Assembly (NCBI GenBank): GCA_002720865.1
Contig: PBIO01000014.1
Location: 682,001 to 746,000 of the forward strand
Length of the DNA stretch: 64,000 nt
Reading direction: 5' to 3'
Source of the DNA: Halobacteriovorax sp.
GTDB lineage: Bacteria > Bdellovibrionota > Bacteriovoracia > Bacteriovoracales > Bacteriovoracaceae
Shown here: positions 1 to 64,000 of the stretch, in pieces
Layout: every line of letters starts with the position of its first letter
Position numbering within the stretch: the first letter of the stretch is position 1
Position numbers and translations under genes: made by a program
The notes under the pieces: model-generated
Told to the model about the DNA's origin: nothing
Database searches by the model: none
The model's input: only the letters and a program-made list of their open reading frames with translations

Positions 1-250
1 CGTTTATATGCTTTGGTTTTGAGATAGAAACTGGCTTTTCCTTTTTCTGAACAACAGTTCTCTTAGATTTCTCAAAAAGTTTTTTTGGTATTTTTTTGTT
101 AATTTCCTCAACCTTTTTTACAAGCTTCGCTTGATTTTCAGGAAAGGGATACTGGCGCAGTACAATGGGATCGGGGTTTCTTTTTTTCCAAACTAGGAAC
201 ACCAAAAGGGCGATTGCGAGTACTGTGGCTATAGGGAGAAGCTTTTTCAT
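1..250 (-). CDS. Partial membrane-anchored protein of unknown function (5' end only)
   Basis: An open frame starts at ATG 250-248 and runs off the left edge of the window, giving 83 codons without a stop. It opens with MKKLLPIATVLAIALLVFLV, a short basic start followed by one hydrophobic helix. There is no signal-peptidase site, so this is probably a membrane anchor. A lysine-rich, proline-containing stretch follows. The gene is divergent from the large secreted protein starting at 418. I do not recognise a family, and the C-terminal part lies outside the window. The coding call rests on the typical N-terminus and uninterrupted frame; the ribosome binding site is weak. Confidence 0.6.
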   Translation of the reverse strand, partial: MKKLLPIATVLAIALLVFLVWKKRNPDPIVLRQYPFPENQAKLVKKVEEINKKIPKKLFEKSKRTVVQKKEKPVSISKPKHIN

Positions 251-417
251 TATTGTAATCTTTTATCCTAGGATGAATAATGACAATAAAAATAAACCTC
301 GTCAAATAAAGCTAGTAATATTAAATACTTAGTTGCTTGTAATTTCTTCACAAGAATAGCTTTTTTTACTCATTAGGCTAGTCTCCCCCTCTATATACCA
401 GTATCAAGTTGGAACTT

Positions 418-3400
418 ATGAAAACTCTTTTTCTACTACTAATTTTAGTCACTACAGGCTTAAACGCCTACTCCTATGAATCAAACTCAGAAGGTAAAGT
501 TACTGCAAAACACGATCAAGAATTTCAAAAAAAGTTGGATAAATATTTTTATACAAATAAATCCTTAGATATTAGAAAACTAGAAAATATAATTAAAACA
601 ACGACTCAGAAGAGAGACGGGATAAGAAACTCTGTGTTTCTATACGAGAAGACTCGTTATATCGAAAAATATCATTTATCAGATGCTGAAGCGACCAAAA
701 AAGCTAATAAAAGAATAGCTAAAAATAAAACCATTCTTTTCGCCTTTGATTTGGTGATTGAAAAATCAAAAAAGCTTCTAAGAAAAAATAAAATACTTAC
801 AGAACGTCAAATTATGGATGAGGCCTCAGATATCCTGATGTTTTTGTCAGCCACCAATACGGTTAAAAACTTTACAATCTCTTGGGAAATTACAGAAAGG
901 CTAAGTGATGTTATTCGTAATTTTTATAAGTTAAAGTTAGATGACTCGGCGGAGTTACAGGCCTCTAACTTAATTGATGCCAATAATAATTTTCTTTCTC
1001 AAAAAGATTTAACGGAACATAGAAAAAATGGAGGAGATCTATCTGAGCTAAATCCTCCAGATAGTGCTTTTTGGCAAAATAACAAAGTTGAAAAGTATGA
1101 CCCTTTTAAAGAAAAGTATAGAGGTAAAAAGATTTTCCCTAAAAAAGATGTGACTTTTCATTACGAAAGATTTGGTAAAGGTGCTGTTAAAATTAAAGCC
1201 TTCTACAATGAAATGGATGAAGGGGAACTAAAAGAAAGAGATGTTACGATTAAACTTGGTAAAGAAGTAAACTCTCAACTTTTTTCAGCTCATTTAGCTA
1301 GGGCCGTTGGATACCCTGCTATTCCAATGGTTTTTAGAAAAAACTTAAAATTAAATATTGGAAAGCTCACTTATCAGCAATTTATTTCTTCTTGGAAAGA
1401 AAATCATGGGAATGGGGATTTTAATCCAAGCGGTCTTTTTAAATATGATAGAGAAACCAATACAGTAATCCTTAAGGAATGCTTTTTAGAAGTCTATCCA
1501 AAAACAGGAAAGAAGTACGCTAAGCTTGGACCTTTCCGTTCTGGTAGAAACGGTTTTAGAAATAGACGAGAGTACCGTGCCCTTATCTTATACATGGCCA
1601 TGGTTGGAGCCTCAGATACAGGCGATAGAAATATTCGAGTTGATGCCTATAAGGATAAAAAAACTAAAGAGTGGAAGCCTCTTTATTTTATGAATGATAC
1701 TGGTTATTCCATGGGAACTTGGTATTCCGGCTTTAATCCATTAGTAGTAAATCAATATGTTGATAAAGTAGTCTGGGATAAAGGTGATAAAGTATGGTTA
1801 ACCTATTTCCAGCAGGGACCAAACCCGAAAACCTTTAGAACAGTTACGGCCACAGATATTAAATGGCTTGCTAGAAGATATGCAAGATTAAGTCATGAAC
1901 AAATTCTAAATATGGGACTTTCTGCCGGAATTCCTAATTATTTAGCAGAGCTATATGCAGAAAAAATTAAAAGAAGAATTAATGGTCTTATAAAGGCTTT
2001 TGATCTTAAGAAAAAAGAACTTCCAATAATTTCTTATAAAGAATTAAGTCAAAAATATCCAAAACAAATCAACGAAAAAGGAAAGCTTAAAGATGAAGCG
2101 GATGACGTTGAGGATCGCGTAACTTGGTATAACGGATTTAGAGAAACATTAGGCGAGATTGTAACAGTTAATGGAACAAATCTTATCACTTCAACTTTAA
2201 ATAATATTTTAAGCCTAAACTTTGATCTACTAAATGTGGGAACACTTTATAATTTAGGAGATATGCGCTATGGAGAATTCAAGCTTGGCACTAGTCGTCT
2301 CGTAAATATAAATATCCACCACGGTGAAGGGCAGCGTCGTTTTATTGTGGAAGATTCCTATAATTTAAGTATCCCTATTGGTTATTTTACAAAAAAAGGA
2401 CATGAGGTTGGAGATCATATCGATCTTTCTCTTCCCCTTGGTTTTAATATTAACTATACGTTTAAGTTTTATCATTCTTATCCAACTCTAAAAGAGGCTT
2501 CGAAAGCCAAATTCTTTAGGCGTTTCAATCCTTGGGTTGTGGCCGATATTAAAGAAAACTTAAAGGTTGGAGAAACGATTCATATAAAGAAGTCCCTAGG
2601 AACAACTGTTGGTGGGATTAATATTGATCTTAGTGAAGATGTAAATGCCTCATTAAATCTTTTAAAATTCACTAAGCTTTCTTTAAAAGAAGTTTACCTT
2701 CAAAGCTATTCAAAAAATGTTCTTGAGGCGGTGGTTGTTGATAATAAAATTAATTCATTAACGTCGGGTTTTAATGCTTCATTTTATATTGGGCTTGGAA
2801 TGAATGCTGGGAAGTCATGGAGTGATAAAACTTATAAGTACTTCAATTTTGAATTTGATAAAGCTCCCGTTGATGTAAATCAGCAAGTTTTTGAGGCCAT
2901 TGTAGATGATAGTAAGAGTATTGAATCCGTACAAAGATCAAATAATATTGTAGTTCATGAAAGATCTGAACATACCTTTAAAAATTCTCATTTTCTTGTT
3001 TGGAGATATGGCTCATCTAGAGGAAGTGGAGAAATAGAGTTTAATGCTAGAGATACTGAGACATCTGACTCAGGGATTTACTCAGAAGATGAAAAATCAA
3101 TTGTCGTTAATAACGAAAAGAGAAAAATCTTAACAGCATCTCATTCTTGGCAAAGATCAAGAGCTCTTTCAGATATTTGGAATGATGAAATGGAAGCTGG
3201 CGGTTTAGAAGCTGTATTAAACTTTTTCTTTGGGTATTTAAATGAAGGAAAAAGTTTTAGGGTTTCATCAATTGCTTTGATTGAAAATGACGAGATTGAA
3301 GAGTTAGAATTGAAAATTTCACATCATAGAAAGGATGATTATGCGACTTTAAAAGAGTACGACCGAGAGTTCATTAAATACTTTGAAAAGAAAGTAGGAG

Positions 3401-3885
3401 AGAAGAACTACTTTAGCTTTAAGCTACCTAAAGAGGTAAAGCATTTGAGCCCTATTAGCGCGACTCAAAACTGGCAAATTGGAAAAGAGGGGATTAAAGA
3501 GCTGATCGCTAACTTAAAGAAAGCGAAAAATCTAAAAATTTGTACCATTCTTTGTAAGAGGCGTTTAAAGAAATACGACGAAGCAAAGAATGCTAAAGAA
3601 AAGCTAAGACAGCTGGTTAAGCTTGTAAAAAACCTAACAAAAAAGAACGGAAGAAAAACATCTAACCTTAGAAAACTAATCTCAGATAAGAACCTATGGA
3701 TTGTGACTAGGATTAATAATGTCTTCAATTCAGCCATTCCAATTACCTTTCAAAGAGGAATGGACTTGTATGGAAAAGAGATTGGATCACATCAAGGTGA
3801 GGATATCTTTAGAAGGTTAAATGCTAAGTATAACTTAAGCCCTTTTATTGACTTAGGTGTTAGTAAATCCACCTATTTTAGATAA
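418..3885 (+). CDS. Large secreted protein with kinase-like motifs
   Basis: This 1155-residue protein begins with a clear signal peptide (MKTLFLLLILVTTGLNA). I prefer ATG 418 over the in-frame TTG at 409 because it places the basic residue at the N-terminus. Residues 275-300 contain KLGKEVNSQLFSAHLARAVG, and residues 394-434 contain GASDTGDRN followed about 20 residues later by FMNDTGYSMG. Seen in order, these resemble a kinase-type lysine/glutamate N-lobe, then an aspartate/asparagine catalytic loop and a metal-binding Asp, as in HipA-, PI4K- or CotH-like folds. The C-terminal 550 residues are rich in alternating hydrophobic residues (beta-type), with a lysine-rich stretch near 1030-1085. 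No neighbour suggests a pathway. The gene ends at a strong bidirectional terminator. The kinase relation is inferred from motifs only; the gene itself is secure. Confidence 0.8.
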   Translation: MKTLFLLLILVTTGLNAYSYESNSEGKVTAKHDQEFQKKLDKYFYTNKSLDIRKLENIIKTTTQKRDGIRNSVFLYEKTRYIEKYHLSDAEATKKANKRIAKNKTILFAFDLVIEKSKKLLRKNKILTERQIMDEASDILMFLSATNTVKNFTISWEITERLSDVIRNFYKLKLDDSAELQASNLIDANNNFLSQKDLTEHRKNGGDLSELNPPDSAFWQNNKVEKYDPFKEKYRGKKIFPKKDVTFHYERFGKGAVKIKAFYNEMDEGELKERDVTIKLGKEVNSQLFSAHLARAVGYPAIPMVFRKNLKLNIGKLTYQQFISSWKENHGNGDFNPSGLFKYDRETNTVILKECFLEVYPKTGKKYAKLGPFRSGRNGFRNRREYRALILYMAMVGASDTGDRNIRVDAYKDKKTKEWKPLYFMNDTGYSMGTWYSGFNPLVVNQYVDKVVWDKGDKVWLTYFQQGPNPKTFRTVTATDIKWLARRYARLSHEQILNMGLSAGIPNYLAELYAEKIKRRINGLIKAFDLKKKELPIISYKELSQKYPKQINEKGKLKDEADDVEDRVTWYNGFRETLGEIVTVNGTNLITSTLNNILSLNFDLLNVGTLYNLGDMRYGEFKLGTSRLVNINIHHGEGQRRFIVEDSYNLSIPIGYFTKKGHEVGDHIDLSLPLGFNINYTFKFYHSYPTLKEASKAKFFRRFNPWVVADIKENLKVGETIHIKKSLGTTVGGINIDLSEDVNASLNLLKFTKLSLKEVYLQSYSKNVLEAVVVDNKINSLTSGFNASFYIGLGMNAGKSWSDKTYKYFNFEFDKAPVDVNQQVFEAIVDDSKSIESVQRSNNIVVHERSEHTFKNSHFLVWRYGSSRGSGEIEFNARDTETSDSGIYSEDEKSIVVNNEKRKILTASHSWQRSRALSDIWNDEMEAGGLEAVLNFFFGYLNEGKSFRVSSIALIENDEIEELELKISHHRKDDYATLKEYDREFIKYFEKKVGEKNYFSFKLPKEVKHLSPISATQNWQIGKEGIKELIANLKKAKNLKICTILCKRRLKKYDEAKNAKEKLRQLVKLVKNLTKKNGRKTSNLRKLISDKNLWIVTRINNVFNSAIPITFQRGMDLYGKEIGSHQGEDIFRRLNAKYNLSPFIDLGVSKSTYFR

Positions 3886-3915
3886 AAAAAAAGCCAGTCT
3901 TTCGACTGGCCTTTT
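3886..3915. terminator. Bidirectional intrinsic terminator
   Basis: GCCAGTC (3893-3899), a TTTC loop and GACTGGC (3904-3910) form a 7-bp stem. It is flanked by an A-run on the left and CTTTTATT on the right, so it serves both the secreted-protein gene (plus) and hppA (minus), which converge here. The U-tract is longer on the hppA side. Confidence 0.85.
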
Positions 3916-3940
3916 ATTCTTATTTAATTAATTTATTTTA

Positions 3941-5941
3941 TTAAAGTAGTGGAGCGATAACTAGAGCAACAATACTCATTAGCTTCACTAGGATGTTCAT
4001 GGCAGGACCAGAAGTATCCTTGAACGGGTCACCTACAGTGTCACCAGTAACAGCTGCTTTGTGAGCTTCTGTACCTTTCTTTTCACCTTCGATATGACCT
4101 TGTTCGATTGCTTTCTTAGCGTTATCCCAAGCACCACCGGCGTTTGACATAAATAGAGCAAGAAGAACACCAGTAACAGTAGCGCCACCAAGCATTCCGC
4201 CTAGACCTTCTTTACCAAGAACAAATCCAACAACTACTGGAGCAAGAATTGCTGTTACACCAGGAAGAACCATTTCTCTAAGAGAAGCGTTCGTGGCGAT
4301 TGCAATACATCTTTCAGTATCTGGTTTACCAGTTCCTTCCATAATTCCTGGAATTTCTTTGAACTGACGTCTAACTTCTTCAACCATTTCCTGAGCAGCT
4401 GCACCAACTGAACTCATTGTGTTAGCACCAACAAAGAATGGAAGTGTACCACCAATGAAAAGACCGATAACAACTTTTGGGTTCATGATATTAATTACAT
4501 CAAGTCCAACAGCAGTTGAGTAAGCAGAGAACATAGCAAGAGCTGTAAGAGCAGCAGAACCAATGGCAAAACCTTTACCAACAGCAGCTGTCGTGTTTCC
4601 GATAGCATCTAGCCCGTCAGTAATAGCTCTAACTTCAGGTCCAAGCTCAGACATCTCGGCAATACCACCGGCATTGTCAGAAATTGGTCCGTAAGCATCA
4701 ACAGTCATTGTTACACCAGTTGTAGCAAGCATACCAACAGCAGCAATACCAATTCCGTAAAGTCCAGCGAACTGGTTAGCGAAATAGATACCTAGTGAAA
4801 TAAGAAGGATTGGTGGAACAGTTGAGTACATACCAACCGCGATACCTGCGATGATGTTTGTGGCAGGACCAGTTTTTCCGGCTTCTGCAATTTTCTTAAC
4901 TGGACCAAATTCACCAGCAGTATAGTATTCAGTAGCAAGACCAATAAAGAGACCAACTAGTGAACCAAGAACCATGGCGTAAAAAGGACCCATAGCATAT
5001 GGAAAAACTGTGAAGGCCATTGCTTTAACGGCAACATATGAACCAGCGAAAAGACCGATGATTCCAACAACTGGAGCAAGTCTTAGTGCCCAGGCAGGAT
5101 CAACACCTTTGAGAAGGTTCATTGAAAGGATTCCTAGAACAGAAGCTAGAAGTCCAATTGAGATAACAACTAGAGGTAGGAAAACGGCACCAGAGTCAGC
5201 AGCAAAGCTTGATCCGATAAACATAGTAGCGATAACTGAACCAACATATGATTCAAAGATATCAGCACCCATACCAGCAGTATCACCTACGTTGTCACCA
5301 ACGTTATCAGCAATAGTTGCAGGGTTACGAGGATCATCTTCTGGGATACCAGCTTCAACTTTACCAACAAGGTCAGCACCAACATCAGCGGCTTTAGTGT
5401 AGATACCACCACCAACTCTAGCAAAAAGAGCAATAGATGAAGCACCCATGGCAAAACCGTTAAGAGCTTCAAGAGTTGAGGCACCGGCTAAAAATTTATA
5501 AAGAAGAGCAACACCGATAAGACCGACTGAAGCAACACACATACCCATTACTGAACCACCGTAAAAAGCAACTGAAAGAGCTTTACCTTGTCCAGATTGA
5601 GCAGCAGCTTCTGCTGTTCTTACGTTTGCCTTAGTAGCGGCTTTCATTCCAATCCATCCACAGAACATAGATGCAAGTGCACCAGTGATGTAACAGATGG
5701 CAGTGTTAGCGCCTAGCTTTACAAAAAGTAGACCCGTAACAACGGCTAGGAAAACGAGAAGGATTGAATATTCCTTCTTGAGAAAAGTCATTGAACCTGA
5801 CTCGATTAGACCAGCAATTCCGGTCATCTTGGCATTACCTGCCGGTTGCTTAACAACCCATGCATATGTGGCTAGGGCAAATAAAAATCCCAAGGCACCG
5901 ATGTATGGACTAAAAGCCAAAAACGATTGTGTTGATTCCAT
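3941..5941 (-). CDS. hppA: Membrane-bound ion-translocating pyrophosphatase
   Basis: This 666-residue polytopic protein hydrolyses cytoplasmic pyrophosphate and couples this to pumping H+ (or Na+) across the inner membrane. The signature [11 protein letters not shown] lies at residues 186-196, followed by EDDPRN and DNVGDNVGD (212-220), the Mg-PPi binding acids. A second acidic cluster, [12 protein letters not shown], lies near the C-terminus, and the whole length is in hydrophobic helices. At residues 448-460 the sequence reads [13 protein letters not shown]. An alanine at this site, where K+-independent enzymes carry lysine, is typical of the K+-dependent subfamily. A good AAGGAG site precedes the ATG. 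The gene stands alone, divergent from murJ. Length and motifs match the family; the ion pumped cannot be read safely from sequence alone. Confidence 0.97.
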
Positions 5942-5980
5942 TTTGGAGCGTCTCCTTCTAATGAGTGTTATAATTTCCTA

Positions 5981-5998
5981 AAAAGGTAATTTCCTTTT
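5981..5998. promoter_or_regulatory. Small palindrome in the hppA/murJ divergent promoter region
   Basis: AAAAGG (5981-5986) and CCTTTT (5993-5998) flank a 6-base spacer in the 146-base divergent intergenic region. A TATAAT hexamer for the murJ direction lies directly after it at 6001-6006, but no convincing -35 box precedes it. The palindrome could be an operator or chance in AT-rich DNA. Confidence 0.25.
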
Positions 5999-6087
5999 AC
6001 TATAATGAACGGTAGTCGAGAAAAATTATCATATACTTGAGAGAGCGTAAAACCTTTTCAGCTCCTCCAGGTAAGGGAAGTTAGTCG

Positions 6088-7659
6088 TTGGGCGCAGAGC
6101 AAAATTCAACTAAAAAAGTTTTGAAGTCTTCGGCCAAGATGGCCGTGGCAACTTTTAGTAGTCGTATCCTTGGCCTTGTGCGTGAACAAGTTATGGCAGC
6201 TACTTTTGGCGCTAGCGGTATCACAGATGCTTTTACAATCGCTTACCGTGTTCCCAATATGCTTAGAGATCTTTTTGCCGAAGGGGCTTTCTCTTCAGCA
6301 TTCGTGCCTATCTTTACGGAAGCGAAGTTAAAAAATGAGGACGAGGCTAGACGATTATTATGGTCCCTCTTTGTATTGCTGGGAAGCATTACGTTATTTT
6401 TATCCATAGGAATCTTTTTTTTCGCGGATCCCATCGTTCATTTTTTTACTAACGAGAAATTTACCAGCGACCCTGAGAGGCTTAATCTTACAATAAATTT
6501 AGTTAAGATCATGTCCCCGTTCTTAGTTTTTATTTCCCTGGCGGCTTTATTTATGGGGGCCCTAAACTCCCTTAAAATCTTCTTTGTTCCGTCCTTGGCT
6601 CCAGCCTTTTTTAATATAGTCATGATCGCTTCAATAGTAAGCCTACCGGCCCTATTAAAAGATAGTGGGATTCATCCAGTCTACTGTCTTGGTATTGGTG
6701 TTTTAGTAGGGGGCTTTGTTCAAATGGCCATCCAACTTCCTATTCTATTTAAGCAAGCCTATGGTCCAAAAGGACCTTTAACTTTTGTGAATAGTTATAC
6801 AAAAAGAATTATCCATAGAGTTGGCATTGGAACTATTGGAATTGCAGCAACCCAGATTAATGTTTTAATCAATACGATACTCGCAACAGGAACCGTGATT
6901 GGCGCTGTTTCTTGGCTTACTTATGCCTTCAGGCTTTTTCAATTTCCCGTAGGGATTTTGTCTGTTTCAATTGCTGGATCAAACCTCGTTCACTTTAGTG
7001 ATGCTTGGAAATCTGGAGAAAAAGAACGGGCCGTAAATCTTCTATCCACGAGTTATTTTTTATCATTTCTTGTTATAGCCCCGGCCTTTGCTCTTTTATT
7101 TGCAATGGGAGAGGCAACTGTTCATTTAGTTTTTGAGCGAGGGGCATTTGATGCCACCGACTCAGCTATGACAGGAATTGCCCTTAAGTATTATTTATTC
7201 GGGCTTCCTTTTTATGGTCTTTATAAGATTTTTGCTCCAACTTTTTTTACTTTAGATAGACCTAAGATTCCGGTCTTTATTTCAGTAGGATCTATTATTT
7301 TTAATATCGTTTTTTGTGTAAGTCTGGTTCCTATCTATGGATTTAAGATCCTTGCTCTTGGAACCAGCGTCTCAATGTTCTTAAATTCCACGGCCCAATC
7401 AATTTTCTTAAGAAAGTATTTAGAACTTCCAGGAAGTTTCTTTTTTAATCGAAGAGTAGGGAAGACCATCATCGGGGGAGCATTGTGTTATTTAACGGCC
7501 TCATATTTAGTGTCCGTTTTACCCCTTACAACCGGGGCTTTTTATAGCAAGATCTCGTATTTTTGTTTAACCGGCTTAGCAGGTGCAGCAACATATTTTT
7601 TAGTGATGGCCATATTTGGAGAATTAAATCCAATTCTTCGTCTAATAAAACGCAGGTAG
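6088..7659 (+). CDS. murJ: Lipid II flippase MurJ
   Basis: This 523-residue polytopic inner membrane protein of the MOP/MVF superfamily moves lipid II across the membrane for peptidoglycan synthesis. Early residues SRILGLVREQVMAATFGAS and the downstream ITDAFTIAYRVPNMLRDLFA, AEGAFSSAFVPIF are the classic MurJ N-terminal signature. The protein continues in about 14 hydrophobic helices, with a charged loop (VFERGAFDATDSAMT) typical of the family. I chose TTG 6088 because AAGGGAAG precedes it at a suitable distance and the next ATG (6139) would remove part of the conserved start. Size matches the usual 510-530 residues. The gene is monocistronic. Confidence 0.95.
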   Translation: MGAEQNSTKKVLKSSAKMAVATFSSRILGLVREQVMAATFGASGITDAFTIAYRVPNMLRDLFAEGAFSSAFVPIFTEAKLKNEDEARRLLWSLFVLLGSITLFLSIGIFFFADPIVHFFTNEKFTSDPERLNLTINLVKIMSPFLVFISLAALFMGALNSLKIFFVPSLAPAFFNIVMIASIVSLPALLKDSGIHPVYCLGIGVLVGGFVQMAIQLPILFKQAYGPKGPLTFVNSYTKRIIHRVGIGTIGIAATQINVLINTILATGTVIGAVSWLTYAFRLFQFPVGILSVSIAGSNLVHFSDAWKSGEKERAVNLLSTSYFLSFLVIAPAFALLFAMGEATVHLVFERGAFDATDSAMTGIALKYYLFGLPFYGLYKIFAPTFFTLDRPKIPVFISVGSIIFNIVFCVSLVPIYGFKILALGTSVSMFLNSTAQSIFLRKYLELPGSFFFNRRVGKTIIGGALCYLTASYLVSVLPLTTGAFYSKISYFCLTGLAGAATYFLVMAIFGELNPILRLIKRR

Positions 7660-7770
7660 TCTTTAATAAACTCCTAAGAAATTAAGAAGTTGCTTGTGGT
7701 ATGCCCGAGGTTTGATATAGACTATAAGAGAATTTTAATATGCGCCTCGCATTGAATAGGGGTTTACCTA

Positions 7771-8226
7771 ATGAAAACGGATTTTGAGACACTCAAAGCC
7801 CTCGCACTATACACAATCGATCACCTTAAGGAAAAGGGGATGATTGATTTTGAAATATCAACTCGTGAAGTGTTGATTGAAGCAATGGCAACAGAGTTTG
7901 GTGTTTGCTTTTCAACTGACGAAGATATTCGCGACCAAGCTATCGAAGAAGTCGAAGATAAAATGGGAGTAGATAATCTTCCAGACGACGTAACTGAATC
8001 AGAAATGTTTAACCACGCTAGAAAAGAAATCATCAAAGGTTTTAGCGGGGAGAATATTGGTGGTCTTTACCTTGTTGAATCACTTCACCAAATCGCTCAT
8101 AGAATGACTAAGTTTCTTTTAGATTCTGAACATATTGAAGATGTGTTTGGTACTGATGAAGAACTAGTTACTTTTTTAGTTTCTGTGATCAGATCATTTA
8201 ATCCAAAGCGCGAGACTAGAGATTAG
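7771..8226 (+). CDS. Acidic cytoplasmic protein, DUF507-like
   Basis: This 151-residue soluble, acidic, alpha-helical protein has no signal peptide. Two halves look alike in plan: ALYTIDHLKEKGMIDFEIS near the N-terminus, and QIAHRMTKFLLDSEHIED near the C-terminus. That pattern of a helix ending in 'L..kG.Ie.e' recalls the DUF507 proteins of delta-proteobacteria and relatives, whose function is not known. The family match is from memory of the pattern, not from a search. An AGGGG sequence precedes the ATG. The gene is convergent with the next gene, six bases away. Confidence 0.85.
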   Translation: MKTDFETLKALALYTIDHLKEKGMIDFEISTREVLIEAMATEFGVCFSTDEDIRDQAIEEVEDKMGVDNLPDDVTESEMFNHARKEIIKGFSGENIGGLYLVESLHQIAHRMTKFLLDSEHIEDVFGTDEELVTFLVSVIRSFNPKRETRD

Positions 8227-8230
8227 TCTC
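8212..8230. terminator. Stem-loop across the stop codon between convergent genes
   Basis: GAGACTA (8212-8218) and TAGTCTC (8224-8230) form a 7-bp stem with a 5-base loop. The TAG stop of the plus-strand gene is part of the stem. No U-tract follows on either side, so it may be a weak or factor-assisted terminator, or a 3'-end stabilising hairpin. Confidence 0.4.
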
Positions 8231-8232
8231 TC

Positions 8233-8811
8233 CTAGATTATTTCTGGCGAAATCATTTCAAAATTAATGACAGCTTCCTCGAAGAAAGGACCTTCGATAC
8301 CGCCGTTTAATACGCCACTTCTACTTGAGCAAAAAAGACATTCCTTGGAATTAATATTTCTAATAAGTACGCCATCAAAATAAACTCTTTCGATTTCATT
8401 CTCTGTTGCAGTCCCTTCAATTCGTACAATTTCTAATTTACCTTCACCAACATATTTATTTTTTTTAAAGTCAGTAGGGTTGTAAATCACACTGGAGTCC
8501 TGATCAAAGATTAAGCCGAGCTCTTTTATTTTTTCTTTAAATAATTTTTCAAGGGGAGTTTGTGATTCGTCTATAAAGGAAGTGAACTTAGCAATCCAGT
8601 CATAACGAGTATCTTTTCTTTCAAAGCTAACGAGGTTTTTTTCATCGAGGGTTTTTGTCCACCAACGGGGAACCATAAATCGCAGACCATGAAACTCAAA
8701 CGTAACGGCCGTTTTCAAATAATCATTTTTTTCATTTTTAATGGCGTACATTGTATAGGCCCCTAAAAAAAGAAGTCCTATAATGATGAGCCACTCAAAG
8801 AGCTCTCCCAT
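8233..8811 (-). CDS. Single-pass membrane protein of unknown function
   Basis: This 192-residue protein starts with MGELFEWLIIIGLLFLGAYT, one transmembrane helix with a short N-terminal tail, followed by a soluble domain of about 165 residues. The soluble part contains FEFHGLRFMVPRWW and later ECLFCSSRSG, a CxxC-type pair that could bind metal or form a disulfide. I recognise no family. A GAGG-type site precedes the ATG. It converges with the DUF507-like gene and is divergent from the glycine-rich protein gene. Confidence 0.8.
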   Translation of the reverse strand: MGELFEWLIIIGLLFLGAYTMYAIKNEKNDYLKTAVTFEFHGLRFMVPRWWTKTLDEKNLVSFERKDTRYDWIAKFTSFIDESQTPLEKLFKEKIKELGLIFDQDSSVIYNPTDFKKNKYVGEGKLEIVRIEGTATENEIERVYFDGVLIRNINSKECLFCSSRSGVLNGGIEGPFFEEAVINFEMISPEII

Positions 8812-8907
8812 GCCTCTAATGTATAGGCTAGAGCTATCTTTTTGAAGGAAAAAGCTGCCATTTTTATAAACAATTTCAATGGGTTATGGACTTTATTGAA
8901 TTCTCGT

Positions 8908-8935
8908 TAAAGTTTGTTCAGAAATGTTCCGAAAT
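8908..8935 (+). promoter_or_regulatory. Possible FliA (sigma-28) promoter for the glycine-rich protein
   Basis: TAAAGTTT at 8908-8915 is an exact match to the sigma-28 -35 consensus. TCCGAAAT at 8928-8935 matches five of eight positions of GCCGATAA, with a spacing of 12 instead of 11. The start codon follows at 9006. The imperfect -10 box keeps this tentative. Confidence 0.35.
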
Positions 8936-9005
8936 GACGAATGATATAGAACCTACAACGCATAGGTAGTGAGAGTAAGTCGTTGATAGATATTGGAGAA
9001 CAGTC

Positions 9006-10838
9006 ATGAATTTAATGAACTGGTTAAGGAACACAAAGACGGTAGCGTATAGCGCGGTCTTCCTTTTAGCAGCAATTCAATTGCCACAGGCCCAGGCCGA
9101 AAGTCGCTTTGATGATTGCAGCGGAATCAACCAAAACAGATTTCCAACGGAGTATCGTGCTTGTTTAAGAGCTGAAATTGTTGGAGGAGCTGATGCTGGA
9201 GCATTGGGAGTCGATTGTGTGGACTGTTTATTCCAAGAAGAGAAGGGCACTGATTGGGCAGGACTAGCTGCTGGGATCATGGGACCTCTTGCTTTCTTTG
9301 GAGCTGCATATGTCGGAGCGAGATATCAGTATAAAGGACAAAAAGCTTGGGCCGGTGCTTATGAGCGCGGACAAATGGAGTGTACTACCCGCTTCAATAG
9401 CTATTTAGATTATTCAATTACGAGAGGTGGAAATCCTATCCTTCCTGAACAAGCACAAGGGCTAAACGATACCTGTAATGGTTCGGGGCTTGGTGGCTTT
9501 GCTGGATTCGGCGGAATGGCCGGAAACGGATTTGGAGGATTTGGTAATCCTTATATGAGTGCAGGTTATTCACCAGGATTTATTGGTGGAATGCAAGGAC
9601 CTTACTTTGGCGGCGGAATTGGCGGCGGCTTTGGTGGACCATACGGCGGTGGATTTGGAATCGGCGGTGGAACTGGTCTAGGCTACGGCGGGGGCATGTA
9701 CGGTCCTGGCTTTGGCGGCGGAATTAATATTGGAATCGGCGGCGGAATCGGTGGACCTGGTTTTGGCGGTGGATTTGGAGGTTACCCAGGTGGTGGCTTC
9801 GGCGGTGGTTACCCAGGAATGGGTGGCGGATTTGGTTACCCCGGTGGTGGCTTCGGCGGTGGATTCGGTTACCCTGGAATGGGCGGCGGAATTGGCGGCG
9901 GAATTAATATCGGAATTCCTGGAATCGGAATCGGTGGCGGCTTCGGTGGGCCCGGTTACGGAGGCGGCTTCGGCGGTTACCCAGGTGGTGGTTTCGGTGG
10001 ATACCCAGGTGGAATTGGAATGGGCGGCGGTATTAATATCGGCGGTGGTTTCGGTGGACCCGGTTATGGAGGCGGCATGATGTGTATAGCTGCTCCTTGT
10101 CCAGGTGGCGGCTTTGGCGGCGGAATGGGTGGTTACCCAGGCGGCGGTTTTGGCGGAAACATGGGCGGTGGATTTGGAATGCCAGGCTTTGGCGGTGGAA
10201 TTAACATCGGCGGAGGAATTGGTGGTCCAGGTATGATTAATGGTGGAATCGGAATTGGAGTCGGCGGTGGTATTGGTTACCCAGGCGGCGGATATTTCGG
10301 AAATACAGGTGGATTCCCTTATCCAGGTTACCCAGGCGGCGGAGTTGGCGGCGGTATTAATATCGGCGGCGGAATCGGCGGAGGTGGCTATGGAAATGGT
10401 GGCTTCGGCGGTGGTTATCCAGGTGGTGGCTACGGTGGCGGAGGCTATGGTGGTGGCTACGGTAATGGCGGCTTTGGCGGTGGCTACGGTGGTTATCCAG
10501 GTGCTCCAGGTGGATATGGTCGACCAGGTGGATTCGGTGGTTACCCAGGCGGAGGTTATGGCCAAGGTGGTTACGGAAGAGCAGACGCTATTGCGCAACA
10601 AAGATTTCAAGGTCGTGGACAAGTTCTTCAAGGACAACAACAGGCCATGTACGATAGTTATGGTAGAGCAGGTGCCAGTTACCAAGGTGGTATGGGCGGA
10701 GCTGCTGGCTACGGCGGTGGTTACGGATATGGTGGCTACGGTCAAGGTGGGGCTGGTTACGGATATGGTGGTGTACCATACGGAGCTGGAAATCTCGGAC
10801 TTCACTTTTCAGTGGGCGGAGGCCTTGGCTGGAGATAA
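9006..10838 (+). CDS. Secreted glycine-rich repeat protein
   Basis: This 610-residue protein begins with a signal peptide ending in PQAQA. A 120-residue mature head has paired cysteines (DDCSGINQ, CVDCLF) and a hydrophobic stretch (AGLAAGIMGPLAFFGAAYVGA) that may be a membrane segment. Most of the rest, about residues 160-530, is glycine-rich: units of GGFGG, YPGGGFGG and GGGINIGGG recur, with INIG five times, and one break reads MMCIAAPCPGG. A short glutamine-rich, non-repeat piece (DAIAQQRFQGRGQVLQGQQQ) precedes a Gly/Tyr tail ending in SVGGGLGWR. Such composition suits an extracellular structural or adhesive protein; the exact role is unknown. GGAGAA precedes the ATG and a strong terminator follows, so it is a single-gene unit. 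Confidence 0.88.
   Translation: MNLMNWLRNTKTVAYSAVFLLAAIQLPQAQAESRFDDCSGINQNRFPTEYRACLRAEIVGGADAGALGVDCVDCLFQEEKGTDWAGLAAGIMGPLAFFGAAYVGARYQYKGQKAWAGAYERGQMECTTRFNSYLDYSITRGGNPILPEQAQGLNDTCNGSGLGGFAGFGGMAGNGFGGFGNPYMSAGYSPGFIGGMQGPYFGGGIGGGFGGPYGGGFGIGGGTGLGYGGGMYGPGFGGGINIGIGGGIGGPGFGGGFGGYPGGGFGGGYPGMGGGFGYPGGGFGGGFGYPGMGGGIGGGINIGIPGIGIGGGFGGPGYGGGFGGYPGGGFGGYPGGIGMGGGINIGGGFGGPGYGGGMMCIAAPCPGGGFGGGMGGYPGGGFGGNMGGGFGMPGFGGGINIGGGIGGPGMINGGIGIGVGGGIGYPGGGYFGNTGGFPYPGYPGGGVGGGINIGGGIGGGGYGNGGFGGGYPGGGYGGGGYGGGYGNGGFGGGYGGYPGAPGGYGRPGGFGGYPGGGYGQGGYGRADAIAQQRFQGRGQVLQGQQQAMYDSYGRAGASYQGGMGGAAGYGGGYGYGGYGQGGAGYGYGGVPYGAGNLGLHFSVGGGLGWR
9483..10590 (+). repeat. Coding tandem glycine-rich repeats
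   Basis: Degenerate short repeats built on GGN glycine codons (ggcggcgga, ggtggcttc, ttacccaggt) run through the middle of the glycine-rich gene. They make a local GC-rich island in an otherwise AT-rich window. Repeats of this kind can change length by slipped-strand events, so assemblies may differ here. Confidence 0.85.
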
Positions 10839-10866
10839 ATTAAAAACTAAATTCTTTTATAATAGA

Positions 10867-10890
10867 GGGCTCCTTACGGAGCCCTTTTTA
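10867..10890 (+). terminator. Intrinsic terminator after the glycine-rich gene
   Basis: GGGCTCC (10867-10873), loop TTAC and GGAGCCC (10878-10884) are followed by TTTTTA. This is a textbook rho-independent terminator 28 bases after the stop codon and just before uvrC. Confidence 0.9.
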
Positions 10891-10908
10891 TTTTGATAAG
10901 CTAATCCT

Positions 10909-12744
10909 ATGTCAGGACCAACACAGCAAAAACTTTTAGAAAAAGCCAAGACGCTTCCAAGAAAGCCTGGCTGCTACTTGATGAAAAGAAAGAATGGTCA
11001 AGTTATCTATGTTGGTAAGGCTAAAAATCTAAAAGCAAGAGTGACCACTTATTTTAATAAGTCAGTCAAACCTCCTAAAACAGAAATTCTTGTAACCCAT
11101 ATTCGAGAATTTGAATTTGTTCTCACAGAAACAGAGGCAGAAGCTCTTGTTCTAGAGAACAATCTTATCAAGAAGCATTCTCCTCGCTATAACGTACTGA
11201 TGAAGGACGATAAGTCCTATCCCTATGTAGCAGTAAATCACAATGAGGATTACCCACGTCTAGAATATAAAAGAAGAGTTAGTCGTAAAAAAGGAATTGA
11301 AGTTTTTGGTCCTTTTGTTTGGGGATCTAATATTTCTGAAGTATTGAGAATCATCACGAAGTCTTTTCAGCTTAGGGATTGTAACCTTAGGGAATTTAAC
11401 TCTAGAAAAGAGCCTTGTCTTCTTTATCAAATTAAACAATGTAGCGCTCCTTGTGTGGATATAATAGATAAAGAAAATTATCAAAAAGACTTAAAAGATG
11501 CCCTCAACTTTTTTCGAGGTAAGGGTAAGAAGAGTTTAAAAATATTAAAAGATAGAATGTTAAGAGCCTCTGAAAATGAAGAGTTTGAATATGCTGCTCA
11601 AATCAGAGACTACACGACAATTCTTGAAGAATTTTTAGAATTCTCCCAGCAGAAGAATGTTGAGCTCGATTCACCCACTGCCAATATTGATGTATTAGCC
11701 TTTCATCCAGGGAAAATTGAGATTGATATCGCAATCTATATAGTGAGAAATGGAATTTTACTTGGACATAAGAACTTTCATTTCCCAACGATTGAATGTC
11801 AGGACGATATTGAAGAAGAATTAATGGGCTTCTTTTTCCAGTACTATTCAAACTCTCATGATAGTTTTCCGGAAAATATTGTGACCCCCTTTAAAAAAGA
11901 AGAGAATAAGCTTTTTGAAGATGCCTTAAAAAGTTTATTTAAGACTAAGGTGCAAGCTCCGGGGAAAAAGTATTTGGGTCTGGCTAACCTAGCTAAAGAT
12001 CAGGCCAGTGAGCATCAAAGAGTCCGCATGACCAATCAAGATAGTATCTATAATGGTCTTAATAAATTAAAAGATCTTTTATCTATGAAAGAAAGACCCG
12101 TACTACTTGAGTGTTACGATGTGGCGATTTTTCAAGGAAGCTCACCAACTGCAGCTCAAATTGTTTTTAGAGATGGGAAGCCTCTTAAAAAAGAATATCG
12201 ACATTATAAGCTTGAAGAACTTCCAGAAGGAAATAATGACTTTGCTATGATGAAGGAAGTGTTATCTAGAAGAATGGATAATGGAAATCTTCCCGATGTT
12301 TTTATTGTGGATGGAGGCAAAGGACAGGTCTCAATGTTTCAAGAAGTCCTTAGAGAATTTGATTCGGATATTCCTGTGGCAGGCATTGCTAAAGCAAAAT
12401 CTGCACACGGAACAGAAGAGAGATTAATTATTCCAGGAAGAAGTAATCCCTATATTTTAACTAAGAACCCTCCTCTTATGAGAATTGTTGTGCAGATGAG
12501 GGATGAGGCCCATCGATTTTCTAGACGTCTTCACCATAAAGGGGAGAGTAAGAAAACTTTTAATACTTGGTTTGATGGGCTACCTGGGATTGGACCCAAA
12601 ACAAAAGAGAAGCTTTTATTAAAGTTAGATAAATCTCAAGATGAACTTCGTGAATTAACGTTGAATGAATTAAAGAACTACTTTGATGTGTCTGAAAAAA
12701 TAGCTGACGTCCTCTTTAATGAACTTAATAAAGAGGACGTTTAA
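10909..12744 (+). CDS. uvrC: Excinuclease ABC subunit C
   Basis: This 611-residue subunit of the UvrABC nucleotide-excision repair system makes both cuts around a DNA lesion. The GIY-YIG nuclease domain lies at residues 17-95 (GCYLMKRKNG, IYVGKAKNLKARV). The UvrB-binding UVR motif is at about 210-243 (LKDRMLRASENEEFEYAAQI). The UvrC RNase H-like endonuclease domain follows (FIVDGGKGQVSM, with RRLHHKGESKK at its end), and a helix-hairpin-helix pair (GLPGIGPKTKEKL) closes the protein. Length fits the family. The start has only a poor ribosome binding site; no better start exists in frame. The final codons lie inside a 12-bp inverted repeat. Confidence 0.97.
   Translation: MSGPTQQKLLEKAKTLPRKPGCYLMKRKNGQVIYVGKAKNLKARVTTYFNKSVKPPKTEILVTHIREFEFVLTETEAEALVLENNLIKKHSPRYNVLMKDDKSYPYVAVNHNEDYPRLEYKRRVSRKKGIEVFGPFVWGSNISEVLRIITKSFQLRDCNLREFNSRKEPCLLYQIKQCSAPCVDIIDKENYQKDLKDALNFFRGKGKKSLKILKDRMLRASENEEFEYAAQIRDYTTILEEFLEFSQQKNVELDSPTANIDVLAFHPGKIEIDIAIYIVRNGILLGHKNFHFPTIECQDDIEEELMGFFFQYYSNSHDSFPENIVTPFKKEENKLFEDALKSLFKTKVQAPGKKYLGLANLAKDQASEHQRVRMTNQDSIYNGLNKLKDLLSMKERPVLLECYDVAIFQGSSPTAAQIVFRDGKPLKKEYRHYKLEELPEGNNDFAMMKEVLSRRMDNGNLPDVFIVDGGKGQVSMFQEVLREFDSDIPVAGIAKAKSAHGTEERLIIPGRSNPYILTKNPPLMRIVVQMRDEAHRFSRRLHHKGESKKTFNTWFDGLPGIGPKTKEKLLLKLDKSQDELRELTLNELKNYFDVSEKIADVLFNELNKEDV
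12707..12740 (+). terminator. Perfect 12-bp hairpin within the last codons of uvrC
   Basis: ACGTCCTCTTTA (12707-12718) and TAAAGAGGACGT (12729-12740) are perfect complements around a 10-base loop. TTTAA follows, with the stop codon inside it. It may end the uvrC transcript, though the U-tract is short. Confidence 0.45.
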
Positions 12745-12753
12745 GCGCTATAT

Positions 12754-12966
12754 TTAATTTATTATGTGGATTAGTTTTTTATTTCCGGCACCGCACTCAG
12801 GACAGCGAGCTGACTCCTGAACGATAAGATTTTTGTAGTCTGATAAGTGAGAGTGAACAAGTTTCCCGCCACATGTGGGACAATCGTCGATGATTTTTTT
12901 AACTTGATCTATATCTCCAAAGTACTCTTCAAAGTGCTCGAATTTGTAGTCAGAATCTGCAGGCAT
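12754..12966 (-). CDS. Small zinc-ribbon protein
   Basis: This 70-residue protein starts at ATG 12966, chosen because AAGGGGGGG lies directly upstream; the frame stays open to 13050 but without such a site. The acidic N-terminal half is followed by DDCPTCGGKLVH and ARCPECGAGNKK, two CxxC pairs 31 residues apart that should bind one zinc ion as a zinc ribbon. No specific family is recognised. It is convergent with uvrC and divergent from the UDG-like gene. Confidence 0.7.
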   Translation of the reverse strand: MPADSDYKFEHFEEYFGDIDQVKKIIDDCPTCGGKLVHSHLSDYKNLIVQESARCPECGAGNKKLIHIIN

Positions 12967-13111
12967 TATGACCCCCCCTTGGGTGCATTGAGCGTTAATA
13001 TCTATAGTCTTTTTCGGGTGATACGCGAGGCTCTTTACAAGCTTGTCCAATAATGGGACTGTTGGGACAAAATTACCGTGGGTTAAACTTGCCCTTTATG
13101 GCTTAGAGAGT

Positions 13112-13867
13112 ATGGACTGGGAAGATAAGTTTAGAAGACTTAGAAAAGATTCTGACGGAGTAAATCCGGCTTTTCCTATCGTGGAAGAGGTGACAACTCA
13201 AAGCGCTTCAGAGCCGCTCTCAGAGCCTAAGTTACCTGAAACCCAAGCAGAAAAGTCGGTTAAGTCAGAAAAAGAAACAGTCCTTCAAGGTTTAAAAGAA
13301 TTAGCGGTTCAAAAAGAAAATGAAAGTGGAGCTGGAATTAAATTTCCCGGTGGTGAAGTAAAATTAGCCGAATCTACAGAGACAGAAGAATCTATTTCTA
13401 TTGAGGCGAGCGAATCTCCTAAAAAATTAAAAGTATTATTCGTCTATAATTATTCAAGCGATGCTTTGGCTATGCCTGAAGAAAATAGAAATCAAGCTCC
13501 TAGCGAGCAGCTATTGTCTCGAATGATCAAGGCCATGAAGATGGATGAGTCTGAATACGAAACTCTAGTCATTGAAGAAGATAAAAGGGACCTTATTTTA
13601 AATAAGCTAGCTGAGACCATCGTTGAGATCGTCGTGCCTATGGGAGCTATTGCGACCAATCTTGTCTTAGGTAAGCAAGAAAGAATTAGTAAAGTTCACG
13701 GAAAGTTCTTTAATAAAGATTTAGTTTATAAAAATGATCAAGTAAGAAGCTTTCAAGTTGTTCCCGTTTTTAATCCAGAGATGATTCTAATAAATCCAAA
13801 TATGAAGAGATCTACATGGATGGATCTTCAGAAGATCATGGAGAAGCTCGGCATTCCCCTCGAGTAG
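13112..13867 (+). CDS. Degenerate uracil-DNA glycosylase-like protein
   Basis: This 251-residue protein has a short basic/acidic head (MDWEDKFRRLRKD), a low-complexity Glu/Lys/Ser linker of about 80 residues, then a domain with the layout of family 4 uracil-DNA glycosylases. Landmarks are SEQLLSRMIKAMKM, MGAIATNLVLGKQERISKVH and VPVFNPEMILINPNMKRSTW, the last mirroring the family's 'HPxxLLxxPxxKxxxWxDL' segment. The first catalytic motif (GEaPG) is replaced by VYNYSSD, and the motif-2 histidine by Asn, and no Fe-S cysteines are seen. An active glycosylase is therefore unlikely; a structural or DNA-binding role is possible. A TTG at 13043 is an alternative start with a distant GCGAGG. The family relation is inferred. 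Confidence 0.75.
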   Translation: MDWEDKFRRLRKDSDGVNPAFPIVEEVTTQSASEPLSEPKLPETQAEKSVKSEKETVLQGLKELAVQKENESGAGIKFPGGEVKLAESTETEESISIEASESPKKLKVLFVYNYSSDALAMPEENRNQAPSEQLLSRMIKAMKMDESEYETLVIEEDKRDLILNKLAETIVEIVVPMGAIATNLVLGKQERISKVHGKFFNKDLVYKNDQVRSFQVVPVFNPEMILINPNMKRSTWMDLQKIMEKLGIPLE

Positions 13868-13944
13868 CTTGAAACAGACCAAAATTCGTACTAAAATTTA
13901 CTAGGTCTCATTAGGAGATTTATCTAACACTGACAGGACGGTTA

Positions 13945-15147
13945 GTGGTGTTTTCAAAGTTTATGGTCTTATTTTCGGTTCTCTTTTTTTGGGGATCATG
14001 TTTTGCGGGACTTAAACCTTCTCAGTACCGACATATTTCTCTATCAAAGCCAAAAATAAAAGTTCGAATTGGTGACAAGTTAAAAAAAGTGACCATTTCT
14101 GGAACTGACTTAAAACGAACTCTTCATGTAAATAATAATCACAAAAAATTTCCTGGCCGAAAAAGAATCAGATTCAACTGCAAAAGCTTTACCCGTAAAA
14201 ATAAAGGAAAAATCTCTAAGCCTATTTTATTAGCTTCCGTTTCTTCTCAGACAGGATTAATTTCACTTGATCGAACAAAGTACCAAGGAAGACTTCATGT
14301 TGTAACTTCTCCTAGCGAAGAGTCCTGTGATGTCATCCAAGAAGTCGATATGGATTCTTATATTAGCGGCTTACTTTCTAAAGAGATGAATGGGGCTTGG
14401 CCGGTTGAGGCACTAAAGGCGCAGGCCGTGGCAGCTAGAACTTATGCTTTTTATAAGCAAACCACCCAGCAGGTCTCTAGAAAGCTTGGGCATCAGGCCT
14501 ATTACGATTTAGAAAGTAGTGAAAAGCATCAAGTGGCGGGAGATTTTTTTGCGACAACCTTAAACACTGATATGGCAACCACCGATACCGCTGGTTATGT
14601 CTTAGTTACAAAAGGAAAAGGCAACTTAACGGAAACTTTCTTTCACGCAAAATGTGGTGGCAAGACTTTAAAGCCTTCATCAGTTTGGTCAAATCGAGTA
14701 GAGGGTTATAGTGGAGTCAGTTGTCCCTTTTGCGACAGCCATGGAAAGAAGAACTGGAAGGAGTCAATTTCTAGAGCTCGAATGGTTAAATTTTTAAAAT
14801 GGGCAAAAAGAAAAGGGCATATCAAGTTTCGAGATTCTCTTTTAAAAAATAAGATTCGATTGGCCAAAGATAAATTTAAGGCCAACAATCTTAGGATTTA
14901 TTTAGGCAGTAAAGTACTGGTACTGAAAAAGCCACTTCTTCGAAGATATTTTGGACGATTCTCAGTTTCTTCCAATAATTATAAAATGGTTTCTAAAGGA
15001 AATGACTTTAGAGTTTATGGTAAAGGTCTTGGGCACGGAGTAGGCATGTGCCAACTAGGGGCGCTAGACTTAGCGGACCGCGGTTGGGATTTTAAGAAAA
15101 TTCTGGCACATTACTTCCCTGGTCATAAACTGGTTAAACTTTATTAA
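13945..15147 (+). CDS. spoIID: SpoIID/LytB-domain peptidoglycan-cleaving protein
   Basis: This 400-residue exported protein belongs to the SpoIID family of lytic transglycosylases, which cut glycan strands that have lost their stem peptides. A signal peptide ends near SCFAG. The domain core is plain: YISGLLSKEMNGAWPVEALK, AQAVAARTYAFYK, and the C-terminal GKGLGHGVGMCQLGALDLA followed by ILAHYFPGHKLVKLY. GTG 13945 is chosen because AGGACGG precedes it; ATG 13963 is possible. It is followed after two bases by an N-acetylmuramoyl-L-alanine amidase. That pairing makes biochemical sense, because the amidase makes the denuded glycan that SpoIID-type enzymes cut. Whether the target is the cell's own wall or that of a prey cell cannot be told. 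Confidence 0.92.
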   Translation: MVFSKFMVLFSVLFFWGSCFAGLKPSQYRHISLSKPKIKVRIGDKLKKVTISGTDLKRTLHVNNNHKKFPGRKRIRFNCKSFTRKNKGKISKPILLASVSSQTGLISLDRTKYQGRLHVVTSPSEESCDVIQEVDMDSYISGLLSKEMNGAWPVEALKAQAVAARTYAFYKQTTQQVSRKLGHQAYYDLESSEKHQVAGDFFATTLNTDMATTDTAGYVLVTKGKGNLTETFFHAKCGGKTLKPSSVWSNRVEGYSGVSCPFCDSHGKKNWKESISRARMVKFLKWAKRKGHIKFRDSLLKNKIRLAKDKFKANNLRIYLGSKVLVLKKPLLRRYFGRFSVSSNNYKMVSKGNDFRVYGKGLGHGVGMCQLGALDLADRGWDFKKILAHYFPGHKLVKLY

Positions 15148-15149
15148 CG

Positions 15150-15884
15150 ATGCTTAAACTCTTACTCTTTTTAATTATTCCCTTTCAGCTGTCGGCATAT
15201 ACTATTTTGCTAGATCCAGGGCATGGGGGCGAGGACTTAGGGGCTCAAGGTTCACTAGGTAAGGAGAGTATTTCCGAAAAGGATTTGGCCTTAGAATTGG
15301 CAAAAAAAATCGCCAGTAAGATCTCTAAAAAACACCGAGTCTATTTAACAAGAACTTATGATAAGACCTTATCTTTAGAAAAAAGAGCGGAAATCGCAGA
15401 AAAGCTTAGTGCTGATATCTTTGTTTCAATACATGTAAATGCTAGTACGAGAAAAGGGGCTCATGGTTTTGAAACTTATTATTTGGATCACCATAAAGAT
15501 GCGGCCGTAAAGAAAATAGAATCTATAGAAAACAGGAACCTTAAAGGTGAAGAACTCGTCGTTCATCAAATACTTACAGATTTAATCGTTGATAGAACAA
15601 CTAAGAGCTCAAGGCTTTTAGGAAAAGCTATTCATAAAAAACTAGAAAGAGGAATAAAGAGAAAGTACAAAATGAAAGATAGAGGTTTAAAACCAGGTCT
15701 TTTTTATGTTCTTGCTCTTACCAAAAGGCCGGCAGTCTTGCTTGAAGTCGGTTTTATCTCAAACTCTAAGGAATTAAAAAGGATTAAGTCGTCGAAGTTT
15801 CAGGAACAGTACGCAGATAATGTGGCCAAAGGAATTATGGCATATTTGAAGGTGCTTAAAAAAGAAAAGCCACCACTGTTTTAA
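15150..15884 (+). CDS. N-acetylmuramoyl-L-alanine amidase (Amidase_3)
   Basis: This 244-residue secreted zinc amidase cleaves the bond between N-acetylmuramic acid and the stem peptide. A signal peptide (MLKLLLFLIIPFQLSA) leads into the catalytic domain: ILLDPGHGGEDLGAQG (first zinc His), KESISEKDLALELA (zinc Glu), FVSIHVNAS (zinc His) and AVLLEVGFISN (catalytic Glu). It has no LysM or AMIN targeting domain, so it is shorter than AmiC-type enzymes. The start codon is two bases after the spoIID stop, so the two are translationally coupled in one operon. Confidence 0.93.
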   Translation: MLKLLLFLIIPFQLSAYTILLDPGHGGEDLGAQGSLGKESISEKDLALELAKKIASKISKKHRVYLTRTYDKTLSLEKRAEIAEKLSADIFVSIHVNASTRKGAHGFETYYLDHHKDAAVKKIESIENRNLKGEELVVHQILTDLIVDRTTKSSRLLGKAIHKKLERGIKRKYKMKDRGLKPGLFYVLALTKRPAVLLEVGFISNSKELKRIKSSKFQEQYADNVAKGIMAYLKVLKKEKPPLF

Positions 15885-15908
15885 TTTTTACTCCCACATC
15901 TCTTTTCA

Positions 15909-15951
15909 AAATAGGGCGTAGTTTCACTTTCGTTAATCCTACACCCTATTT
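15909..15951. terminator. Imperfect stem-loop downstream of the amidase gene
   Basis: AAATAGGG-C-GTAG (15909-15921) pairs with CTAC-A-CCCTATTT (15939-15951), a 12-bp stem with one mismatch. It lies between two convergent genes and may terminate either transcript, though U-tracts are short. Confidence 0.45.
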
Positions 15952-15971
15952 GGAGAGGGGAGAGAGTATTC

Positions 15972-15988
15972 CTACCAATCTTTGGTAG
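15972..15988 (-). terminator. Small hairpin at the end of the lipoprotein gene
   Basis: CTACCAA (15972-15978), loop TCT and TTGGTAG (15982-15988) form a 7-bp hairpin seven bases beyond the stop codon of the minus-strand lipoprotein gene. The following minus-strand bases are not U-rich. Confidence 0.4.
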
Positions 15989-15994
15989 TAATCT

Positions 15995-16570
15995 TTATTG
16001 TAAACACTGTTGTGCTGGCTGGAAAATCATATCAATTGGATAACCGCTTGGGCTGTTTCCAAAGTATAGAACTCCAGAGTTAACTCTTCCTACCGGACAT
16101 TGTGCAGTTTTGGTGTTTTGGTCACCTGTAAACTCTGCCGCAATTTGTGGTAGTTGGTTAATAATAATGTTGTCGTAGTAACCGTCACCTGTACTACAGA
16201 TACTTAATGAGTATTGAAAAGTTCCATTTCCAAAATCATCGATTTTGATAATGTCACCTGATCTTGGATCAACTCCAACATAAGATGCTACTGAAGCTCC
16301 GCCTTGACCACCTGTCGCCTGTAGTTGTCCGTTAGAATACATTAAGTATCTATTTACACGGTTACAGTTGTACTGGCTCATTAGGTTGTTTAAAAATGCG
16401 CCTTCATTTGGGTTATTTGGATTGTTGAATCCAAATGGATTAGTTACGGCTGTGTTTTCGTCAGCCTTTTTCTTTGATTTACCACATGACACTAACATCA
16501 TGGCAGCAAGTCCAAGTGTGAAAGCAGTTTTAGCTGCAGATTTCACGGATGATGAATTAAAAGTTTTCAT
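15995..16570 (-). CDS. Small lipoprotein of unknown function
   Basis: This 191-residue protein has a long signal peptide ending in the lipobox MMLVSCGK (lipidated Cys29). An Asn/Pro-rich spacer (NPFGFNNPNNPNEG) follows, then a soluble domain with three more cysteines (QYNCNRVN, SICSTGDG, TAQCPVGR) plus one near the C-terminus, suited to disulfides in the periplasm or on the surface. No family is recognised. GAGGAGAGAG precedes the ATG. A sigma-54-type promoter lies 40-55 bases upstream, so expression probably needs RpoN and an activator. Confidence 0.85.
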   Translation of the reverse strand: MKTFNSSSVKSAAKTAFTLGLAAMMLVSCGKSKKKADENTAVTNPFGFNNPNNPNEGAFLNNLMSQYNCNRVNRYLMYSNGQLQATGGQGGASVASYVGVDPRSGDIIKIDDFGNGTFQYSLSICSTGDGYYDNIIINQLPQIAAEFTGDQNTKTAQCPVGRVNSGVLYFGNSPSGYPIDMIFQPAQQCLQ

Positions 16571-16609
16571 GACTCTCTCCTCGTTTTAAAAAGTCTATAC
16601 AAGCTATAT

Positions 16610-16625
16610 TGCACGGGGTGTGCCA
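16610..16625 (-). promoter_or_regulatory. Sigma-54 (-24/-12) promoter for the lipoprotein gene
   Basis: Read on the minus strand the site is TGGCACACCCCGTGCA. It has the invariant GG (16624-16623) and GC (16612-16611) ten bases apart, plus TGGCAC and TGCA contexts that match the RpoN consensus. Transcription would start near 16600, about 30 bases before the ATG. The rest of the 268-base gap up to 16838 shows only a TATAAT at 16802-16807 for the next gene. Confidence 0.6.
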
Positions 16626-16838
16626 AAAGCTGCCCTTCAGGTTTGAGAGTGTTTGTAAGTAATTACAGCTATTTAGCTCTGAGACCGATTTTGGGAATAA
16701 TTGAACTTTTTTTCATATGTCTAAAATTTTGACGAAAACTGGAGGGTTTCCCTAAGAAACTGAACAATTTTGCATGGTTAGAAGATTATGGCTAATAGCG
16801 CTATAATTTAGACATATTAAGTTAAAGGAATCATAGGC

Positions 16839-17798
16839 ATGAGCCAGAAAAGCATTTGGATGAAATCCCCATTTATGAGCAAGCTTTTAAGCTACCTTAA
16901 GGGAGTGAGTAAAGATGAAGAAGTTATCTTCAGGCTTAAGACGACCTTAAAGATGACACTTATTCCAATTGCTTCTGGATGTATCATGGCGGGCTTTCTT
17001 TATGTTCTTCTAGAAATGAATCTTTATTTCTTTGAAGCAAATGGATATCAAGGGTGGCAAAGCTTTAAAGAGGTTTATTATGAATTCATTATCGGTAGTA
17101 CCTTAAAGCTTGTTCCTTATATAGCGGGATTTATCGCCGTAGTCGCAATCACTGGAATCTATGTTTCAGATTTACTCTTAAGACCTTTTAGAATCATTGG
17201 GGATTATTGTGAAAAGGTCGTTAATGGTGAAGATACAAGTTACGATCCAGATTTTTTTACGGACCTAAAGCTCTTAACTACTTTTTCAGAGCTTTTCTTT
17301 TTGAATATCCACAACACAAGAAAAGCAAAGAGAAGCCTTGAGCCAATGGATATTCCAACTAAATACACTCGAATTCATCAACCGGTTTCAGAGACTGCCT
17401 TTTTTCTCCAATACTTCCTTTATATACTTATTGTTTCAATATGCGCCTACATGGCTCTTTATATAGCTACTGTAGATATGCATCAGGGGATTATTAACCT
17501 GGCCGGAGAATCTTTAAAATCAAGTAAGATGATGACTTACTTCTTCAATCGTCAGACAGAAGTTCTCCAAGATGTTCTGCAGGTGGTGATGTTCGGTCAT
17601 ATCTTGATGTACGTAGCACTTGCGAGACATCTTTATTATAAAGTTTGCGGTCCTGCCTTTGGTATATTTGCCACAATGCGTGCCTTCTTAAAAGGCAACT
17701 ACAGTTCTCGGGTACATTTAATCGGGTATTACTATCTTCGTACTCATTGTCGAAAATTAAATCGATATCTAGACCTAATGCAAAAAGAATTGACGTAG
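16839..17798 (+). CDS. Four-helix membrane protein with two HAMP-like segments
   Basis: This 319-residue protein has hydrophobic helices at about 33-55, 88-112, 190-210 and 245-262. After the second helix comes RPFRIIGDYCEKVVNGEDTS, and after the fourth GPAFGIFATMRAFLKGNYSS. Both have the 'P...i......v..Gd.s' shape of HAMP linkers. The protein looks like a duplicated 'two-helix plus HAMP' unit with no kinase, cyclase or methyl-accepting output domain. I cannot name a family; a signalling adaptor is one possibility. AAAGGA precedes the ATG. Confidence 0.8.
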   Translation: MSQKSIWMKSPFMSKLLSYLKGVSKDEEVIFRLKTTLKMTLIPIASGCIMAGFLYVLLEMNLYFFEANGYQGWQSFKEVYYEFIIGSTLKLVPYIAGFIAVVAITGIYVSDLLLRPFRIIGDYCEKVVNGEDTSYDPDFFTDLKLLTTFSELFFLNIHNTRKAKRSLEPMDIPTKYTRIHQPVSETAFFLQYFLYILIVSICAYMALYIATVDMHQGIINLAGESLKSSKMMTYFFNRQTEVLQDVLQVVMFGHILMYVALARHLYYKVCGPAFGIFATMRAFLKGNYSSRVHLIGYYYLRTHCRKLNRYLDLMQKELT

Positions 17799-17887
17799 TT
17801 GACCTAAATTTGACTCAGACTTAATGGCCAAGAATCCGAATCAGGCTTATGATAGAACACATTAACTTATGTGAGAGGACTAATTTT

Positions 17888-18688
17888 ATGAAAAAAATGA
17901 AAACGGTTTTTACTTTGCTTGTGGTGGGAATCCTGGCTATTGGATGTACTTCAGAACAACAAATTAAAGACCAAGTGAAAAAAGCACTAGAGGAAGATCC
18001 AAAGCTTTTAATATCTGCCATTGAGAAAAATCCAGTGGAGTTTGCTGAAGCAATGAGAACAGCTATTGGAAAAGCTCAATCTGTTCTAAAGAAAAAACAA
18101 GAAGAAGATGAAGCTAAGAAATTAGAAGAAACCTTTGATAATCCACTTAAGCCAGAAATTCGTAGCGATGAAATGATTAGAGGTAAAAAAGATGCTCCTC
18201 TTACTCTTGTGGAATACTCTGATTACGAGTGTCCATTTTGTTCGAGAGGGTTCAATACGGTTATGGATTTAATCTCTAAGTATGGAGATAATATTCGATT
18301 TGTTTATAAGCATCTTCCACTAAGTTTTCATAAAAATGCCATGATCGCATCTCAGTACCATGAGGCCATTAGACTTCAGGATGAGAAAAAGGCTTGGAAA
18401 TTTCATGATGAGATTTTTAAGAATCAGGGAAAACTTAAGTCTGGTGAACCGTTTCTAAAAAAACTTGCTAAAGAAGTCGGTGCAAACATGACTAAGCTTG
18501 CAAAAGACGTAAACTCTGAAGCAGTTAAGAAGAGAATTCAGGATGATATGAAAGAAGCTGCAAGCTTTGGAATGCAAGGAACACCTGGCTTCCTTTTAAA
18601 TGGTATTCCTGTAAAAGGTGCTTACCCGGCCAGTTATTTTTACGGAATTGTTGAAAAGCTTAAAGCAAAAGGCAAAGTTAAGTTCTAA
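17888..18688 (+). CDS. DsbA-like thioredoxin-fold lipoprotein
   Basis: This 266-residue protein starts at ATG 17888, chosen over ATG 17849 because GAGAGGA precedes it and the lipobox then falls normally (LAIGCTSE, Cys20). A charged helical spacer (residues 25-85) leads to a DsbA/Com1-type thioredoxin fold: VEYSDYECPFCSRGF with the redox pair Cys115/Cys118, FVYKHLPLSFH, and the cis-proline loop GTPGFLLNGIPV. It should act as a periplasmic thiol oxidase or disulfide exchange factor tethered to a membrane. No DsbB is adjacent. A strong GC-rich hairpin follows the gene. Confidence 0.9.
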   Translation: MKKMKTVFTLLVVGILAIGCTSEQQIKDQVKKALEEDPKLLISAIEKNPVEFAEAMRTAIGKAQSVLKKKQEEDEAKKLEETFDNPLKPEIRSDEMIRGKKDAPLTLVEYSDYECPFCSRGFNTVMDLISKYGDNIRFVYKHLPLSFHKNAMIASQYHEAIRLQDEKKAWKFHDEIFKNQGKLKSGEPFLKKLAKEVGANMTKLAKDVNSEAVKKRIQDDMKEAASFGMQGTPGFLLNGIPVKGAYPASYFYGIVEKLKAKGKVKF

Positions 18689-18710
18689 ATTTAAAATTCA
18701 ATAATGTTTA

Positions 18711-18749
18711 ACGCGGGGCCGTGAGTTATTATAACCTACGGCCCCGCGT
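18711..18749 (+). terminator. Long GC-rich hairpin after the dsbA-like gene
   Basis: ACGCGGGGCCGT (18711-18722) pairs perfectly with ACGGCCCCGCGT (18738-18749). Inside the 15-base loop GTTA and TAAC can pair again, so the structure approaches 16 bp. CAGTTTT follows, a short U-tract. It is probably a terminator, but stands out by its GC content. Confidence 0.7.
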
Positions 18750-18816
18750 CAGTTTTACCCTCAATAAATTTTGATTTTTAGCGATTCTGTGGAAAAATAG
18801 AAGAAAGGATTTTGTT

Positions 18817-19251
18817 ATGGAAGACACGACTTACTCAAATCTCGGTTTAAAACAAAAAACGAATCCGATTCATCCTGGAATCAGTTCTGATCTTGATCAA
18901 GAATACGGCCTTGCGACAATTATTGATGAGTATTCAAAGAACGGCTGGGATAACTTTTCTGAACAAAAACTTTTTAAAGCCCTCTCCTTTGAGTTTAAAG
19001 CCCTTTTAGAGATAGAGAACCTAAAAGAGTTGGTTCAAGACTTGGTTCAGGTTGATCATCACCTACATCTAATCTTAGATAATATTCAGTTCAGTACAAA
19101 AGACTTGGGGCTTGAGGCCTTCTATCAAAACTTATCCACACTCTTTATACGCATGGCCCTAGAGGAAGAAGTTAATTCCGATTCAATGAAAAGAGCAATC
19201 GAGATTGCTCTTGAAGAGGAAATCTACACTTGGCAAGAGCGCCTTCAGTAA
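18817..19251 (+). CDS. Hypothetical acidic helical protein
   Basis: This 144-residue soluble protein is rich in Leu and Glu and predicted mostly helical (FKALLEIENLKELVQDL, RMALEEEVNSDSMKRAIEIA). It has no signal peptide or cysteines. AAAGGA precedes the ATG. I recognise no family. It lies between the dsbA-like gene and HU; three DnaA-box-like nonamers occur in or beside it. Confidence 0.8.
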   Translation: MEDTTYSNLGLKQKTNPIHPGISSDLDQEYGLATIIDEYSKNGWDNFSEQKLFKALSFEFKALLEIENLKELVQDLVQVDHHLHLILDNIQFSTKDLGLEAFYQNLSTLFIRMALEEEVNSDSMKRAIEIALEEEIYTWQERLQ

Positions 19252-19384
19252 AGGCGAGGGAAAGTTTTCCACAGATAAAAATCATCAAAATTTTTATTAA
19301 TGACTATTGTCATAGCGGCCAAAATAAGTGACCATTTTATTATTCTAATAACTACACACAACACACGATCCAGAAGGAGTTGGA

Positions 19385-19663
19385 ATGAACAGAAAAGAAT
19401 TAGTAGAGGCGATCTTAGAAGACAAAGACCTTACTCACATGACTAAAAAAGAAGCAGACCATTTTGTAGCAACAATGCTAGATGTAATCAGAAAATCAGT
19501 TAAGCGTGGAGAAGATGTTTCTCTAATTGGTTTTGGTACTTTCTCAAAAGCACGTCGTGCCGCCAGAATTGGAGTTAACCCTTCAACTGGTGAGAGAATC
19601 AAAATTAAAGCTAAGACTCTTCCAAAGTTCCGTCCAGGAAAGGCTTGGAAAGAAATGATGTAG
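19385..19663 (+). CDS. hup: DNA-binding protein HU family
   Basis: This 92-residue histone-like protein bends and compacts DNA as a dimer. The N-terminal helices (MNRKELVEAILEDKDLTHMT) lead to the signature GFGTFSKARRAARIGVNPST, with the intercalating proline in NPSTGE, and a C-terminal FRPGKAWKEMM. Length and motifs match HU/IHF. GAAGGAG precedes the ATG and an intrinsic terminator follows, so it is a single-gene unit. HU and IHF cannot be separated with certainty by eye. Confidence 0.95.
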   Translation: MNRKELVEAILEDKDLTHMTKKEADHFVATMLDVIRKSVKRGEDVSLIGFGTFSKARRAARIGVNPSTGERIKIKAKTLPKFRPGKAWKEMM

Positions 19664-19693
19664 AGGATAACCAATTTTTTAATTGGATTTTGG

Positions 19694-19716
19694 GGGCCCC
19701 GATGGGGCCCTTTTTA
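19694..19716 (+). terminator. Intrinsic terminator after hup
   Basis: GGGCCCC (19694-19700), loop GAT and GGGGCCC (19704-19710) are followed by TTTTTA. This is a strong rho-independent terminator 30 bases after the stop codon. Confidence 0.92.
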
Positions 19717-19778
19717 TTTCTCGAAGGCAAGGATATGCCACTTAAACACTCAAGTATTCGTCAGATTTGTGACCCCGA

Positions 19779-19835
19779 GGCAATTTTTGCCGGCAAGAAT
19801 TGACTTAAATGGTAGAAATTACCATCAATTTTGCC
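19779..19835 (+). other. Competing inverted repeats upstream of the flagellar operon
   Basis: GGCAA-TTT-TTGCC (19779-19791) forms one small hairpin. Directly after it GGCAAGAATTGA... (19792 on) can pair with ...TCAATTTTGCC (to 19835) around an inner ATGGTA/TACCAT stem. The two GGCAA and two TTGCC copies can pair in alternative ways. The block ends seven bases before the sigma-70 promoter, so it may be an operator region, not an RNA leader. Confidence 0.4.
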
Positions 19836-19841
19836 CCCATC

Positions 19842-19870
19842 TTGAGATTTTTCCCGCACATGCGTATAAT
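19842..19870 (+). promoter_or_regulatory. Sigma-70 promoter of the flagellar operon
   Basis: TTGAGA (19842-19847) and TATAAT (19865-19870) are separated by exactly 17 bases. Transcription would start near 19877, about 45 bases before the fliL ATG. No sigma-28 or sigma-54 match is seen here, so the export/rotor operon appears to use the housekeeping factor. Confidence 0.75.
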
Positions 19871-19921
19871 TTTTGACATAGAGAGGTGAAATAATTTCCT
19901 CTCGTCCATGGATGGAATGTA

Positions 19922-20482
19922 ATGGCAGACGAAGAACTACAAGATTTAGATGGTGGCGGTGGCGGCAAGCCTTCTGCACCTCCTTCAGGAAAGAACCCAC
20001 TCTTAACAGTACTTGTTTTAATTAATACTGTTGCGATGCTTGGTGTAGCTTTCTTTCAATATCAAATGCATCAAAAGATTTCGACTGAACCATCTGTACA
20101 AGATGTTGTTTCAGCGGAAATGAAAAAGTTAGATGACTCTGAAGCAAAAGAAGAAACAGGTGAAGCGGTAGAAGAAGATGGAATCCTTTTTCCACTTGAA
20201 GGTTTTACTGCAAACTTAGCTCAGGGAGACGGACCTAGACGTTTTGTACGATTAACTGCGGTCCTAAAATTTTCGAAACAATCTAATGAAGAAGAGTTTA
20301 AGGCTCGTAAGCCGCAAATTCGTGACACTATCATTAGTACTTTAAATTCCAAGCGACCAGAAGATTTACTTAAGCTTGAAGGAAAGAATTTTTTAAAAGA
20401 GGAGTTAAAGTCGGCGATCAATTCATTTTTAGTTGATGGTCACATTATAGATATTTTTTATGTGGGCTTTCAAATAAACTAA
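19922..20482 (+). CDS. fliL: Flagellar basal body-associated protein FliL
   Basis: This 186-residue single-pass inner membrane protein surrounds the stator and supports torque. A Gly/Pro-rich cytoplasmic tail is followed by one helix (PLLTVLVLINTVAMLGVAFF, about 25-45), an acidic linker, and the periplasmic FliL domain (FPLEGFTANLAQGDGPRRFV, then the helix-rich end QIRDTIISTLNSKRPEDLL and VDGHIIDIFYVGFQIN). It is the first gene of the flagellar operon, followed by fliM after 64 bases. Confidence 0.95.
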   Translation: MADEELQDLDGGGGGKPSAPPSGKNPLLTVLVLINTVAMLGVAFFQYQMHQKISTEPSVQDVVSAEMKKLDDSEAKEETGEAVEEDGILFPLEGFTANLAQGDGPRRFVRLTAVLKFSKQSNEEEFKARKPQIRDTIISTLNSKRPEDLLKLEGKNFLKEELKSAINSFLVDGHIIDIFYVGFQIN

Positions 20483-20546
20483 GCCCGCTTTTTATTAAGT
20501 TACCGGTCCAGGAAGGATCGGCCTAAAGATCCCAGGAGGGGATGTT

Positions 20547-21539
20547 ATGGCACAGGTTTTAAGTCAAGACGAAGTTGATGCGCTCTTAAATGCTGTTAAT
20601 GATGATGCTGGTGATGACCTACTCGGTGATGGTGGGGACTTTGGTGTAGAAGATGATATTGATGAGAATATCCAATCCTACGATCTGACCAACCAAGATA
20701 GAGTTATCCGTGGGCGAATGCCTATCCTAGAGATTATTTATGAAAGATTTATTAGATCTTTTAGAGTGTCACTATCTAACTCATTAAGAAAAATTTCAAC
20801 GATCTCAATGATCTCAACCGACCTTTTAAAGTTTGGTGAGTTTGTAAACACTCTTCCGATACCTTCATGTATGTGTATCATGAGATTTAATGAGCTAAGA
20901 GGTCCTGCCCTTCTCGTGTTTGAATCAAAATTAGCTTACGCCATTATCGATTCTTACTTTGGCGGAACAGATAGACCTTTTACAAAGATTGAGGGAAAAG
21001 AATTTACCTCAATAGAACTAGCTTTCATGAAGAAAGTTATGGATATGGCGATTAATGATCTAGAGGAGGCTTGGGCTCCAGTTCATAGAATTGATGCTCA
21101 GTACTTAAGAACTGAAATTAACCCTCAGTTTGTTGGGGTTGTTCCTCCTTCAGACGTTATTATCGCAACAACTCTTGAAGTTGAATTTGAATCAGCTTCT
21201 GGAACTATTATGATCGTAATTCCTTACTCAACGATCGAACCGATTAAGCAAAAACTAAGCTCATCATTTCAAACTGATAATGAAATGGCTGATTCAATTT
21301 GGACTCAGGCCATGAATGAACACATCAAGGATGTTGTTTCAACGATTGTAGTAAAACTTGGTGAAGCAGAGATGACTGTAGGTGACCTGGTCACTCTTGA
21401 GAAGGGCGATATTATTCCGCTTAATCAGGAAGCTTCTGGTGAAGTAAGCTTAACGGTTGAAGGCGTGGAAAAAATGAAATGCCTTATCGGTGTACATAAA
21501 GGCAATCGTGCCATCCAGGTAAGTAAGAAAGTAGATTAA
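20547..21539 (+). CDS. fliM: Flagellar motor switch protein FliM
   Basis: This 330-residue C-ring protein sets the direction of rotation. Its N-terminus, VLSQDEVDALLNAV, is the conserved CheY-P binding helix (compare LSQAEIDALL), so switching by chemotaxis signals is expected. The middle domain (YFGGTDRPF, with the GGTD-type loop) contacts FliG, and the C-terminal SpoA domain binds FliN. Length is normal. A good GGAGGGGAT site precedes the ATG; fliN follows after 21 bases. Confidence 0.97.
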   Translation: MAQVLSQDEVDALLNAVNDDAGDDLLGDGGDFGVEDDIDENIQSYDLTNQDRVIRGRMPILEIIYERFIRSFRVSLSNSLRKISTISMISTDLLKFGEFVNTLPIPSCMCIMRFNELRGPALLVFESKLAYAIIDSYFGGTDRPFTKIEGKEFTSIELAFMKKVMDMAINDLEEAWAPVHRIDAQYLRTEINPQFVGVVPPSDVIIATTLEVEFESASGTIMIVIPYSTIEPIKQKLSSSFQTDNEMADSIWTQAMNEHIKDVVSTIVVKLGEAEMTVGDLVTLEKGDIIPLNQEASGEVSLTVEGVEKMKCLIGVHKGNRAIQVSKKVD

Positions 21540-21560
21540 TAAAAGTTATAGGAGACAAAT

Positions 21561-21950
21561 ATGGAAGAAAACAACGAAAACCCACAAGAGCAACCAGGAC
21601 TAACGGCCGTTGAAGGTTTAGATACAGTTCAGGTTGAAAAACTAGCTGACGAAGTAGCAGCTGGTGATGATGCCTTAAATAAACTAAAGGTTCAAAACCT
21701 AGACTTTATTTTGGACATTCCACTAAAAGTAACCGTCGAGCTTGGTAGAACAAGTGTTGTAATCAAAGACTTGCTTCAATTAGGTCAAGGTTCTGTACTT
21801 GAACTAGACAAGCTAGCTGGTGAGCCACTTGAAATCCTTGTTAATGGAAAGCTTGTAGCGAAAGGCGAAGTTGTTGTTGTTAATGAAAAATTCGGTATTC
21901 GTTTAACAGATATTATCAGTCCTATTGAAAGGATTGAAACACTTAAGTAA
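21561..21950 (+). CDS. fliN: Flagellar motor switch protein FliN
   Basis: This 129-residue C-ring protein forms the lower rim of the switch and helps dock export cargo. After an acidic 40-residue head the SpoA domain runs from [17 protein letters not shown] to [18 protein letters not shown], the full FliN core. TAGGAGA precedes the ATG. It lies between fliM and fliO in the usual order. Confidence 0.96.
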
Positions 21951-21968
21951 TTAATTACGGAGAGTTCG

Positions 21969-23144
21969 ATGAAGAGCCAAGTATTAGTATTAATCATTTC
22001 CCTTCTAACCAGCTTTACCGCTTTTGGTAAATCTAAGGTTCGTTCTGTTGCTTATGAAGCAAAGAAAGAGCAAAGAGGAAGACTTATTATCAATCTAAAG
22101 GGCCCACTTAGTGAGACCCCTGAATTATTGGTAAAAGATAATATGATTCAGCTTTCTGTTCCAGATAGTTTTGTTTGGCCAAAGATCGAGAAAAAAGTCT
22201 CTGTTAAAGGACAGTTCGATACTACAGTTCTGGCTTATCAATTTGATAAAGAGAATGTTCGAATTAGAACAATGCTGCCTTACTCATTAAGAGGACAAGA
22301 GGCTGGAGTTAATGTTCTTTTAAAAGACAGACAAATTGTTTTAGATTTCCCTCGTAAAGGTAACTATCAAAATACAGGTCGTGCAGCTGCTAAAAAGTCT
22401 CCTAAGAAATCAGCCGCAAAATCAAACGTCACCGCTTACGATGAATCTTATTTAGAAAAGCTGCTTAAAGATAAGACAACAATGAAAAAAGAATATGGTG
22501 ACGAATTGTCTCCTGCTAAAACGGCAAATATCACTACTGAAAAGCAAGTTAAAGAAGACGAAGTCAAGATGGCCCTAAGTGCTCAGGATAAAATAAAAAA
22601 TCCAGCAGAGGGATCGTCTAACTCCTCGTTTTCAGTGATGAGCTACCTTGGTAAGTTTGTTGCATTCTTAGGTATTATCCTTCTCCTCTTTTATGGGGTT
22701 GTAACTCTAATGAGAAAAGGGGTTATGAAGAAAGGAAAACTTGGTTTTCTTAATAATACAAAAATGGTGGAAGTATTGAGTACAACTTATATTGCTCCTA
22801 AGAGATCAGTCATGATGGTAAGAGCCCATAATCAAGTGTTTCTTGTGGGATCTTCAGATGCTGGACTTCAGCCACTAGGTGAAATTTCTGATGTGACTGG
22901 ACTTCTTAAAGACGGAGAAAAGCAAGTAGCAGGAAATAACTTTGATACCTCACTTTTTGATGCAGATTCTCAAGAAAAAGAATTTAAGTTAAAAGACATG
23001 ACAACGACAACTAAGAACACTTCCGAGAAGGAATCTCAAGAAGGTGGTCTAGCGGCGTTGTTAGCAGAAAATACAGTAGAAGAAAAAGTAAAGCTTTCTG
23101 ACCAAATTAAAAGCAAGGTTAAGAACTTAAAAAGCTTTCAATAA
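21969..23144 (+). CDS. fliO: FliO with an extra periplasmic AMIN-like domain
   Basis: FliO assists assembly of the FliP pore of the flagellar export gate and is usually 100-150 residues. Here it is 391. A signal peptide (residues 1-20) leads to about 110 residues of beta-rich sequence (GRLIINLKGPLSETPELLV, IQLSVPDSFVW, RQIVLDFPRKG) that resemble an AMIN-type domain. A Lys/Ala-rich linker follows, then the FliO helix (about 223-246) and the FliO cytoplasmic domain (MVEVLSTTYIAPKRSVMMVR, QVFLVGSSDAGLQPLGE). A long charged tail ends the protein. Position between fliN and fliP supports the identity; the AMIN assignment is inferred. Confidence 0.9.
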   Translation: MKSQVLVLIISLLTSFTAFGKSKVRSVAYEAKKEQRGRLIINLKGPLSETPELLVKDNMIQLSVPDSFVWPKIEKKVSVKGQFDTTVLAYQFDKENVRIRTMLPYSLRGQEAGVNVLLKDRQIVLDFPRKGNYQNTGRAAAKKSPKKSAAKSNVTAYDESYLEKLLKDKTTMKKEYGDELSPAKTANITTEKQVKEDEVKMALSAQDKIKNPAEGSSNSSFSVMSYLGKFVAFLGIILLLFYGVVTLMRKGVMKKGKLGFLNNTKMVEVLSTTYIAPKRSVMMVRAHNQVFLVGSSDAGLQPLGEISDVTGLLKDGEKQVAGNNFDTSLFDADSQEKEFKLKDMTTTTKNTSEKESQEGGLAALLAENTVEEKVKLSDQIKSKVKNLKSFQ

Positions 23145-23158
23145 AAAAGGACATATCA

Positions 23159-23914
23159 ATGGTTGTCAGGATGACGGCTTGGTTAAAATGGATTTTACCA
23201 CTATTGATTGCTGCACCAGCACTGGCGCAGCAAACTCCTTCAGGACTTAATCTTCCAGGTCTTGCCGTTAATTTTGGGCAAGGTGCTGACTTGGTAGATA
23301 GCCTTCAGGTATTGGTACTATTTACAGTCTTAACTTTAGCACCAGCAATTTTAATTCTTTGTACATGTTTTACTAGAATCATCGTTGTTCTCTCTTTTAT
23401 GAGACAAGCGCTAGGAACACAAAACTTACCACCGAATCAACTACTAATTGGTTTTGCTCTTTTTCTTTCTATCTTCGTCATGAAGCCAACTGGAACAGCA
23501 ATTTATGAGCAAGCGATTCAACCATATATGGCCAAGAAAATTACGACTGGTGTGGCAATAGATAGGATTGAGTACAACCTTCGTGGGTTTATGAACAAGC
23601 AAGTTAGAAAAGCTGATATTGCTCTTTTTTATGATGTGACAGGAGAGAAAGCTCCTAACACTATCACTGATGTACCTATTCACTTTTTAATTCCTGCATT
23701 TATTATTTCAGAGTTGAAGACCGCCTTTCAAATCGGCTTTTTACTTTATATTCCATTTCTAATTCTGGATATGGTTGTGGCTTCGGTTTTAATGGCAATG
23801 GGTATGATGATGTTACCTCCGGTTGTTATCTCGATGCCTTTTAAACTTCTACTTTTTGTTCTTGTGGACGGATGGCAGTTAGTAACAGGATCTCTTCTGA
23901 GATCGTTTCATTAA
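23159..23914 (+). CDS. fliP: Flagellar export gate protein FliP
   Basis: This 251-residue protein forms, as a pentamer, most of the export channel. A cleavable signal peptide (to ALAQ) is followed by helices with the signatures LCTCFTRIIVVLSFMRQALG, PPNQLLIGFALFLSIFVM and the C-terminal MMMLPPVVISMPFKLLLFVL. ATG 23159 and ATG 23171 are both possible starts. Length and motifs are standard. fliQ follows after nine bases. Confidence 0.97.
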   Translation: MVVRMTAWLKWILPLLIAAPALAQQTPSGLNLPGLAVNFGQGADLVDSLQVLVLFTVLTLAPAILILCTCFTRIIVVLSFMRQALGTQNLPPNQLLIGFALFLSIFVMKPTGTAIYEQAIQPYMAKKITTGVAIDRIEYNLRGFMNKQVRKADIALFYDVTGEKAPNTITDVPIHFLIPAFIISELKTAFQIGFLLYIPFLILDMVVASVLMAMGMMMLPPVVISMPFKLLLFVLVDGWQLVTGSLLRSFH

Positions 23915-23923
23915 GGATAAGTT

Positions 23924-24196
23924 ATGGGATTTGATGCAGTATCAGGAATTACACACCAAGCGATTAAAGTCGCATTAATGATTTCGTCTCCAATGTTATT
24001 TGGAGCACTGATTATGGGTATACTCGTTTCGATCTTTCAGGCGGTAACTCAAATCAACGAACAAACACTTTCATTTATTCCAAAGATTATCGTTATCGTT
24101 GGGGCCTTAGCTATATGCGCACCATGGATGTCAGATACTCTTACAAGTTTTACTAAAGAACTAATTATTAGCATCCCACAGGTTGTAGGAAGATAA
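23924..24196 (+). CDS. fliQ: Flagellar export gate protein FliQ
   Basis: This 90-residue, two-helix protein plugs around the FliP/FliR core; four copies complete the gate. The first helix with AIKVALMISSPMLFGALIMG, the loop VSIFQAVTQINEQTLSFIPK and the second helix match the family. AAGGATAAG precedes the ATG. fliR starts two bases after its stop. Confidence 0.96.
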   Translation: MGFDAVSGITHQAIKVALMISSPMLFGALIMGILVSIFQAVTQINEQTLSFIPKIIVIVGALAICAPWMSDTLTSFTKELIISIPQVVGR

Positions 24197-24197
24197 A

Positions 24198-24974
24198 TTG
24201 AATATACAGGTAATGGACTTAGAGATTCTCGTTGCATTTTGGCTAGCCTTTAGTCGCTGCCTTGCGATTATCTTTCAATTACCTATCTTTGATGGAATGA
24301 GTATTCCTGCCATCGTTAAGGCCATGACAACCTTAATGATCACTTATGCGTTCTTTCCTTTTATTCAAGGAGAAGTCTTAAAAGATATTGCTTATCTTGG
24401 AGTTGATAACTTTTGGGCCTTAACGGCATTCTACACCGTAACGGGTTTGATACTTGGTTACCTGGTTAAATCTTTAATGAATATGTTTATCTCTGCTTGT
24501 TCTATTATTACTCAACAGGTTGGTTTTGCAGCGGTTAGGTATTTTGATCCTTCAAGTGGAACACAAATTGGTCCCTTTGAAACTCTTATCCAGTGGACAA
24601 TGCTAATTATCGTTGTAACCTCTGGGGCATTACTTCCAATGTTTCAAGGCGTCTTCAATAGCTTTTTTAGTATTCATATTTACGATCTTGGAAAGATGGT
24701 TCATTCGACGGTTTTCTTTACGGATCTTTTTAAGAATATTTTCTTATCAGCATTGATGCTCGCATCACCGCTAATTTTTACTAACTTATTAATTATGTCG
24801 GTCCTTGGGATTATCGCAAGAACCGTACCTCAAATGAATATTATTATGGTCAGTTTCGTTGTGAATATTGGCCTTGGACTTTTAATTTTTGCAGTTAGCT
24901 CGGAAGAATTCTTCCAAGTAGGATTTAAGGCTTATACCAAGCACCTGGGACATTGGTTCCAGTTTACTATCTAG
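24198..24974 (+). CDS. fliR: Flagellar export gate protein FliR
   Basis: This 258-residue polytopic protein completes the FliP5-FliQ4-FliR1 export gate. Features are FSRCLAIIFQLPIFDG near the start, six hydrophobic segments, and PQMNIIMVSFVVNIGLGL in the C-terminal third, all typical. TTG 24198 has AGGAAG at good distance; ATG 24213 is an alternative. It sits between fliQ and flhB. Confidence 0.96.
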   Translation: MNIQVMDLEILVAFWLAFSRCLAIIFQLPIFDGMSIPAIVKAMTTLMITYAFFPFIQGEVLKDIAYLGVDNFWALTAFYTVTGLILGYLVKSLMNMFISACSIITQQVGFAAVRYFDPSSGTQIGPFETLIQWTMLIIVVTSGALLPMFQGVFNSFFSIHIYDLGKMVHSTVFFTDLFKNIFLSALMLASPLIFTNLLIMSVLGIIARTVPQMNIIMVSFVVNIGLGLLIFAVSSEEFFQVGFKAYTKHLGHWFQFTI

Positions 24975-24983
24975 GGTTAGAAG

Positions 24984-26096
24984 ATGGCTGAAGAGAATGA
25001 TTCAGGCGAAAAAACCGAAGACCCCTCCCAGAGTCGTATAGACGAGTTTAGGAAGAGGGGTGAGGTTGCTTCATCGAAGGAATTAGCCAGTGTGCTGATT
25101 ATGTCGGCGTCTTTTTTGACGTTAGCGCTTTCGATCGTCTTTATCTATGAAACTATGAGTCAGTACCTAGAATGGCTTTACGGGCTAAACATAGATAAAG
25201 CCTACACAGAAGAACATCTAAGAAAGATCTTTGATAGAACTGCTATCACTGGACTTAAATGTACCGCCCCAATTTTCTTTGTGGTTGTTTGTGTTTCTGT
25301 TTTAGCGAATGTCGCTCAGATTGGATTTCTTTTTTCTCCAGAGGTACTTGAGTGGAAACCTGAAAGAATTAATCCTATCAGTGGATTTAAAAAGCTTTTC
25401 TCAATGAAGTCCTTAGTTGAAGCCATTAAGGGGATTTTTAAGTTTGTTTTTATTATGTCGATCGTTTACTACTTCCTTAAGGATGACATCAATTCTTATA
25501 CAGGCTTTTTTCATTTAGACTTCTTTGCTTCATTTATGCATGGGAAGTGGATCGTAACAAAACTTGCCTTCGCTATCATCATCGGTATGGCGATTATTGC
25601 TCTTGGAGATTTTGCTTACCAAAAGATTAGCTATGCAAACAAACTCAAAATGACAAAAGAGCAAGCTAAGAAAGAGCATAAAGAAAAAGACGGTAATCCT
25701 GAAATCAAGCAAAGAATTAGATCTCTTCAAAGAGAAATGGCTCATAAGAGAATGATGCAAGATATTCCTGAAGCCGACGTAATCGTGACAAACCCTACTC
25801 ATATTAGTATTGCCCTAAAATATGATACCCAAACTATGATCTCTCCAGAGATTATCGGAAAGGGTGCAGATCATATGGCCATGAAAATTAGAGAAATTGC
25901 TAAAGAACACGATATTCCTTTAGTTGAAAATGTTCCACTAGCTCGCTCACTCTACAAGTCAGTTAAAGTTGGGGAAGCAGTACCTAGAAGTGCTTATAAG
26001 GCTGTCGCTGAAGTTCTGGCTTTTGTTTATAAGTTAAAAAGAAAAAAGAAAGCTGTAGGAGTGGTTCAAAAACCAAAGCCGCAGGCAAGGGTATAG
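24984..26096 (+). CDS. flhB: Flagellar export switch protein FlhB
   Basis: This 370-residue protein switches export from rod/hook to filament substrates by self-cleavage. The N-terminus (GEKTEDPSQSRIDEFRKRG) and four transmembrane helices are followed by a cytoplasmic domain with the autocleavage motif VTNPTHISIALKYD; N270-P271 is the cut site. The tail (KRKKKAVGVVQKPKPQARV) is basic and short. Length and motif are normal. flhA follows after ten bases. Confidence 0.97.
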   Translation: MAEENDSGEKTEDPSQSRIDEFRKRGEVASSKELASVLIMSASFLTLALSIVFIYETMSQYLEWLYGLNIDKAYTEEHLRKIFDRTAITGLKCTAPIFFVVVCVSVLANVAQIGFLFSPEVLEWKPERINPISGFKKLFSMKSLVEAIKGIFKFVFIMSIVYYFLKDDINSYTGFFHLDFFASFMHGKWIVTKLAFAIIIGMAIIALGDFAYQKISYANKLKMTKEQAKKEHKEKDGNPEIKQRIRSLQREMAHKRMMQDIPEADVIVTNPTHISIALKYDTQTMISPEIIGKGADHMAMKIREIAKEHDIPLVENVPLARSLYKSVKVGEAVPRSAYKAVAEVLAFVYKLKRKKKAVGVVQKPKPQARV

Positions 26097-26106
26097 GAAA
26101 TAAGAG

Positions 26107-28182
26107 ATGAATGATTTTTTATCAAGATTCAAATTTTTAACGGGTAGCTCTGACTTACTTATTGCAGTAGGACTTCTTTTCACTCTAGGGGTGATGGTCG
26201 TTCCAGTTAACCCAACTGTTTTGGATTTATTTCTAGTTTTAAGTTTATCTGTCTCTGTTGTTATTCTTCTCATGAGTGTTTACGCCAAGAGACCTTTAGA
26301 TTTTAGTACTTTCCCATCAATCCTATTAGTGATGACCTTATTTAGGCTGTCTCTAAACGTAGCTTCAACCAGAAATATTCTTTTAAGAGGTGGGACGGAT
26401 GGAACTGGCGCAGCCGGTGATATCATTAGGTCTTTTGGTGAGTTCGTCGTTGAAGGGAATTATGTTGTCGGTATTATCGTCTTCCTCATCTTAGTCATTA
26501 TCAACTTTATGGTTATCACTAAAGGTGCTGGTAGAGTTGCTGAAGTTGCTGCTAGATTTACCTTAGATGCTATGCCTGGTAAGCAGATGGCCATCGACGC
26601 TGACTTAAATGCTGGTTTAATCGATGAAGCTGAAGCAAAGAAAAGACGTAAAGAAATTGGCGAAGAAGCTGACTTCTACGGTTCTATGGATGGTGCTTCG
26701 AAGTTTGTTCGTGGTGATGCCATCGCAGGTATTTTAATTACGGCCATAAATATTATCGGTGGAATCATTGTTGGTGTCGCTCAAAACGGAATGGATGTTT
26801 CAACGGCTGCAGAAACTTTTACACTACTTACAGTTGGTGATGGTCTAATCACTCAGGTTCCCGCTCTAATCGTTTCTACCGCTGCTGGTGTTATCGCCAC
26901 TCGAAATACTGCTGATCATGCTCTTGGTTCTCAGGTTATTGAGCAATTTAGTGTACATCCAAAGTCTCTTTATATTGCCGCAGTGGTTTTATTATTCTTC
27001 GCGGTTATTCCTGGTCTTCCTTGGTTCCCATTTACATTTGCAAGTGTGGCTCTAGGGGCAGCTGGCTATTACGTTCAAACTGATAAGGAAAAGGAAGAAA
27101 GAGAAGCACAACAACAGGTTGCTGAAAGCAAAAAGGCTACTCCTGAAAACCTAGAAGACCTACTTGGCCTTGAGCTAGTAGAGCTAGAAGTTGGTTACGG
27201 ATTAGTAAACTTAGTTGATTCAGAACAAGATGGAGATCTTCTTGAAAGAATCACACATATTAGAAAACAGTTTGCTCTTGATTGGGGTGTGATTATTCCT
27301 TCAGTTCAAATTAAAGATAATCTGGAGTTAGCTCCAGGTGGTTACTCTGTAAAAGTAAAAGGGATTGAAGTTGCAAAAGGTGAACTTATGAGTGATCACT
27401 TTTTAGCAATGGACCCTGGTTCAGTTATCGAAAAAATGGATGGAGTGGAAACTGTGGAACCAGTTTTTGGATTGCCTGCTGTTTGGATTACTGAAGAGCA
27501 AAAAGACGATGCTCAATATAACGGATATACCGTAGTGGATCTCTCAACTGTAGTGGCCACTCACTTGACGGAAATTCTCAAGAATAACCTACATGAGCTG
27601 TTCGGAAGACAAGAATTAGTGCGAATTATGGAAAATTTCAAAGAAACTAACCCAAAAATCGTCTCAGATCTCATTCCGGACATATTATCGCTTGGTGTTG
27701 TTCTGAAAGTGTTGCAAAATTTACTTAGGGAAGGAGTTTCAATACGTGATCTAAGAACTGTTCTTGAAACAATGGCAGAGCACGGACCAGTAATGAAAGA
27801 TCCTGACCAGCTAACTGAAATGGTGAGGCAATCTCTGTACAGGACGATTACGGAGGCAATCAGGAGTGATCAGGGTGATATACCGCTCTTCACTTTGGAC
27901 CGAGGAATAGAGGAATCCATTGCTAACAATATCATCCAAACAGAGCAGGGTCAGCAGTTGAGTCTTGACCCAAAAGTAACGCAAACAATTTTAGCAAGCC
28001 TTAACGAAAGAATCGAAGAGGCAACAAATATGGGAGAAAAAATGATCGTGCTATGTTCGCCAGTTGTACGTAATCATTTTAAAAGGCTTACAGAAAAGTT
28101 TATCCCTAATTTGGTAGTTATAAGTCATAACGAAATAAGCTCTGATGCAAATATCAGATCTCTTGGCACAGTGAGGTTATAA
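26107..28182 (+). CDS. flhA: Flagellar export protein FlhA
   Basis: This 691-residue protein forms the nonameric export ring and the proton-driven part of the export engine. The N-terminal half has eight helices with the signature FRLSLNVASTRNILL and the cytoplasmic FHIPEP loop (KGAGRVAEVAARFTLDAMPG, GSMDGASKFVRGDAIAG). The C-terminal half (from about 340) is the soluble chaperone-docking domain, including LSTVVATHLTEILKNN and LRTVLETMAEHGPV. All expected parts are present. Confidence 0.97.
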   Translation: MNDFLSRFKFLTGSSDLLIAVGLLFTLGVMVVPVNPTVLDLFLVLSLSVSVVILLMSVYAKRPLDFSTFPSILLVMTLFRLSLNVASTRNILLRGGTDGTGAAGDIIRSFGEFVVEGNYVVGIIVFLILVIINFMVITKGAGRVAEVAARFTLDAMPGKQMAIDADLNAGLIDEAEAKKRRKEIGEEADFYGSMDGASKFVRGDAIAGILITAINIIGGIIVGVAQNGMDVSTAAETFTLLTVGDGLITQVPALIVSTAAGVIATRNTADHALGSQVIEQFSVHPKSLYIAAVVLLFFAVIPGLPWFPFTFASVALGAAGYYVQTDKEKEEREAQQQVAESKKATPENLEDLLGLELVELEVGYGLVNLVDSEQDGDLLERITHIRKQFALDWGVIIPSVQIKDNLELAPGGYSVKVKGIEVAKGELMSDHFLAMDPGSVIEKMDGVETVEPVFGLPAVWITEEQKDDAQYNGYTVVDLSTVVATHLTEILKNNLHELFGRQELVRIMENFKETNPKIVSDLIPDILSLGVVLKVLQNLLREGVSIRDLRTVLETMAEHGPVMKDPDQLTEMVRQSLYRTITEAIRSDQGDIPLFTLDRGIEESIANNIIQTEQGQQLSLDPKVTQTILASLNERIEEATNMGEKMIVLCSPVVRNHFKRLTEKFIPNLVVISHNEISSDANIRSLGTVRL

Positions 28183-28183
28183 G

Positions 28184-29608
28184 ATGTACGTAAGAAAGTT
28201 TGAAGCGGATTCATTGGACGAAGCCCTTAAAACGATTAAAAGAGATTTGGGCCCAGATGCCATCATCCTAAAAACGGTGACGAACAAAGGGTTGAAAGGT
28301 GCCTTCAAGAAAAAAAGAATTGAAGTGACAGCGGCAATCTCTGAAGAAAATTATGTGGCGAAATCAAAAGTCGATAACGTACTAGACGAAGATCAAAAAC
28401 AAACATTTTATTCAGATCAAGCTAGCTATATTAAAGAAAAAATCCAAAGCCATAATATGACAGAACAAAAGTCGACCGCCGCTTCAAGTTATGGAAGTAT
28501 GGGCCTAAACAAGCCTGTAAAAACGGTAAAAGAAATGGGAAATAAAATAAAGTCTTCATTAGATGATTTTCTAACTGGACCAGCAACAGCGGAGCCTCAG
28601 CAGAGAACTACTCCTTTACAAACTCAAAGAATTGAAGAGCCAACCCTCGGTTACGACAATTTTATAGATGAAGAGCCTACGACTAGAGCTACGTCGATGG
28701 ATTCAATTACAAACGAAGCTGATAATCAACTTGTTGAAATGCAGAGAAATAAAATAGATGAGCTTGAGCAAAAACTTTACGAGCTTACTCAATCTGTTGA
28801 AAGACTAGATAAGCGCGAGCCAATTGGCGTTTATGAGTTAAGAACTACTCTTAGAAGCTTAGATATCAGCGATTCATATATTCAAGATCTAACGAAAAAG
28901 GCTTTGTTTGAGTTATCTGAAAATCAAACAACTGATGCGGATGTTGTTTTTGAGTTTGCGTTGAGAGAAATGATTAAAAGTATAAATGTTGAAATGCCAT
29001 TATTTTCAACAATCGATGAAAACTCAGCTCCAGCTATTACAGTTATGGTGTCTGATAGTTCATCTGGACAAACTTCAATGCTTCAAAAAATTGCAGCTCT
29101 TAAACCAGATTCAGTACTTATTAGAAATACTGAATTTGATAATACGGGAAGTTTCACAGAAAAAGTTTTTGGAATGGACGTCGTTAAGACTAATGGTATT
29201 GCAGAAATTGTAAGTGAATGTAGAAGAGCAACTGAGCAAGGGAAGACAGTCTTCGTTGACTATAAAACAGGTAACGATGAGGTTGGAGAAGATGGTGTTC
29301 CAAACAATACAAAAAAGTTTATTGATGGTCTAAGAAGGGCATTTGATAATGTGGAAGTCTTGGTCACCCTTTCGGCAATTCACTCTGAATTGTATAATAG
29401 AAAGGTGGTTGCTAAGTACAGAAGCTTAGCAAATGGACTTGTGGTTTCCCACCTGGATGAGTGTTTAAATTTTGGTGCACTTTTCAATATTGGTGAAGAC
29501 CACCCAGAGCAACCATTTAAGTTTTTCGGAACCGGGGAAGTTGTACCAGACGATCTCGAGTCCGCAACGGCTGAAAGGATTTTGGCCGGAATATTTCAAT
29601 TCGAATAA
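28184..29608 (+). CDS. flhF: FlhF-like protein with a degenerate GTPase domain
   Basis: FlhF is an SRP-type GTPase that places polar flagella. The N-terminal B domain (MYVRKFEADSLDEALKTIKR, DLGPDAIILKT) and the C-terminal end (GTGEVVPDDLESATAERILA) are clearly FlhF, and the gene lies between flhA and flhG as usual. The G domain is eroded, however. The P-loop reads VSDSSSGQTS (residues 289-298) where GPTGVGKTT is expected, so the lysine is Gln296. The G3 box is VDYKTGND in place of DTAG, and G4 is SHLDE in place of TKLDE. GTP hydrolysis is therefore unlikely, and binding doubtful. The frame is intact and length (474) is normal, so it is not a pseudogene. Confidence 0.93.
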   Translation: MYVRKFEADSLDEALKTIKRDLGPDAIILKTVTNKGLKGAFKKKRIEVTAAISEENYVAKSKVDNVLDEDQKQTFYSDQASYIKEKIQSHNMTEQKSTAASSYGSMGLNKPVKTVKEMGNKIKSSLDDFLTGPATAEPQQRTTPLQTQRIEEPTLGYDNFIDEEPTTRATSMDSITNEADNQLVEMQRNKIDELEQKLYELTQSVERLDKREPIGVYELRTTLRSLDISDSYIQDLTKKALFELSENQTTDADVVFEFALREMIKSINVEMPLFSTIDENSAPAITVMVSDSSSGQTSMLQKIAALKPDSVLIRNTEFDNTGSFTEKVFGMDVVKTNGIAEIVSECRRATEQGKTVFVDYKTGNDEVGEDGVPNNTKKFIDGLRRAFDNVEVLVTLSAIHSELYNRKVVAKYRSLANGLVVSHLDECLNFGALFNIGEDHPEQPFKFFGTGEVVPDDLESATAERILAGIFQFE

Positions 29609-29673
29609 TGGGAGTCTTTTTTAATTCCTAAAGTAGGAGCTAGAAAATAAACCATTGAAGTTGAGGAGACAGG

Positions 29674-30585
29674 ATGTCGACTAAGAATGCCACGGAATGG
29701 CTGATGTCACACAAGCGCTTTGATGCGCATCAGTTAAAAAAGATCCCTAACCGTACTTATAGTATTGCCATTACAAGCGGTAAGGGAGGAGTTGGAAAAA
29801 CTTCAGTAAGTATCAAAATGGCAAAAGTCCTATCAGATTCTGGATACCGAGTTTTACTTGTGGACTTTGATACTAATCTTTCGAACACGGCCGTTAAACT
29901 TGGCCTTCCTATTACAGATAATTTTTATGATCTTCTAAGTGCAAAGAAAAGTTTTGAAGATTGTATTTATACAGAGGGTAATTTTCATCTGTTGAGTGCC
30001 TGCAATGGAAATTACGACTTGTTAGATAATGAAGCTGGTCTTGATAAACTGATAGTCGATATTATGGTAGAGCATGAAAAAGAATATGACTTTATTCTTC
30101 TCGACTGCCCAGCTGGTCTTAGCAAAGAGTCTCTATCCTTAAGCGCTTATTGTGATTATCGCTTTGTTGTAGTGACCCCTGACAGGTCCTCAATCACCGA
30201 TAGCTACTCCCTAATCAAGATTCTTAACACTAAGTATGGAGTAAGTGAAAATCACCTCTTACTCAATAAGGTGTCTTCAAATAGACAATATGAAAAATTA
30301 GTTAAAAGCCTGAGTGAAACAGTAAGTAACTTCCTTTCTTGTAGACTTCCAGTGCTTGGGGGACTGAACTTTGAGTCCCTAGAAGTAGACCATTTTGACC
30401 GGTTACTGTTAAAAGATGCCGGTTCTAAAATACATAAGAATTTTATTAACGTGCTCCGACGATTTGTCGAAGAAGACATCGGTACCACTTTGTCCACTTC
30501 TAAAAGCGGAGAAGATTCCTCGGTACCCTACGCTTCAAATAGTGGCGTAGATGACCTTGAACAAGAAGTTCAACTAGGAAGCTAA
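29674..30585 (+). CDS. flhG: MinD-like ATPase FlhG (FleN)
   Basis: This 303-residue ParA/MinD-type ATPase limits flagellar number and works with FlhF and the C-ring. It has an intact deviant Walker A (SGKGGVGKTS, K37 and K42), the switch-I region VDFDTNLSNTAVKLGL and switch II FILLDCPAGLSKE. The N-terminal extension (KRFDAHQLKKIPNRT) sits where FlhG proteins carry the helix that stimulates FlhF. The C-terminus is acidic and Ser-rich, without a strong amphipathic membrane-targeting helix that I can see. The intact FlhG contrasts with the degenerate FlhF next to it. Confidence 0.95.
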   Translation: MSTKNATEWLMSHKRFDAHQLKKIPNRTYSIAITSGKGGVGKTSVSIKMAKVLSDSGYRVLLVDFDTNLSNTAVKLGLPITDNFYDLLSAKKSFEDCIYTEGNFHLLSACNGNYDLLDNEAGLDKLIVDIMVEHEKEYDFILLDCPAGLSKESLSLSAYCDYRFVVVTPDRSSITDSYSLIKILNTKYGVSENHLLLNKVSSNRQYEKLVKSLSETVSNFLSCRLPVLGGLNFESLEVDHFDRLLLKDAGSKIHKNFINVLRRFVEEDIGTTLSTSKSGEDSSVPYASNSGVDDLEQEVQLGS

Positions 30586-30595
30586 GGAGCGCTTG

Positions 30596-31381
30596 ATGTC
30601 ATCACTCTCGAAAAAATTAAAAAACTTGAAAGATTACCGTTCGACTGTAGACCCGAAGGTTAAAGACGAAATTGTAGTTGAGTATGCACCACTGGTGAAG
30701 TTTATTGCTCAGAAAATTGCAGCAAGACTTCCTGCCAATATTGAGCTCGATGATTTAATTTCATGTGGCGTTATTGGTCTTATGGATGCGATCGAGAAGT
30801 TTGACCCTACAAGAGATAATAAATTTAAGACATATGCCGAGTTTAGAGTAAGAGGAGCCATTTTAGATGAGCTTCGTGCGCAGGACTGGGTACCAAGATC
30901 AATTAGAGAAAAGGCAAAGTTAGTCGAGAGAACTTATGCCAAGCTTGAGTCTGAATTTAATCGCCCAGCAACTGACGATGAAATGTGCAAAGAACTAAAC
31001 TGCACCCAAGATGAATTTCACGACCTTCTTAATAAAGCAAAATCAATTTCACTATTAAATATCGATGACTCAGCCACCTTTAACCGTGGTGATAAAAAGC
31101 TAATGGCAGGTTTAATGGAAGATAGCCGTACGGTAAATCCATTTACAGCTGTTAGTCATAAAAATATAAGAGAAAAACTTAAAGAAGGGATTGGTCAGTT
31201 GCCAGAAAAGCAAAGGCTTGTTCTTTCACTATATTATTATGAAGACCTAAACCTTAAAGAAATTGGGTCAGTTTTAGATGTAACTGAATCTAGGGTTTCG
31301 CAGCTTCATACCCAGGCCATTTTAAAGCTTAAAGGTAAGCTTAGAGGTGTTCTGGATGCACCAGAAGATTTAGCAAGCTAA
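30596..31381 (+). CDS. fliA: Flagellar sigma factor FliA (sigma-28)
   Basis: This 261-residue sigma-70-family factor directs late flagellar genes. Region 2 is clear (VEYAPLVKFIAQKIAARLP, LDDLISCGVIGLMDAIEKFD, FKTYAEFRVRGAILDELRAQ, DWVPRSIREKAKLVER), followed by a region 3 (FNRPATDDEMCKELNCTQDE) and region 4 (LPEKQRLVLSLYYYEDLNLK, VTESRVSQLHTQAILKLK). I chose ATG 30596 over TTG 30593 because AAGGAG is six bases upstream of it. It closes the flagellar operon; no FlgM anti-sigma factor is adjacent. Confidence 0.96.
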   Translation: MSSLSKKLKNLKDYRSTVDPKVKDEIVVEYAPLVKFIAQKIAARLPANIELDDLISCGVIGLMDAIEKFDPTRDNKFKTYAEFRVRGAILDELRAQDWVPRSIREKAKLVERTYAKLESEFNRPATDDEMCKELNCTQDEFHDLLNKAKSISLLNIDDSATFNRGDKKLMAGLMEDSRTVNPFTAVSHKNIREKLKEGIGQLPEKQRLVLSLYYYEDLNLKEIGSVLDVTESRVSQLHTQAILKLKGKLRGVLDAPEDLAS

Positions 31382-31383
31382 AA

Positions 31384-31453
31384 AGTGCCTGTTACCTTTT
31401 GGGACTCAAAGCGAAATAAATTTAGCAGTGTGTCCCAAAAGGTAACAGGCACT
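31384..31453. repeat. Perfect 22-bp inverted repeat (REP-like or foldback element)
   Basis: The left arm 31384-31405 begins AGTGCCTGTTACC and the right arm 31432-31453 ends GGTAACAGGCACT; they are perfect complements over 22 bases, with a 26-base spacer. The element starts three bases after the fliA stop codon. No U-tract follows, so it is not a classical terminator. It resembles palindromic intergenic repeats of the REP type, but no second copy is visible in this window. Confidence 0.8.
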
Positions 31454-31467
31454 AAAACAGGAAGTTT

Positions 31468-32409
31468 ATGGATTTACGCTTAAGTGGAAAGTTCTTGAAG
31501 GATTATAAGCACGGAATGGATGCTATTGAGGACCTTCATCTTTTAGCTGAGCCAGGTTTATCTCCCGTCATAAATAGAGTTCACTATCATCTATCAGAAA
31601 TTCGAAGAAAAGCGGAACTAAGCCTGGAGAATCATCCAGGTTTAAACCCTGTAAAAGAAAAAATCCAAGCGGAATTTATTTTTCTTTTAGAAGAAGCTGC
31701 ATTAACGATAGAGAACTGTCGTCAGCTAATCATTAGAGAGACTAAATCAACTCTTAATCTTATGCAGTGGGGTAGGTTAATTGAAACTGTTCCAAATGCG
31801 ATAAAGCTCATATCTTTATTTCCTGTTGAGGGTTTAATTGAAGCTAGCTATACAAACAAAAATCTAACTATTGTGGCAAAGCTTGAAAGTTATCATGACC
31901 TGAGTAGCATTAAAGCTGAGGTCTATAGACTGAGTAGAGAATTCTTTAAAATGAAATGTTTGCCAACCTTTACAGTAGGAGAAGCTCATCAGGTCATTTT
32001 TAATTTCGATTTTTCACATGTTGAGGATTTTGCTTACAATATTGATCTCGTTAAAAGGCGAGTGAACTTATCAAATATTTTTCCTGACTATCAAATTCCT
32101 ATTCAAAAAATAGAAGCAATACATAACCAAACTGCTCTGATAATGAGTGCTAATGGTGAATTTTATTATTTTGAGAAGCTAAATTCTGAGGTAGTTAAAA
32201 AGTCTGTAGCGGCTGGAGCAAAGCCCGCACTTTTTCATTTTCCCTTCCTATTTCGCCCCCTGTCCATCATAATACCAAGAGACGGGGATATAGCCCCCAT
32301 TAACGGATTTAACGGCACAGGATGTGAGAAGCTATTAACAGATCAGGTATTTGGAAAACCTTCAAAACCTGTTCATAATCTCGATATTTTTTCGATCCTG
32401 AGTAAGTAA
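31468..32409 (+). CDS. Hypothetical protein downstream of fliA
   Basis: This 313-residue soluble protein has no signal peptide. The first 110 residues are helical (AGLSPVINRVHYHLSEIRRK-type amphipathic pattern, then FLLEEAALTIENCRQLII). The rest is mixed alpha/beta with no motif I know (IIIPRDGDIAPINGFNGTG near the end). AGGAAG precedes the ATG. The PAS membrane protein gene follows after 30 bases, so the two probably share a transcript. A motility link is only suggested by position. Confidence 0.8.
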   Translation: MDLRLSGKFLKDYKHGMDAIEDLHLLAEPGLSPVINRVHYHLSEIRRKAELSLENHPGLNPVKEKIQAEFIFLLEEAALTIENCRQLIIRETKSTLNLMQWGRLIETVPNAIKLISLFPVEGLIEASYTNKNLTIVAKLESYHDLSSIKAEVYRLSREFFKMKCLPTFTVGEAHQVIFNFDFSHVEDFAYNIDLVKRRVNLSNIFPDYQIPIQKIEAIHNQTALIMSANGEFYYFEKLNSEVVKKSVAAGAKPALFHFPFLFRPLSIIIPRDGDIAPINGFNGTGCEKLLTDQVFGKPSKPVHNLDIFSILSK

Positions 32410-32439
32410 TCCAAATTTTCATTTACCTGTGGAGTGAAA

Positions 32440-34788
32440 GTGAAGTCAGTTCATTTTTCTAGTGTTCATAAATTTTTTGTCTTTGTCGGTGTCGTCTCAA
32501 TTATAAGTATTGGGTATGGGATTAAGAACTTCTGGTTCGATGGATCTCATAATATAGAAAATGTTGCGAGAACTTATGAGACTGCGGTTAAGTTTAATAG
32601 GTTAAAGGACTACAAGCATGTTTCTAAGATTAAAACCTTAGCTGAACAAGACAGGGCCAGAGAGTCTATCAAGATTGCTGAAGAGTTTGGAAAACAAATT
32701 AAAGCTATTAATACTGATGTTGATTCTGAATCATACCAGCTCCTTCATAAATCTCTACTTGAATCAAAAAAGTCTTTAGTAGGTATGATTTCTAATCCCG
32801 AACTTAAGAAAATAATTGGGGTCTTAAAAACTAAAGTGACTGGCTTTAGAATGTTTGCTCAGAATAATTACTGGAGAAGGTTAACAAGGAATGGAAAACG
32901 CTTAGAAGCGAAGTTGCAGCATCACCCTTCAAAAAGTCCTGGATACTATACTTATGAAAGGATAAGAGGTCTTCAGAATAGCCTTTCTAGGGATGTCGCC
33001 TTTATGGAAAAAATCACAGAAAGTTCAGTATTAAAATCTGCTGATAAAGCCAGAATACTTCTAAGATTAAAAGCTCTTAAAACAGAAATTGAAATGCTTG
33101 GAAACTACAAAGAAAATCTTAAGTCTTTCTCAAGCTCTGTGATCGATCTAAGAGAGAAGTATATTAAATGGAGCAACGAAGTAGGTCCTAGTATAGTAAA
33201 TAAAAGACTAAATCTTGAATCTGGATCAAGGAATATTCTCTTTGGCTTAATTGCTTTTTTAAGTTTTCTAATAGCCTCTGTTGCCGGGAGCTTTTATTTT
33301 CTAAAAAGAGATCGCATAAATAATGCGATTGAAAGTGAAAGAGAAACGGTTTCAATTCTTAAGAATCATATCTTACCAATCGAAGTTAAACCTGTGGCAG
33401 ATGGAACTCCTGAGTTTCAAAGGGAGCTCGATAAGTACCGCGAATATATTCATAAAAGAATGAGTTTTGGGACAGTCTTTCAAGATGCCATGCCTTTTTC
33501 TTCGATGCTTCTTGATTCAAACTTAAATCTTGTTTGGGCCAATGGACATTTTTATGAATCATGGAATTTAGAAAATAAAAAAGAAGACTCTCTTACTTGG
33601 GACTACTTACAACGCTTTACGAACTTAGGTGAAAATGACCCAATCTTTGAGGCCATAGAGCACGATATTGCGGGAATTTATCAGATTCAGGTTAAGGCAG
33701 ATAAGCAGCAAGAATCAGCGCCTTTTGAGATGTATGTATCTCCCGTTCAGTATGCCGGGCAAAAAAGGCTAATGGTAATCTTTTATCCACTTAGAACTTT
33801 AGAGGATACTCTTAGTAATCAAACTAAAAGTTTGGTTGGACCTGTTTCAAGAACTCTTGACGCCCTATCTAGTAATAAATACGATTCTGATTTTCAAGAA
33901 AAGATAGCTAGTGATTTTGAAGTAGCAGGAATTTCAAATATTTTTGATAAGTTTCAAGATTTTCATAAAAAGATTACGGCAGAAAAAGAAGGACTCATCG
34001 CAGAGATTGATGATTTAGACCTTCAAATTACTGATTATCAAAAATCAATTAGCGATGTCGCCGAGTTAACAAAATTTAAAGAAGATCTTCAAAACCTCAT
34101 TAGCGAAAATTTTAGAGTTGCTAAAGGAACTATTATTAAGTCGGTTGAAATGAGAAATGAAATCGAAAGATTATTTTCTGAAAGTATGAAAACGACTAAG
34201 GAACTTTATAGAGAACAAGATGATCTCATCGTAGCTTCGAGTAGGATTCAAAATGTTCTTAGTGAAAATGAAAAAGCCTTTGATACTGTAATGGGGCATA
34301 AGGAAAATCTCAAAGAATTGAAATCGCTAGTTGAAGATTATAGAACTCGAATGATAAGGACGGTTGAGCAGACTCTAATTTTTAATAAGAGTATAGACCC
34401 TCAATTCGAGCAAGCATTAGACAAAATTAAGATGGAAGTAAGAGGTTTTGACTCAACTCTAAAAGAATTTAGCCAAGTCGTACAAACAATGGATGTATGC
34501 TTATCAAAGGTAGGGCTAATTTTAGAAAGAACTGAAACACCTGAACTTACTGAAGTGAGAAAAAGGTTTGACTCATACCGAGAGTTTATTGAAACCAATA
34601 TGTACGATTCTCAAATTATCGGTCAAGAAAGTGAAGTTGTTGATGAAACAATGGTCGCCGCACTTAAGAACCTTTATGATAGCTTTGCCGAAGATGGCAA
34701 TGTAACCAAAGAAATCAAGTTTATCGTAGAAAACGATATGCAAGAGGCTGCAAAACCAACCACCTCTTTTCCAGAGATGAATGCTTAA
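32440..34788 (+). CDS. Membrane protein with periplasmic helical sensor, PAS and coiled coil
   Basis: This 782-residue protein has a first helix at about 10-28, a mostly helical periplasmic region, a second helix at about 264-287, a PAS-like domain at about 342-455 (FQDAMPFSSMLLDSNLNLVW, ANGHFYESWN) and then 300 residues of heptad-rich coiled coil. The layout is that of a chemoreceptor, but the methyl-accepting hairpin motif (near E/D-EIAxQTN..LLALNAAI) is absent, and there is no kinase or cyclase domain. GTG 32440 is preferred to GTG 32434 because GGAG lies five bases before it. It may sense a signal and present a scaffold; no partner is evident. Its stop overlaps that of coaE. Confidence 0.85.
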   Translation: MKSVHFSSVHKFFVFVGVVSIISIGYGIKNFWFDGSHNIENVARTYETAVKFNRLKDYKHVSKIKTLAEQDRARESIKIAEEFGKQIKAINTDVDSESYQLLHKSLLESKKSLVGMISNPELKKIIGVLKTKVTGFRMFAQNNYWRRLTRNGKRLEAKLQHHPSKSPGYYTYERIRGLQNSLSRDVAFMEKITESSVLKSADKARILLRLKALKTEIEMLGNYKENLKSFSSSVIDLREKYIKWSNEVGPSIVNKRLNLESGSRNILFGLIAFLSFLIASVAGSFYFLKRDRINNAIESERETVSILKNHILPIEVKPVADGTPEFQRELDKYREYIHKRMSFGTVFQDAMPFSSMLLDSNLNLVWANGHFYESWNLENKKEDSLTWDYLQRFTNLGENDPIFEAIEHDIAGIYQIQVKADKQQESAPFEMYVSPVQYAGQKRLMVIFYPLRTLEDTLSNQTKSLVGPVSRTLDALSSNKYDSDFQEKIASDFEVAGISNIFDKFQDFHKKITAEKEGLIAEIDDLDLQITDYQKSISDVAELTKFKEDLQNLISENFRVAKGTIIKSVEMRNEIERLFSESMKTTKELYREQDDLIVASSRIQNVLSENEKAFDTVMGHKENLKELKSLVEDYRTRMIRTVEQTLIFNKSIDPQFEQALDKIKMEVRGFDSTLKEFSQVVQTMDVCLSKVGLILERTETPELTEVRKRFDSYREFIETNMYDSQIIGQESEVVDETMVAALKNLYDSFAEDGNVTKEIKFIVENDMQEAAKPTTSFPEMNA

Positions 34789-35423
34789 GATATTTTTTTT
34801 AGAAGCTTTTTAAAATTAGAATTTAACTCATCAAGGCCGCGACTATTATCTATGATAAAGTCAGCGGCTTCTTTTTTATCTTCAATATCTATTTGAGCTG
34901 AGAGAATCTTTTCAGCCAACTCAAGATTGGTACCATCTCTTTCTAGAAGGCGTTTGACTTGAATTTCCCTTGGGGCATATACACAAATAGAAATGTCCAC
35001 GAGTGGAGCGAGTCCTTTTTCAAAGAGAAGAGGAACGTCGTAAACCATTAAACTAGGGTTTTTAAACATAGAATAATGTTCTTTAAACGCCTCAGACATT
35101 CGAGCATAAATAAACTGTTCTATTTTTTCTCGGTTGGAATCTTCTGAAAAGGCGATTTTTCTAAGAATAGAAAAGTCGACCTCATTTTTATTGACGGCCG
35201 AAGGCCAGTTTTCGTTAATAAATTTTATCGTTTCGATTTTTTCATAAACTGTTTTAACCAGGGCATCAGCGCTGACAACTGGAATACCTTCTTTAGCAAA
35301 AAGCCTAGAGACTGTGGTTTTTCCAGTCGCGATTCCGCCTGTCAGACCAATTACAGGGTGAGCGACTTGATAAAGTCTATCTTCAGGTTTTAGTTTTACT
35401 AGTTCATCCTTAAGCTTTTTCAT
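34785..35423 (-). CDS. coaE: Dephospho-CoA kinase
   Basis: This 212-residue enzyme phosphorylates the ribose 3'-OH of dephospho-CoA, the last step of CoA synthesis. A 22-residue head precedes the P-loop GLTGGIATGKTTVSRLF (K35), then VVSADALVKTVY, the lid-region VYDVPLLFEKGL and the adenine-side VYAPREIQVKRLLERD. All family motifs are present. It overlaps the 3' end of mazG by 14 bases and shares a TTAA stop overlap with the convergent PAS protein gene. Five other CoA-pathway genes lie 20 kb away. Confidence 0.96.
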   Translation of the reverse strand: MKKLKDELVKLKPEDRLYQVAHPVIGLTGGIATGKTTVSRLFAKEGIPVVSADALVKTVYEKIETIKFINENWPSAVNKNEVDFSILRKIAFSEDSNREKIEQFIYARMSEAFKEHYSMFKNPSLMVYDVPLLFEKGLAPLVDISICVYAPREIQVKRLLERDGTNLELAEKILSAQIDIEDKKEAADFIIDNSRGLDELNSNFKKLLKKIS

Positions 35424-36216
35424 TCATTTTTACCTGGTCCCAATAATGATCCATTTGTTCTTGGTTCATATTGTTTATATCTTTGCCAGCCTCTTTAATT
35501 AAACTTTCCATCTGCTGAAATCTTTTGAGGAATTTTTTATTCGCTTGTCGGCAGGCTTCTTCTGGATCGATATCCAAATGACGGGCAAGCTGAGCTGCGG
35601 AAAAGAGAAAGTCGCCCATCTCTTCAAACAAGCGCTCTTGATTAACACTTCCACCATTTTCCATTGGACCAATTTCTTCTTTAAGCTCTTGCCACTCCTC
35701 TTCCACTTTATAAGCAACCTGAGAAGCATTATCCCAATCAAATTTTATCTTTTTCGTTTTCTTTCCAATTTTATTGGCCGCAAAAAGCGCAGGGAACTTA
35801 AGATAGGAATCATCAATCAAACTTTTTTCCGTTTCACCTTTTTCTGTTTTCTTAATTTCTTCCCAATTTGAAACGACTTGATCAGCATCTATGTTTTTAT
35901 CTTCAGATTCAAAAACATGAGGATGTCTTCGAATCATTTTATCAGCTAAGTTTTTTGAAACAGATTCAATATCAAAATTGTTTTCTTCCGAGGCAAACTG
36001 ACAATGAAGAAGTACTTGAAGAAGGACGTCACCAATCTCATCTTCCATTTCTTTAGGATTGCCATCTTCAACCGCAGCAATAAACTCATAGGACTCTTCG
36101 ATTAAGTACTTGAGAAGCGAGCTATGAGTTTGCTTTAAATCCCAAGGGCAACCGCCATTTGGGTCTCTTAATTTTTTGACGACCTGTGTAAGGCGCGAAA
36201 ATTCGGGCATTTCCAT
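35410..36216 (-). CDS. mazG: Nucleoside triphosphate pyrophosphohydrolase MazG
   Basis: This 268-residue all-alpha NTP pyrophosphatase cleans up unwanted nucleoside triphosphates. Two tandem MazG domains are seen: the first with CPWDLKQTHSSLLKYLIEES and EDEIGDVLLQVLLHC (EExxE plus ExxD metal sites), the second with VEEEWQELKEE and EEMGDFLFSAAQLARHLDID. The ATG at 36216 has AAAGGTGA upstream and begins near the conserved LRDPNGGCPWD; the frame is open further to 36288. It precedes coaE on the same strand and is divergent from ybeY. Confidence 0.95.
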   Translation of the reverse strand: MEMPEFSRLTQVVKKLRDPNGGCPWDLKQTHSSLLKYLIEESYEFIAAVEDGNPKEMEDEIGDVLLQVLLHCQFASEENNFDIESVSKNLADKMIRRHPHVFESEDKNIDADQVVSNWEEIKKTEKGETEKSLIDDSYLKFPALFAANKIGKKTKKIKFDWDNASQVAYKVEEEWQELKEEIGPMENGGSVNQERLFEEMGDFLFSAAQLARHLDIDPEEACRQANKKFLKRFQQMESLIKEAGKDINNMNQEQMDHYWDQVKMNEKA

Positions 36217-36273
36217 TCGTTTCACCTTTGATTTCATTGTCAGATGTACCTTACTATAGGTAAACGGAAAGTT

Positions 36274-36816
36274 ATGATTGTTCAACAAATCAAAAATAAC
36301 AGCTTCACTTTGGAGCTCATCGATACAAGCCGAAACAACCCATGGGTTAAGAAGGCCAAGTTAAAGCGCTATTTAAGTGCTTGTTTACCTGTGTTTGAGG
36401 ATTTTGTCTTAAACAAGAAAGGGCTTGGGCTTAAGTCTCACGGGGTGAAAGAAATAGAAATGACTCTAACACTTTGTGGTGCACAAAAAATTAGAAGCTT
36501 AAACAAAGAGTATAGAAATAAAGATAAGAAAACAGATGTGCTCTCGTTCCCTGTCCATGAGCAACTAAGGGAAGGTGAAGACCTTATGCTAATGGGCGTG
36601 CTAAACTTGGGAGACGTTATTATCTGTAAGGAAGTGGCCGTAAAACAAGCTGGGGAATTTGAGATTGACCTAGAGGGTGAGACAGTACATCTTTTGGTTC
36701 ACGGTTTTCTTCATGTTCTTGGATACGATCATGAAATTTCTGAAGCTGAAGAGAAGATAATGCAAGATTTAGAAAATACGTTGTTAAAAAAAATATCAAA
36801 GCGATTAAAGAGGTAA
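36274..36816 (+). CDS. ybeY: Endoribonuclease YbeY
   Basis: This 180-residue metal-dependent RNase acts in 16S rRNA 3' maturation and ribosome quality control. The catalytic zinc motif HGFLHVLGYDH (H143, H147, H153) is intact, and RNKDKKTDVLSFPV and LGDVIICKEVA match the family core. ATG 36274 follows GGAAAG; the frame is open from 36244, which would add ten residues. prfB begins two bases after its stop, so the two are coupled. Confidence 0.95.
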   Translation: MIVQQIKNNSFTLELIDTSRNNPWVKKAKLKRYLSACLPVFEDFVLNKKGLGLKSHGVKEIEMTLTLCGAQKIRSLNKEYRNKDKKTDVLSFPVHEQLREGEDLMLMGVLNLGDVIICKEVAVKQAGEFEIDLEGETVHLLVHGFLHVLGYDHEISEAEEKIMQDLENTLLKKISKRLKR

Positions 36817-36818
36817 TA

Positions 36819-37971
36819 GTGGATCAGGCAATTAAAATTAAATTAGATGAATGTAAGTCCGATATTAAATCTTACGAAGATAAACTCGCCTCACTCCGGA
36901 GGTCGCTTTGAAATTGATCAAAAAAACCATCGCTTAAAAGAGATAGCAGACTTAGAGGCCCTAGAGGGTTTCTGGGAGGATTCTGATCATGCCTCTAAGA
37001 TTCAAAAAGAAAAATCCTTAATTCAAGATGTTACGAATACTTATAATAAACTCCAAGAACTTTGGGATGAGTTCGAAGTACTAGTCGAGTTTGCTGAATC
37101 AGATGGTGATGAAGCATCTGCAACCGAGGCTGCAGTAATATACGAAAACTTTTTAGAAGCTTTTTTAAAAGCAGAACAAAAGGTACTACTTTCTGAAGAA
37201 GTGGATCCAAATAATGCCATCATTTCAATCAATGCTGGAGCTGGAGGGACTGAATCATGTGATTGGGCCTCGATGCTCTACAGGATGTTAACGAGATGGG
37301 CAGAATCTAAAAAATTTAAAATCCAAGTACTCGATGTTCAGGATGGTGATTCCGCCGGAATTAAATCAGCAACTTTTACTGTAACTGGTAACTATGCCTA
37401 CGGACTTATGAAATCTGAATCTGGTGTTCATAGGCTTGTTCGAATTTCGCCTTTTGATAGTAATGCTAGAAGGCATACAAGCTTTGCTTCCGTTTTTGTT
37501 TCTCCGGAAATAGATGATGATATAGAAATTGATATTCAGGATAAAGATTTAAGAATTGATGTCTATCGCTCAGGCGGAGCTGGTGGTCAGTCTGTTAACA
37601 CGACGGATTCCGCAGTAAGAATTACCCATAATCCTTCTGGGTTAGTTGTGACCTGCCAAAATGAGAGAAGTCAGCTTCAAAACAAAATTCAGGCCATGAA
37701 GGTATTGAGGTCGCGCTTGTACGATCTTGAAATGGAAAAGAAAAAAGCTAAAGAGGCTGAGCAAGAGGCAAATAAAAAGGAAATTGGTTGGGGGGCACAA
37801 ATTAGAAGTTATGTTCTTCATCCCTATAAAATGGTCAAAGACCACAGAACAAATTGTGAAATGGGACAAGCTGAAAGAGTTCTTGACGGAGATCTCGATA
37901 GCTTTATGGATTCTTTTTTAAGATGGCAGGTCCATAAAGAAATTCCTGAGGGAGCGAGCGACGATGTTTAA
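36819..37971 (+). CDS. prfB: Peptide chain release factor 2 (programmed +1 frameshift)
   Basis: RF2 ends translation at UGA and UAA. The gene is read as 36819-36908 joined to 36910-37971, 383 residues. The first 30 codons start at GTG 36819, two bases after ybeY and with AAAGAGGT upstream; they end in CTT followed by an in-frame TGA (36909-36911). Skipping one base gives CTT GAA and restores the long frame. The product has the RF2 tripeptide SPF (residues 210-212) that reads stop codons, and GGQ (255-257) that triggers peptide release. The 3' end overlaps the next gene by eight bases. ATG 36847 in the downstream frame is not the true start. Confidence 0.96.
36898..36911 (+). promoter_or_regulatory. 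prfB: Programmed +1 frameshift signal of prfB
   Basis: The site reads GGAGG (a Shine-Dalgarno-like stimulator, 36899-36903 region), three bases of spacing, then CTTTGA. This is the classical arrangement in which low RF2 stalls the ribosome at UGA and favours a +1 slip on CUU-U, so RF2 controls its own level. Confidence 0.95.
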
Positions 37972-39172
37972 AGACTTCTTTAGCGTTCTCTTTTTAGAAA
38001 AGTCATCTTTTCGATTTGCCATCGGTGCTTTAGTTGGTTTTTCATTTTCTATAGCTGTTATTCTGTCTACGGTAGCCATAATGGATGGTTTTGTTAAAAC
38101 CTTAAAATTTGGCCTTAAAGAATCTACTGGAGATATTTCTTTTTATTCAAGAGATGGATTTTTTAGCTTGCGAGGTCAACCTCTTGATACCTTAGAATCA
38201 ATGAACGTAGACAAGTATACGGGCTTTGTTCAATCAGAGGGATTCGTTATCGTAAACGAAAGTTCTAAAGGAGTACTTGTTAAAGGAGTTGACACTAAAT
38301 CTTTTTCTGAAGTTACGGGAATACCTACGAAACTCAATAGCGGAGAAGTTAGGCTAGGTATAGAATTAGCAAAGTTTTTAAAAGTTAAAGCTGGAGACTT
38401 TATCACAATTGCTTTTGGTAAAGGGAATAAAGACTTGAATGGTCTTCCCCTCCTTCAAAGGTATAAAGTTGCAGGTGTTGTAGATCATGGAATCTATCCA
38501 AAAAATTTAAGATTAATGTATATGAACTTGGTAGAACTCCAGCAAGTTCTTGGCATCGAGAATGAAATCAATATGGTTTCTTTAAAAATTCCAGAATCGG
38601 AAAGTGTTAATTTTAATAATAATCCCAATCTCTATACCGAAAAAGTTCAAACCTCAGTCAATGAGCTAAGGGAGGCACTGGGTTTTGAGTATTCTGTTCA
38701 ACCTTTTTGGAATGAATTCTCTACGTTAATTAGCGCAGTAAAACATGAAAAATTTATGATCGGTCTTATCCTTCAAATTATCGTGGTTATTTCGATCTTT
38801 AATATCGTCGCTTTTATTATTTTTGTTAATGAAAAAAGAAGCCGGGAAATGTTTTTGTTTAAGGCCCTTGGAATGAGTCAGGCAAAAATGAGTGAGACCT
38901 GGTATAAATTTGTTTTAATTCTTTGGCTTAGCTCTTGTGTGCTTTCCATTGGGTTAGTTCAGCTTTTTGGTATTGGCCTTGAGCACTTAGCTATATTTCA
39001 ATTGCCCGGAGACGTATATAGGCTTGGAACAATTAAAATTTCTTTAGAAGTTACAGATTATGTAGTCGTTTTTGCTTTATCCTTAGTTTGGCTTTTATTA
39101 CTATCTTGGTTTAGCATGAGAAGACTTAGAAAGCGTTCGATTCTACACGGACTGCGAAGGGAATTTGCGTGA
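37964..39172 (+). CDS. lolC: LolC/E-type lipoprotein-releasing permease
   Basis: This 402-residue inner membrane permease belongs to the FtsX/MacB family and extracts lipoproteins for transfer to the outer membrane. It has one N-terminal helix (FAIGALVGFSFSIAVILSTV), the typical LolC start DGFVKTLKFGLKESTGDISF, a periplasmic domain of about 210 residues, and three C-terminal helices with the loop FVNEKRSREMFLFKALGMSQ. It overlaps prfB by eight bases and lolD by four. Only one permease gene is present, so it may act as a homodimer. LolC and LolE cannot be told apart here. Confidence 0.9.
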   Translation: MFKDFFSVLFLEKSSFRFAIGALVGFSFSIAVILSTVAIMDGFVKTLKFGLKESTGDISFYSRDGFFSLRGQPLDTLESMNVDKYTGFVQSEGFVIVNESSKGVLVKGVDTKSFSEVTGIPTKLNSGEVRLGIELAKFLKVKAGDFITIAFGKGNKDLNGLPLLQRYKVAGVVDHGIYPKNLRLMYMNLVELQQVLGIENEINMVSLKIPESESVNFNNNPNLYTEKVQTSVNELREALGFEYSVQPFWNEFSTLISAVKHEKFMIGLILQIIVVISIFNIVAFIIFVNEKRSREMFLFKALGMSQAKMSETWYKFVLILWLSSCVLSIGLVQLFGIGLEHLAIFQLPGDVYRLGTIKISLEVTDYVVVFALSLVWLLLLSWFSMRRLRKRSILHGLRREFA

Positions 39173-39846
39173 GTTTTATTCAAGTTCAAAATTTAAAAAA
39201 GAATTTTGGAAAAGTTTTTGCTTTGAATGGGGTCTCTGTAAATCTTGAAGCTGGTGAACAGTACGCTATTCAAGGTTCGAGTGGCTCGGGAAAAAGTACT
39301 CTCTTATATTTACTTGGAGGTCTAGATCGCCCAAGTGAAGGAACAATTGAAATTGCAGGAAGAGATTTATCAAAACTAAATGATGAGCAAATGGCCAAGT
39401 TTAGAAATAGTGAAGTGGGTTTTGTTTTTCAATTTCACTTTCTCCTTCCGTCCATGAATTGCTTAGATAATATTCTCCTGCCGGCGAAAATTGGTGGAGT
39501 GAGTCAAGCAAACCTGAAGAGTGAAGTTGAAAATTTGGCAGAGCGTTTAAAAGTTTCTCACTGTTTAAAAAAATATCCTTTTGAATTATCCGGGGGAGAG
39601 CAGCAGCGAGTCAATATCATTAGGGCTTTGTCTTTAAAGCCAAAAATATTGCTTTGCGATGAGCCCACTGGAAACCTTGATTCAGAGAATAGTATGAATG
39701 TGGCCCAAATCCTTAAAACATTGGCCCTAGACTTTGGCTCAACGCTTCTTGTTGTGACTCATGACAATATCGTGGCAAAAGAATTTGATAACCAACTTTT
39801 CATGAAGGATGGTCTAATGCAGGATGGCCTTCCTGCGCTGCCATAA
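39169..39846 (+). CDS. lolD: Lipoprotein-releasing ABC ATPase LolD
   Basis: This 225-residue ABC ATPase powers the Lol permease. Walker A is QGSSGSGKSTLLYLLGG, the Q-loop GFVFQFHFLLPSMN, the signature LSGGEQQRVNIIRAL, and Walker B ILLCDEPTGNLD, followed by the H-loop LVVTHD. These match the LolD/MacB group. GTG 39169 overlaps the permease stop (GTGA), showing translational coupling. Confidence 0.94.
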   Translation: MSFIQVQNLKKNFGKVFALNGVSVNLEAGEQYAIQGSSGSGKSTLLYLLGGLDRPSEGTIEIAGRDLSKLNDEQMAKFRNSEVGFVFQFHFLLPSMNCLDNILLPAKIGGVSQANLKSEVENLAERLKVSHCLKKYPFELSGGEQQRVNIIRALSLKPKILLCDEPTGNLDSENSMNVAQILKTLALDFGSTLLVVTHDNIVAKEFDNQLFMKDGLMQDGLPALP

Positions 39847-39967
39847 TCTTTTTTTCGCTTTGTAAGAATACAAAATTATTGGTATTTTCCAATACCGGTG
39901 CTTTTTATTCTAGTAATCTACTGAGGTAGAAAAACACCGCAATTAATTTTTTTACTATAGAGGGACA

Positions 39968-42262
39968 ATGCCACGTAGAGAGACCCTTCTCAACGGATTT
40001 CTATTACTTCTTGCGAACTTGCTAATGGCGAGTTCGGTTTTTGCTATTGAAGATATTGGTCCAAGAAAAAATCTATTCCGCATTGATGACATCGATGTCG
40101 TCGGAATTAAGAAAGTAGAAAAAGAAGCTATTCTTGAAAAAATAAATGTTAAACCAGGAATGCGTTTAGATAATTATGTTCTTAAAAGAGACTTAGAAAA
40201 AATCTACTCCCTAAAATATTTTGAATTCGTAGAAGCTCATCACAAAGTTAGAGCTGGGAAGAATACACTTGTATTTAAAGTAAAAGAAAAACCAATAGTC
40301 GCAAAAATCGTTTTAGAAGGAAATAGAGAGATAGATGAAGAAGATATTGTGAGTCAGATGAAAACCAAGGAGTTTTCAATTCTGGACATCAATACTCTTC
40401 AAACAGATGTGGGAGCTATTCAAAAACATTACGAGGAAAAAGGATTTTACCTCGCGACAGTAAATTATAGTATCAAGCAAATTAATACTGAAAACGTCGA
40501 AGTTACTTTTAAAATTAGAGAATACGATAAGGTTAGAGTTAAGCAGGTCGTGTTTCTAGGAAATAAGGCCTTTAGCGACGGTCAGCTTAAGGATATAATG
40601 GAGACGAGGGAAGAATCCCTATTTTCCTTTATGTCAGGCTCAGGAAACTTCAAGGAATTTAACTTTCAGACAGATATTGAAAGGCTTAAGTACTTCTATA
40701 AAACTAAAGGTTACTTGCAAGTTAACGTAGGTAACCCTGAAATTACCGTTAGCGATGATAAGAAGTGGGTCTTTATCACAGTAAAAGTGACAGAAGGGCC
40801 TCAGTTTACAGTTAATAGTGTGACTTTTCAGGGAGAGATTCTCTTTCCAGAAGAAGAGCTTCGTAAAGAAGTTAGAATGAAAGAAGGGACAACATACTCA
40901 GAAGAACTACTAAGATTAGATATTCAAAAACTAACTGAGATGTATCAGGATGAAGGCTATGCCTTTGCAAACGTACTAAGAACTCTTCACGTTGTACCAG
41001 GTGAAAATAAAGTTGATGTTGAGTTTTCTTTTGAGAAAGGAAAGATGGCTTACTTCGGTAAGATCATTGTTAAGGGTAATACTAAAACTCGTGACAAGGT
41101 TGTAAGAAGAGAGCTTCGAATAATTGAGGGCGCCAGGTTTAGTGGTTCCGATCTTAGAAGATCAAAAGAAAATGTTAATAGGTTAGGATTCTTTGAACCA
41201 AATAGCGTAGTTTTCAATACCGTTTCTCCAAAAGGAAAAGATGATGTTTTGGATGTTGAAATCAATGTAAAGGAAAGGAATACAGGACAAATCTCTCTTG
41301 GTGCAGGTTACTCAACGGCGACAGGAGGTTTTTTACAGGCTTCGATTGCTCAAACCAATTTTAGAGGACTGGGTCAGAATTTAAGTTTCAGTCTCTCTTT
41401 ATCCGACTCAAATAAAACTTATAATTTAGGATTTACTGAACCCTATCTCTTTGATTCAAAATGGACAGCTGGCTTTGATGTCTTTCGTCAGCAAAATGAA
41501 ACGAGTGAGTCGTTCAGCTTTCGTAAAGATGGTTTCGCTTTAAGAGTAGGATATCCTATTTTTGATTACACACGTCTCTTTTTAACCTACAAGCTTGAAG
41601 ATACAGAAATTAAGGCCGTTAACGATCCATCAGTTGATGAAAAAGTTGAAAATGGAATTGCCTCTTCAGTGAAGACGAGTTTAGTTAGAGATAAGCGAGA
41701 TAACAGAATGGAGCCTAAGAATGGTTACTACTTATCTGTTTCAACAGAGTACGCCGGTGTTGGTGGTGATAAGAAATGGTGGAAAAATGATTTAGACGCC
41801 AGATATTTTAAAAACTTTTATGGAGACTTCGTCTTTCGATCCCGTTGGTACACTTCAAAACTTGAAAAGCAAAACGGACAGGCCATTCCAAGAACTGAAA
41901 AGTTTACTCTTGGTGGTGCTCGTAACCTTAGAGGCTTTAGTTTTGAGGCCGTAGGACCAAAAACAACTGGTACAAAAAACGGGATTACAAGAACCTTTAA
42001 TTCAGGATCACTATTTGCGAGTTATACCTCACTTGAAATAGAGCACCCTTTAGCCAGGGAAGCAGGACTCAAATGGGTTGTGTTTATGGATGCTGGGGAT
42101 GCCCAGGCCATTGATGACTTTGATATTCACCTAGATTGGGGCTTCGGTTTTAGATGGTTCTCCCCAATCGGTGTTTTACGCTTTGAATTTGGGTATCCGT
42201 TGAACCATAAATCGACGAATCCAGGTAGCCAATTTCATTTTGATATAGGACAATTATTCTAG
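39968..42262 (+). CDS. bamA: Outer membrane protein assembly factor BamA
   Basis: This 764-residue Omp85 protein folds beta-barrel proteins into the outer membrane. A signal peptide ends near SSVFAIED. Five POTRA domains follow (about 35-430; for example FRIDDIDVVGIKKVEKEAIL and PIVAKIVLEGNREIDEEDIV), then the 16-strand barrel with the lid-locking LGGARNLRGFSFEAVGP loop (VRGF/Y-type motif as LRGF) and the signature WVVFMDAGDAQ. It ends in HFDIGQLF, with the expected terminal Phe. AGAGGGA precedes the ATG. skp follows after 32 bases. Confidence 0.97.
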   Translation: MPRRETLLNGFLLLLANLLMASSVFAIEDIGPRKNLFRIDDIDVVGIKKVEKEAILEKINVKPGMRLDNYVLKRDLEKIYSLKYFEFVEAHHKVRAGKNTLVFKVKEKPIVAKIVLEGNREIDEEDIVSQMKTKEFSILDINTLQTDVGAIQKHYEEKGFYLATVNYSIKQINTENVEVTFKIREYDKVRVKQVVFLGNKAFSDGQLKDIMETREESLFSFMSGSGNFKEFNFQTDIERLKYFYKTKGYLQVNVGNPEITVSDDKKWVFITVKVTEGPQFTVNSVTFQGEILFPEEELRKEVRMKEGTTYSEELLRLDIQKLTEMYQDEGYAFANVLRTLHVVPGENKVDVEFSFEKGKMAYFGKIIVKGNTKTRDKVVRRELRIIEGARFSGSDLRRSKENVNRLGFFEPNSVVFNTVSPKGKDDVLDVEINVKERNTGQISLGAGYSTATGGFLQASIAQTNFRGLGQNLSFSLSLSDSNKTYNLGFTEPYLFDSKWTAGFDVFRQQNETSESFSFRKDGFALRVGYPIFDYTRLFLTYKLEDTEIKAVNDPSVDEKVENGIASSVKTSLVRDKRDNRMEPKNGYYLSVSTEYAGVGGDKKWWKNDLDARYFKNFYGDFVFRSRWYTSKLEKQNGQAIPRTEKFTLGGARNLRGFSFEAVGPKTTGTKNGITRTFNSGSLFASYTSLEIEHPLAREAGLKWVVFMDAGDAQAIDDFDIHLDWGFGFRWFSPIGVLRFEFGYPLNHKSTNPGSQFHFDIGQLF

Positions 42263-42294
42263 ACTTTTGCAGTGTTTTTTAGGAGCGCGTCAAT

Positions 42295-42807
42295 ATGAGA
42301 AATTCAGTATTGTTATTCATGGTTTTTAGCCTTTTTATTTCAACTCCAGTTTATGCCAAGTTTGTTGTTGGCAAGGTGGATATTCAAAGAATTCTACTTT
42401 CGGTTAAAGAAGGTAAGAGGGTAAGGAGTCAGCTTAAGAAAAAATTTGAGGAGAAACAAAAAGTTCTCAAAAAAGAAGAAAGTGCGATTCGAAAAGAACA
42501 AGAGAACTTTGAAAAAAGAAAAAATCTACTAAGTGATAAGAAAAAAGCCGAAGGTGGACAGAAGATCCAAGAGAAAATTCTTAGGCTTCAACAAAAATCA
42601 GTTAAATACCAAAAAGAAATGCAAGGAATGGAAAATAAATTAAAAAAACCAATCCTTGAAAAGCTGAAACTTGTTATCGATCAAGTTTCAAAGAAGTCCG
42701 GTGTGGATATTACTTTCGAAGTTAGTACGGCTCCGGTTGTTTACGCAAAGTCATCTAAGGACCTAACAAATGACGTTATTAAAGCGTACGATAAAAAGCA
42801 TAAATAA
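42295..42807 (+). CDS. skp: Periplasmic chaperone Skp/OmpH
   Basis: This 170-residue chaperone holds unfolded outer membrane proteins. A signal peptide ends at PVYA; the mature part starts KFVVGKVDIQRILLSVKEGK, then forms long charged helices (residues 35-125) that build the tentacles, and a C-terminal strand segment. AGGAGCG precedes the ATG. Its place after bamA is the usual one. Confidence 0.92.
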   Translation: MRNSVLLFMVFSLFISTPVYAKFVVGKVDIQRILLSVKEGKRVRSQLKKKFEEKQKVLKKEESAIRKEQENFEKRKNLLSDKKKAEGGQKIQEKILRLQQKSVKYQKEMQGMENKLKKPILEKLKLVIDQVSKKSGVDITFEVSTAPVVYAKSSKDLTNDVIKAYDKKHK

Positions 42808-42833
42808 TTTTTTGAATTAAATAATTTGAGGGT

Positions 42834-42856
42834 AGGGGGAACTATATGTTCCCCCT
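42834..42856 (+). promoter_or_regulatory. Hairpin in front of lpxD
   Basis: AGGGGGAAC (42834-42842) and GTTCCCCCT (42848-42856) are perfect 9-bp complements around TATAT. The hairpin ends six bases before the lpxD start codon. It contains the only G-rich, SD-like run nearby, so folding could block ribosome entry; as a terminator it lacks a U-tract. Confidence 0.5.
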
Positions 42857-42862
42857 TACTAT

Positions 42863-43861
42863 ATGAGACTTATGAAATTTGAAGATCTTCAAAAAATAGT
42901 TCCAGATTTAAAATTAATTACAGGTAGTAATTCAACTTCAGAAATTAGCTGTATTTGTGATTTAGACTTTCCCGTTTTAAACGGACTACTTTTTATAAAA
43001 AATAAAAAGTACTTAGACAGAGTTCTGGATTCTGAATTACCAATAATAGGAATTCTACTCAGTGAAAAATTAGAGTCTGAAGCTTCGAGTTTAAAAAAAT
43101 TTGAGCCACTATTTATAGCTAAGGCAAGTAATATTGAGCTGGCCGTAAGCCACCTCTCAAAGCCTTTTTATGATTTAAAGTATTCTTCAATCCTGCAGGC
43201 ACCGGCTAAGGTCGCCGCCAGTGCTAAAGTTCATGATGGAGCATTTGTTGGTAAAAACGTGTCCATTGGTGAAAATAGTGTTCTATATCCAGGTGCTGTG
43301 GTTATGGACAACTCTGTGATTGGTTCTAATTGTGTTCTTTATCCGAATACAAGTATCTATCCATTTGTTGAAATAGGAGATGATGTTCGAATTCACTCTG
43401 GCTCTGTAATAGGTGCTGACGGATTTGGTTATAATCATGATTCTGGAGTCCACCATAAAGTATGGCATATGGGTGGGGTTAAAATTGGAAACCACGTAGA
43501 GGTTGGTGCCAATTCTCAAATTGATGGTGGAACTTTTTCTCCAACCATAATCGGAGAGGGATCAAAATTAGATAATAATGTACAAATCGGTCACAACTGT
43601 CATTTAGGCAGAGGTGTTATGATCTGTGGTCATGTGGCCATTGGTGGAAGCTCTCATTTAGATGACTTCACCGTCTTTGGCGGTAAATCAGGAATGGGCG
43701 ACAATATGAAACTTGGAAAAGGCTGCCAAGTGGCGGGCGGTGCCCTCGTCAATACAGATTGGCCGGACGGAACGGTTTTAGGTGGTCACCCCGCTAGACC
43801 TCTTAAAGAATGGATGCGTGGAATCGCTTTCGTTAGAAAAGAGTCTTTAAAAAAGAAGTGA
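42863..43861 (+). CDS. lpxD: UDP-3-O-acylglucosamine N-acyltransferase LpxD
   Basis: This 332-residue enzyme adds the second acyl chain in lipid A synthesis. An N-terminal uridine-binding domain (about 1-105) is followed by the left-handed beta helix of hexapeptide repeats (VHDGAFVGKNVSIGENSV and on) with the catalytic histidine in NVQIGHNCHLG (H244), and a short helical end. ATG 42863 or ATG 42872 could be the start; neither has a clear ribosome binding site. fabZ follows after seven bases. Confidence 0.95.
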   Translation: MRLMKFEDLQKIVPDLKLITGSNSTSEISCICDLDFPVLNGLLFIKNKKYLDRVLDSELPIIGILLSEKLESEASSLKKFEPLFIAKASNIELAVSHLSKPFYDLKYSSILQAPAKVAASAKVHDGAFVGKNVSIGENSVLYPGAVVMDNSVIGSNCVLYPNTSIYPFVEIGDDVRIHSGSVIGADGFGYNHDSGVHHKVWHMGGVKIGNHVEVGANSQIDGGTFSPTIIGEGSKLDNNVQIGHNCHLGRGVMICGHVAIGGSSHLDDFTVFGGKSGMGDNMKLGKGCQVAGGALVNTDWPDGTVLGGHPARPLKEWMRGIAFVRKESLKKK

Positions 43862-43868
43862 GGATTTT

Positions 43869-44357
43869 ATGTTGATGAATAAAGAACAAGTCATGCAGTT
43901 TCTACCCCATAGGGATCCTTTTCTCTTTATTGATTCGGTTGAGTCTGTGGAATACCCTGGGTTAGACCTTAAAGATGGAGAAGTGATAGCGGCAAAAGAT
44001 ACTGTAAACTCTGAAGTTATTGCCCACTATAGAACAAAAAAAGATCACCCCATATTTGCAGGTCACTTTCCTGGAAACCCCGTTTTACCTGGGGTTGTTC
44101 AAGTTGAAATGATGGCTCAAGCGGCAGCCTTTGGATTAATTAAAACGGTAAAAGATCCTAGTGATAGCAATATGGAGGTGGCTTTGATTTCAGTAAGTAA
44201 TGCAAAGTTTAGAAAACCAATTGGCCCTGAAATGGATTTGATAATTAAATCAAAAAGCATTAAATGCCGAGGTCCATTTGCTACTTATGAGTGTGAGCTC
44301 CATTGTGGAGAAACATTAATGTCAGAAGCCACTGTAATGGCCACTGTTAAATTATAG
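43869..44357 (+). CDS. fabZ: 3-hydroxyacyl-ACP dehydratase FabZ
   Basis: This 162-residue hot-dog-fold enzyme removes water from 3-hydroxyacyl-ACP, drawing on the same substrate pool as LpxA and LpxD. FLPHRDPFLFIDSV opens the fold and the catalytic motif GHFPGNPVLPGVVQVEMMAQ contains H66 and E80. It is a little longer than usual (145-150) because of an inserted loop after residue 28. GAGGA precedes the ATG. Confidence 0.95.
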   Translation: MLMNKEQVMQFLPHRDPFLFIDSVESVEYPGLDLKDGEVIAAKDTVNSEVIAHYRTKKDHPIFAGHFPGNPVLPGVVQVEMMAQAAAFGLIKTVKDPSDSNMEVALISVSNAKFRKPIGPEMDLIIKSKSIKCRGPFATYECELHCGETLMSEATVMATVKL

Positions 44358-44365
44358 GATTTTAA

Positions 44366-45157
44366 ATGAGCAATATTCATCCAACTGCAATTATAAGTGA
44401 CTCAGCAAAGATCGGTGAAAATGTATCAATCGGACCTTATTCCATCATAGGCGAAGGTGTTGAACTTGGTGATAATTGTAAAGTTCATGGTCATGTTATT
44501 TTAGATGGGATTCTTAAGGCTGGAAGTAATAATGAGTTTTTTCAGTTTTGTTCTATAGGAGCACCTCCTCAGGATAAAACATATAAAGACGAACCTACGG
44601 AAACCGTTATTGGAGATAATAATCTCTTTAGAGAGTATGTATCCATTCACAGAGGAACACTTAAAGAAAACAAGGTAACAAAAGTTGGTGACCGAAATAT
44701 GTTTATGGCCCATGTTCATCTAGGTCATGATGTGAGTGTTGGAAGTGATTGTATATTTGCTAACTCTACTAATTTGGCGGGCCATGTAAAAATTGGCGAC
44801 AAAGTCATTATTGGTGGTGGCTGTAATATTTCTCAATTCGTTTCACTAGGGCGAGGTGCCTACTTAGGTGGAGCTTCTGCTGTCGATAGAGATATTCCAC
44901 TTTTTTGTACGGGCTATGGAAATAGAGTGAGATTAAAAGGGATAAATATAATTGGTCTCAGAAGAAACGGTTACGCCAAGAATATTGTTTCTGAAGTTGT
45001 AGACTTTTATAGGATGATGGAATCAAACGCACTGTCTCCTAGGGCTTTTATTGATCATGCTGAATTGATGGAAGAGTTCAAGGATAACGAAATCATAAAT
45101 GAAATGGCTGCTGAGATAAGAAGAAGTGAAGTAGGAATTGCTCCGTTTATGTCTTAA
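44366..45157 (+). CDS. lpxA: UDP-GlcNAc acyltransferase LpxA
   Basis: This 263-residue acyltransferase makes the first committed transfer in lipid A synthesis. It begins with hexapeptide repeats (IHPTAIISDSAKIGENVSIG), contains the conserved insertion EYVSIHRGTLKENKVTKVGD, the active-site stretch MFMAHVHLGHDV, and a helical C-terminal domain (INIIGLRRNGYAKNIVSEVV). Length and motifs are standard. AGGA precedes the ATG. Confidence 0.96.
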   Translation: MSNIHPTAIISDSAKIGENVSIGPYSIIGEGVELGDNCKVHGHVILDGILKAGSNNEFFQFCSIGAPPQDKTYKDEPTETVIGDNNLFREYVSIHRGTLKENKVTKVGDRNMFMAHVHLGHDVSVGSDCIFANSTNLAGHVKIGDKVIIGGGCNISQFVSLGRGAYLGGASAVDRDIPLFCTGYGNRVRLKGINIIGLRRNGYAKNIVSEVVDFYRMMESNALSPRAFIDHAELMEEFKDNEIINEMAAEIRRSEVGIAPFMS

Positions 45158-45166
45158 GGAAACCTT

Positions 45167-46120
45167 TTGAAAAAAGTTAAAGTTGCCGTAATTGGCTGTG
45201 GATATTTAGGACGATGGCATGTTGAAAAGGCAATCTCACTTGAAGATGCTGAACTTGTTGCTATTGTTGAAAACTCGCAAGAAGGTAAGAGTAGGGCCAG
45301 TGAGCTATTCCCTGACGTAAGAATTGAGCTTGATCTTTCAGAAGTTTTAAATGACATAGATGCTGCAATTGTAGCCACACCAACGTCTACACATTATAGC
45401 TTAGTAAATAATCTTATAAATGCTGGGAAACATGTGTTTTGTGAGAAACCTCTTACGAGTTCTCTTGAAGATGCAATCAAACTTAACCAAATAAAGTTAC
45501 CAAACAATCTTGTCCTTCAAGTAGGGCATAGTGAAAGATTTCACAATGTTTGGAAAACAATAAAAAGTGATAGCGAGTTAAAGCAATTCTTCGACGATAA
45601 GGCATGTATTACTATTGACCGATATGCTCCCTTTAAAGGAAGAGCTACTGACGTAGATGTGGTTAGTGACTTAATGATTCATGATTTAGATTTACTTTGG
45701 CATTTGTTTGAAGAAGAGCCTAAAGATGTGTATGCCGCTGGACATAAAATAAATACCAACAAGTGGGACCATGTTACTGCCGTCGTTAATTTTTCATCAG
45801 GACGAAGAGCGATACTTATTTGTGGTAGGGGGCATGTAGAAGAACAAAGAAAAGTTCAAATTATTGGAAAAAGAGGAACTTTATTAATCGATCTCATGAA
45901 TTACTCTTATTCCTACGCAAGCCCCGGGGCAACACCTGAAAATATTGTTAAAAAGTCGTATGAAAAAGCAGACCATCTACTAGAGGAACAAAAGCTTTTT
46001 TATAGCTCAATTCTGAAAAATTTAGAGTCTCCAGTATCAATGTCAGATGGGATAAAGGCCGTGACTTGGGTAGATGCCGTTCAAAGATCATTGGAAAGCG
46101 GAAAGGCCGAACCTCTATAA
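45167..46120 (+). CDS. Gfo/Idh/MocA-family oxidoreductase in the lipid A operon
   Basis: This 317-residue NAD(P)-dependent oxidoreductase has the Rossmann motif VAVIGCGYLGRWHVEKAI, the family loop VATPTSTHYSLVNNLINAGK and the catalytic EKP in VFCEKPLTSS (93-95), followed by the beta-sheet domain. TTG 45167 follows AAGGAAAC. It lies between lpxA and lpxB. In some bacteria a family member next to lpxA (GnnA) oxidises the 3-position of UDP-GlcNAc for amide-linked lipid A, but its partner aminotransferase GnnB is not seen in this window. The substrate is thus unknown; a nucleotide-sugar is likely. Confidence 0.9.
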   Translation: MKKVKVAVIGCGYLGRWHVEKAISLEDAELVAIVENSQEGKSRASELFPDVRIELDLSEVLNDIDAAIVATPTSTHYSLVNNLINAGKHVFCEKPLTSSLEDAIKLNQIKLPNNLVLQVGHSERFHNVWKTIKSDSELKQFFDDKACITIDRYAPFKGRATDVDVVSDLMIHDLDLLWHLFEEEPKDVYAAGHKINTNKWDHVTAVVNFSSGRRAILICGRGHVEEQRKVQIIGKRGTLLIDLMNYSYSYASPGATPENIVKKSYEKADHLLEEQKLFYSSILKNLESPVSMSDGIKAVTWVDAVQRSLESGKAEPL

Positions 46121-46122
46121 TT

Positions 46123-47283
46123 ATGGAAACTCCAAATTGTCTTATTATTGCAGGTGAAAAGTCAGGAGAAGAGCATGCCATCAGCTTCTTTGATGATATT
46201 TCTAAAGATTGCGATAAACTTGAATTTTGGGGTGTTGGCGGGGAGCTACTAAAAGAAAAAGGTGTTTCTCTTCTCTATCACTTAAAAGATTTTAGTAGCT
46301 GGGGCTTTAGTGAAGTTATTTTTAAAATTCCCTTTTATAAAAAAGCTCTTGAAAAAATGGAGTCAGAAGTAGAGAGAAGGGGAACCAAAGTTGCCATTCT
46401 TATAGACTTTCAAGATTTCAACCTAAGACTGGCCAAAAGGTTAAGTAAAAAAGGTGTGAGAATACTTTATTACGTGGCTCCTCAGGCATGGGCCTGGAAG
46501 CCTTGGCGAGCAAAGGCACTTGAGAAGGCCGTTCACACTTTATTTACGATCATCCCTTTTGAAAAAAAATGGTTTAATGATAGAGGTGTAAAGAGAGTTT
46601 ATGGGGTAAACCATCCCGTATACCTTACTTATAAAGAGGAGCTTTCAAGAGAACTTCCAGAGCGCAGTTTTGAATCGATGGAAGATGAGATTAACCTCCT
46701 CATTTTACCTGGATCTAGAAACTTTGAAGTTAAGAACTTACTTCCTGAGTATATTAAGTCATTAATTAATTTGAGAAAAAAAAGAAAAGTAAGGGCCTTA
46801 TTAGTAAAATCTCCAAACGTTGATGAAAAACTATATGAGCCATACGCGAAATATTTTGATGAAATCTATCCAGATACAAGCTTAACTACCGCACTTAAGA
46901 AAGCTCATCTTTGCTTGGCAGCAAGTGGAACCGTGACTTTAACCTGTAGCCTTTTTGAAGTACCTACAATCGTTTGTTATAAGACTTCACTTTTAAATGA
47001 ATTCATCTTCTATACGTTTGTTAATTATAAGGGATTTATTTCGTTGGCAAATATTGTTCATGAAGAAGAGGTTTACCCTGAATTAATTCAAGAGAGAGTA
47101 GACCAGACTAACTTAAATAAACAATTAGAAAAATGGTGTAACAGTCGTGAGGCCTATTCAGCACTTAAATCAAAATTAAAATTAACAAAAGAAATGTTAA
47201 AGGGAGATGGGTCAAACCCCGGCCTTTATATGGCTGAGGTTATTAATGAAGCTTATTCTAAAAAGAGGGCTTCATCATGTTAG
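46123..47283 (+). CDS. lpxB: Lipid-A-disaccharide synthase LpxB
   Basis: This 386-residue GT19 glycosyltransferase joins 2,3-diacyl-GlcN-1-P and its UDP form. METPNCLIIAGEKSGEEHA opens the N-terminal Rossmann fold; GVGGELLKEKGVSLLYHLKD, YVAPQAWAWKPWRAKAL and ILPGSRNFEVKNLLPEY are LpxB hallmarks. ATG 46123 is chosen two bases after the preceding stop; the frame is open from 46066 but would overlap the oxidoreductase gene. It overlaps lpxK by seven bases. Confidence 0.95.
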   Translation: METPNCLIIAGEKSGEEHAISFFDDISKDCDKLEFWGVGGELLKEKGVSLLYHLKDFSSWGFSEVIFKIPFYKKALEKMESEVERRGTKVAILIDFQDFNLRLAKRLSKKGVRILYYVAPQAWAWKPWRAKALEKAVHTLFTIIPFEKKWFNDRGVKRVYGVNHPVYLTYKEELSRELPERSFESMEDEINLLILPGSRNFEVKNLLPEYIKSLINLRKKRKVRALLVKSPNVDEKLYEPYAKYFDEIYPDTSLTTALKKAHLCLAASGTVTLTCSLFEVPTIVCYKTSLLNEFIFYTFVNYKGFISLANIVHEEEVYPELIQERVDQTNLNKQLEKWCNSREAYSALKSKLKLTKEMLKGDGSNPGLYMAEVINEAYSKKRASSC

Positions 47284-48332
47284 GTCTGTATAAAGTTTTT
47301 AATATCTTTTTATACCCTCTATCTCTAGTTTGGGAATGGTCTTATAGACTTAGAAGATTCTTTTTCACTTACGATGTCTTTAAGTCTAATGAATATCATG
47401 TCCCTATCATCTCTGTTGGGAATGTTACTTTTGGTGGAACTGGAAAGACCCCTTTCACCATGTGGCTATCAGAGTATTTAGGATCTAAAGAAAAACAGGT
47501 CATGATTTTGATGAGAGGCTATAAGGGACGACTTGAGAACTCTAGTGGAATTATCAAAGCCGATAGAAAGCTTGGATTTAGCCCAAAAGACTTTGGTGAC
47601 GAAGCCTTATTGCTGGCAAGGAGACTTTCAAATGCATCTATTGTAGTTGGAAAGAAAAGGTCTAAAAACCTAGAATATTATTTTCCTAGAGTTAAACCTG
47701 ATGTTGTTTTACTTGACGATGGTCACCAACATTTAAATATCAAAAGAGGCTTAAATATAGTTCTTTTCGATGCCCTTATGCCACTTAATAGATATAAGGT
47801 TGCTCCGATGGGGTATATGAGAGAAGGTTTTAGGGCCTTGCTCGATGCCGACTTGGTTATTATTGGAAGAGTCGATCAGGTAGACCCCACTCAGCTATTA
47901 GAATTAAAAAAGCTGGTGGAAAAACATCTACCTTCTAATGTTCCAATTGCCGAAATGAGGTACCGTCCCCGTGGATTTTACTCTTCTACTTACCAGAGAA
48001 AATTTCATTTAAGAGAAATTACAGGGAAGAAAGTTATTTGCGTCGCTGGTATTGCTTCACCAGTTTCATTTTTTAATTTAATTGATTCACTTGGGGCAGA
48101 GATTGTTAAAACAGAATCTTTTCCCGACCATCATGATTTTAACCTCGATGATCTTACTCAGATATTAGAGTTAGCAGAACAATATGATGCCTATGTCGTT
48201 ACAACCGAGAAGGACATGGTTAAAATGAGAAAGATTGCAGAAGATCCAAGGATCCTCTATTTGGAAATCCAAGTAGAATTTCTAAACGGAGAAGATTTAG
48301 TTAAAGAAGCAGTAGATAAGGTAGTTAATTAG
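47277..48332 (+). CDS. lpxK: Tetraacyldisaccharide 4'-kinase LpxK
   Basis: This 351-residue membrane-associated kinase phosphorylates the lipid A disaccharide. The N-terminal membrane-facing helix (LYPLSLVWEWSYRLRRFFF) precedes the P-loop VGNVTFGGTGKTPFTMWL, then VVLLDDGHQHLNIKRGLN with the catalytic Asp/His, and FPDHHDFNLDDLTQI. Length is typical. It is translationally coupled to both neighbours. Confidence 0.95.
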   Translation: MLGLYKVFNIFLYPLSLVWEWSYRLRRFFFTYDVFKSNEYHVPIISVGNVTFGGTGKTPFTMWLSEYLGSKEKQVMILMRGYKGRLENSSGIIKADRKLGFSPKDFGDEALLLARRLSNASIVVGKKRSKNLEYYFPRVKPDVVLLDDGHQHLNIKRGLNIVLFDALMPLNRYKVAPMGYMREGFRALLDADLVIIGRVDQVDPTQLLELKKLVEKHLPSNVPIAEMRYRPRGFYSSTYQRKFHLREITGKKVICVAGIASPVSFFNLIDSLGAEIVKTESFPDHHDFNLDDLTQILELAEQYDAYVVTTEKDMVKMRKIAEDPRILYLEIQVEFLNGEDLVKEAVDKVVN

Positions 48333-49441
48333 TGCGTTTTTTATTATTGGCATTCTTTTTATTAGGTTGTGCTTCAAATGAAGACAAAGTTTTTGTCGAT
48401 CAGGTTTCTCCTGATCTTGTGGAAACGTTTAAAATCGAAAATGAAAAATTTAAAAAGTTTGTTATTGTTAATAAAAAGCCAGATAAGGAAAAGCCACTCG
48501 TAAAGAAGAGTGGCACCACTAAAAAAGAATCTAAGTCTAATCAGGAAAAACCTCAACCCGTATTAAAAATCACTAAAAAGAAAGACGTTATTGAAATTCC
48601 AGAGGCTCCAGATGAAGCTCCTGAAAAAACAGATGTTAAAAAGAAGGCGGAATATCCAGAAGATTATCCTGAAGAATTAAAGAAAATAGATCGAGAATCA
48701 GAGAAAACTTGGAAAAACTATACTCCTTTTTACCGAATAGGAGAGGAATTTGTCTTTGCCATTAATTACCTCGGAATCACCGCGGGACATGTGCGTTTTA
48801 TAACTAATGGTGGTTTGAAAATAGCAGGAAGAGACGCGCTTCACTTTAGAGCACTCTTTAAGACCAGTAAGTTTTATAAATATATATATGAGGCAGATGA
48901 TATGGTTGAAACCTATGTCTCAGCTGATAAGTTTTTACCTATTAAGTATTCTCTAGTTCAAAGAGAGTCTAATAAAGATGTTGATGATCTTCAGCTCTTT
49001 GATCATGAAGAGAAAAAGACTTATATGTTTTATAAAAGATTTAAAAAGAAAAATAATCAGTTAACAAAAAAAGAAAAAGAAGCCTTTTTAACAAAATATT
49101 TCCAAGATTTCATGTCTACTCTCTTCTTTGTAAGAGGATTGCCACTTAAAAAGGGAGACGTTTATAAGTTTCCAGTTTACACGAGAGGAAAGTTTTGGCG
49201 CTTAGACGTAAAGGTAGCGAGTGTAAAAGATAATATTAAAGTTATGGGTAAGTGGAGGGATGCTATTCGATTGGATACCATCGCTCATCCTCCGAAATCT
49301 GATAAGAAAAAGTCAAAAAGCACAATTAGCTTTTGGTACTCTAATGATTCTGAAAGGATCTTTCTCAAGCTAGAAGCAAAACTTAAGTTTGGTGCCGTAG
49401 AAGGAGAAATTGAAGAGCATATTCCAGGACGAAGACCGTGA
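48332..49441 (+). CDS. DUF3108-domain lipoprotein
   Basis: This 369-residue protein has a lipobox (AFFLLGCAS, Cys13), a Lys/Pro/Glu-rich spacer to about residue 130, and a C-terminal beta-rich domain that I read as DUF3108 (GEEFVFAINYLGITAGHVRF, then AGRDALHFRALFKTSKFY, and SFWYSNDSERIFLKLEAK). DUF3108 proteins are periplasmic or outer membrane associated; their role is not established. GTG 48332 overlaps the lpxK stop by one base. Its place suggests envelope or LPS work. Confidence 0.85.
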   Translation: MRFLLLAFFLLGCASNEDKVFVDQVSPDLVETFKIENEKFKKFVIVNKKPDKEKPLVKKSGTTKKESKSNQEKPQPVLKITKKKDVIEIPEAPDEAPEKTDVKKKAEYPEDYPEELKKIDRESEKTWKNYTPFYRIGEEFVFAINYLGITAGHVRFITNGGLKIAGRDALHFRALFKTSKFYKYIYEADDMVETYVSADKFLPIKYSLVQRESNKDVDDLQLFDHEEKKTYMFYKRFKKKNNQLTKKEKEAFLTKYFQDFMSTLFFVRGLPLKKGDVYKFPVYTRGKFWRLDVKVASVKDNIKVMGKWRDAIRLDTIAHPPKSDKKKSKSTISFWYSNDSERIFLKLEAKLKFGAVEGEIEEHIPGRRP

Positions 49442-50604
49442 GGTCTAAGATTCTTTTCGCCTGTCCTACGAATAGGTGGGATGCAAGAGAGAGAAGCCTT
49501 CTCAACGATATGCAAATCGCTCACGAAAAAGGCAACCAGATAGTTTTTTACGGTCTAAAAAATTCTCCACTAGATAAAAAAATCAATCTGGAAAATGTTG
49601 AAAAACACTATCATCCAGGTCTGGTACAAACTCATTTTTTTCTTTGGCCAAAGCTTCGAAAGTTAATTTCCATTCTTGAGGATAAAGAGCTGGCCCTTGT
49701 TCATTGCTATAAGTTAAATATTCTTTGGCCCATTTGCTTCTTTCTAAGGGGGAATAAAGAAGTTTCTGTGATTCATTCTCAATTTTTTGAAATGAATAAA
49801 AACTACAGAGCTCTCTGGCATAGATTATTAATTAGAAGATGTGATCTTATCTTTGTTCCTTATGATCATCTCATAAGGAATATTTATAGTAGACTAGGAG
49901 TTCATCCAAGAAAGATTGAAGTTCGGCCCCCAAGTCTAAAAGAAGCCACCAGCCCAAGTAAGGAAAGCGCAATTTTTGATAAGTTTGAGCAGTTTTACTC
50001 TGTAGGGTTATATATTTCAGACTCCGATAGAAGTCTTAAAAACTTAAAACCTGTAATTAAAGCTTTAAGTGTCGCCAATGAGTATTTCGATTGGAAAAAG
50101 CCAATTAAGCTGGTCTTTGTGACGGAGGGAGCTTGGTCAGAAAAGTCAGTATATCAAAAATTAAAACAGGCCGTACTTGAAGAGGGTATAGAAGAGCATG
50201 TTGTTTTTTATGCAGGCGGGGTTCCTTCAAGTTATATCCAATATTTTGATTTATGGATGAGTCTACCAAAAGGGGAAGGCATGGATGACCTGGCCTTGTT
50301 AAGCTGTAGTATTGGGACTCCCATTTTAGTACCCCGGCACCCGTCTACAACTCAATTTTTTGATGAATACGGTAGAATCGGTGAAAGCTATAAAAATGAC
50401 GATGTGCGTGAGATCGCTCGAAAGTGGGAAACCCTTTTGTCGGACCCGGAGTACTACCGAGACAAGATCGAACGTGCGGCTATTTTGATTCGAGAGTCTA
50501 ATTCAAGAGAAAACCAGAAAAAACAGTATATTGCGGCATTTGAAAAAGTTGTTAATCGCCGTGAAGGTTACCGAACCCGTAGAAGCTCTCAAAACCCGTC
50601 TTAG
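49438..50604 (+). CDS. Glycosyltransferase, GT4-like
   Basis: This 388-residue cytoplasmic protein has the two-Rossmann GT-B layout: an N-terminal half with LLNDMQIAHEKGNQIVFYG and ALVHCYKLNILWPICFF, and a C-terminal half with DRSLKNLKPVIKALSVAN, KLVFVTEGAW, VVFYAGGVPSSYIQYFDLWM and PKGEGMDDLALLSCSIGTPI, which resembles the donor-site 'E.fGl...EAma.G.P' of GT4 enzymes. It starts at GTG overlapping the previous stop. A role in LPS core or surface sugar assembly is inferred from position. Confidence 0.85.
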   Translation: MRSKILFACPTNRWDARERSLLNDMQIAHEKGNQIVFYGLKNSPLDKKINLENVEKHYHPGLVQTHFFLWPKLRKLISILEDKELALVHCYKLNILWPICFFLRGNKEVSVIHSQFFEMNKNYRALWHRLLIRRCDLIFVPYDHLIRNIYSRLGVHPRKIEVRPPSLKEATSPSKESAIFDKFEQFYSVGLYISDSDRSLKNLKPVIKALSVANEYFDWKKPIKLVFVTEGAWSEKSVYQKLKQAVLEEGIEEHVVFYAGGVPSSYIQYFDLWMSLPKGEGMDDLALLSCSIGTPILVPRHPSTTQFFDEYGRIGESYKNDDVREIARKWETLLSDPEYYRDKIERAAILIRESNSRENQKKQYIAAFEKVVNRREGYRTRRSSQNPS

Positions 50605-50638
50605 TCGGTCTTTAGACAAAGATTCCTTTTAGAAAGAA

Positions 50639-50666
50639 TTGTACAAGTTAGTGTAATTTCGATATC
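50639..50666 (+). promoter_or_regulatory. Probable rpsA promoter
   Basis: TTGTAC (50639-50644) and GATATC (50661-50666) are 16 bases apart. The -10 box is imperfect. It would give a leader of about 90 bases before the rpsA start at 50764. Confidence 0.4.
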
Positions 50667-50689
50667 CTGCGCCCCGTTTCATATTGATT

Positions 50690-50717
50690 CTGAACCACCC
50701 GCAGTAGCGGAATTCAG
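50690..50717 (+). promoter_or_regulatory. Stem-loop in the rpsA leader
   Basis: CTGAA (50690-50694) pairs with TTCAG (50713-50717), and CCGC (50699-50702) with GCGG (50707-50710) around an AGTA loop. It lies in the untranslated leader, 46 bases before the start codon, where S1 protein could bind its own mRNA. Confidence 0.4.
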
Positions 50718-50763
50718 GACGATTAAAAAGTAGATGGCCACGGTCATCGATAGGAGGGTTGTT

Positions 50764-52503
50764 ATGCAACCAACAGATTTAAAAGCAAAGTGGATGGAGG
50801 GCTTCGATGTTGTTTTCGGCGACGAAGAAGAGACCACAGAAACAACTGATTTTTCAAAACTTATGGAAACTCAGGTATCGAAGAAATTTTCAGAAGGTGA
50901 AACTTTCAACGGTAATGTTATCTCCATTGGCCAAGACTACGTAATGGTAGACATTGGTTACAAGCAGGAAGGTCTTATTCCTGTTAGAGAATTCCAAAAT
51001 TTTGATGGAACTCTAAAAATTAAAGAAGGCGACGAAATCGAAGTTTACCTAGAAAAGCTAGAGTCTAAACTTGGAAACCTCGTTCTTTCTAAAGACAAGG
51101 CAGAAATTCTTAAAGCATGGGATAAAATCTCTGATGCTTGTGAATCAGGTGTTCCTCTAGAAGGTACAGTTGTTGCCAAAGTTAAAGGCGGATTATCAGT
51201 TGATATCGGTGTTAAGGCTTTCTTACCTGGTTCACAAATTGATCTTCGTCCAACTCGTTACCTTGATAAGTACATTGGTAAAACAATGCAATTCAAAGTT
51301 ATCAAGTTTAACAAAAAACGTGGAAACATTGTTCTTTCACGTCGTGCTATTCTTCAAGAAGAGCGTGGCAAGTTAAGAGGAGAGATTCTATCTCAAATCC
51401 AAGAAGGAATGATTGTTAAAGGTATCGTTAAAAACATCACTGATTACGGTGCATTCATCGATCTAGGTGGTATTGACGGTCTTCTACACATTACTGATAT
51501 GAGCTGGGGACGTGTTAAGCATCCTTCAAATCTACTTAACATCGGTGATGAAATTGAAGTTAAAATTCTTAAGTTTGATTCAGAAAAAGAAAGAGTATCT
51601 CTTGGTCTTAAGCAAGTTCAGCCTAACCCATGGGAAGTTGCTCCTGAAAAGTACCAACCAGGAAAAGTTGTTTCTGGTGAAGTCGTTTCTGTTAAAGACT
51701 ACGGAATCTTTATTGAGCTTGATGATGGGATCGAAGGTCTTATCCACGTAAGTGAAATGAGCTGGACTGGGGCGATCAAAAACCCTGCGAAGCATTTCAC
51801 TGTTGGTGAAAAAATCGAAGCTCAAGTTCTTGAAGTTGACGTTGAGAACAAGAGAATTTCTCTTGGGACTAAGCAACTTCAGCCTAACCCTTGGACTGAC
51901 ATCGAGAAGAAGTATCCTATCGGTGGAAAAGCTAAAGGTAAGGTTAAGTCTGTTGTTGAATTTGGAATCTTTGTTGACCTTGGAGAAGAAGTGGATGCAC
52001 TTGTTCATATCTCTGATGTTAGCTGGACGAAGAAAACAGTTAACTTGGCTGAGCAATTCAAAGAAGGCGACGAAATCGAAGGTATGGTTCTTACAGTTGA
52101 TAAGGATAATACAAAATTCTGTCTTGGCCTTAAGCAACTTGAAGAAGATCCTTGGAAGAAAATCGAGGAAAGACTTCCAGTTGGTACAGTTATCGAAGCA
52201 GAAGTTGTTCGTGTAACTGACTTTGGAGCTTTCGTTGAGCTTGAAACTGGTATTGAAGGTCTAATCCATATCTCTGAGCTTTCTGAAGAAAGAGTAGAGA
52301 AGCCGGAAGACGTAATCAAGAAAGGTGATACGCCAAAAGCGATGGTTATCTCACTTGATAAAGATGCCAAGAAGATTGCTCTATCAATTAAATCAGCAGT
52401 TGATGCCGAGAATCGCGGTGGAGGTCATCAAGAAGTGACTAAAGCAGCAACTCTAGCGGACAAACTATCTGGTTTTCAAGTTGGTGGATCTGACGACGAA
52501 TAA
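50764..52503 (+). CDS. rpsA: 30S ribosomal protein S1
   Basis: This 579-residue protein helps load mRNA on the 30S subunit. Six S1 (OB-fold) repeats are visible, for example GNVISIGQDYVMVDIGYKQE, GTVVAKVKGGLSVDIGVKAF, GIVKNITDYGAFIDLGGIDG and three later copies with the GLIHISE-type end. The last four are most alike. ATG 50764 is chosen because AGGAGG lies just upstream; an ATG at 50734 in frame has no such site. A strong terminator follows. Confidence 0.97.
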   Translation: MQPTDLKAKWMEGFDVVFGDEEETTETTDFSKLMETQVSKKFSEGETFNGNVISIGQDYVMVDIGYKQEGLIPVREFQNFDGTLKIKEGDEIEVYLEKLESKLGNLVLSKDKAEILKAWDKISDACESGVPLEGTVVAKVKGGLSVDIGVKAFLPGSQIDLRPTRYLDKYIGKTMQFKVIKFNKKRGNIVLSRRAILQEERGKLRGEILSQIQEGMIVKGIVKNITDYGAFIDLGGIDGLLHITDMSWGRVKHPSNLLNIGDEIEVKILKFDSEKERVSLGLKQVQPNPWEVAPEKYQPGKVVSGEVVSVKDYGIFIELDDGIEGLIHVSEMSWTGAIKNPAKHFTVGEKIEAQVLEVDVENKRISLGTKQLQPNPWTDIEKKYPIGGKAKGKVKSVVEFGIFVDLGEEVDALVHISDVSWTKKTVNLAEQFKEGDEIEGMVLTVDKDNTKFCLGLKQLEEDPWKKIEERLPVGTVIEAEVVRVTDFGAFVELETGIEGLIHISELSEERVEKPEDVIKKGDTPKAMVISLDKDAKKIALSIKSAVDAENRGGGHQEVTKAATLADKLSGFQVGGSDDE

Positions 52504-52531
52504 GCATTTAAGAAGTTAATTCTTATATAGG

Positions 52532-52559
52532 AAGGCCGGTCTATGACCGGCCTTTTTTT
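52532..52559 (+). terminator. Intrinsic terminator after rpsA
   Basis: AAGGCCGGTC (52532-52541), loop TAT and GACCGGCCTT (52545-52554) form a 10-bp stem that runs into a T7 tract. It is 28 bases beyond the stop codon. Confidence 0.93.
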
Positions 52560-52645
52560 ATCCATAATTCCGAAGACTTACCTTTAAAATTATATGTTTT
52601 AGGTGAATTTCCGATAAGGCTTTATAATGATGAAACGAGGTCTCT

Positions 52646-52966
52646 ATGAAAGTCTTTTTAACTACTGTTACTCTGCTTTTTAGCTCACTTTCTTTTGCTG
52701 ATGATTCAGCTAGGATTAAGCTGCTTGAAGATCGAATAAGGGCCCTAGAGGCACAAAATGGTAGTACTGCTGACTCCGGCGGACTTAAAGTTAAAGATCT
52801 CGGTGGTCAAAAAATTGAATCAAATCGATCGCCCGCTTCAAGCTCAAATGCCCCAGCCTTATCTCCGGCTAAACAGGCAGAGATTATGAAGCAACTTGAA
52901 GGATTTAAGGCAAGACGACAAGAAGAAGTTAAACTATTAGAGCAAATGGATGAAGAAGGATATTAA
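52646..52966 (+). CDS. Small secreted coiled-coil protein
   Basis: This 106-residue protein has a signal peptide (MKVFLTTVTLLFSSLSFA), a short coiled coil (ARIKLLEDRIRALEAQNG), a Ser/Pro/Ala-rich middle and a charged helical tail ending MDEEGY. No family is recognised. The next gene starts immediately after the stop, so they are coupled and may act together in the periplasm. Confidence 0.75.
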   Translation: MKVFLTTVTLLFSSLSFADDSARIKLLEDRIRALEAQNGSTADSGGLKVKDLGGQKIESNRSPASSSNAPALSPAKQAEIMKQLEGFKARRQEEVKLLEQMDEEGY

Positions 52967-53632
52967 TTGAAAAAGATTATACTAGCGGTCGCCCTTAGCT
53001 TTAGTTTCTATGCTCTTTCCTCTGAAACCTTTGTCAAAGGTGCAGGCTCTGAATTTAAAATGAATTCAAATGGAGTCTCATCAAAATTAAATATTTATAT
53101 TACGGAATCGAGCTTTACTCGACTTGGTATTGAATATCATTTCGCAACTTCGGGTCTAATTCAAAAACAAATGTGGCAGCAGTTTATCTTAGGTCTTAAT
53201 AGTGACGGACCTCTTAGTATGGAGGCTGGTTACGTAAAAACACCTGAGCTGAGTAAACCGGAGAAATTAACCTCCGAGTACTTAAATGTTAATAAAGGTG
53301 TAAAACTCGACCAATTCTTTTTCTCAAAGAAAAAAGAATTACAAAAGTATTTTATTGGTAATGAGAATATCGAAGTGCCGGCAGGAAATTTACAAGCGGC
53401 ACACTATAGAAAAAAGAATAACGGACAAGTTGTAGATTTTTGGATTAGTGAAAAAGTTAAACCTATCGGTATGGTAAAGCTTGTCTCAAAGAATCCAAAA
53501 GAAATGGCGCAAAATTACGAGATAGAGCTCGTCTCATTACTTAGAAATGTTAAGGCCACCATAAATCCTAAAGAGGCCAGACCGCTTACTGAAAAAGGTA
53601 AGAGCGCCCTTGCTATCCCAATAAAAAAATAA
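52967..53632 (+). CDS. Secreted protein of unknown function
   Basis: This 221-residue protein starts at TTG 52967 with GAAGGA upstream. A signal peptide (MKKIILAVALSFSFYALSSE) precedes a beta-rich domain (KLNIYITESSFTRLGIEYHF, ENIEVPAGNLQAAHYRKKNN, VDFWISEKVKPIGMVKLVSK). The last segment recalls DUF3108-like or lipocalin-like sheets, but I cannot assign it. Its stop codon touches the left end of the 298-bp inverted-repeat element. Confidence 0.75.
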   Translation: MKKIILAVALSFSFYALSSETFVKGAGSEFKMNSNGVSSKLNIYITESSFTRLGIEYHFATSGLIQKQMWQQFILGLNSDGPLSMEAGYVKTPELSKPEKLTSEYLNVNKGVKLDQFFFSKKKELQKYFIGNENIEVPAGNLQAAHYRKKNNGQVVDFWISEKVKPIGMVKLVSKNPKEMAQNYEIELVSLLRNVKATINPKEARPLTEKGKSALAIPIKK

Positions 53633-53929
53633 GGTACGCGTTTCTTTTTCCGTATTTCAACATCTTATCTGCTAAAAAAATCAGAATTGAATGAATAAAG
53701 TGAAGATGAAAAAGCCAGGTCTCAAACCGAACTCAAAGATCTATTTAGAATTTATGATTTAAAGAGGTTTGATTCCCACCGGACTGATTTTGTTCTAAAA
53801 ATAAATCAACTTCCCTATAGCGCGTCGATAAAACTTGGAGAAACCACAGTAACCTGTTAGCTCCTTGCTTACCTGGCTTTTTTCATCATGGTTTAAATAA
53901 CTGATTTCCGGAAAAAGAAACGCGTACCT
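53632..53929. repeat. 298-bp element with 21-bp terminal inverted repeats (MITE-like)
   Basis: The ends are perfect 21-base complements: 53632-53652 (AGGTACGCGTTTC...) and 53909-53929 (...GAAACGCGTACCT). A second nested pair lies inside: GATGAAAAAGCCAGGT (53705-53720) and ACCTGGCTTTTTTCATC (53871-53887), with AAATCAG/CTGATTT between. The interior has no convincing gene. The element fills the space between two convergent genes and touches both stop codons. It could be a non-autonomous mobile element or a large structured RNA. No flanking target duplication is clear. Confidence 0.75.
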
Positions 53930-54188
53930 ACTCGCAGCCACCGCAGGTGGGTTTTTCATTGTGAGATTCAACTTCTTCTTCAATTTCGGTTTTTAATTTC
54001 TCGCGATCTTTAGCGGACATACCAAGAGTTGCTCCGAGAGTTTCGGGCAGGCTCGGAGCATCTAGTGTTACTTCTATACCCATTTCTTCAAGCTCTTGCG
54101 CTTTAGCATAGGCCGCGTCGATTTCGCTTGGGGCGAACTCGTAAAGGATCTGGGACTCTGAATCTAGAAGTTTTATTTTACTTTCCAC
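53928..54188 (-). CDS. Small acidic protein with C-terminal CxxC
   Basis: This 86-residue soluble protein starts at GTG 54188 with GGAG seven bases upstream. It is acidic and helical (SEIDAAYAKAQELEEMGIEV, then DREKLKTEIEEEVES) and ends in KPTCGGCE, a CxxC at the very C-terminus that could bind metal or be redox active. No family is recognised. Its stop codon overlaps the right end of the inverted-repeat element; it is divergent from the receiver-like gene. Confidence 0.7.
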   Translation of the reverse strand: MESKIKLLDSESQILYEFAPSEIDAAYAKAQELEEMGIEVTLDAPSLPETLGATLGMSAKDREKLKTEIEEEVESHNEKPTCGGCE

Positions 54189-54214
54189 ATGTATCTCCGT
54201 AACTTCAGATTATC

Positions 54215-54556
54215 ATGAGTAAATCAAAAAAACTCTTTTGTATTATTGAGGAAGACACCGTTCGTAGCTTTTTTGAGAAAGTGCTTAAAAAGGCCGGTTG
54301 GGAGGTGTATTCCTTAGGTTCAGTCTATGATGCGTCGTTTCGTATTCCTGAGTTTGGGCCAGATATAATCATTTTAGACACAGGAATAGTTGCCCCGCAG
54401 CGAGATGAAATCGGATCCTGGGAAGTTGGAAACGCGGTCATTCTTGGACTTGGCTTTGTCGCTGAAAGGGAGTCATGGGGAGAGGAGATCGATGGATTCC
54501 TTGAAAAGCCATTAGACCCTAGTAACTTAGTAGATAAAATTCTAGAGCTCGTTTAA
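54215..54556 (+). CDS. Receiver-like single-domain protein, partly degenerate
   Basis: This 113-residue protein has the size and order of a CheY-like receiver: an acidic pocket (IIEEDTVRSFF), a phospho-acceptor-type aspartate in DIIILDTG (D55) and the lysine in DGFLEKPLDPSNLVDKILEL (K98). The conserved Thr/Ser at the end of strand 4 is missing (VILGLGF). It has no output domain and no kinase neighbour. It may be phosphorylated weakly or act without phosphorylation. Confidence 0.78.
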   Translation: MSKSKKLFCIIEEDTVRSFFEKVLKKAGWEVYSLGSVYDASFRIPEFGPDIIILDTGIVAPQRDEIGSWEVGNAVILGLGFVAERESWGEEIDGFLEKPLDPSNLVDKILELV

Positions 54557-54565
54557 ACTAAGTAT

Positions 54566-54664
54566 ATGAAGAAAGAACTTATGTTCACTTTAATTGGGAT
54601 TGCCTTAAGTCTCATTATCTTTTTCGGAGCCTTGGCGTTTCGAACATCATTATTTTTTAAATAG
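54566..54664 (+). CDS. Possible 32-residue single-pass membrane peptide
   Basis: ATG 54566 opens a 32-codon frame ending at TAG 54662-54664. The product starts MKKELMFTLIGIALSLIIFF and continues GALAFRTSLFFK: a basic start, one transmembrane helix and a basic end. That shape is typical of small regulatory membrane proteins. It begins nine bases after the receiver-like gene, but the ribosome binding site is poor, so the call is tentative. Confidence 0.4.
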   Translation: MKKELMFTLIGIALSLIIFFGALAFRTSLFFK

Positions 54665-54673
54665 AAATAAAAC

Positions 54674-54693
54674 GGCCCCGATTGAACGAGGCC
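54674..54693. terminator. Hairpin with U-tract on the minus side
   Basis: GGCCCCG (54674-54680) and CGAGGCC (54687-54693) pair with one C-A mismatch around ATTGAA. On the minus strand GTTTTATTTC follows, so this may end the pantothenate-hflX transcript; on the plus strand ATTTAAG follows. Confidence 0.55.
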
Positions 54694-54991
54694 ATTTAAG
54701 TGCGGAATGGGAAGTAAGTAGAATGGCTTAATTTCTACTAGTTAATGATTACCGTGCCGGTTTAGTGCTCTGGTTAATCGAGAGCAGCAACATGATTTCG
54801 AACAAATGACATAGCTTTAACTTCAGCGTTAACTTGATTAACCTCGGCTACCTGCTCGGTAATTTCTCAACTGAAAGGAATTTAATACGGATTAAGATTT
54901 TTATCCACAAGGTGGTAAGGAATGAAATATTTTTATTCGTCGCGTCGTAAAATAGGGGAGCGTGACGAAGAGGATATGTAAAAACAGTAGG
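54694..54991. other. Gene-free stretch with one perfect DnaA box
   Basis: No supportable gene lies between the hairpin and the hflX stop. TTATCCACA at 54901-54909 is an exact consensus DnaA box, and GTTAACTTGATTAAC is a small palindrome near 54829. A 30-codon minus-strand frame (54774-54866) has protein-like composition but no start codon. The stretch may be the long 3' untranslated region of the hflX operon. Confidence 0.4.
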
Positions 54992-56317
54992 TTAAACCTC
55001 TATTTCGTCTAGGATCGGGTCGTTTGGAGCTAGGATAAATGGGTTTAACCCAAGTCCACCGAAGATAAAATCAGGAATTTTAATTCGATAGAAGATCCCT
55101 GTTTCATGATTTGAAGTGGCCATGACGTTTGCTTTTGAAACGACAACGGAATGGGCCTGTCCTTCATCGTATGGAATAAAGAGCTCATAGGTTTTTTGCT
55201 GATCTAAAAAATAATTAACGATATGTTCACGAAGTCCGGCCACATCATTTTCTTCAAAACTTGAAACGAGAAAACTTCCTGGAACTGACCTTTGAATGAT
55301 CTTTGCTTTCATAGGATCATTAAGCAAATCTCTTTTATTAAAAACAGTGATACGTTTTTTATCGCTTAGTCCAAGTTCAGCTAGAACTTCTTCAGTCACT
55401 TCCAAATGCTTTTTATAATGTGGATCACTTATATCGCAAACGATGATCAAGAGCTCAGCTTCCAGAGCCGACTCAAGGGTTGTTTTAAAACCATCAATCA
55501 ATGTGTTTGGTAAGTTTGAAATAAAACCAACCGTATCAATAAGAATCATCGGTGGCTTGGTATCGGGGTTTAACATTCTGAAGGTGGAGTCAAGAGTAGC
55601 AAAGAGTTTATCTTCTTCAAGAATATCAACTTTACAGAGTCGATTCATGAGTGAGCTTTTTCCCGCGTTGGTATAACCAACGAGAGCAGCAGTAACTGCT
55701 TTATCCTGTCTTTTCTTTTTTTGTTCTACTCTTGATTTTTCAAGGCCACTTAATTCTTTTTTATAGAACTCAATTTTTTGACGAATTATACGGCGGTCAA
55801 GTTCAATTTGCTGCTCACCTTCACCACCTTTTACACCGACACCACCCCTTTGCCGTCCAAGGTGACTCCAAAAACCAGAGAGTCTAGGGAGTACATAGCG
55901 AAGCCTCGCAATTTCAATTTGAATCTTAGCTTCTCTTGTCCGTGCGTGCTCAGCAAAAATTTCTAGAATCACGTGAACGCGGTCGACAACGGATAGGTCT
56001 GTAAGCTTTTTAATATTTCTAATTTGGGATGACGTTAACTCAAAGTCAAAGACAAGAAGCTTTGAACCTTCGGCCTTAGCGGCTAAGGCAATCTCTTCAA
56101 GCTTTCCTGTTCCAAGAATGGTACCCGCCTCAATTGTCTTTTTATTTTGAATATATTCACCGGCGGAAGGCACTCCAAGGGTACGAAGGAGTTCCCTTAG
56201 TTCATTGATTGAACGTTTACTTTCTTCTTCGGTTTTATGTTCAGGCATTTTTGGACAGACAATACTGACCAGACTTGCTTGGTATTCCCGGCTTATATGG
56301 AATTCATCATCGAGCAT
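54992..56317 (-). CDS. hflX: GTPase HflX
   Basis: This 441-residue ribosome-associated GTPase splits stalled ribosomes under stress. The N-terminal HflX domain (residues about 20-200) includes ILGTGKLEEIALAAK, LSVVDRVHVILEIFAEHART and SHLGRQRGGVGVKGGEGEQQ. The G domain has G1 GYTNAGKSSLMN, G3 DTVGFISNLP and G4 NKRD. A C-terminal domain of about 70 residues follows. It overlaps panC by 11 bases, so it is co-transcribed with the pantothenate genes, an unusual partner. Confidence 0.96.
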   Translation of the reverse strand: MLDDEFHISREYQASLVSIVCPKMPEHKTEEESKRSINELRELLRTLGVPSAGEYIQNKKTIEAGTILGTGKLEEIALAAKAEGSKLLVFDFELTSSQIRNIKKLTDLSVVDRVHVILEIFAEHARTREAKIQIEIARLRYVLPRLSGFWSHLGRQRGGVGVKGGEGEQQIELDRRIIRQKIEFYKKELSGLEKSRVEQKKKRQDKAVTAALVGYTNAGKSSLMNRLCKVDILEEDKLFATLDSTFRMLNPDTKPPMILIDTVGFISNLPNTLIDGFKTTLESALEAELLIIVCDISDPHYKKHLEVTEEVLAELGLSDKKRITVFNKRDLLNDPMKAKIIQRSVPGSFLVSSFEENDVAGLREHIVNYFLDQQKTYELFIPYDEGQAHSVVVSKANVMATSNHETGIFYRIKIPDFIFGGLGLNPFILAPNDPILDEIEV

Positions 56318-57185
56318 ATCTAATTTCTACTAATTTATTATCTATTAAACGTGTATGACCTAATTTGAGGGCTCCGGCAAGTATAACCGTATGAGTTCTC
56401 TCGCAAGGTTCACCTAGAGTTTTCGCATCTAATATTTCCAAGTAGTCCCAGTTCCCACTTTCTTTTGATAAAGATGCTAATTCCTGGGCCTGACCATAAG
56501 AATCAGGCCAGTAATTATTCTTAATAACTTCTTTTAGTTTCTCAAGTGTTTGAGGAAGAACAAGGGCCAGTTCTCGGTCACTTTCACTAAGATATTGATT
56601 ACGGCTACTCATAGCAAGACCGTCTTCGTCTCTTTTGGTGGGCATTGGAACTAGCTGTATATTGAGCCTTAGGTCTTCAATCATCTTTTTACACACTAGG
56701 TACTGCTGATAATCTTTTTGCCCAAAATAGGCTTTATGGGGTTTAACGATACTAAATAATCTATAAACAACTGTCGTTACCCCGTCAAAGTGACCAGGTC
56801 TATTGATTCCACAGAGTTTATTAGTCAAATCACCGACAGTAATTTTTGTACTAAAGTTAAGTGGAAATATTTCTTCAGGCACTTCAGGAGCAAATATGGT
56901 TAGAAGGCGACCTCTGAACTCTTCGTTTCTATAGAGGTCTTTTAATTTCTTATTATCTTCCCCAAGTGTTCGAGGGTATTTTTCAAAGTCTTCGTTAGGA
57001 CCAAATTGTTTTGGATTCACAAAGATAGAAACAATAGTGTTGTCATTTTGTCTAAGAGATTCCTTAACTAGACTTAAGTGGCCTTTATGAAGATTTCCCA
57101 TGGTTGGAACAAAGCCAATTGTTCCTGGTCTTAGGTTATTTCTGAAGGTCTCGAATTGATTTAGAGTTCTAATAATTTCGATCAC
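56307..57185 (-). CDS. panC: Pantothenate synthetase
   Basis: This 292-residue enzyme joins pantoate and beta-alanine with ATP to make pantothenate. Motifs are FVPTMGNLHKGHLSLV (the HxGH nucleotide-binding site), SIFVNPKQFGPNEDFEKYPR, the pantoate loop YFGQKDYQQ and the KMSKS-like MSSRNQYLS. A family insertion makes it a little longer than usual (280). GTG 57185 overlaps the coaBC stop by four bases. Confidence 0.96.
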   Translation of the reverse strand: MIEIIRTLNQFETFRNNLRPGTIGFVPTMGNLHKGHLSLVKESLRQNDNTIVSIFVNPKQFGPNEDFEKYPRTLGEDNKKLKDLYRNEEFRGRLLTIFAPEVPEEIFPLNFSTKITVGDLTNKLCGINRPGHFDGVTTVVYRLFSIVKPHKAYFGQKDYQQYLVCKKMIEDLRLNIQLVPMPTKRDEDGLAMSSRNQYLSESDRELALVLPQTLEKLKEVIKNNYWPDSYGQAQELASLSKESGNWDYLEILDAKTLGEPCERTHTVILAGALKLGHTRLIDNKLVEIRYAR

Positions 57186-58417
57186 GGGAATACCTTTCCT
57201 ATAATTAGGCTAGCTAATTCGGCCTTGCTTAAACTTTGTTTCGAAAACTTGTTGTCTTTGAGAAGCAGATAGTTGGCACCTTCATTGGCGAAACCTTCTT
57301 GTTCTGATCCCGTTAAACCATTATTAACTTTAGTCCCGACCAAAAGATCAACAGGCTTTCTATTATATTTCTCTAACATCATCTCTTCAGTTAAATCCGT
57401 CTCAGCGGCAAAACCAACAATCTTTTGGTGAGGTTTTTTAAGCTCTAAGACACCTTTTAAAATATCATTGGCTTTTTTTATGGGTAGGCTATCTGCTAAT
57501 TTCTCTTTTTTTAATTTTTGATTTTCAGCAGTAAATTCAATATCGCCAATAGCTGCACTTGAGATATAGCAATCGGAATCTTTAAAATGATTCTCAACTG
57601 CGGACTTCATATCCGAGTTTGTTTTTGCGATGACAAGACGATAGTGAGGAAGCTCTTTTAATAATTCTAACTTCTCAGTGCTTCCTTCCCCGGCAATAAC
57701 AGTTACAAAATGACCTGCCATTAAGGCTGTCTTAGCTAAGTAGTAACCTGTCAGACCCGATGAGCTATTAGTCAAAAACCTAACAGAGTCTAGTGGCGCT
57801 TTGGTAGCACCAGTACTAATAAGGATTTTTTTAGGCTCGATTATCTTATTAAAAGCTTCCGTTGTATCGATAACAGTTTCTACAGAAGGAAGTTTGCCTT
57901 CACCTTCATCACCACATGCCAATAAACCATTTGCTGTAGGATGAACAAATACCGGAAACTTATTATTGAGTTTATTTAACGCCTCTAAGTTTTCTTTAGT
58001 GAAGGGATGAGAAAGCATCTCTGTATTCATGGCTGGATAAAAAATCTGCGGCTTATCTTTTGGCAAAGCAAGAAGTGTTGATGATAAAAGGTCGAAGGCT
58101 TCGCCACGTACAATTTTGGCTAGAAAGTTTGCAGAAAGTGGAGCGATTGAAATTCGGTCACACCATTTAGCTAAGGCCACGTGAAGAACTGTACCAATCA
58201 ATTCACTATCTGTTTTCTCACTTGGGTACCTAAAGTCATCACCGCTCAAGTAAACCTCTTGGCAACCAAGGTAGCGATAGACTTCTGGACGTACGAATTT
58301 TTCCCCACCTTTGGTGAGAATAACCCTGACCTCATGTCCGTTTTTAACAAGGCCCCTGGCAATATCTAATGATTTATAAGCGGAAATTGAGCCGCAAACC
58401 CCTAGGATAATTCGCAT
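57182..58417 (-). CDS. coaBC: Bifunctional phosphopantothenoylcysteine decarboxylase/synthetase
   Basis: This 411-residue flavoprotein adds cysteine to phosphopantothenate and decarboxylates the product. The CoaC half (1-180) has ILGVCGSISAYKSLDIARG, IAPLSANFLAKIVRGEAFDL and the catalytic PAMNTEML. The CoaB half has ILISTGATKAPLDSVRFLTN, SSSGLTGYYLAKTAL and the CTP-site SAAIGDIEF in place of the more usual SAAVADF/Y. All expected segments are present. It is coupled to panC. Confidence 0.95.
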   Translation of the reverse strand: MRIILGVCGSISAYKSLDIARGLVKNGHEVRVILTKGGEKFVRPEVYRYLGCQEVYLSGDDFRYPSEKTDSELIGTVLHVALAKWCDRISIAPLSANFLAKIVRGEAFDLLSSTLLALPKDKPQIFYPAMNTEMLSHPFTKENLEALNKLNNKFPVFVHPTANGLLACGDEGEGKLPSVETVIDTTEAFNKIIEPKKILISTGATKAPLDSVRFLTNSSSGLTGYYLAKTALMAGHFVTVIAGEGSTEKLELLKELPHYRLVIAKTNSDMKSAVENHFKDSDCYISSAAIGDIEFTAENQKLKKEKLADSLPIKKANDILKGVLELKKPHQKIVGFAAETDLTEEMMLEKYNRKPVDLLVGTKVNNGLTGSEQEGFANEGANYLLLKDNKFSKQSLSKAELASLIIGKVFP

Positions 58418-58460
58418 AAAGCTATGTATTTCAAATTCTTAGGCCATTGGCAATGAAAAG

Positions 58461-59162
58461 TTAATGCGTCATGTCTTTAAAGACTTGGTGAAGACCTAAG
58501 TGTACGAGATTTGGCTCTTTGATAATCTCCCGAGGAAGGTATTTTTCGTACCAAAAACTGAGACCTCCGGAGAGGATGATGATTTCAGGTCTGAACTTAT
58601 CCCACCATTTTTCAATAAGACCTCTTTCGGCCAGTTGAACTGAGCCGAATATGGCCTCTTCTGTATTTTTTGGTAGAGAACTTACTTCCTTCATCTCTCT
58701 TATTCTTAATCTTGGAAGCTTGGTTCCATTGGAGAATGACTTAAGTAATGTGTCGGTACCTGGAAAAATATGGCCGCCTTCAAATCCATCATTGGTAATA
58801 AGATCAAGCGTTGTAAAAGTTCCGGCGTCAATAAGCATTACTCTATTGGCCTTTTTAGTTTGAATCCAATTTTTATAAACCCAGTAGGCACCGGCGAGTC
58901 TATCCTCTCCAATTGTGTTGGAATAATTTATTGGCATTGCTAGTAGTGAGTCTTCATTTCTGATTTCACATAAGGAAATGAATTTTGGTCCATCCCATTT
59001 TTCAAAATCAGGTCCAACATTGGCACTCAAAACATGAGTGGCTTTAAGTTTTAGATCTTGTGCTAAATCTTCAAGGGGAACAACTTTATCGAGGCCCTGA
59101 TTATAAGTGCCGACAGAAGTATTAGTGTTTCCATTATTAATGGTTAAGAGAGGTTCCGTCAT
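58461..59162 (-). CDS. coaX: Type III pantothenate kinase
   Basis: This 233-residue ASKHA-fold kinase makes 4'-phosphopantothenate. The phosphate loop reads INNGNTNTSVG (residues 8-18), the GxDR motif NTIGEDRLAG (D87, R88), the general-base motif VMLIDAGTFTTLDL (D112), and GGHIFPGTDTLLKSFS plus LSGG close the site. Residue 9 is Asn where most CoaX proteins have Asp (DxGNT), a change in a metal/phosphate contact. Position between panB and coaBC supports the function. It overlaps panB by 26 bases. Confidence 0.9.
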   Translation of the reverse strand: MTEPLLTINNGNTNTSVGTYNQGLDKVVPLEDLAQDLKLKATHVLSANVGPDFEKWDGPKFISLCEIRNEDSLLAMPINYSNTIGEDRLAGAYWVYKNWIQTKKANRVMLIDAGTFTTLDLITNDGFEGGHIFPGTDTLLKSFSNGTKLPRLRIREMKEVSSLPKNTEEAIFGSVQLAERGLIEKWWDKFRPEIIILSGGLSFWYEKYLPREIIKEPNLVHLGLHQVFKDMTH

Positions 59163-59946
59163 TGTAGGGATTAACTGCTTTCTTTTGAGTTAGGTATTTT
59201 GAAATGGCTTCTTTTTTTTGCTCATAAAAATTTGCGATAGGCTCACAAAAAGCTGGAGGGTCATTCTTTCCCAGATGTAAAAGATCGTTGATGACGAGTA
59301 CTTGTCCATCTGTATAATCACCAGAACCAATTCCTATAGTTGGAATACTAATGGATTCACTAATTGATTTAGAAAGATCTTCTTTGACACATTCAAGGAC
59401 GAGTGAAAAAACACCGGCTTCCTCTAAGTCTTTAGCTTCTTTTATTAGCTTCTCTTTTGATTTTTCATCTTTACCGTGAATATAGTAACCACCTAGCTCG
59501 TGGACCGATTGGGGGGTAAGCCCAATATGGCCCATAACTGGGATTCCTGATTCCGTTAATCTTTTGATTAACTCTAGATGATGGGGTCTTGCCCCTTCTA
59601 GTTTAACAGCTTCAGCTTTAGATTTTTGAAAGAGTTTAGTGGCGCTCTTAATCCCATTTTCAAAAGTTGAATAGGTTCCAAAAGGAAGGTCAGCTACGAC
59701 AAATTTATTTGGAGCTCCTCTTTTGACAGCAGAGCTAAAAATAATCATTTCCTCTAAAGTAACTTCCACAGTAGTCTCGTAACCGAGTATGACATTCCCA
59801 AGGCTATCACCGACAAGAAGAAGATCTACTTCTGATTCATTTAGCATGCCTGCCGTTTGAAAGTCATAGCAAGTAAGCATTTGAAGGGGAGCAATTCCTT
59901 TTTGAATTTTATGACTTCGAAGTGTTCTTGTACTGTGCTTTTTCAA
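59137..59946 (-). CDS. panB: Ketopantoate hydroxymethyltransferase
   Basis: This 269-residue TIM-barrel enzyme makes ketopantoate from ketoisovalerate and methylene-tetrahydrofolate. Motifs are MLTCYDFQTAGMLNESEVDL, VGDSLGNVILGYETTVEVTL, FVVADLPFGTYS, AVKLEGA, VMGHIGLTPQSVHELGGY and IPTIGIGSGDYTDGQVLVIND. TTG 59946 has AAGGAT upstream and overlaps the stop of the IlvC-like gene by four bases (TTGA), so the two proteins should be made together. Confidence 0.97.
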   Translation of the reverse strand: MKKHSTRTLRSHKIQKGIAPLQMLTCYDFQTAGMLNESEVDLLLVGDSLGNVILGYETTVEVTLEEMIIFSSAVKRGAPNKFVVADLPFGTYSTFENGIKSATKLFQKSKAEAVKLEGARPHHLELIKRLTESGIPVMGHIGLTPQSVHELGGYYIHGKDEKSKEKLIKEAKDLEEAGVFSLVLECVKEDLSKSISESISIPTIGIGSGDYTDGQVLVINDLLHLGKNDPPAFCEPIANFYEQKKEAISKYLTQKKAVNPYNDGTSLNH

Positions 59947-60887
59947 AATAAATCCTTAGAGAGCTGGTCATGTGTCGAACTAAGCTCTTGTGATCTCCAA
60001 AACTCTAAAACTTCCGATTGAAGCTGCTTAAAGTCTGTTTCATCACACTCTTTAAAGAACTTTTTATCCCAAATATCCTCTATAAGGCCATTCAAAGTTT
60101 CTTTAAATGTACCGCTAACTAGTTGTTTTTGGGCTTTTTCTCCCCCTATTAGTGCATTGGGGCTTATTAAATTAAAAAATTTCTCGGGGCCCATTTTAAC
60201 CATGGCATCACAGATAAGTTTTGTTTCTAACCAACACTCCATATAGGCGACTTCTTTTGGAATACCTTTTTCACGGAGCTTATTATAGCAGGCCAAAGAA
60301 GCATAAGGGATAAGGCCACATAATAGTCCTTGCTCAGAAAAAAGATCTGCTCTTGTTTCTTCCTCAAAGCTTGCGAGAAAAGGGCCAGCTGTTATTCCAA
60401 TGGCACTAGCAAGTTCAAAGAGAAATTCTTTATCTTCTTTATTTAAAGCATACTCATCTGAGTATACAGCTCCTAGTTTTCCTTTCGTCTCATACTGATA
60501 ACGAACTTCTGAAGCAATGGCTTTTGGGGCCAGTAGTAAATGTGAAAAATTTGGGTATATATTATGAAGCTGACTCTTTAAGACGCTATAGCCATGCCCG
60601 TAAATTATTTTCGTACCCGCATTAATATTAGAGTTATGATCTTTTAAGAACTCTTCATGAGAGTGGTCTGGAATTAAAAGTAATAATGAGCAATTTTCTG
60701 GAAAAGCATCTTCCCCTAAAATTAAAGTTTCAAAGTCCAAAGAGCTGACAAGCTTTGAAGAAGGACTATTTTTCCTTAGGGCCACTAGAACCTTTAATCC
60801 AGAATCTCTTAAGTTTAGGGCCCAAGCCTTTGCCTGAGAGCCAAAGCCTACCATGACGAGGGGCGTATTAATGATAGAATTCTTCAT
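59943..60887 (-). CDS. IlvC-like (KARI-fold) enzyme, candidate ketopantoate reductase
   Basis: This 314-residue protein matches class I ketol-acid reductoisomerase from end to end. The NADPH site is MVGFGSQAKAWALNLRDSG (residues 12-30), then IIYGHGY (H98) and LLLAPKAIASEVR (K122). The knotted domain keeps the two-metal ligands: EEETRADLFSEQ (D181, E185) and YMECWLETKLICD (E217, E221), plus Ser242. Several segments that are nearly invariant in true IlvC are changed (APKAIASEVR for APKGPGHxVR; ISPNAL for ISNTA). It is the first gene of the operon and is coupled to panB. No PanE is present, and IlvC is known to reduce ketopantoate in enteric bacteria and corynebacteria. I infer that this is a dedicated ketopantoate reductase; true KARI activity remains possible. 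Confidence 0.85.
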   Translation of the reverse strand: MKNSIINTPLVMVGFGSQAKAWALNLRDSGLKVLVALRKNSPSSKLVSSLDFETLILGEDAFPENCSLLLLIPDHSHEEFLKDHNSNINAGTKIIYGHGYSVLKSQLHNIYPNFSHLLLAPKAIASEVRYQYETKGKLGAVYSDEYALNKEDKEFLFELASAIGITAGPFLASFEEETRADLFSEQGLLCGLIPYASLACYNKLREKGIPKEVAYMECWLETKLICDAMVKMGPEKFFNLISPNALIGGEKAQKQLVSGTFKETLNGLIEDIWDKKFFKECDETDFKQLQSEVLEFWRSQELSSTHDQLSKDLF

Positions 60888-60956
60888 TTTCTTTGCCTTT
60901 ATTGTTAGTCCTCAAATAGCTATCATGCCCTATTAAAACCAGCAACCAGAGGTCCC

Positions 60957-61757
60957 GTGTTTCTTGTAAATGGTCTAGAACCAACTAAAAAAGATCTTTT
61001 AAAGCTTTTCGAAGGAAGAGAGCTTTTAGCTGGGCGGACACCGTTTACGACGGCCATATCCATTGATGGAAAGGTTCCGTTTTGGGGTCATCATCTTGAG
61101 AGACTAAAGAACTCCTTCAATTTTCTATTTAAAGACCAAGACTTTAAAGAATTGGAAAAGAAGTTAAATCTTTGTTTAAAAAAAATAAATGAATCATCGG
61201 GCACCCAGTACTTAAGGTTTACGATGATTGAAAACAAAAAATCGGTCCAACTTATTTTTCAAATGAGGGAACTAGAAAAAAATAACCTTACAGAGCTTTC
61301 ACTTAAGTCGATTTTTCATCCGGGAAGGGTGAGCTCACTGCCTAGAAATTTGAAGTATGGAAATTATTTAGAAGCCATTGAAGAAGTAAAAAAGGCAAAG
61401 GAAGAGGGGTTTGATGATTGCTTACTTTTAGACGATGAAGGTCGGGCCTGCGAAAGTACTATTGCAAATATTTTCTTTAGAAAAGGAAATAGGATTTTTA
61501 CACCTTCTTTAAAAAGCCCCGTCTTAGATGGGGTGACGAGAAAGGTTATTCTTGAAATATTAGATGAACTCGGAGTGGAGTGTGAAGAGTTAACCCCGAA
61601 TAGAGCCGAGTGGGAAAATATGGATGAGGTCTTCTTAACTAATTCAACAAGAGGGCCAGTCAATGTATCAAAAATTGATACGAGAGAATTTGAATCAGGC
61701 TCCGATATTTTTAGAAAAATTAGAGCAGCATACGATGTGAGGTTGAACTCAAAATGA
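60957..61757 (+). CDS. Class IV aminotransferase (PabC-like)
   Basis: This 266-residue PLP enzyme belongs to fold type IV. FTTAISIDGKVPFWGHHLER is the N-terminal signature; LPRNLKYGNYLEAIEEVKKA carries the PLP lysine (LKYGN), and ACESTIANIFFRKG the cofactor-binding Glu. Its size fits aminodeoxychorismate lyase (PabC) better than branched-chain aminotransferase (about 300), but family members cannot be separated by eye. GTG 60957 follows AGAGG. It is divergent from the IlvC-like gene and coupled to yacG. Confidence 0.85.
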   Translation: MFLVNGLEPTKKDLLKLFEGRELLAGRTPFTTAISIDGKVPFWGHHLERLKNSFNFLFKDQDFKELEKKLNLCLKKINESSGTQYLRFTMIENKKSVQLIFQMRELEKNNLTELSLKSIFHPGRVSSLPRNLKYGNYLEAIEEVKKAKEEGFDDCLLLDDEGRACESTIANIFFRKGNRIFTPSLKSPVLDGVTRKVILEILDELGVECEELTPNRAEWENMDEVFLTNSTRGPVNVSKIDTREFESGSDIFRKIRAAYDVRLNSK

Positions 61758-61963
61758 GCAAAATATTAAAAGTTAAATGCCCAACTTGTAAGACTGAATT
61801 TAATTACTACTCAAGTGAGTTTAGACCATTTTGTACAGAACGCTGTCAGATGATTGATATGGGTGGATGGTTTAATGAGTCTTACGCTCTACCTTCTAAG
61901 GAAGCTTTATCAGATGAAGATATCGAAAAAGTAATTAAAGAGCATAATGGAGATGAGGATTGA
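61754..61963 (+). CDS. yacG: DNA gyrase inhibitor YacG
   Basis: This 69-residue zinc protein binds GyrB and blocks gyrase from DNA. The zinc site is KCPTC (C9, C12) and FCTERCQ (C27, C31), followed by the conserved MIDMGGWFNESYALP. It overlaps the aminotransferase stop (ATGA) and the next start (TTGA). In many bacteria yacG is near coaE; here it is not. Confidence 0.92.
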   Translation: MSKILKVKCPTCKTEFNYYSSEFRPFCTERCQMIDMGGWFNESYALPSKEALSDEDIEKVIKEHNGDED

Positions 61964-62802
61964 AAACTCAGACTCTTAAAAAAGATGTCCTTCCGGTCGT
62001 AAAAGAAGTAGCAACTTTAGCTGGAGAAAAGCTTCTTCGTTATTCTAAAAAAATTCATAAATTAGAAGTAACGTCAAAAGATGCTGAAGGAATGGTTTCT
62101 GAAGCTGATATTAAAACCGAAAAGTTTATAGAAAAAAAATTGAAAAAACTCTTACCTAAAGCTTCTTTTCTTGGAGAAGAATCAGCGTTTTTAAATATAA
62201 AAGATAAGTCCAAAGCATATCGAGAATTTCAGAAAATAGAATGGAGCTGGATTGTTGATCCATTAGATGGAACACATAATTTTCTTAGTGGTCTAGACTA
62301 CTATGGAGTTTGTATTGCGCTTACTCACTTTGGGAGGCCTGTGCTTGGGGTAGTTTATAGACCGGGGACAGGGGAACTTTATTACGCGATAAAAAATGGA
62401 GGAGCTTTTAAGGAAGACCTTCAAAAAAATAAAAGAACAAAACTATCTAAAGAAAGCAATACTAAAAAACTCAAGGACTCAATGGTGGTTACCGGCTTCT
62501 CTCTTGAAAAAGGAATTGAAAACCCTGGAGAGTTTAAAGCACTTCAAAGAGTTATGAGAGAGGTTCGCGGTCTTAGGCGCTTTGGCTCAGCTGCTCTAGA
62601 TATGTGTTTGGTTTCAGAAGGAATCTTTGATTGTTACTGGGAAAAAGGTCTCTCCCCCTGGGATGTGGCAGCTTCTGGAATCATTTGCGAGGAAGCAAAA
62701 GTTCATGTAACCGACTATACTGGTGAGGTATTTCATCCTTTTCAAAATTCTGTTTTCTGTGCCAGAAAACCACTTTATAAAAAGATTATCAATTTGATCT
62801 AG
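61960..62802 (+). CDS. Inositol monophosphatase family enzyme (CysQ-like)
   Basis: This 280-residue Mg-dependent phosphatase has the three family metal motifs: LGEESAFL (E of motif 1), WIVDPLDGTHNFLSG (DPLDGT) and LSPWDVAASGIICEEAK (WD). Substrate could be inositol phosphate, PAP (as for CysQ) or another sugar phosphate. TTG 61960 overlaps the yacG stop by four bases, with GATGAGGA upstream. Confidence 0.92.
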   Translation: MKTQTLKKDVLPVVKEVATLAGEKLLRYSKKIHKLEVTSKDAEGMVSEADIKTEKFIEKKLKKLLPKASFLGEESAFLNIKDKSKAYREFQKIEWSWIVDPLDGTHNFLSGLDYYGVCIALTHFGRPVLGVVYRPGTGELYYAIKNGGAFKEDLQKNKRTKLSKESNTKKLKDSMVVTGFSLEKGIENPGEFKALQRVMREVRGLRRFGSAALDMCLVSEGIFDCYWEKGLSPWDVAASGIICEEAKVHVTDYTGEVFHPFQNSVFCARKPLYKKIINLI

Positions 62803-62838
62803 TACTCAATCTTTATACTAGGAATTTAATCCTCCGCA

Positions 62839-62867
62839 TTGACGTAAATTCAGGCAATTCTTATAAT
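62839..62867 (+). promoter_or_regulatory. Strong sigma-70 promoter
   Basis: TTGACG (62839-62844) and TATAAT (62862-62867) are 17 bases apart, a near-consensus promoter. Transcription would start near 62874, 30 bases before the GTG of the next gene. Confidence 0.8.
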
Positions 62868-62903
62868 CATATTAGGTATTTATGCTTATCCAAGGACGGG
62901 GAA

Positions 62904-63881
62904 GTGAAAGAAACAATCAATCTGATATTAACAAAGTTTACGGATGAAACTTTAACCATTTCAATTGGACTTATGGGATTACTTTTTGTGATTCTTGCGG
63001 CCTATTGGGTTTATTACCGTAGAAAGTTCAATGAATTAAAACATCAGATTCCGGCTCAAGTTGTAAAAAACTATTTAGATTCAATCATACAAAACTCAAG
63101 TGCTTTGAAGTCTTCACTCTTTAGAGGTGGTGGCCTTGATGTAGAAGATGGAATTCCATCAGTTGTCCCTGCTGCAGATTTAGGCTCAACACCCGTTCAA
63201 GTTAGCGGCGCTTCTGGAGAGGAGCTAAATCAAAAAAATGCGGAGATCGCTTCCCTAAGAGCAACGATCGGAGACAAAGATAAAACTCTAAGTGAATTAG
63301 AAAAAAAATTAGCAGAAGCAAGTTCAGGAGCACCAGCTCCTGATAATAGTGCTGAGATAGACGGATTAAAATCAAAAATTTCAGAACTAGAGGCTGCCTT
63401 AGCCGCAGCAGCGGCTGCTCCGGCCGGGGGCGGAGGCGACGAAGAAGTTGCCAAACAATTAACTGAAGTAACTCAAGAAAGAGATCAGTTAAAAGAAAAA
63501 TTACAAGAATATGAGATCATTGAAGAAGATTTAGCAAATCTCAAGAGACTTCAACAAGAAAATGAACAACTTAAAAAAGCTCTTGAGGCTGGCGGAGGAA
63601 GTATACCTGCTCCAGCTGCCGAAGAGGAGCCACTTCCAGTGGAAGAGCCTGCGGCCGTTGAGCAAGAAGCTGATCCACTACCTGTTGAAGAACCAGCAGC
63701 AGAAAATGAACCAGAACCACTTCCGGTTGAAGAAGAAGGTGGTGCTGAAGAACTTCCGATTGAGGATCCTGGCGCTGATGCAGCGGCGGCTGATTCTGCA
63801 GAAATGGGAGTACCGGCTAATGATGGTGACCAAAAATCTGCGGAAGAACTATTAAGTGAATTTGAAAAAATGTTAGGTTAG
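62904..63881 (+). CDS. Membrane-anchored coiled-coil protein with Pro/Glu repeats
   Basis: This 325-residue protein starts at GTG 62904, with AAGGACGGGG before it. One helix at about 18-38 (ISIGLMGLLFVILAAYWVYY) is followed by a basic juxtamembrane part, a coiled coil (about 110-230, interrupted by AALAAAAAAPAGGGG) and an acidic tail with repeats of PLPVEEPA. The end, SAEELLSEFEKML, is a short amphipathic helix. The plan, an anchor plus coiled coil plus disordered acidic tail, suggests a scaffold. No family is recognised. It is driven by a strong promoter. Confidence 0.82.
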   Translation: MKETINLILTKFTDETLTISIGLMGLLFVILAAYWVYYRRKFNELKHQIPAQVVKNYLDSIIQNSSALKSSLFRGGGLDVEDGIPSVVPAADLGSTPVQVSGASGEELNQKNAEIASLRATIGDKDKTLSELEKKLAEASSGAPAPDNSAEIDGLKSKISELEAALAAAAAAPAGGGGDEEVAKQLTEVTQERDQLKEKLQEYEIIEEDLANLKRLQQENEQLKKALEAGGGSIPAPAAEEEPLPVEEPAAVEQEADPLPVEEPAAENEPEPLPVEEEGGAEELPIEDPGADAAAADSAEMGVPANDGDQKSAEELLSEFEKMLG

Positions 63882-63899
63882 GCCTTGGAGGCGACTGCT

Positions 63900-64000
63900 A
63901 TGAAAAAGATATCCCTGCTTATTATTTTTTGCCTCTTTAGTGTTAGCGCTTTTTCAAAGCCTAAAAAGATAAATCAAAAACCTACCAATGACTTTACTAC
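63900..64000 (+). CDS. Partial secreted protein (5' end only)
   Basis: ATG 63900, with GGAGG nine bases upstream, opens a frame that runs off the right edge after 33 codons. It begins with a signal peptide (MKKISLLIIFCLFSVSAFS) followed by a lysine-rich stretch. It is 18 bases after the preceding gene and probably in the same operon. Its function cannot be told from this fragment. Confidence 0.7.
   Translation, partial: MKKISLLIIFCLFSVSAFSKPKKINQKPTNDFT

Follow-up and report, generated by a model that had tools for sequence, protein, structure and literature searches.

A palindrome abutting two stop codons in a Halobacteriovorax genome as a probable pair of tyrosine-transposase terminal repeats around a trimmed MITE core

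Repeats of Y1 transposases and the element in the window

The closest described systems to the element discussed here are the TIRtrons of Di Nocera et al. 2013, in which Y1 genes are flanked by long inverted repeats, their protein products being named TIRYT (PMC3733652). The TIRYT proteins fall mostly within subclass 2.1 of TnpA_REP (PMC6006769), of which a transposase with a C-terminal helix-turn-helix extension is a feature. A terminal motif, GGGGWSAS, is present in most, not all, of the published TIRs and is not obligatory (PMC3733652). REPINs and their RAYT proteins, with GTAG REPs (PMC3116915, PMC2817692), also tie an inverted pair of short repeats to a REP-type Y1 transposase, and are found downstream of genes. 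GTAG REPs often provide the TAG stop of the neighbouring gene (PMC3733652).

The locus lies in a 64,000-nt stretch (the window) of a Halobacteriovorax sp. genome (G000), where a first-pass annotation had described a gene-less segment of nested inverted repeats, able to fold into a long hairpin and with its edges set exactly at two convergent stop codons. All of these features are real. The element is 297-298 bp in length (53632-53929) and contains no gene. Its outer arms (53632-53659 and 53902-53929) are 28 nt long and 89% complementary, the outermost 21-22 nt perfectly so, such that 53633-53653 on the + strand and 53908-53928 on the - strand form perfect 21-bp inverted repeats, ~250 bp apart. 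Each of these is the core, termed type B, of a longer unit; that on the left is 36 nt in full, runs to ~53668 and includes an inner box, TTTCAnnnnCTTA, while that on the right starts at ~53893. Simple base counting gives a chance expectation of ~4e-6 per 64 kb for a perfect 21-nt pair within 300 bp, and by length the outer arms rank second among the inverted repeats of the window with spacing within 3 kb. The inner arms (53709-53720, + strand; 53871-53882, - strand), which lie within the MITE core described below, are 12 nt long and 100% complementary. Compared with shuffles, the fold of the whole element has z = -5.8 on the + strand and z = -6.6 on the - strand.

The left neighbour is a + strand gene of 221 aa (52967-53632), whose protein has no Pfam family and whose TAA stop (53630-53632) abuts the left arm. 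The right neighbour, of 86 aa on the - strand (53928-54188), ends in a TAG (53930-53928) of which the last base is the first base of the right arm. In other words, the two genes are convergent and each stop codon is touched by one arm. Elsewhere in the window, positions 31384-31453 form an almost perfect palindrome of 70 bp, with AGTGCCTGTTACCTTTTGGGAC... as its arms, that lies 4 nt past a TAA stop; its letters resemble the type studied here, and a related Y1 transposase may have a further repeat pair there.

The outer element is very probably a transposase-less inverted pair of TIRYT/TIRtron terminal repeats, the Y1 enzymes concerned being relatives of the RAYTs. As with TIRtrons, a RAYT-like Y1 gene is found between long inverted repeats, each of which is not palindromic alone, and the repeats are also dispersed without the gene, solo and paired, in G000 and in the sister species G001, mostly at gene ends. 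Unlike the published TIRs, the repeats have the motif GGTAC(G/A)CG..TTCCTTTT, GGGGWSAS being missing from the window arms and their relatives. Further differences are that the copies are few, that one pair holds a foreign MITE core and that orthologous sites differ concertedly in repeat type. The window element belongs to a known kind, that of TIRYT repeat pairs, has a trimmed MITE nested in it, and is unusual in that both repeats have changed together between sister species.

The repeat family, its Y1 genes and its stop codons

The outer repeat of the window arms has the sequence GGTACGCGTTTCYTTTTCCGG. A search of G000 for GGTACGCGTTTCCTTTTCCGG, allowing up to three mismatches, gives seven matches, and none for the reversed control pattern. 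Type B pairs are found in the window (53633-53928), at a site on contig C11 where the pair (B1) spans 1046 bp around an esterase-like gene, and at a site on C14 where it (B2) spans 413 bp around a 116-aa gene; a solo copy (B4) lies on C31. A variant, B-prime, with the sequence GGTACACGCTTCCTTTTGG, agrees with type B in 17 of the first 19-20 nt, apart from two transitions, and forms pairs on C19 and C20 of G000 and on C24 of G001, the latter genome also having solo copies. It had been proposed in the first-pass annotation that the lack of a second copy would speak against a mobile element. Copies exist, the arms recurring at three more genomic sites and the inner 184 bp at about seven, and that objection therefore falls away.

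Single arms (n=5) fold no better than shuffles and are therefore not palindromic REPs. Membership of the REPINs was rejected on this ground together with that of copy number, since the single repeat here is neither a palindrome nor able to fold, the arms are ~250 bp apart and there is a handful of copies (seven type B arms in the genome) as against hundreds. The window DNA gave only a 21-bp chance match among 59 relatives, and the orthologous element of G001 was detected with the variant repeat as the query, not with the window DNA. Searches of plasmids, phages, viral contigs and GTDB contigs found no relatives, the one pattern match, in a Clostridia MAG, being at chance level.

Reading of the flanks by eye shows no consistent target duplication at the B pairs. 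A composite 'cargo' transposon was rejected as a general property of these pairs, because the gene enclosed by B2 (413 bp) had its place there ancestrally; the esterase between the B1 arms (1046 bp), by contrast, is missing from both congeners and present in other genera. Beside B1, an aminotransferase-like gene (L067 5762-6883, on C11) runs into the repeat and ends inside it. Its homologue in G001 is part of a longer open frame of ~650 codons, from which it follows that the B1 site has been rearranged.

The connection to Y1 transposases comes from the B-prime pair on C19, the arms of which (25 nt, 100% identical on both sides) enclose the gene of a 210-aa protein with a Y1_Tnp domain and ~85 residues outside it. 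The best description of this protein is the NCBIfam model of the REP-associated tyrosine transposase, with E = 2e-18 and a match under the cut-off. Of the 33 usable Y1 loci in the bacterial family, 17 are flanked by inverted repeats that score better than all of 100 shuffles and are taken as significant. Most of these repeats start with GGTAC and others with GGTGCC, GGTTCC or GTGCC, the nearest to the window type being AGGTACGCGCGACCTTTTCGAAAATTCA (L160). A search for a transposase with the ends of the element had been proposed in the first-pass annotation; the one identified, the C19 gene, has the variant ends. In this assembly no Y1 gene turned up with ends of exactly type B, and the window arms therefore have as their partner either the B-prime transposase or a gene that is lost or was not assembled. 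Such an enzyme would recognise repeats of the GGTAC type, presumably in single-stranded form, and may thereby have scattered both monomers and inverted pairs of the repeat.

Contact with stop codons is a property of the family and extends beyond the window. Of 45 arms, 14 have the end of an ORF stop no more than 2 nt from their anchor G, as compared with a mean of 0.55 and a maximum of 5 over 2000 draws of a shifted-position null, with the provisos that some of the 14 arms are mutually orthologous, which brings them to about 11 events, and that the null treats insertion at a native stop and truncation of a gene by the TAG of the repeat alike. The contact recurs because the repeat end, TAGGTAC, can supply a TAG; the arm often has TA before it, such that TAG followed by GTAC itself gives the stop. 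The edge contact reported for the window is explained in this way for the family at large, and in the C19 transposase unit both neighbours end on the TAG of the repeat. Both window genes, for their part, end at the same codons in G002, where there is no element and the spacer is 377 bp; the window arms therefore lie at native stops. Inserts at gene ends would be tolerated because a stop codon is either preserved or provided by the repeat edge, (T)AGGTAC.

The nested MITE core

A genome search with the 298 bp splits the element into its outer arms and an inner 184 bp (53705-53888, - strand), which recur at about seven other places in G000 without the outer arms of the window, the window core being 84-90% identical to the other copies. 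These are the core of a ~226-bp element, MITE A, of which there are about 8 copies with 38-41-nt inverted ends, AAACTGACCTACTTGAATGGTGATGA, and with target duplications of ~9 bp that can be read in the flanks (GACTATTTA, TACATAATT, AAAAGAGGTTA). In addition, 27-29 nt of the MITE A ends are found at many contig ends, ~100 bp in from the edge, and continue there into either of two other sequences. These represent the left end and the right end of a multicopy IS that the assembler could not place and which breaks the assembly at C5, C14, C17, C18, C19, C20, C26, C27, C28, C31 and C32 of G000. One contig end runs into a protein fragment, PKKPSNIVKDGSYFRPSDGRRVQRFKCKFC. With ends common to the multicopy IS, a duplication of fixed length and no gene, MITE A is classed as a putative DDE-type MITE. 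The window copy differs from ordinary MITEs of this type in that it is without its own outer ~20 bp on both sides, other copies having intact ends, and in that it sits inside another element.

The first-pass suggestion of a miniature transposon relic was right in substance, given that the outer repeats are of the type which, inverted, flanks genes of Y1 transposases (IS200-like, REP-type) in this genome and bacterial family, and that the inner part comes from the core of a true MITE family with target duplications. It needs correction on two points, as there are two unrelated nested elements and not one, and as the outer of them belongs to a tyrosine transposase and not to a DDE transposon. 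The orthologous element of G001 has no MITE A-like core, which makes a gain of the core in the lineage of G000 probable. In this species, MITE A, which belongs to a different insertion sequence, would then have placed a copy inside the pair, and this copy would have lost its outer ends, giving rise to the nested palindrome. A second repeat pair surrounds a MITE A copy on C20 (81050-81394, L119), and two of about eight MITE copies inside such small targets looks non-random. On C31 (~133810-133862, L070) there is a ~53-bp MITE A remnant with both ends and almost no middle, just 3' of a stop codon.

Orthologous sites and the origin of the matched arms

Beside a 93%-identical homologue of the 221-aa protein, G001 has an orthologue of the window pair, with arms of the B-prime type. 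Five positions differ between the two species in both arms with the pairing kept. At one further level of detail, position 13 is T in both window arms and C in all other B arms, a change that is matched at this locus alone. The element interiors and spacer of G000, G001 and G002 have homology that is at most weak, and none is detectable between the G001 interior and the G002 spacer. The left arm of B2 is shared too: where G002 shows an ATGA stop/start overlap, a ~34-nt monomer is inserted at the same nucleotide in both G000 and G001. The outer pair of the window would have been at its site since before the split of the two sister species.

Comparison of the three orthologous arms by part gives a divided picture. 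Their inner parts agree between orthologues at 0.79, 0.79 and 0.93, against averages of 0.55-0.67 to other copies, with the caveat for the left window arm that its G001 counterpart has a closer inner match to an unrelated arm (0.86 at best) than to its orthologue (0.79). The outer 21 nt, in contrast, agree at 0.67, 0.67 and 0.76 between orthologues and at 0.90, 0.95 and 1.00 with B arms of the same genome. These values, from three arms at two loci, are suggestive of a mosaic in which an old site and an old inner part carry a new outer part. Since the same family-wide letters appear at all three arms, independent substitutions do not fit, leaving either repeated insertion at the same stops or switching in place.

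Several other accounts of the element have to be set against a TIRYT repeat pair with a nested MITE. A classical MITE with 21-bp ends, derived from a DDE insertion sequence, would be in keeping with the ends, size and absence of genes, but this reading is very improbable, as no IS with these ends was found, the flanks lack a consistent target duplication and it is a Y1 transposase that the variant ends enclose. The other first-pass reading, a conserved structured RNA, whether an RNA gene or a riboswitch-like element, has the stable fold in its favour but is next to incredible. An Rfam scan gave nothing above any gathering score and a tRNA scan nothing at all, the G001 orthologue shows no conservation of the interior, and the inner 184 bp, as a MITE core, have copies elsewhere in the genome. 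Very strong covariation, at 18 of 24 pairs, is seen across 16 inverted pairs, but most of these were chosen as inverted repeats, so it is not counted as evidence for RNA.

Two further proposals concern the arms more than the class of the element. The arms may never have formed one unit, being instead independent insertions of monomers at the stop of each convergent gene, with old intergenic DNA and a later MITE core between them. This is a real possibility, though short of probable: both arms abut native stops, with the same codons in the element-free G002, solo repeats exist, and the B2 pair encloses an ancestral gene with a left arm that is itself a monomer insertion missing from G002. Against it, the unit on C19, which is necessarily a single one, touches the stops of both its neighbours, and contact on two sides thus needs no two events. 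Alternatively, whatever its origin, the pair could be kept as a bidirectional 3'-end hairpin, a terminator or a stabiliser of mRNA, with selection for matched changes in the arms. The fold is very stable on both strands, there is no other terminator-like site between the two genes, the orthologous site has five matched double changes, and REP-like repeats are typically downstream of genes and probably transcribed (PMC3733652). Such a role is nonetheless unlikely, since solo arms that do not fold alone are also kept at gene ends, and since the matched letters of G000, position 13 excepted, are those of all its other B copies, unlike what local compensation would give.

Within the reading as a TIRYT repeat pair, the mosaic could mean that the Y1 system rewrites the outer 21 nt of both arms at inherited sites to the current type of the species, while inner part and position stay ancestral; this proposal is tentative and, taken by itself, rather doubtful. 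If true, it would amount to a transposase-guided conversion of the system's own old copies, by which dispersed inverted pairs are kept matched. As for the host, the element is most likely without essential function, and in both convergent transcripts, should they extend through it, it would form a long hairpin at the 3' end. What had been an unexplained palindrome becomes a probable member of a little-studied class, the TIRYT repeats, whose own TAG gives a concrete reason for the contact with stop codons. Moreover, the mosaic allows one to test whether RAYT and TIRYT proteins act on their repeats in place, and not only by new insertion.
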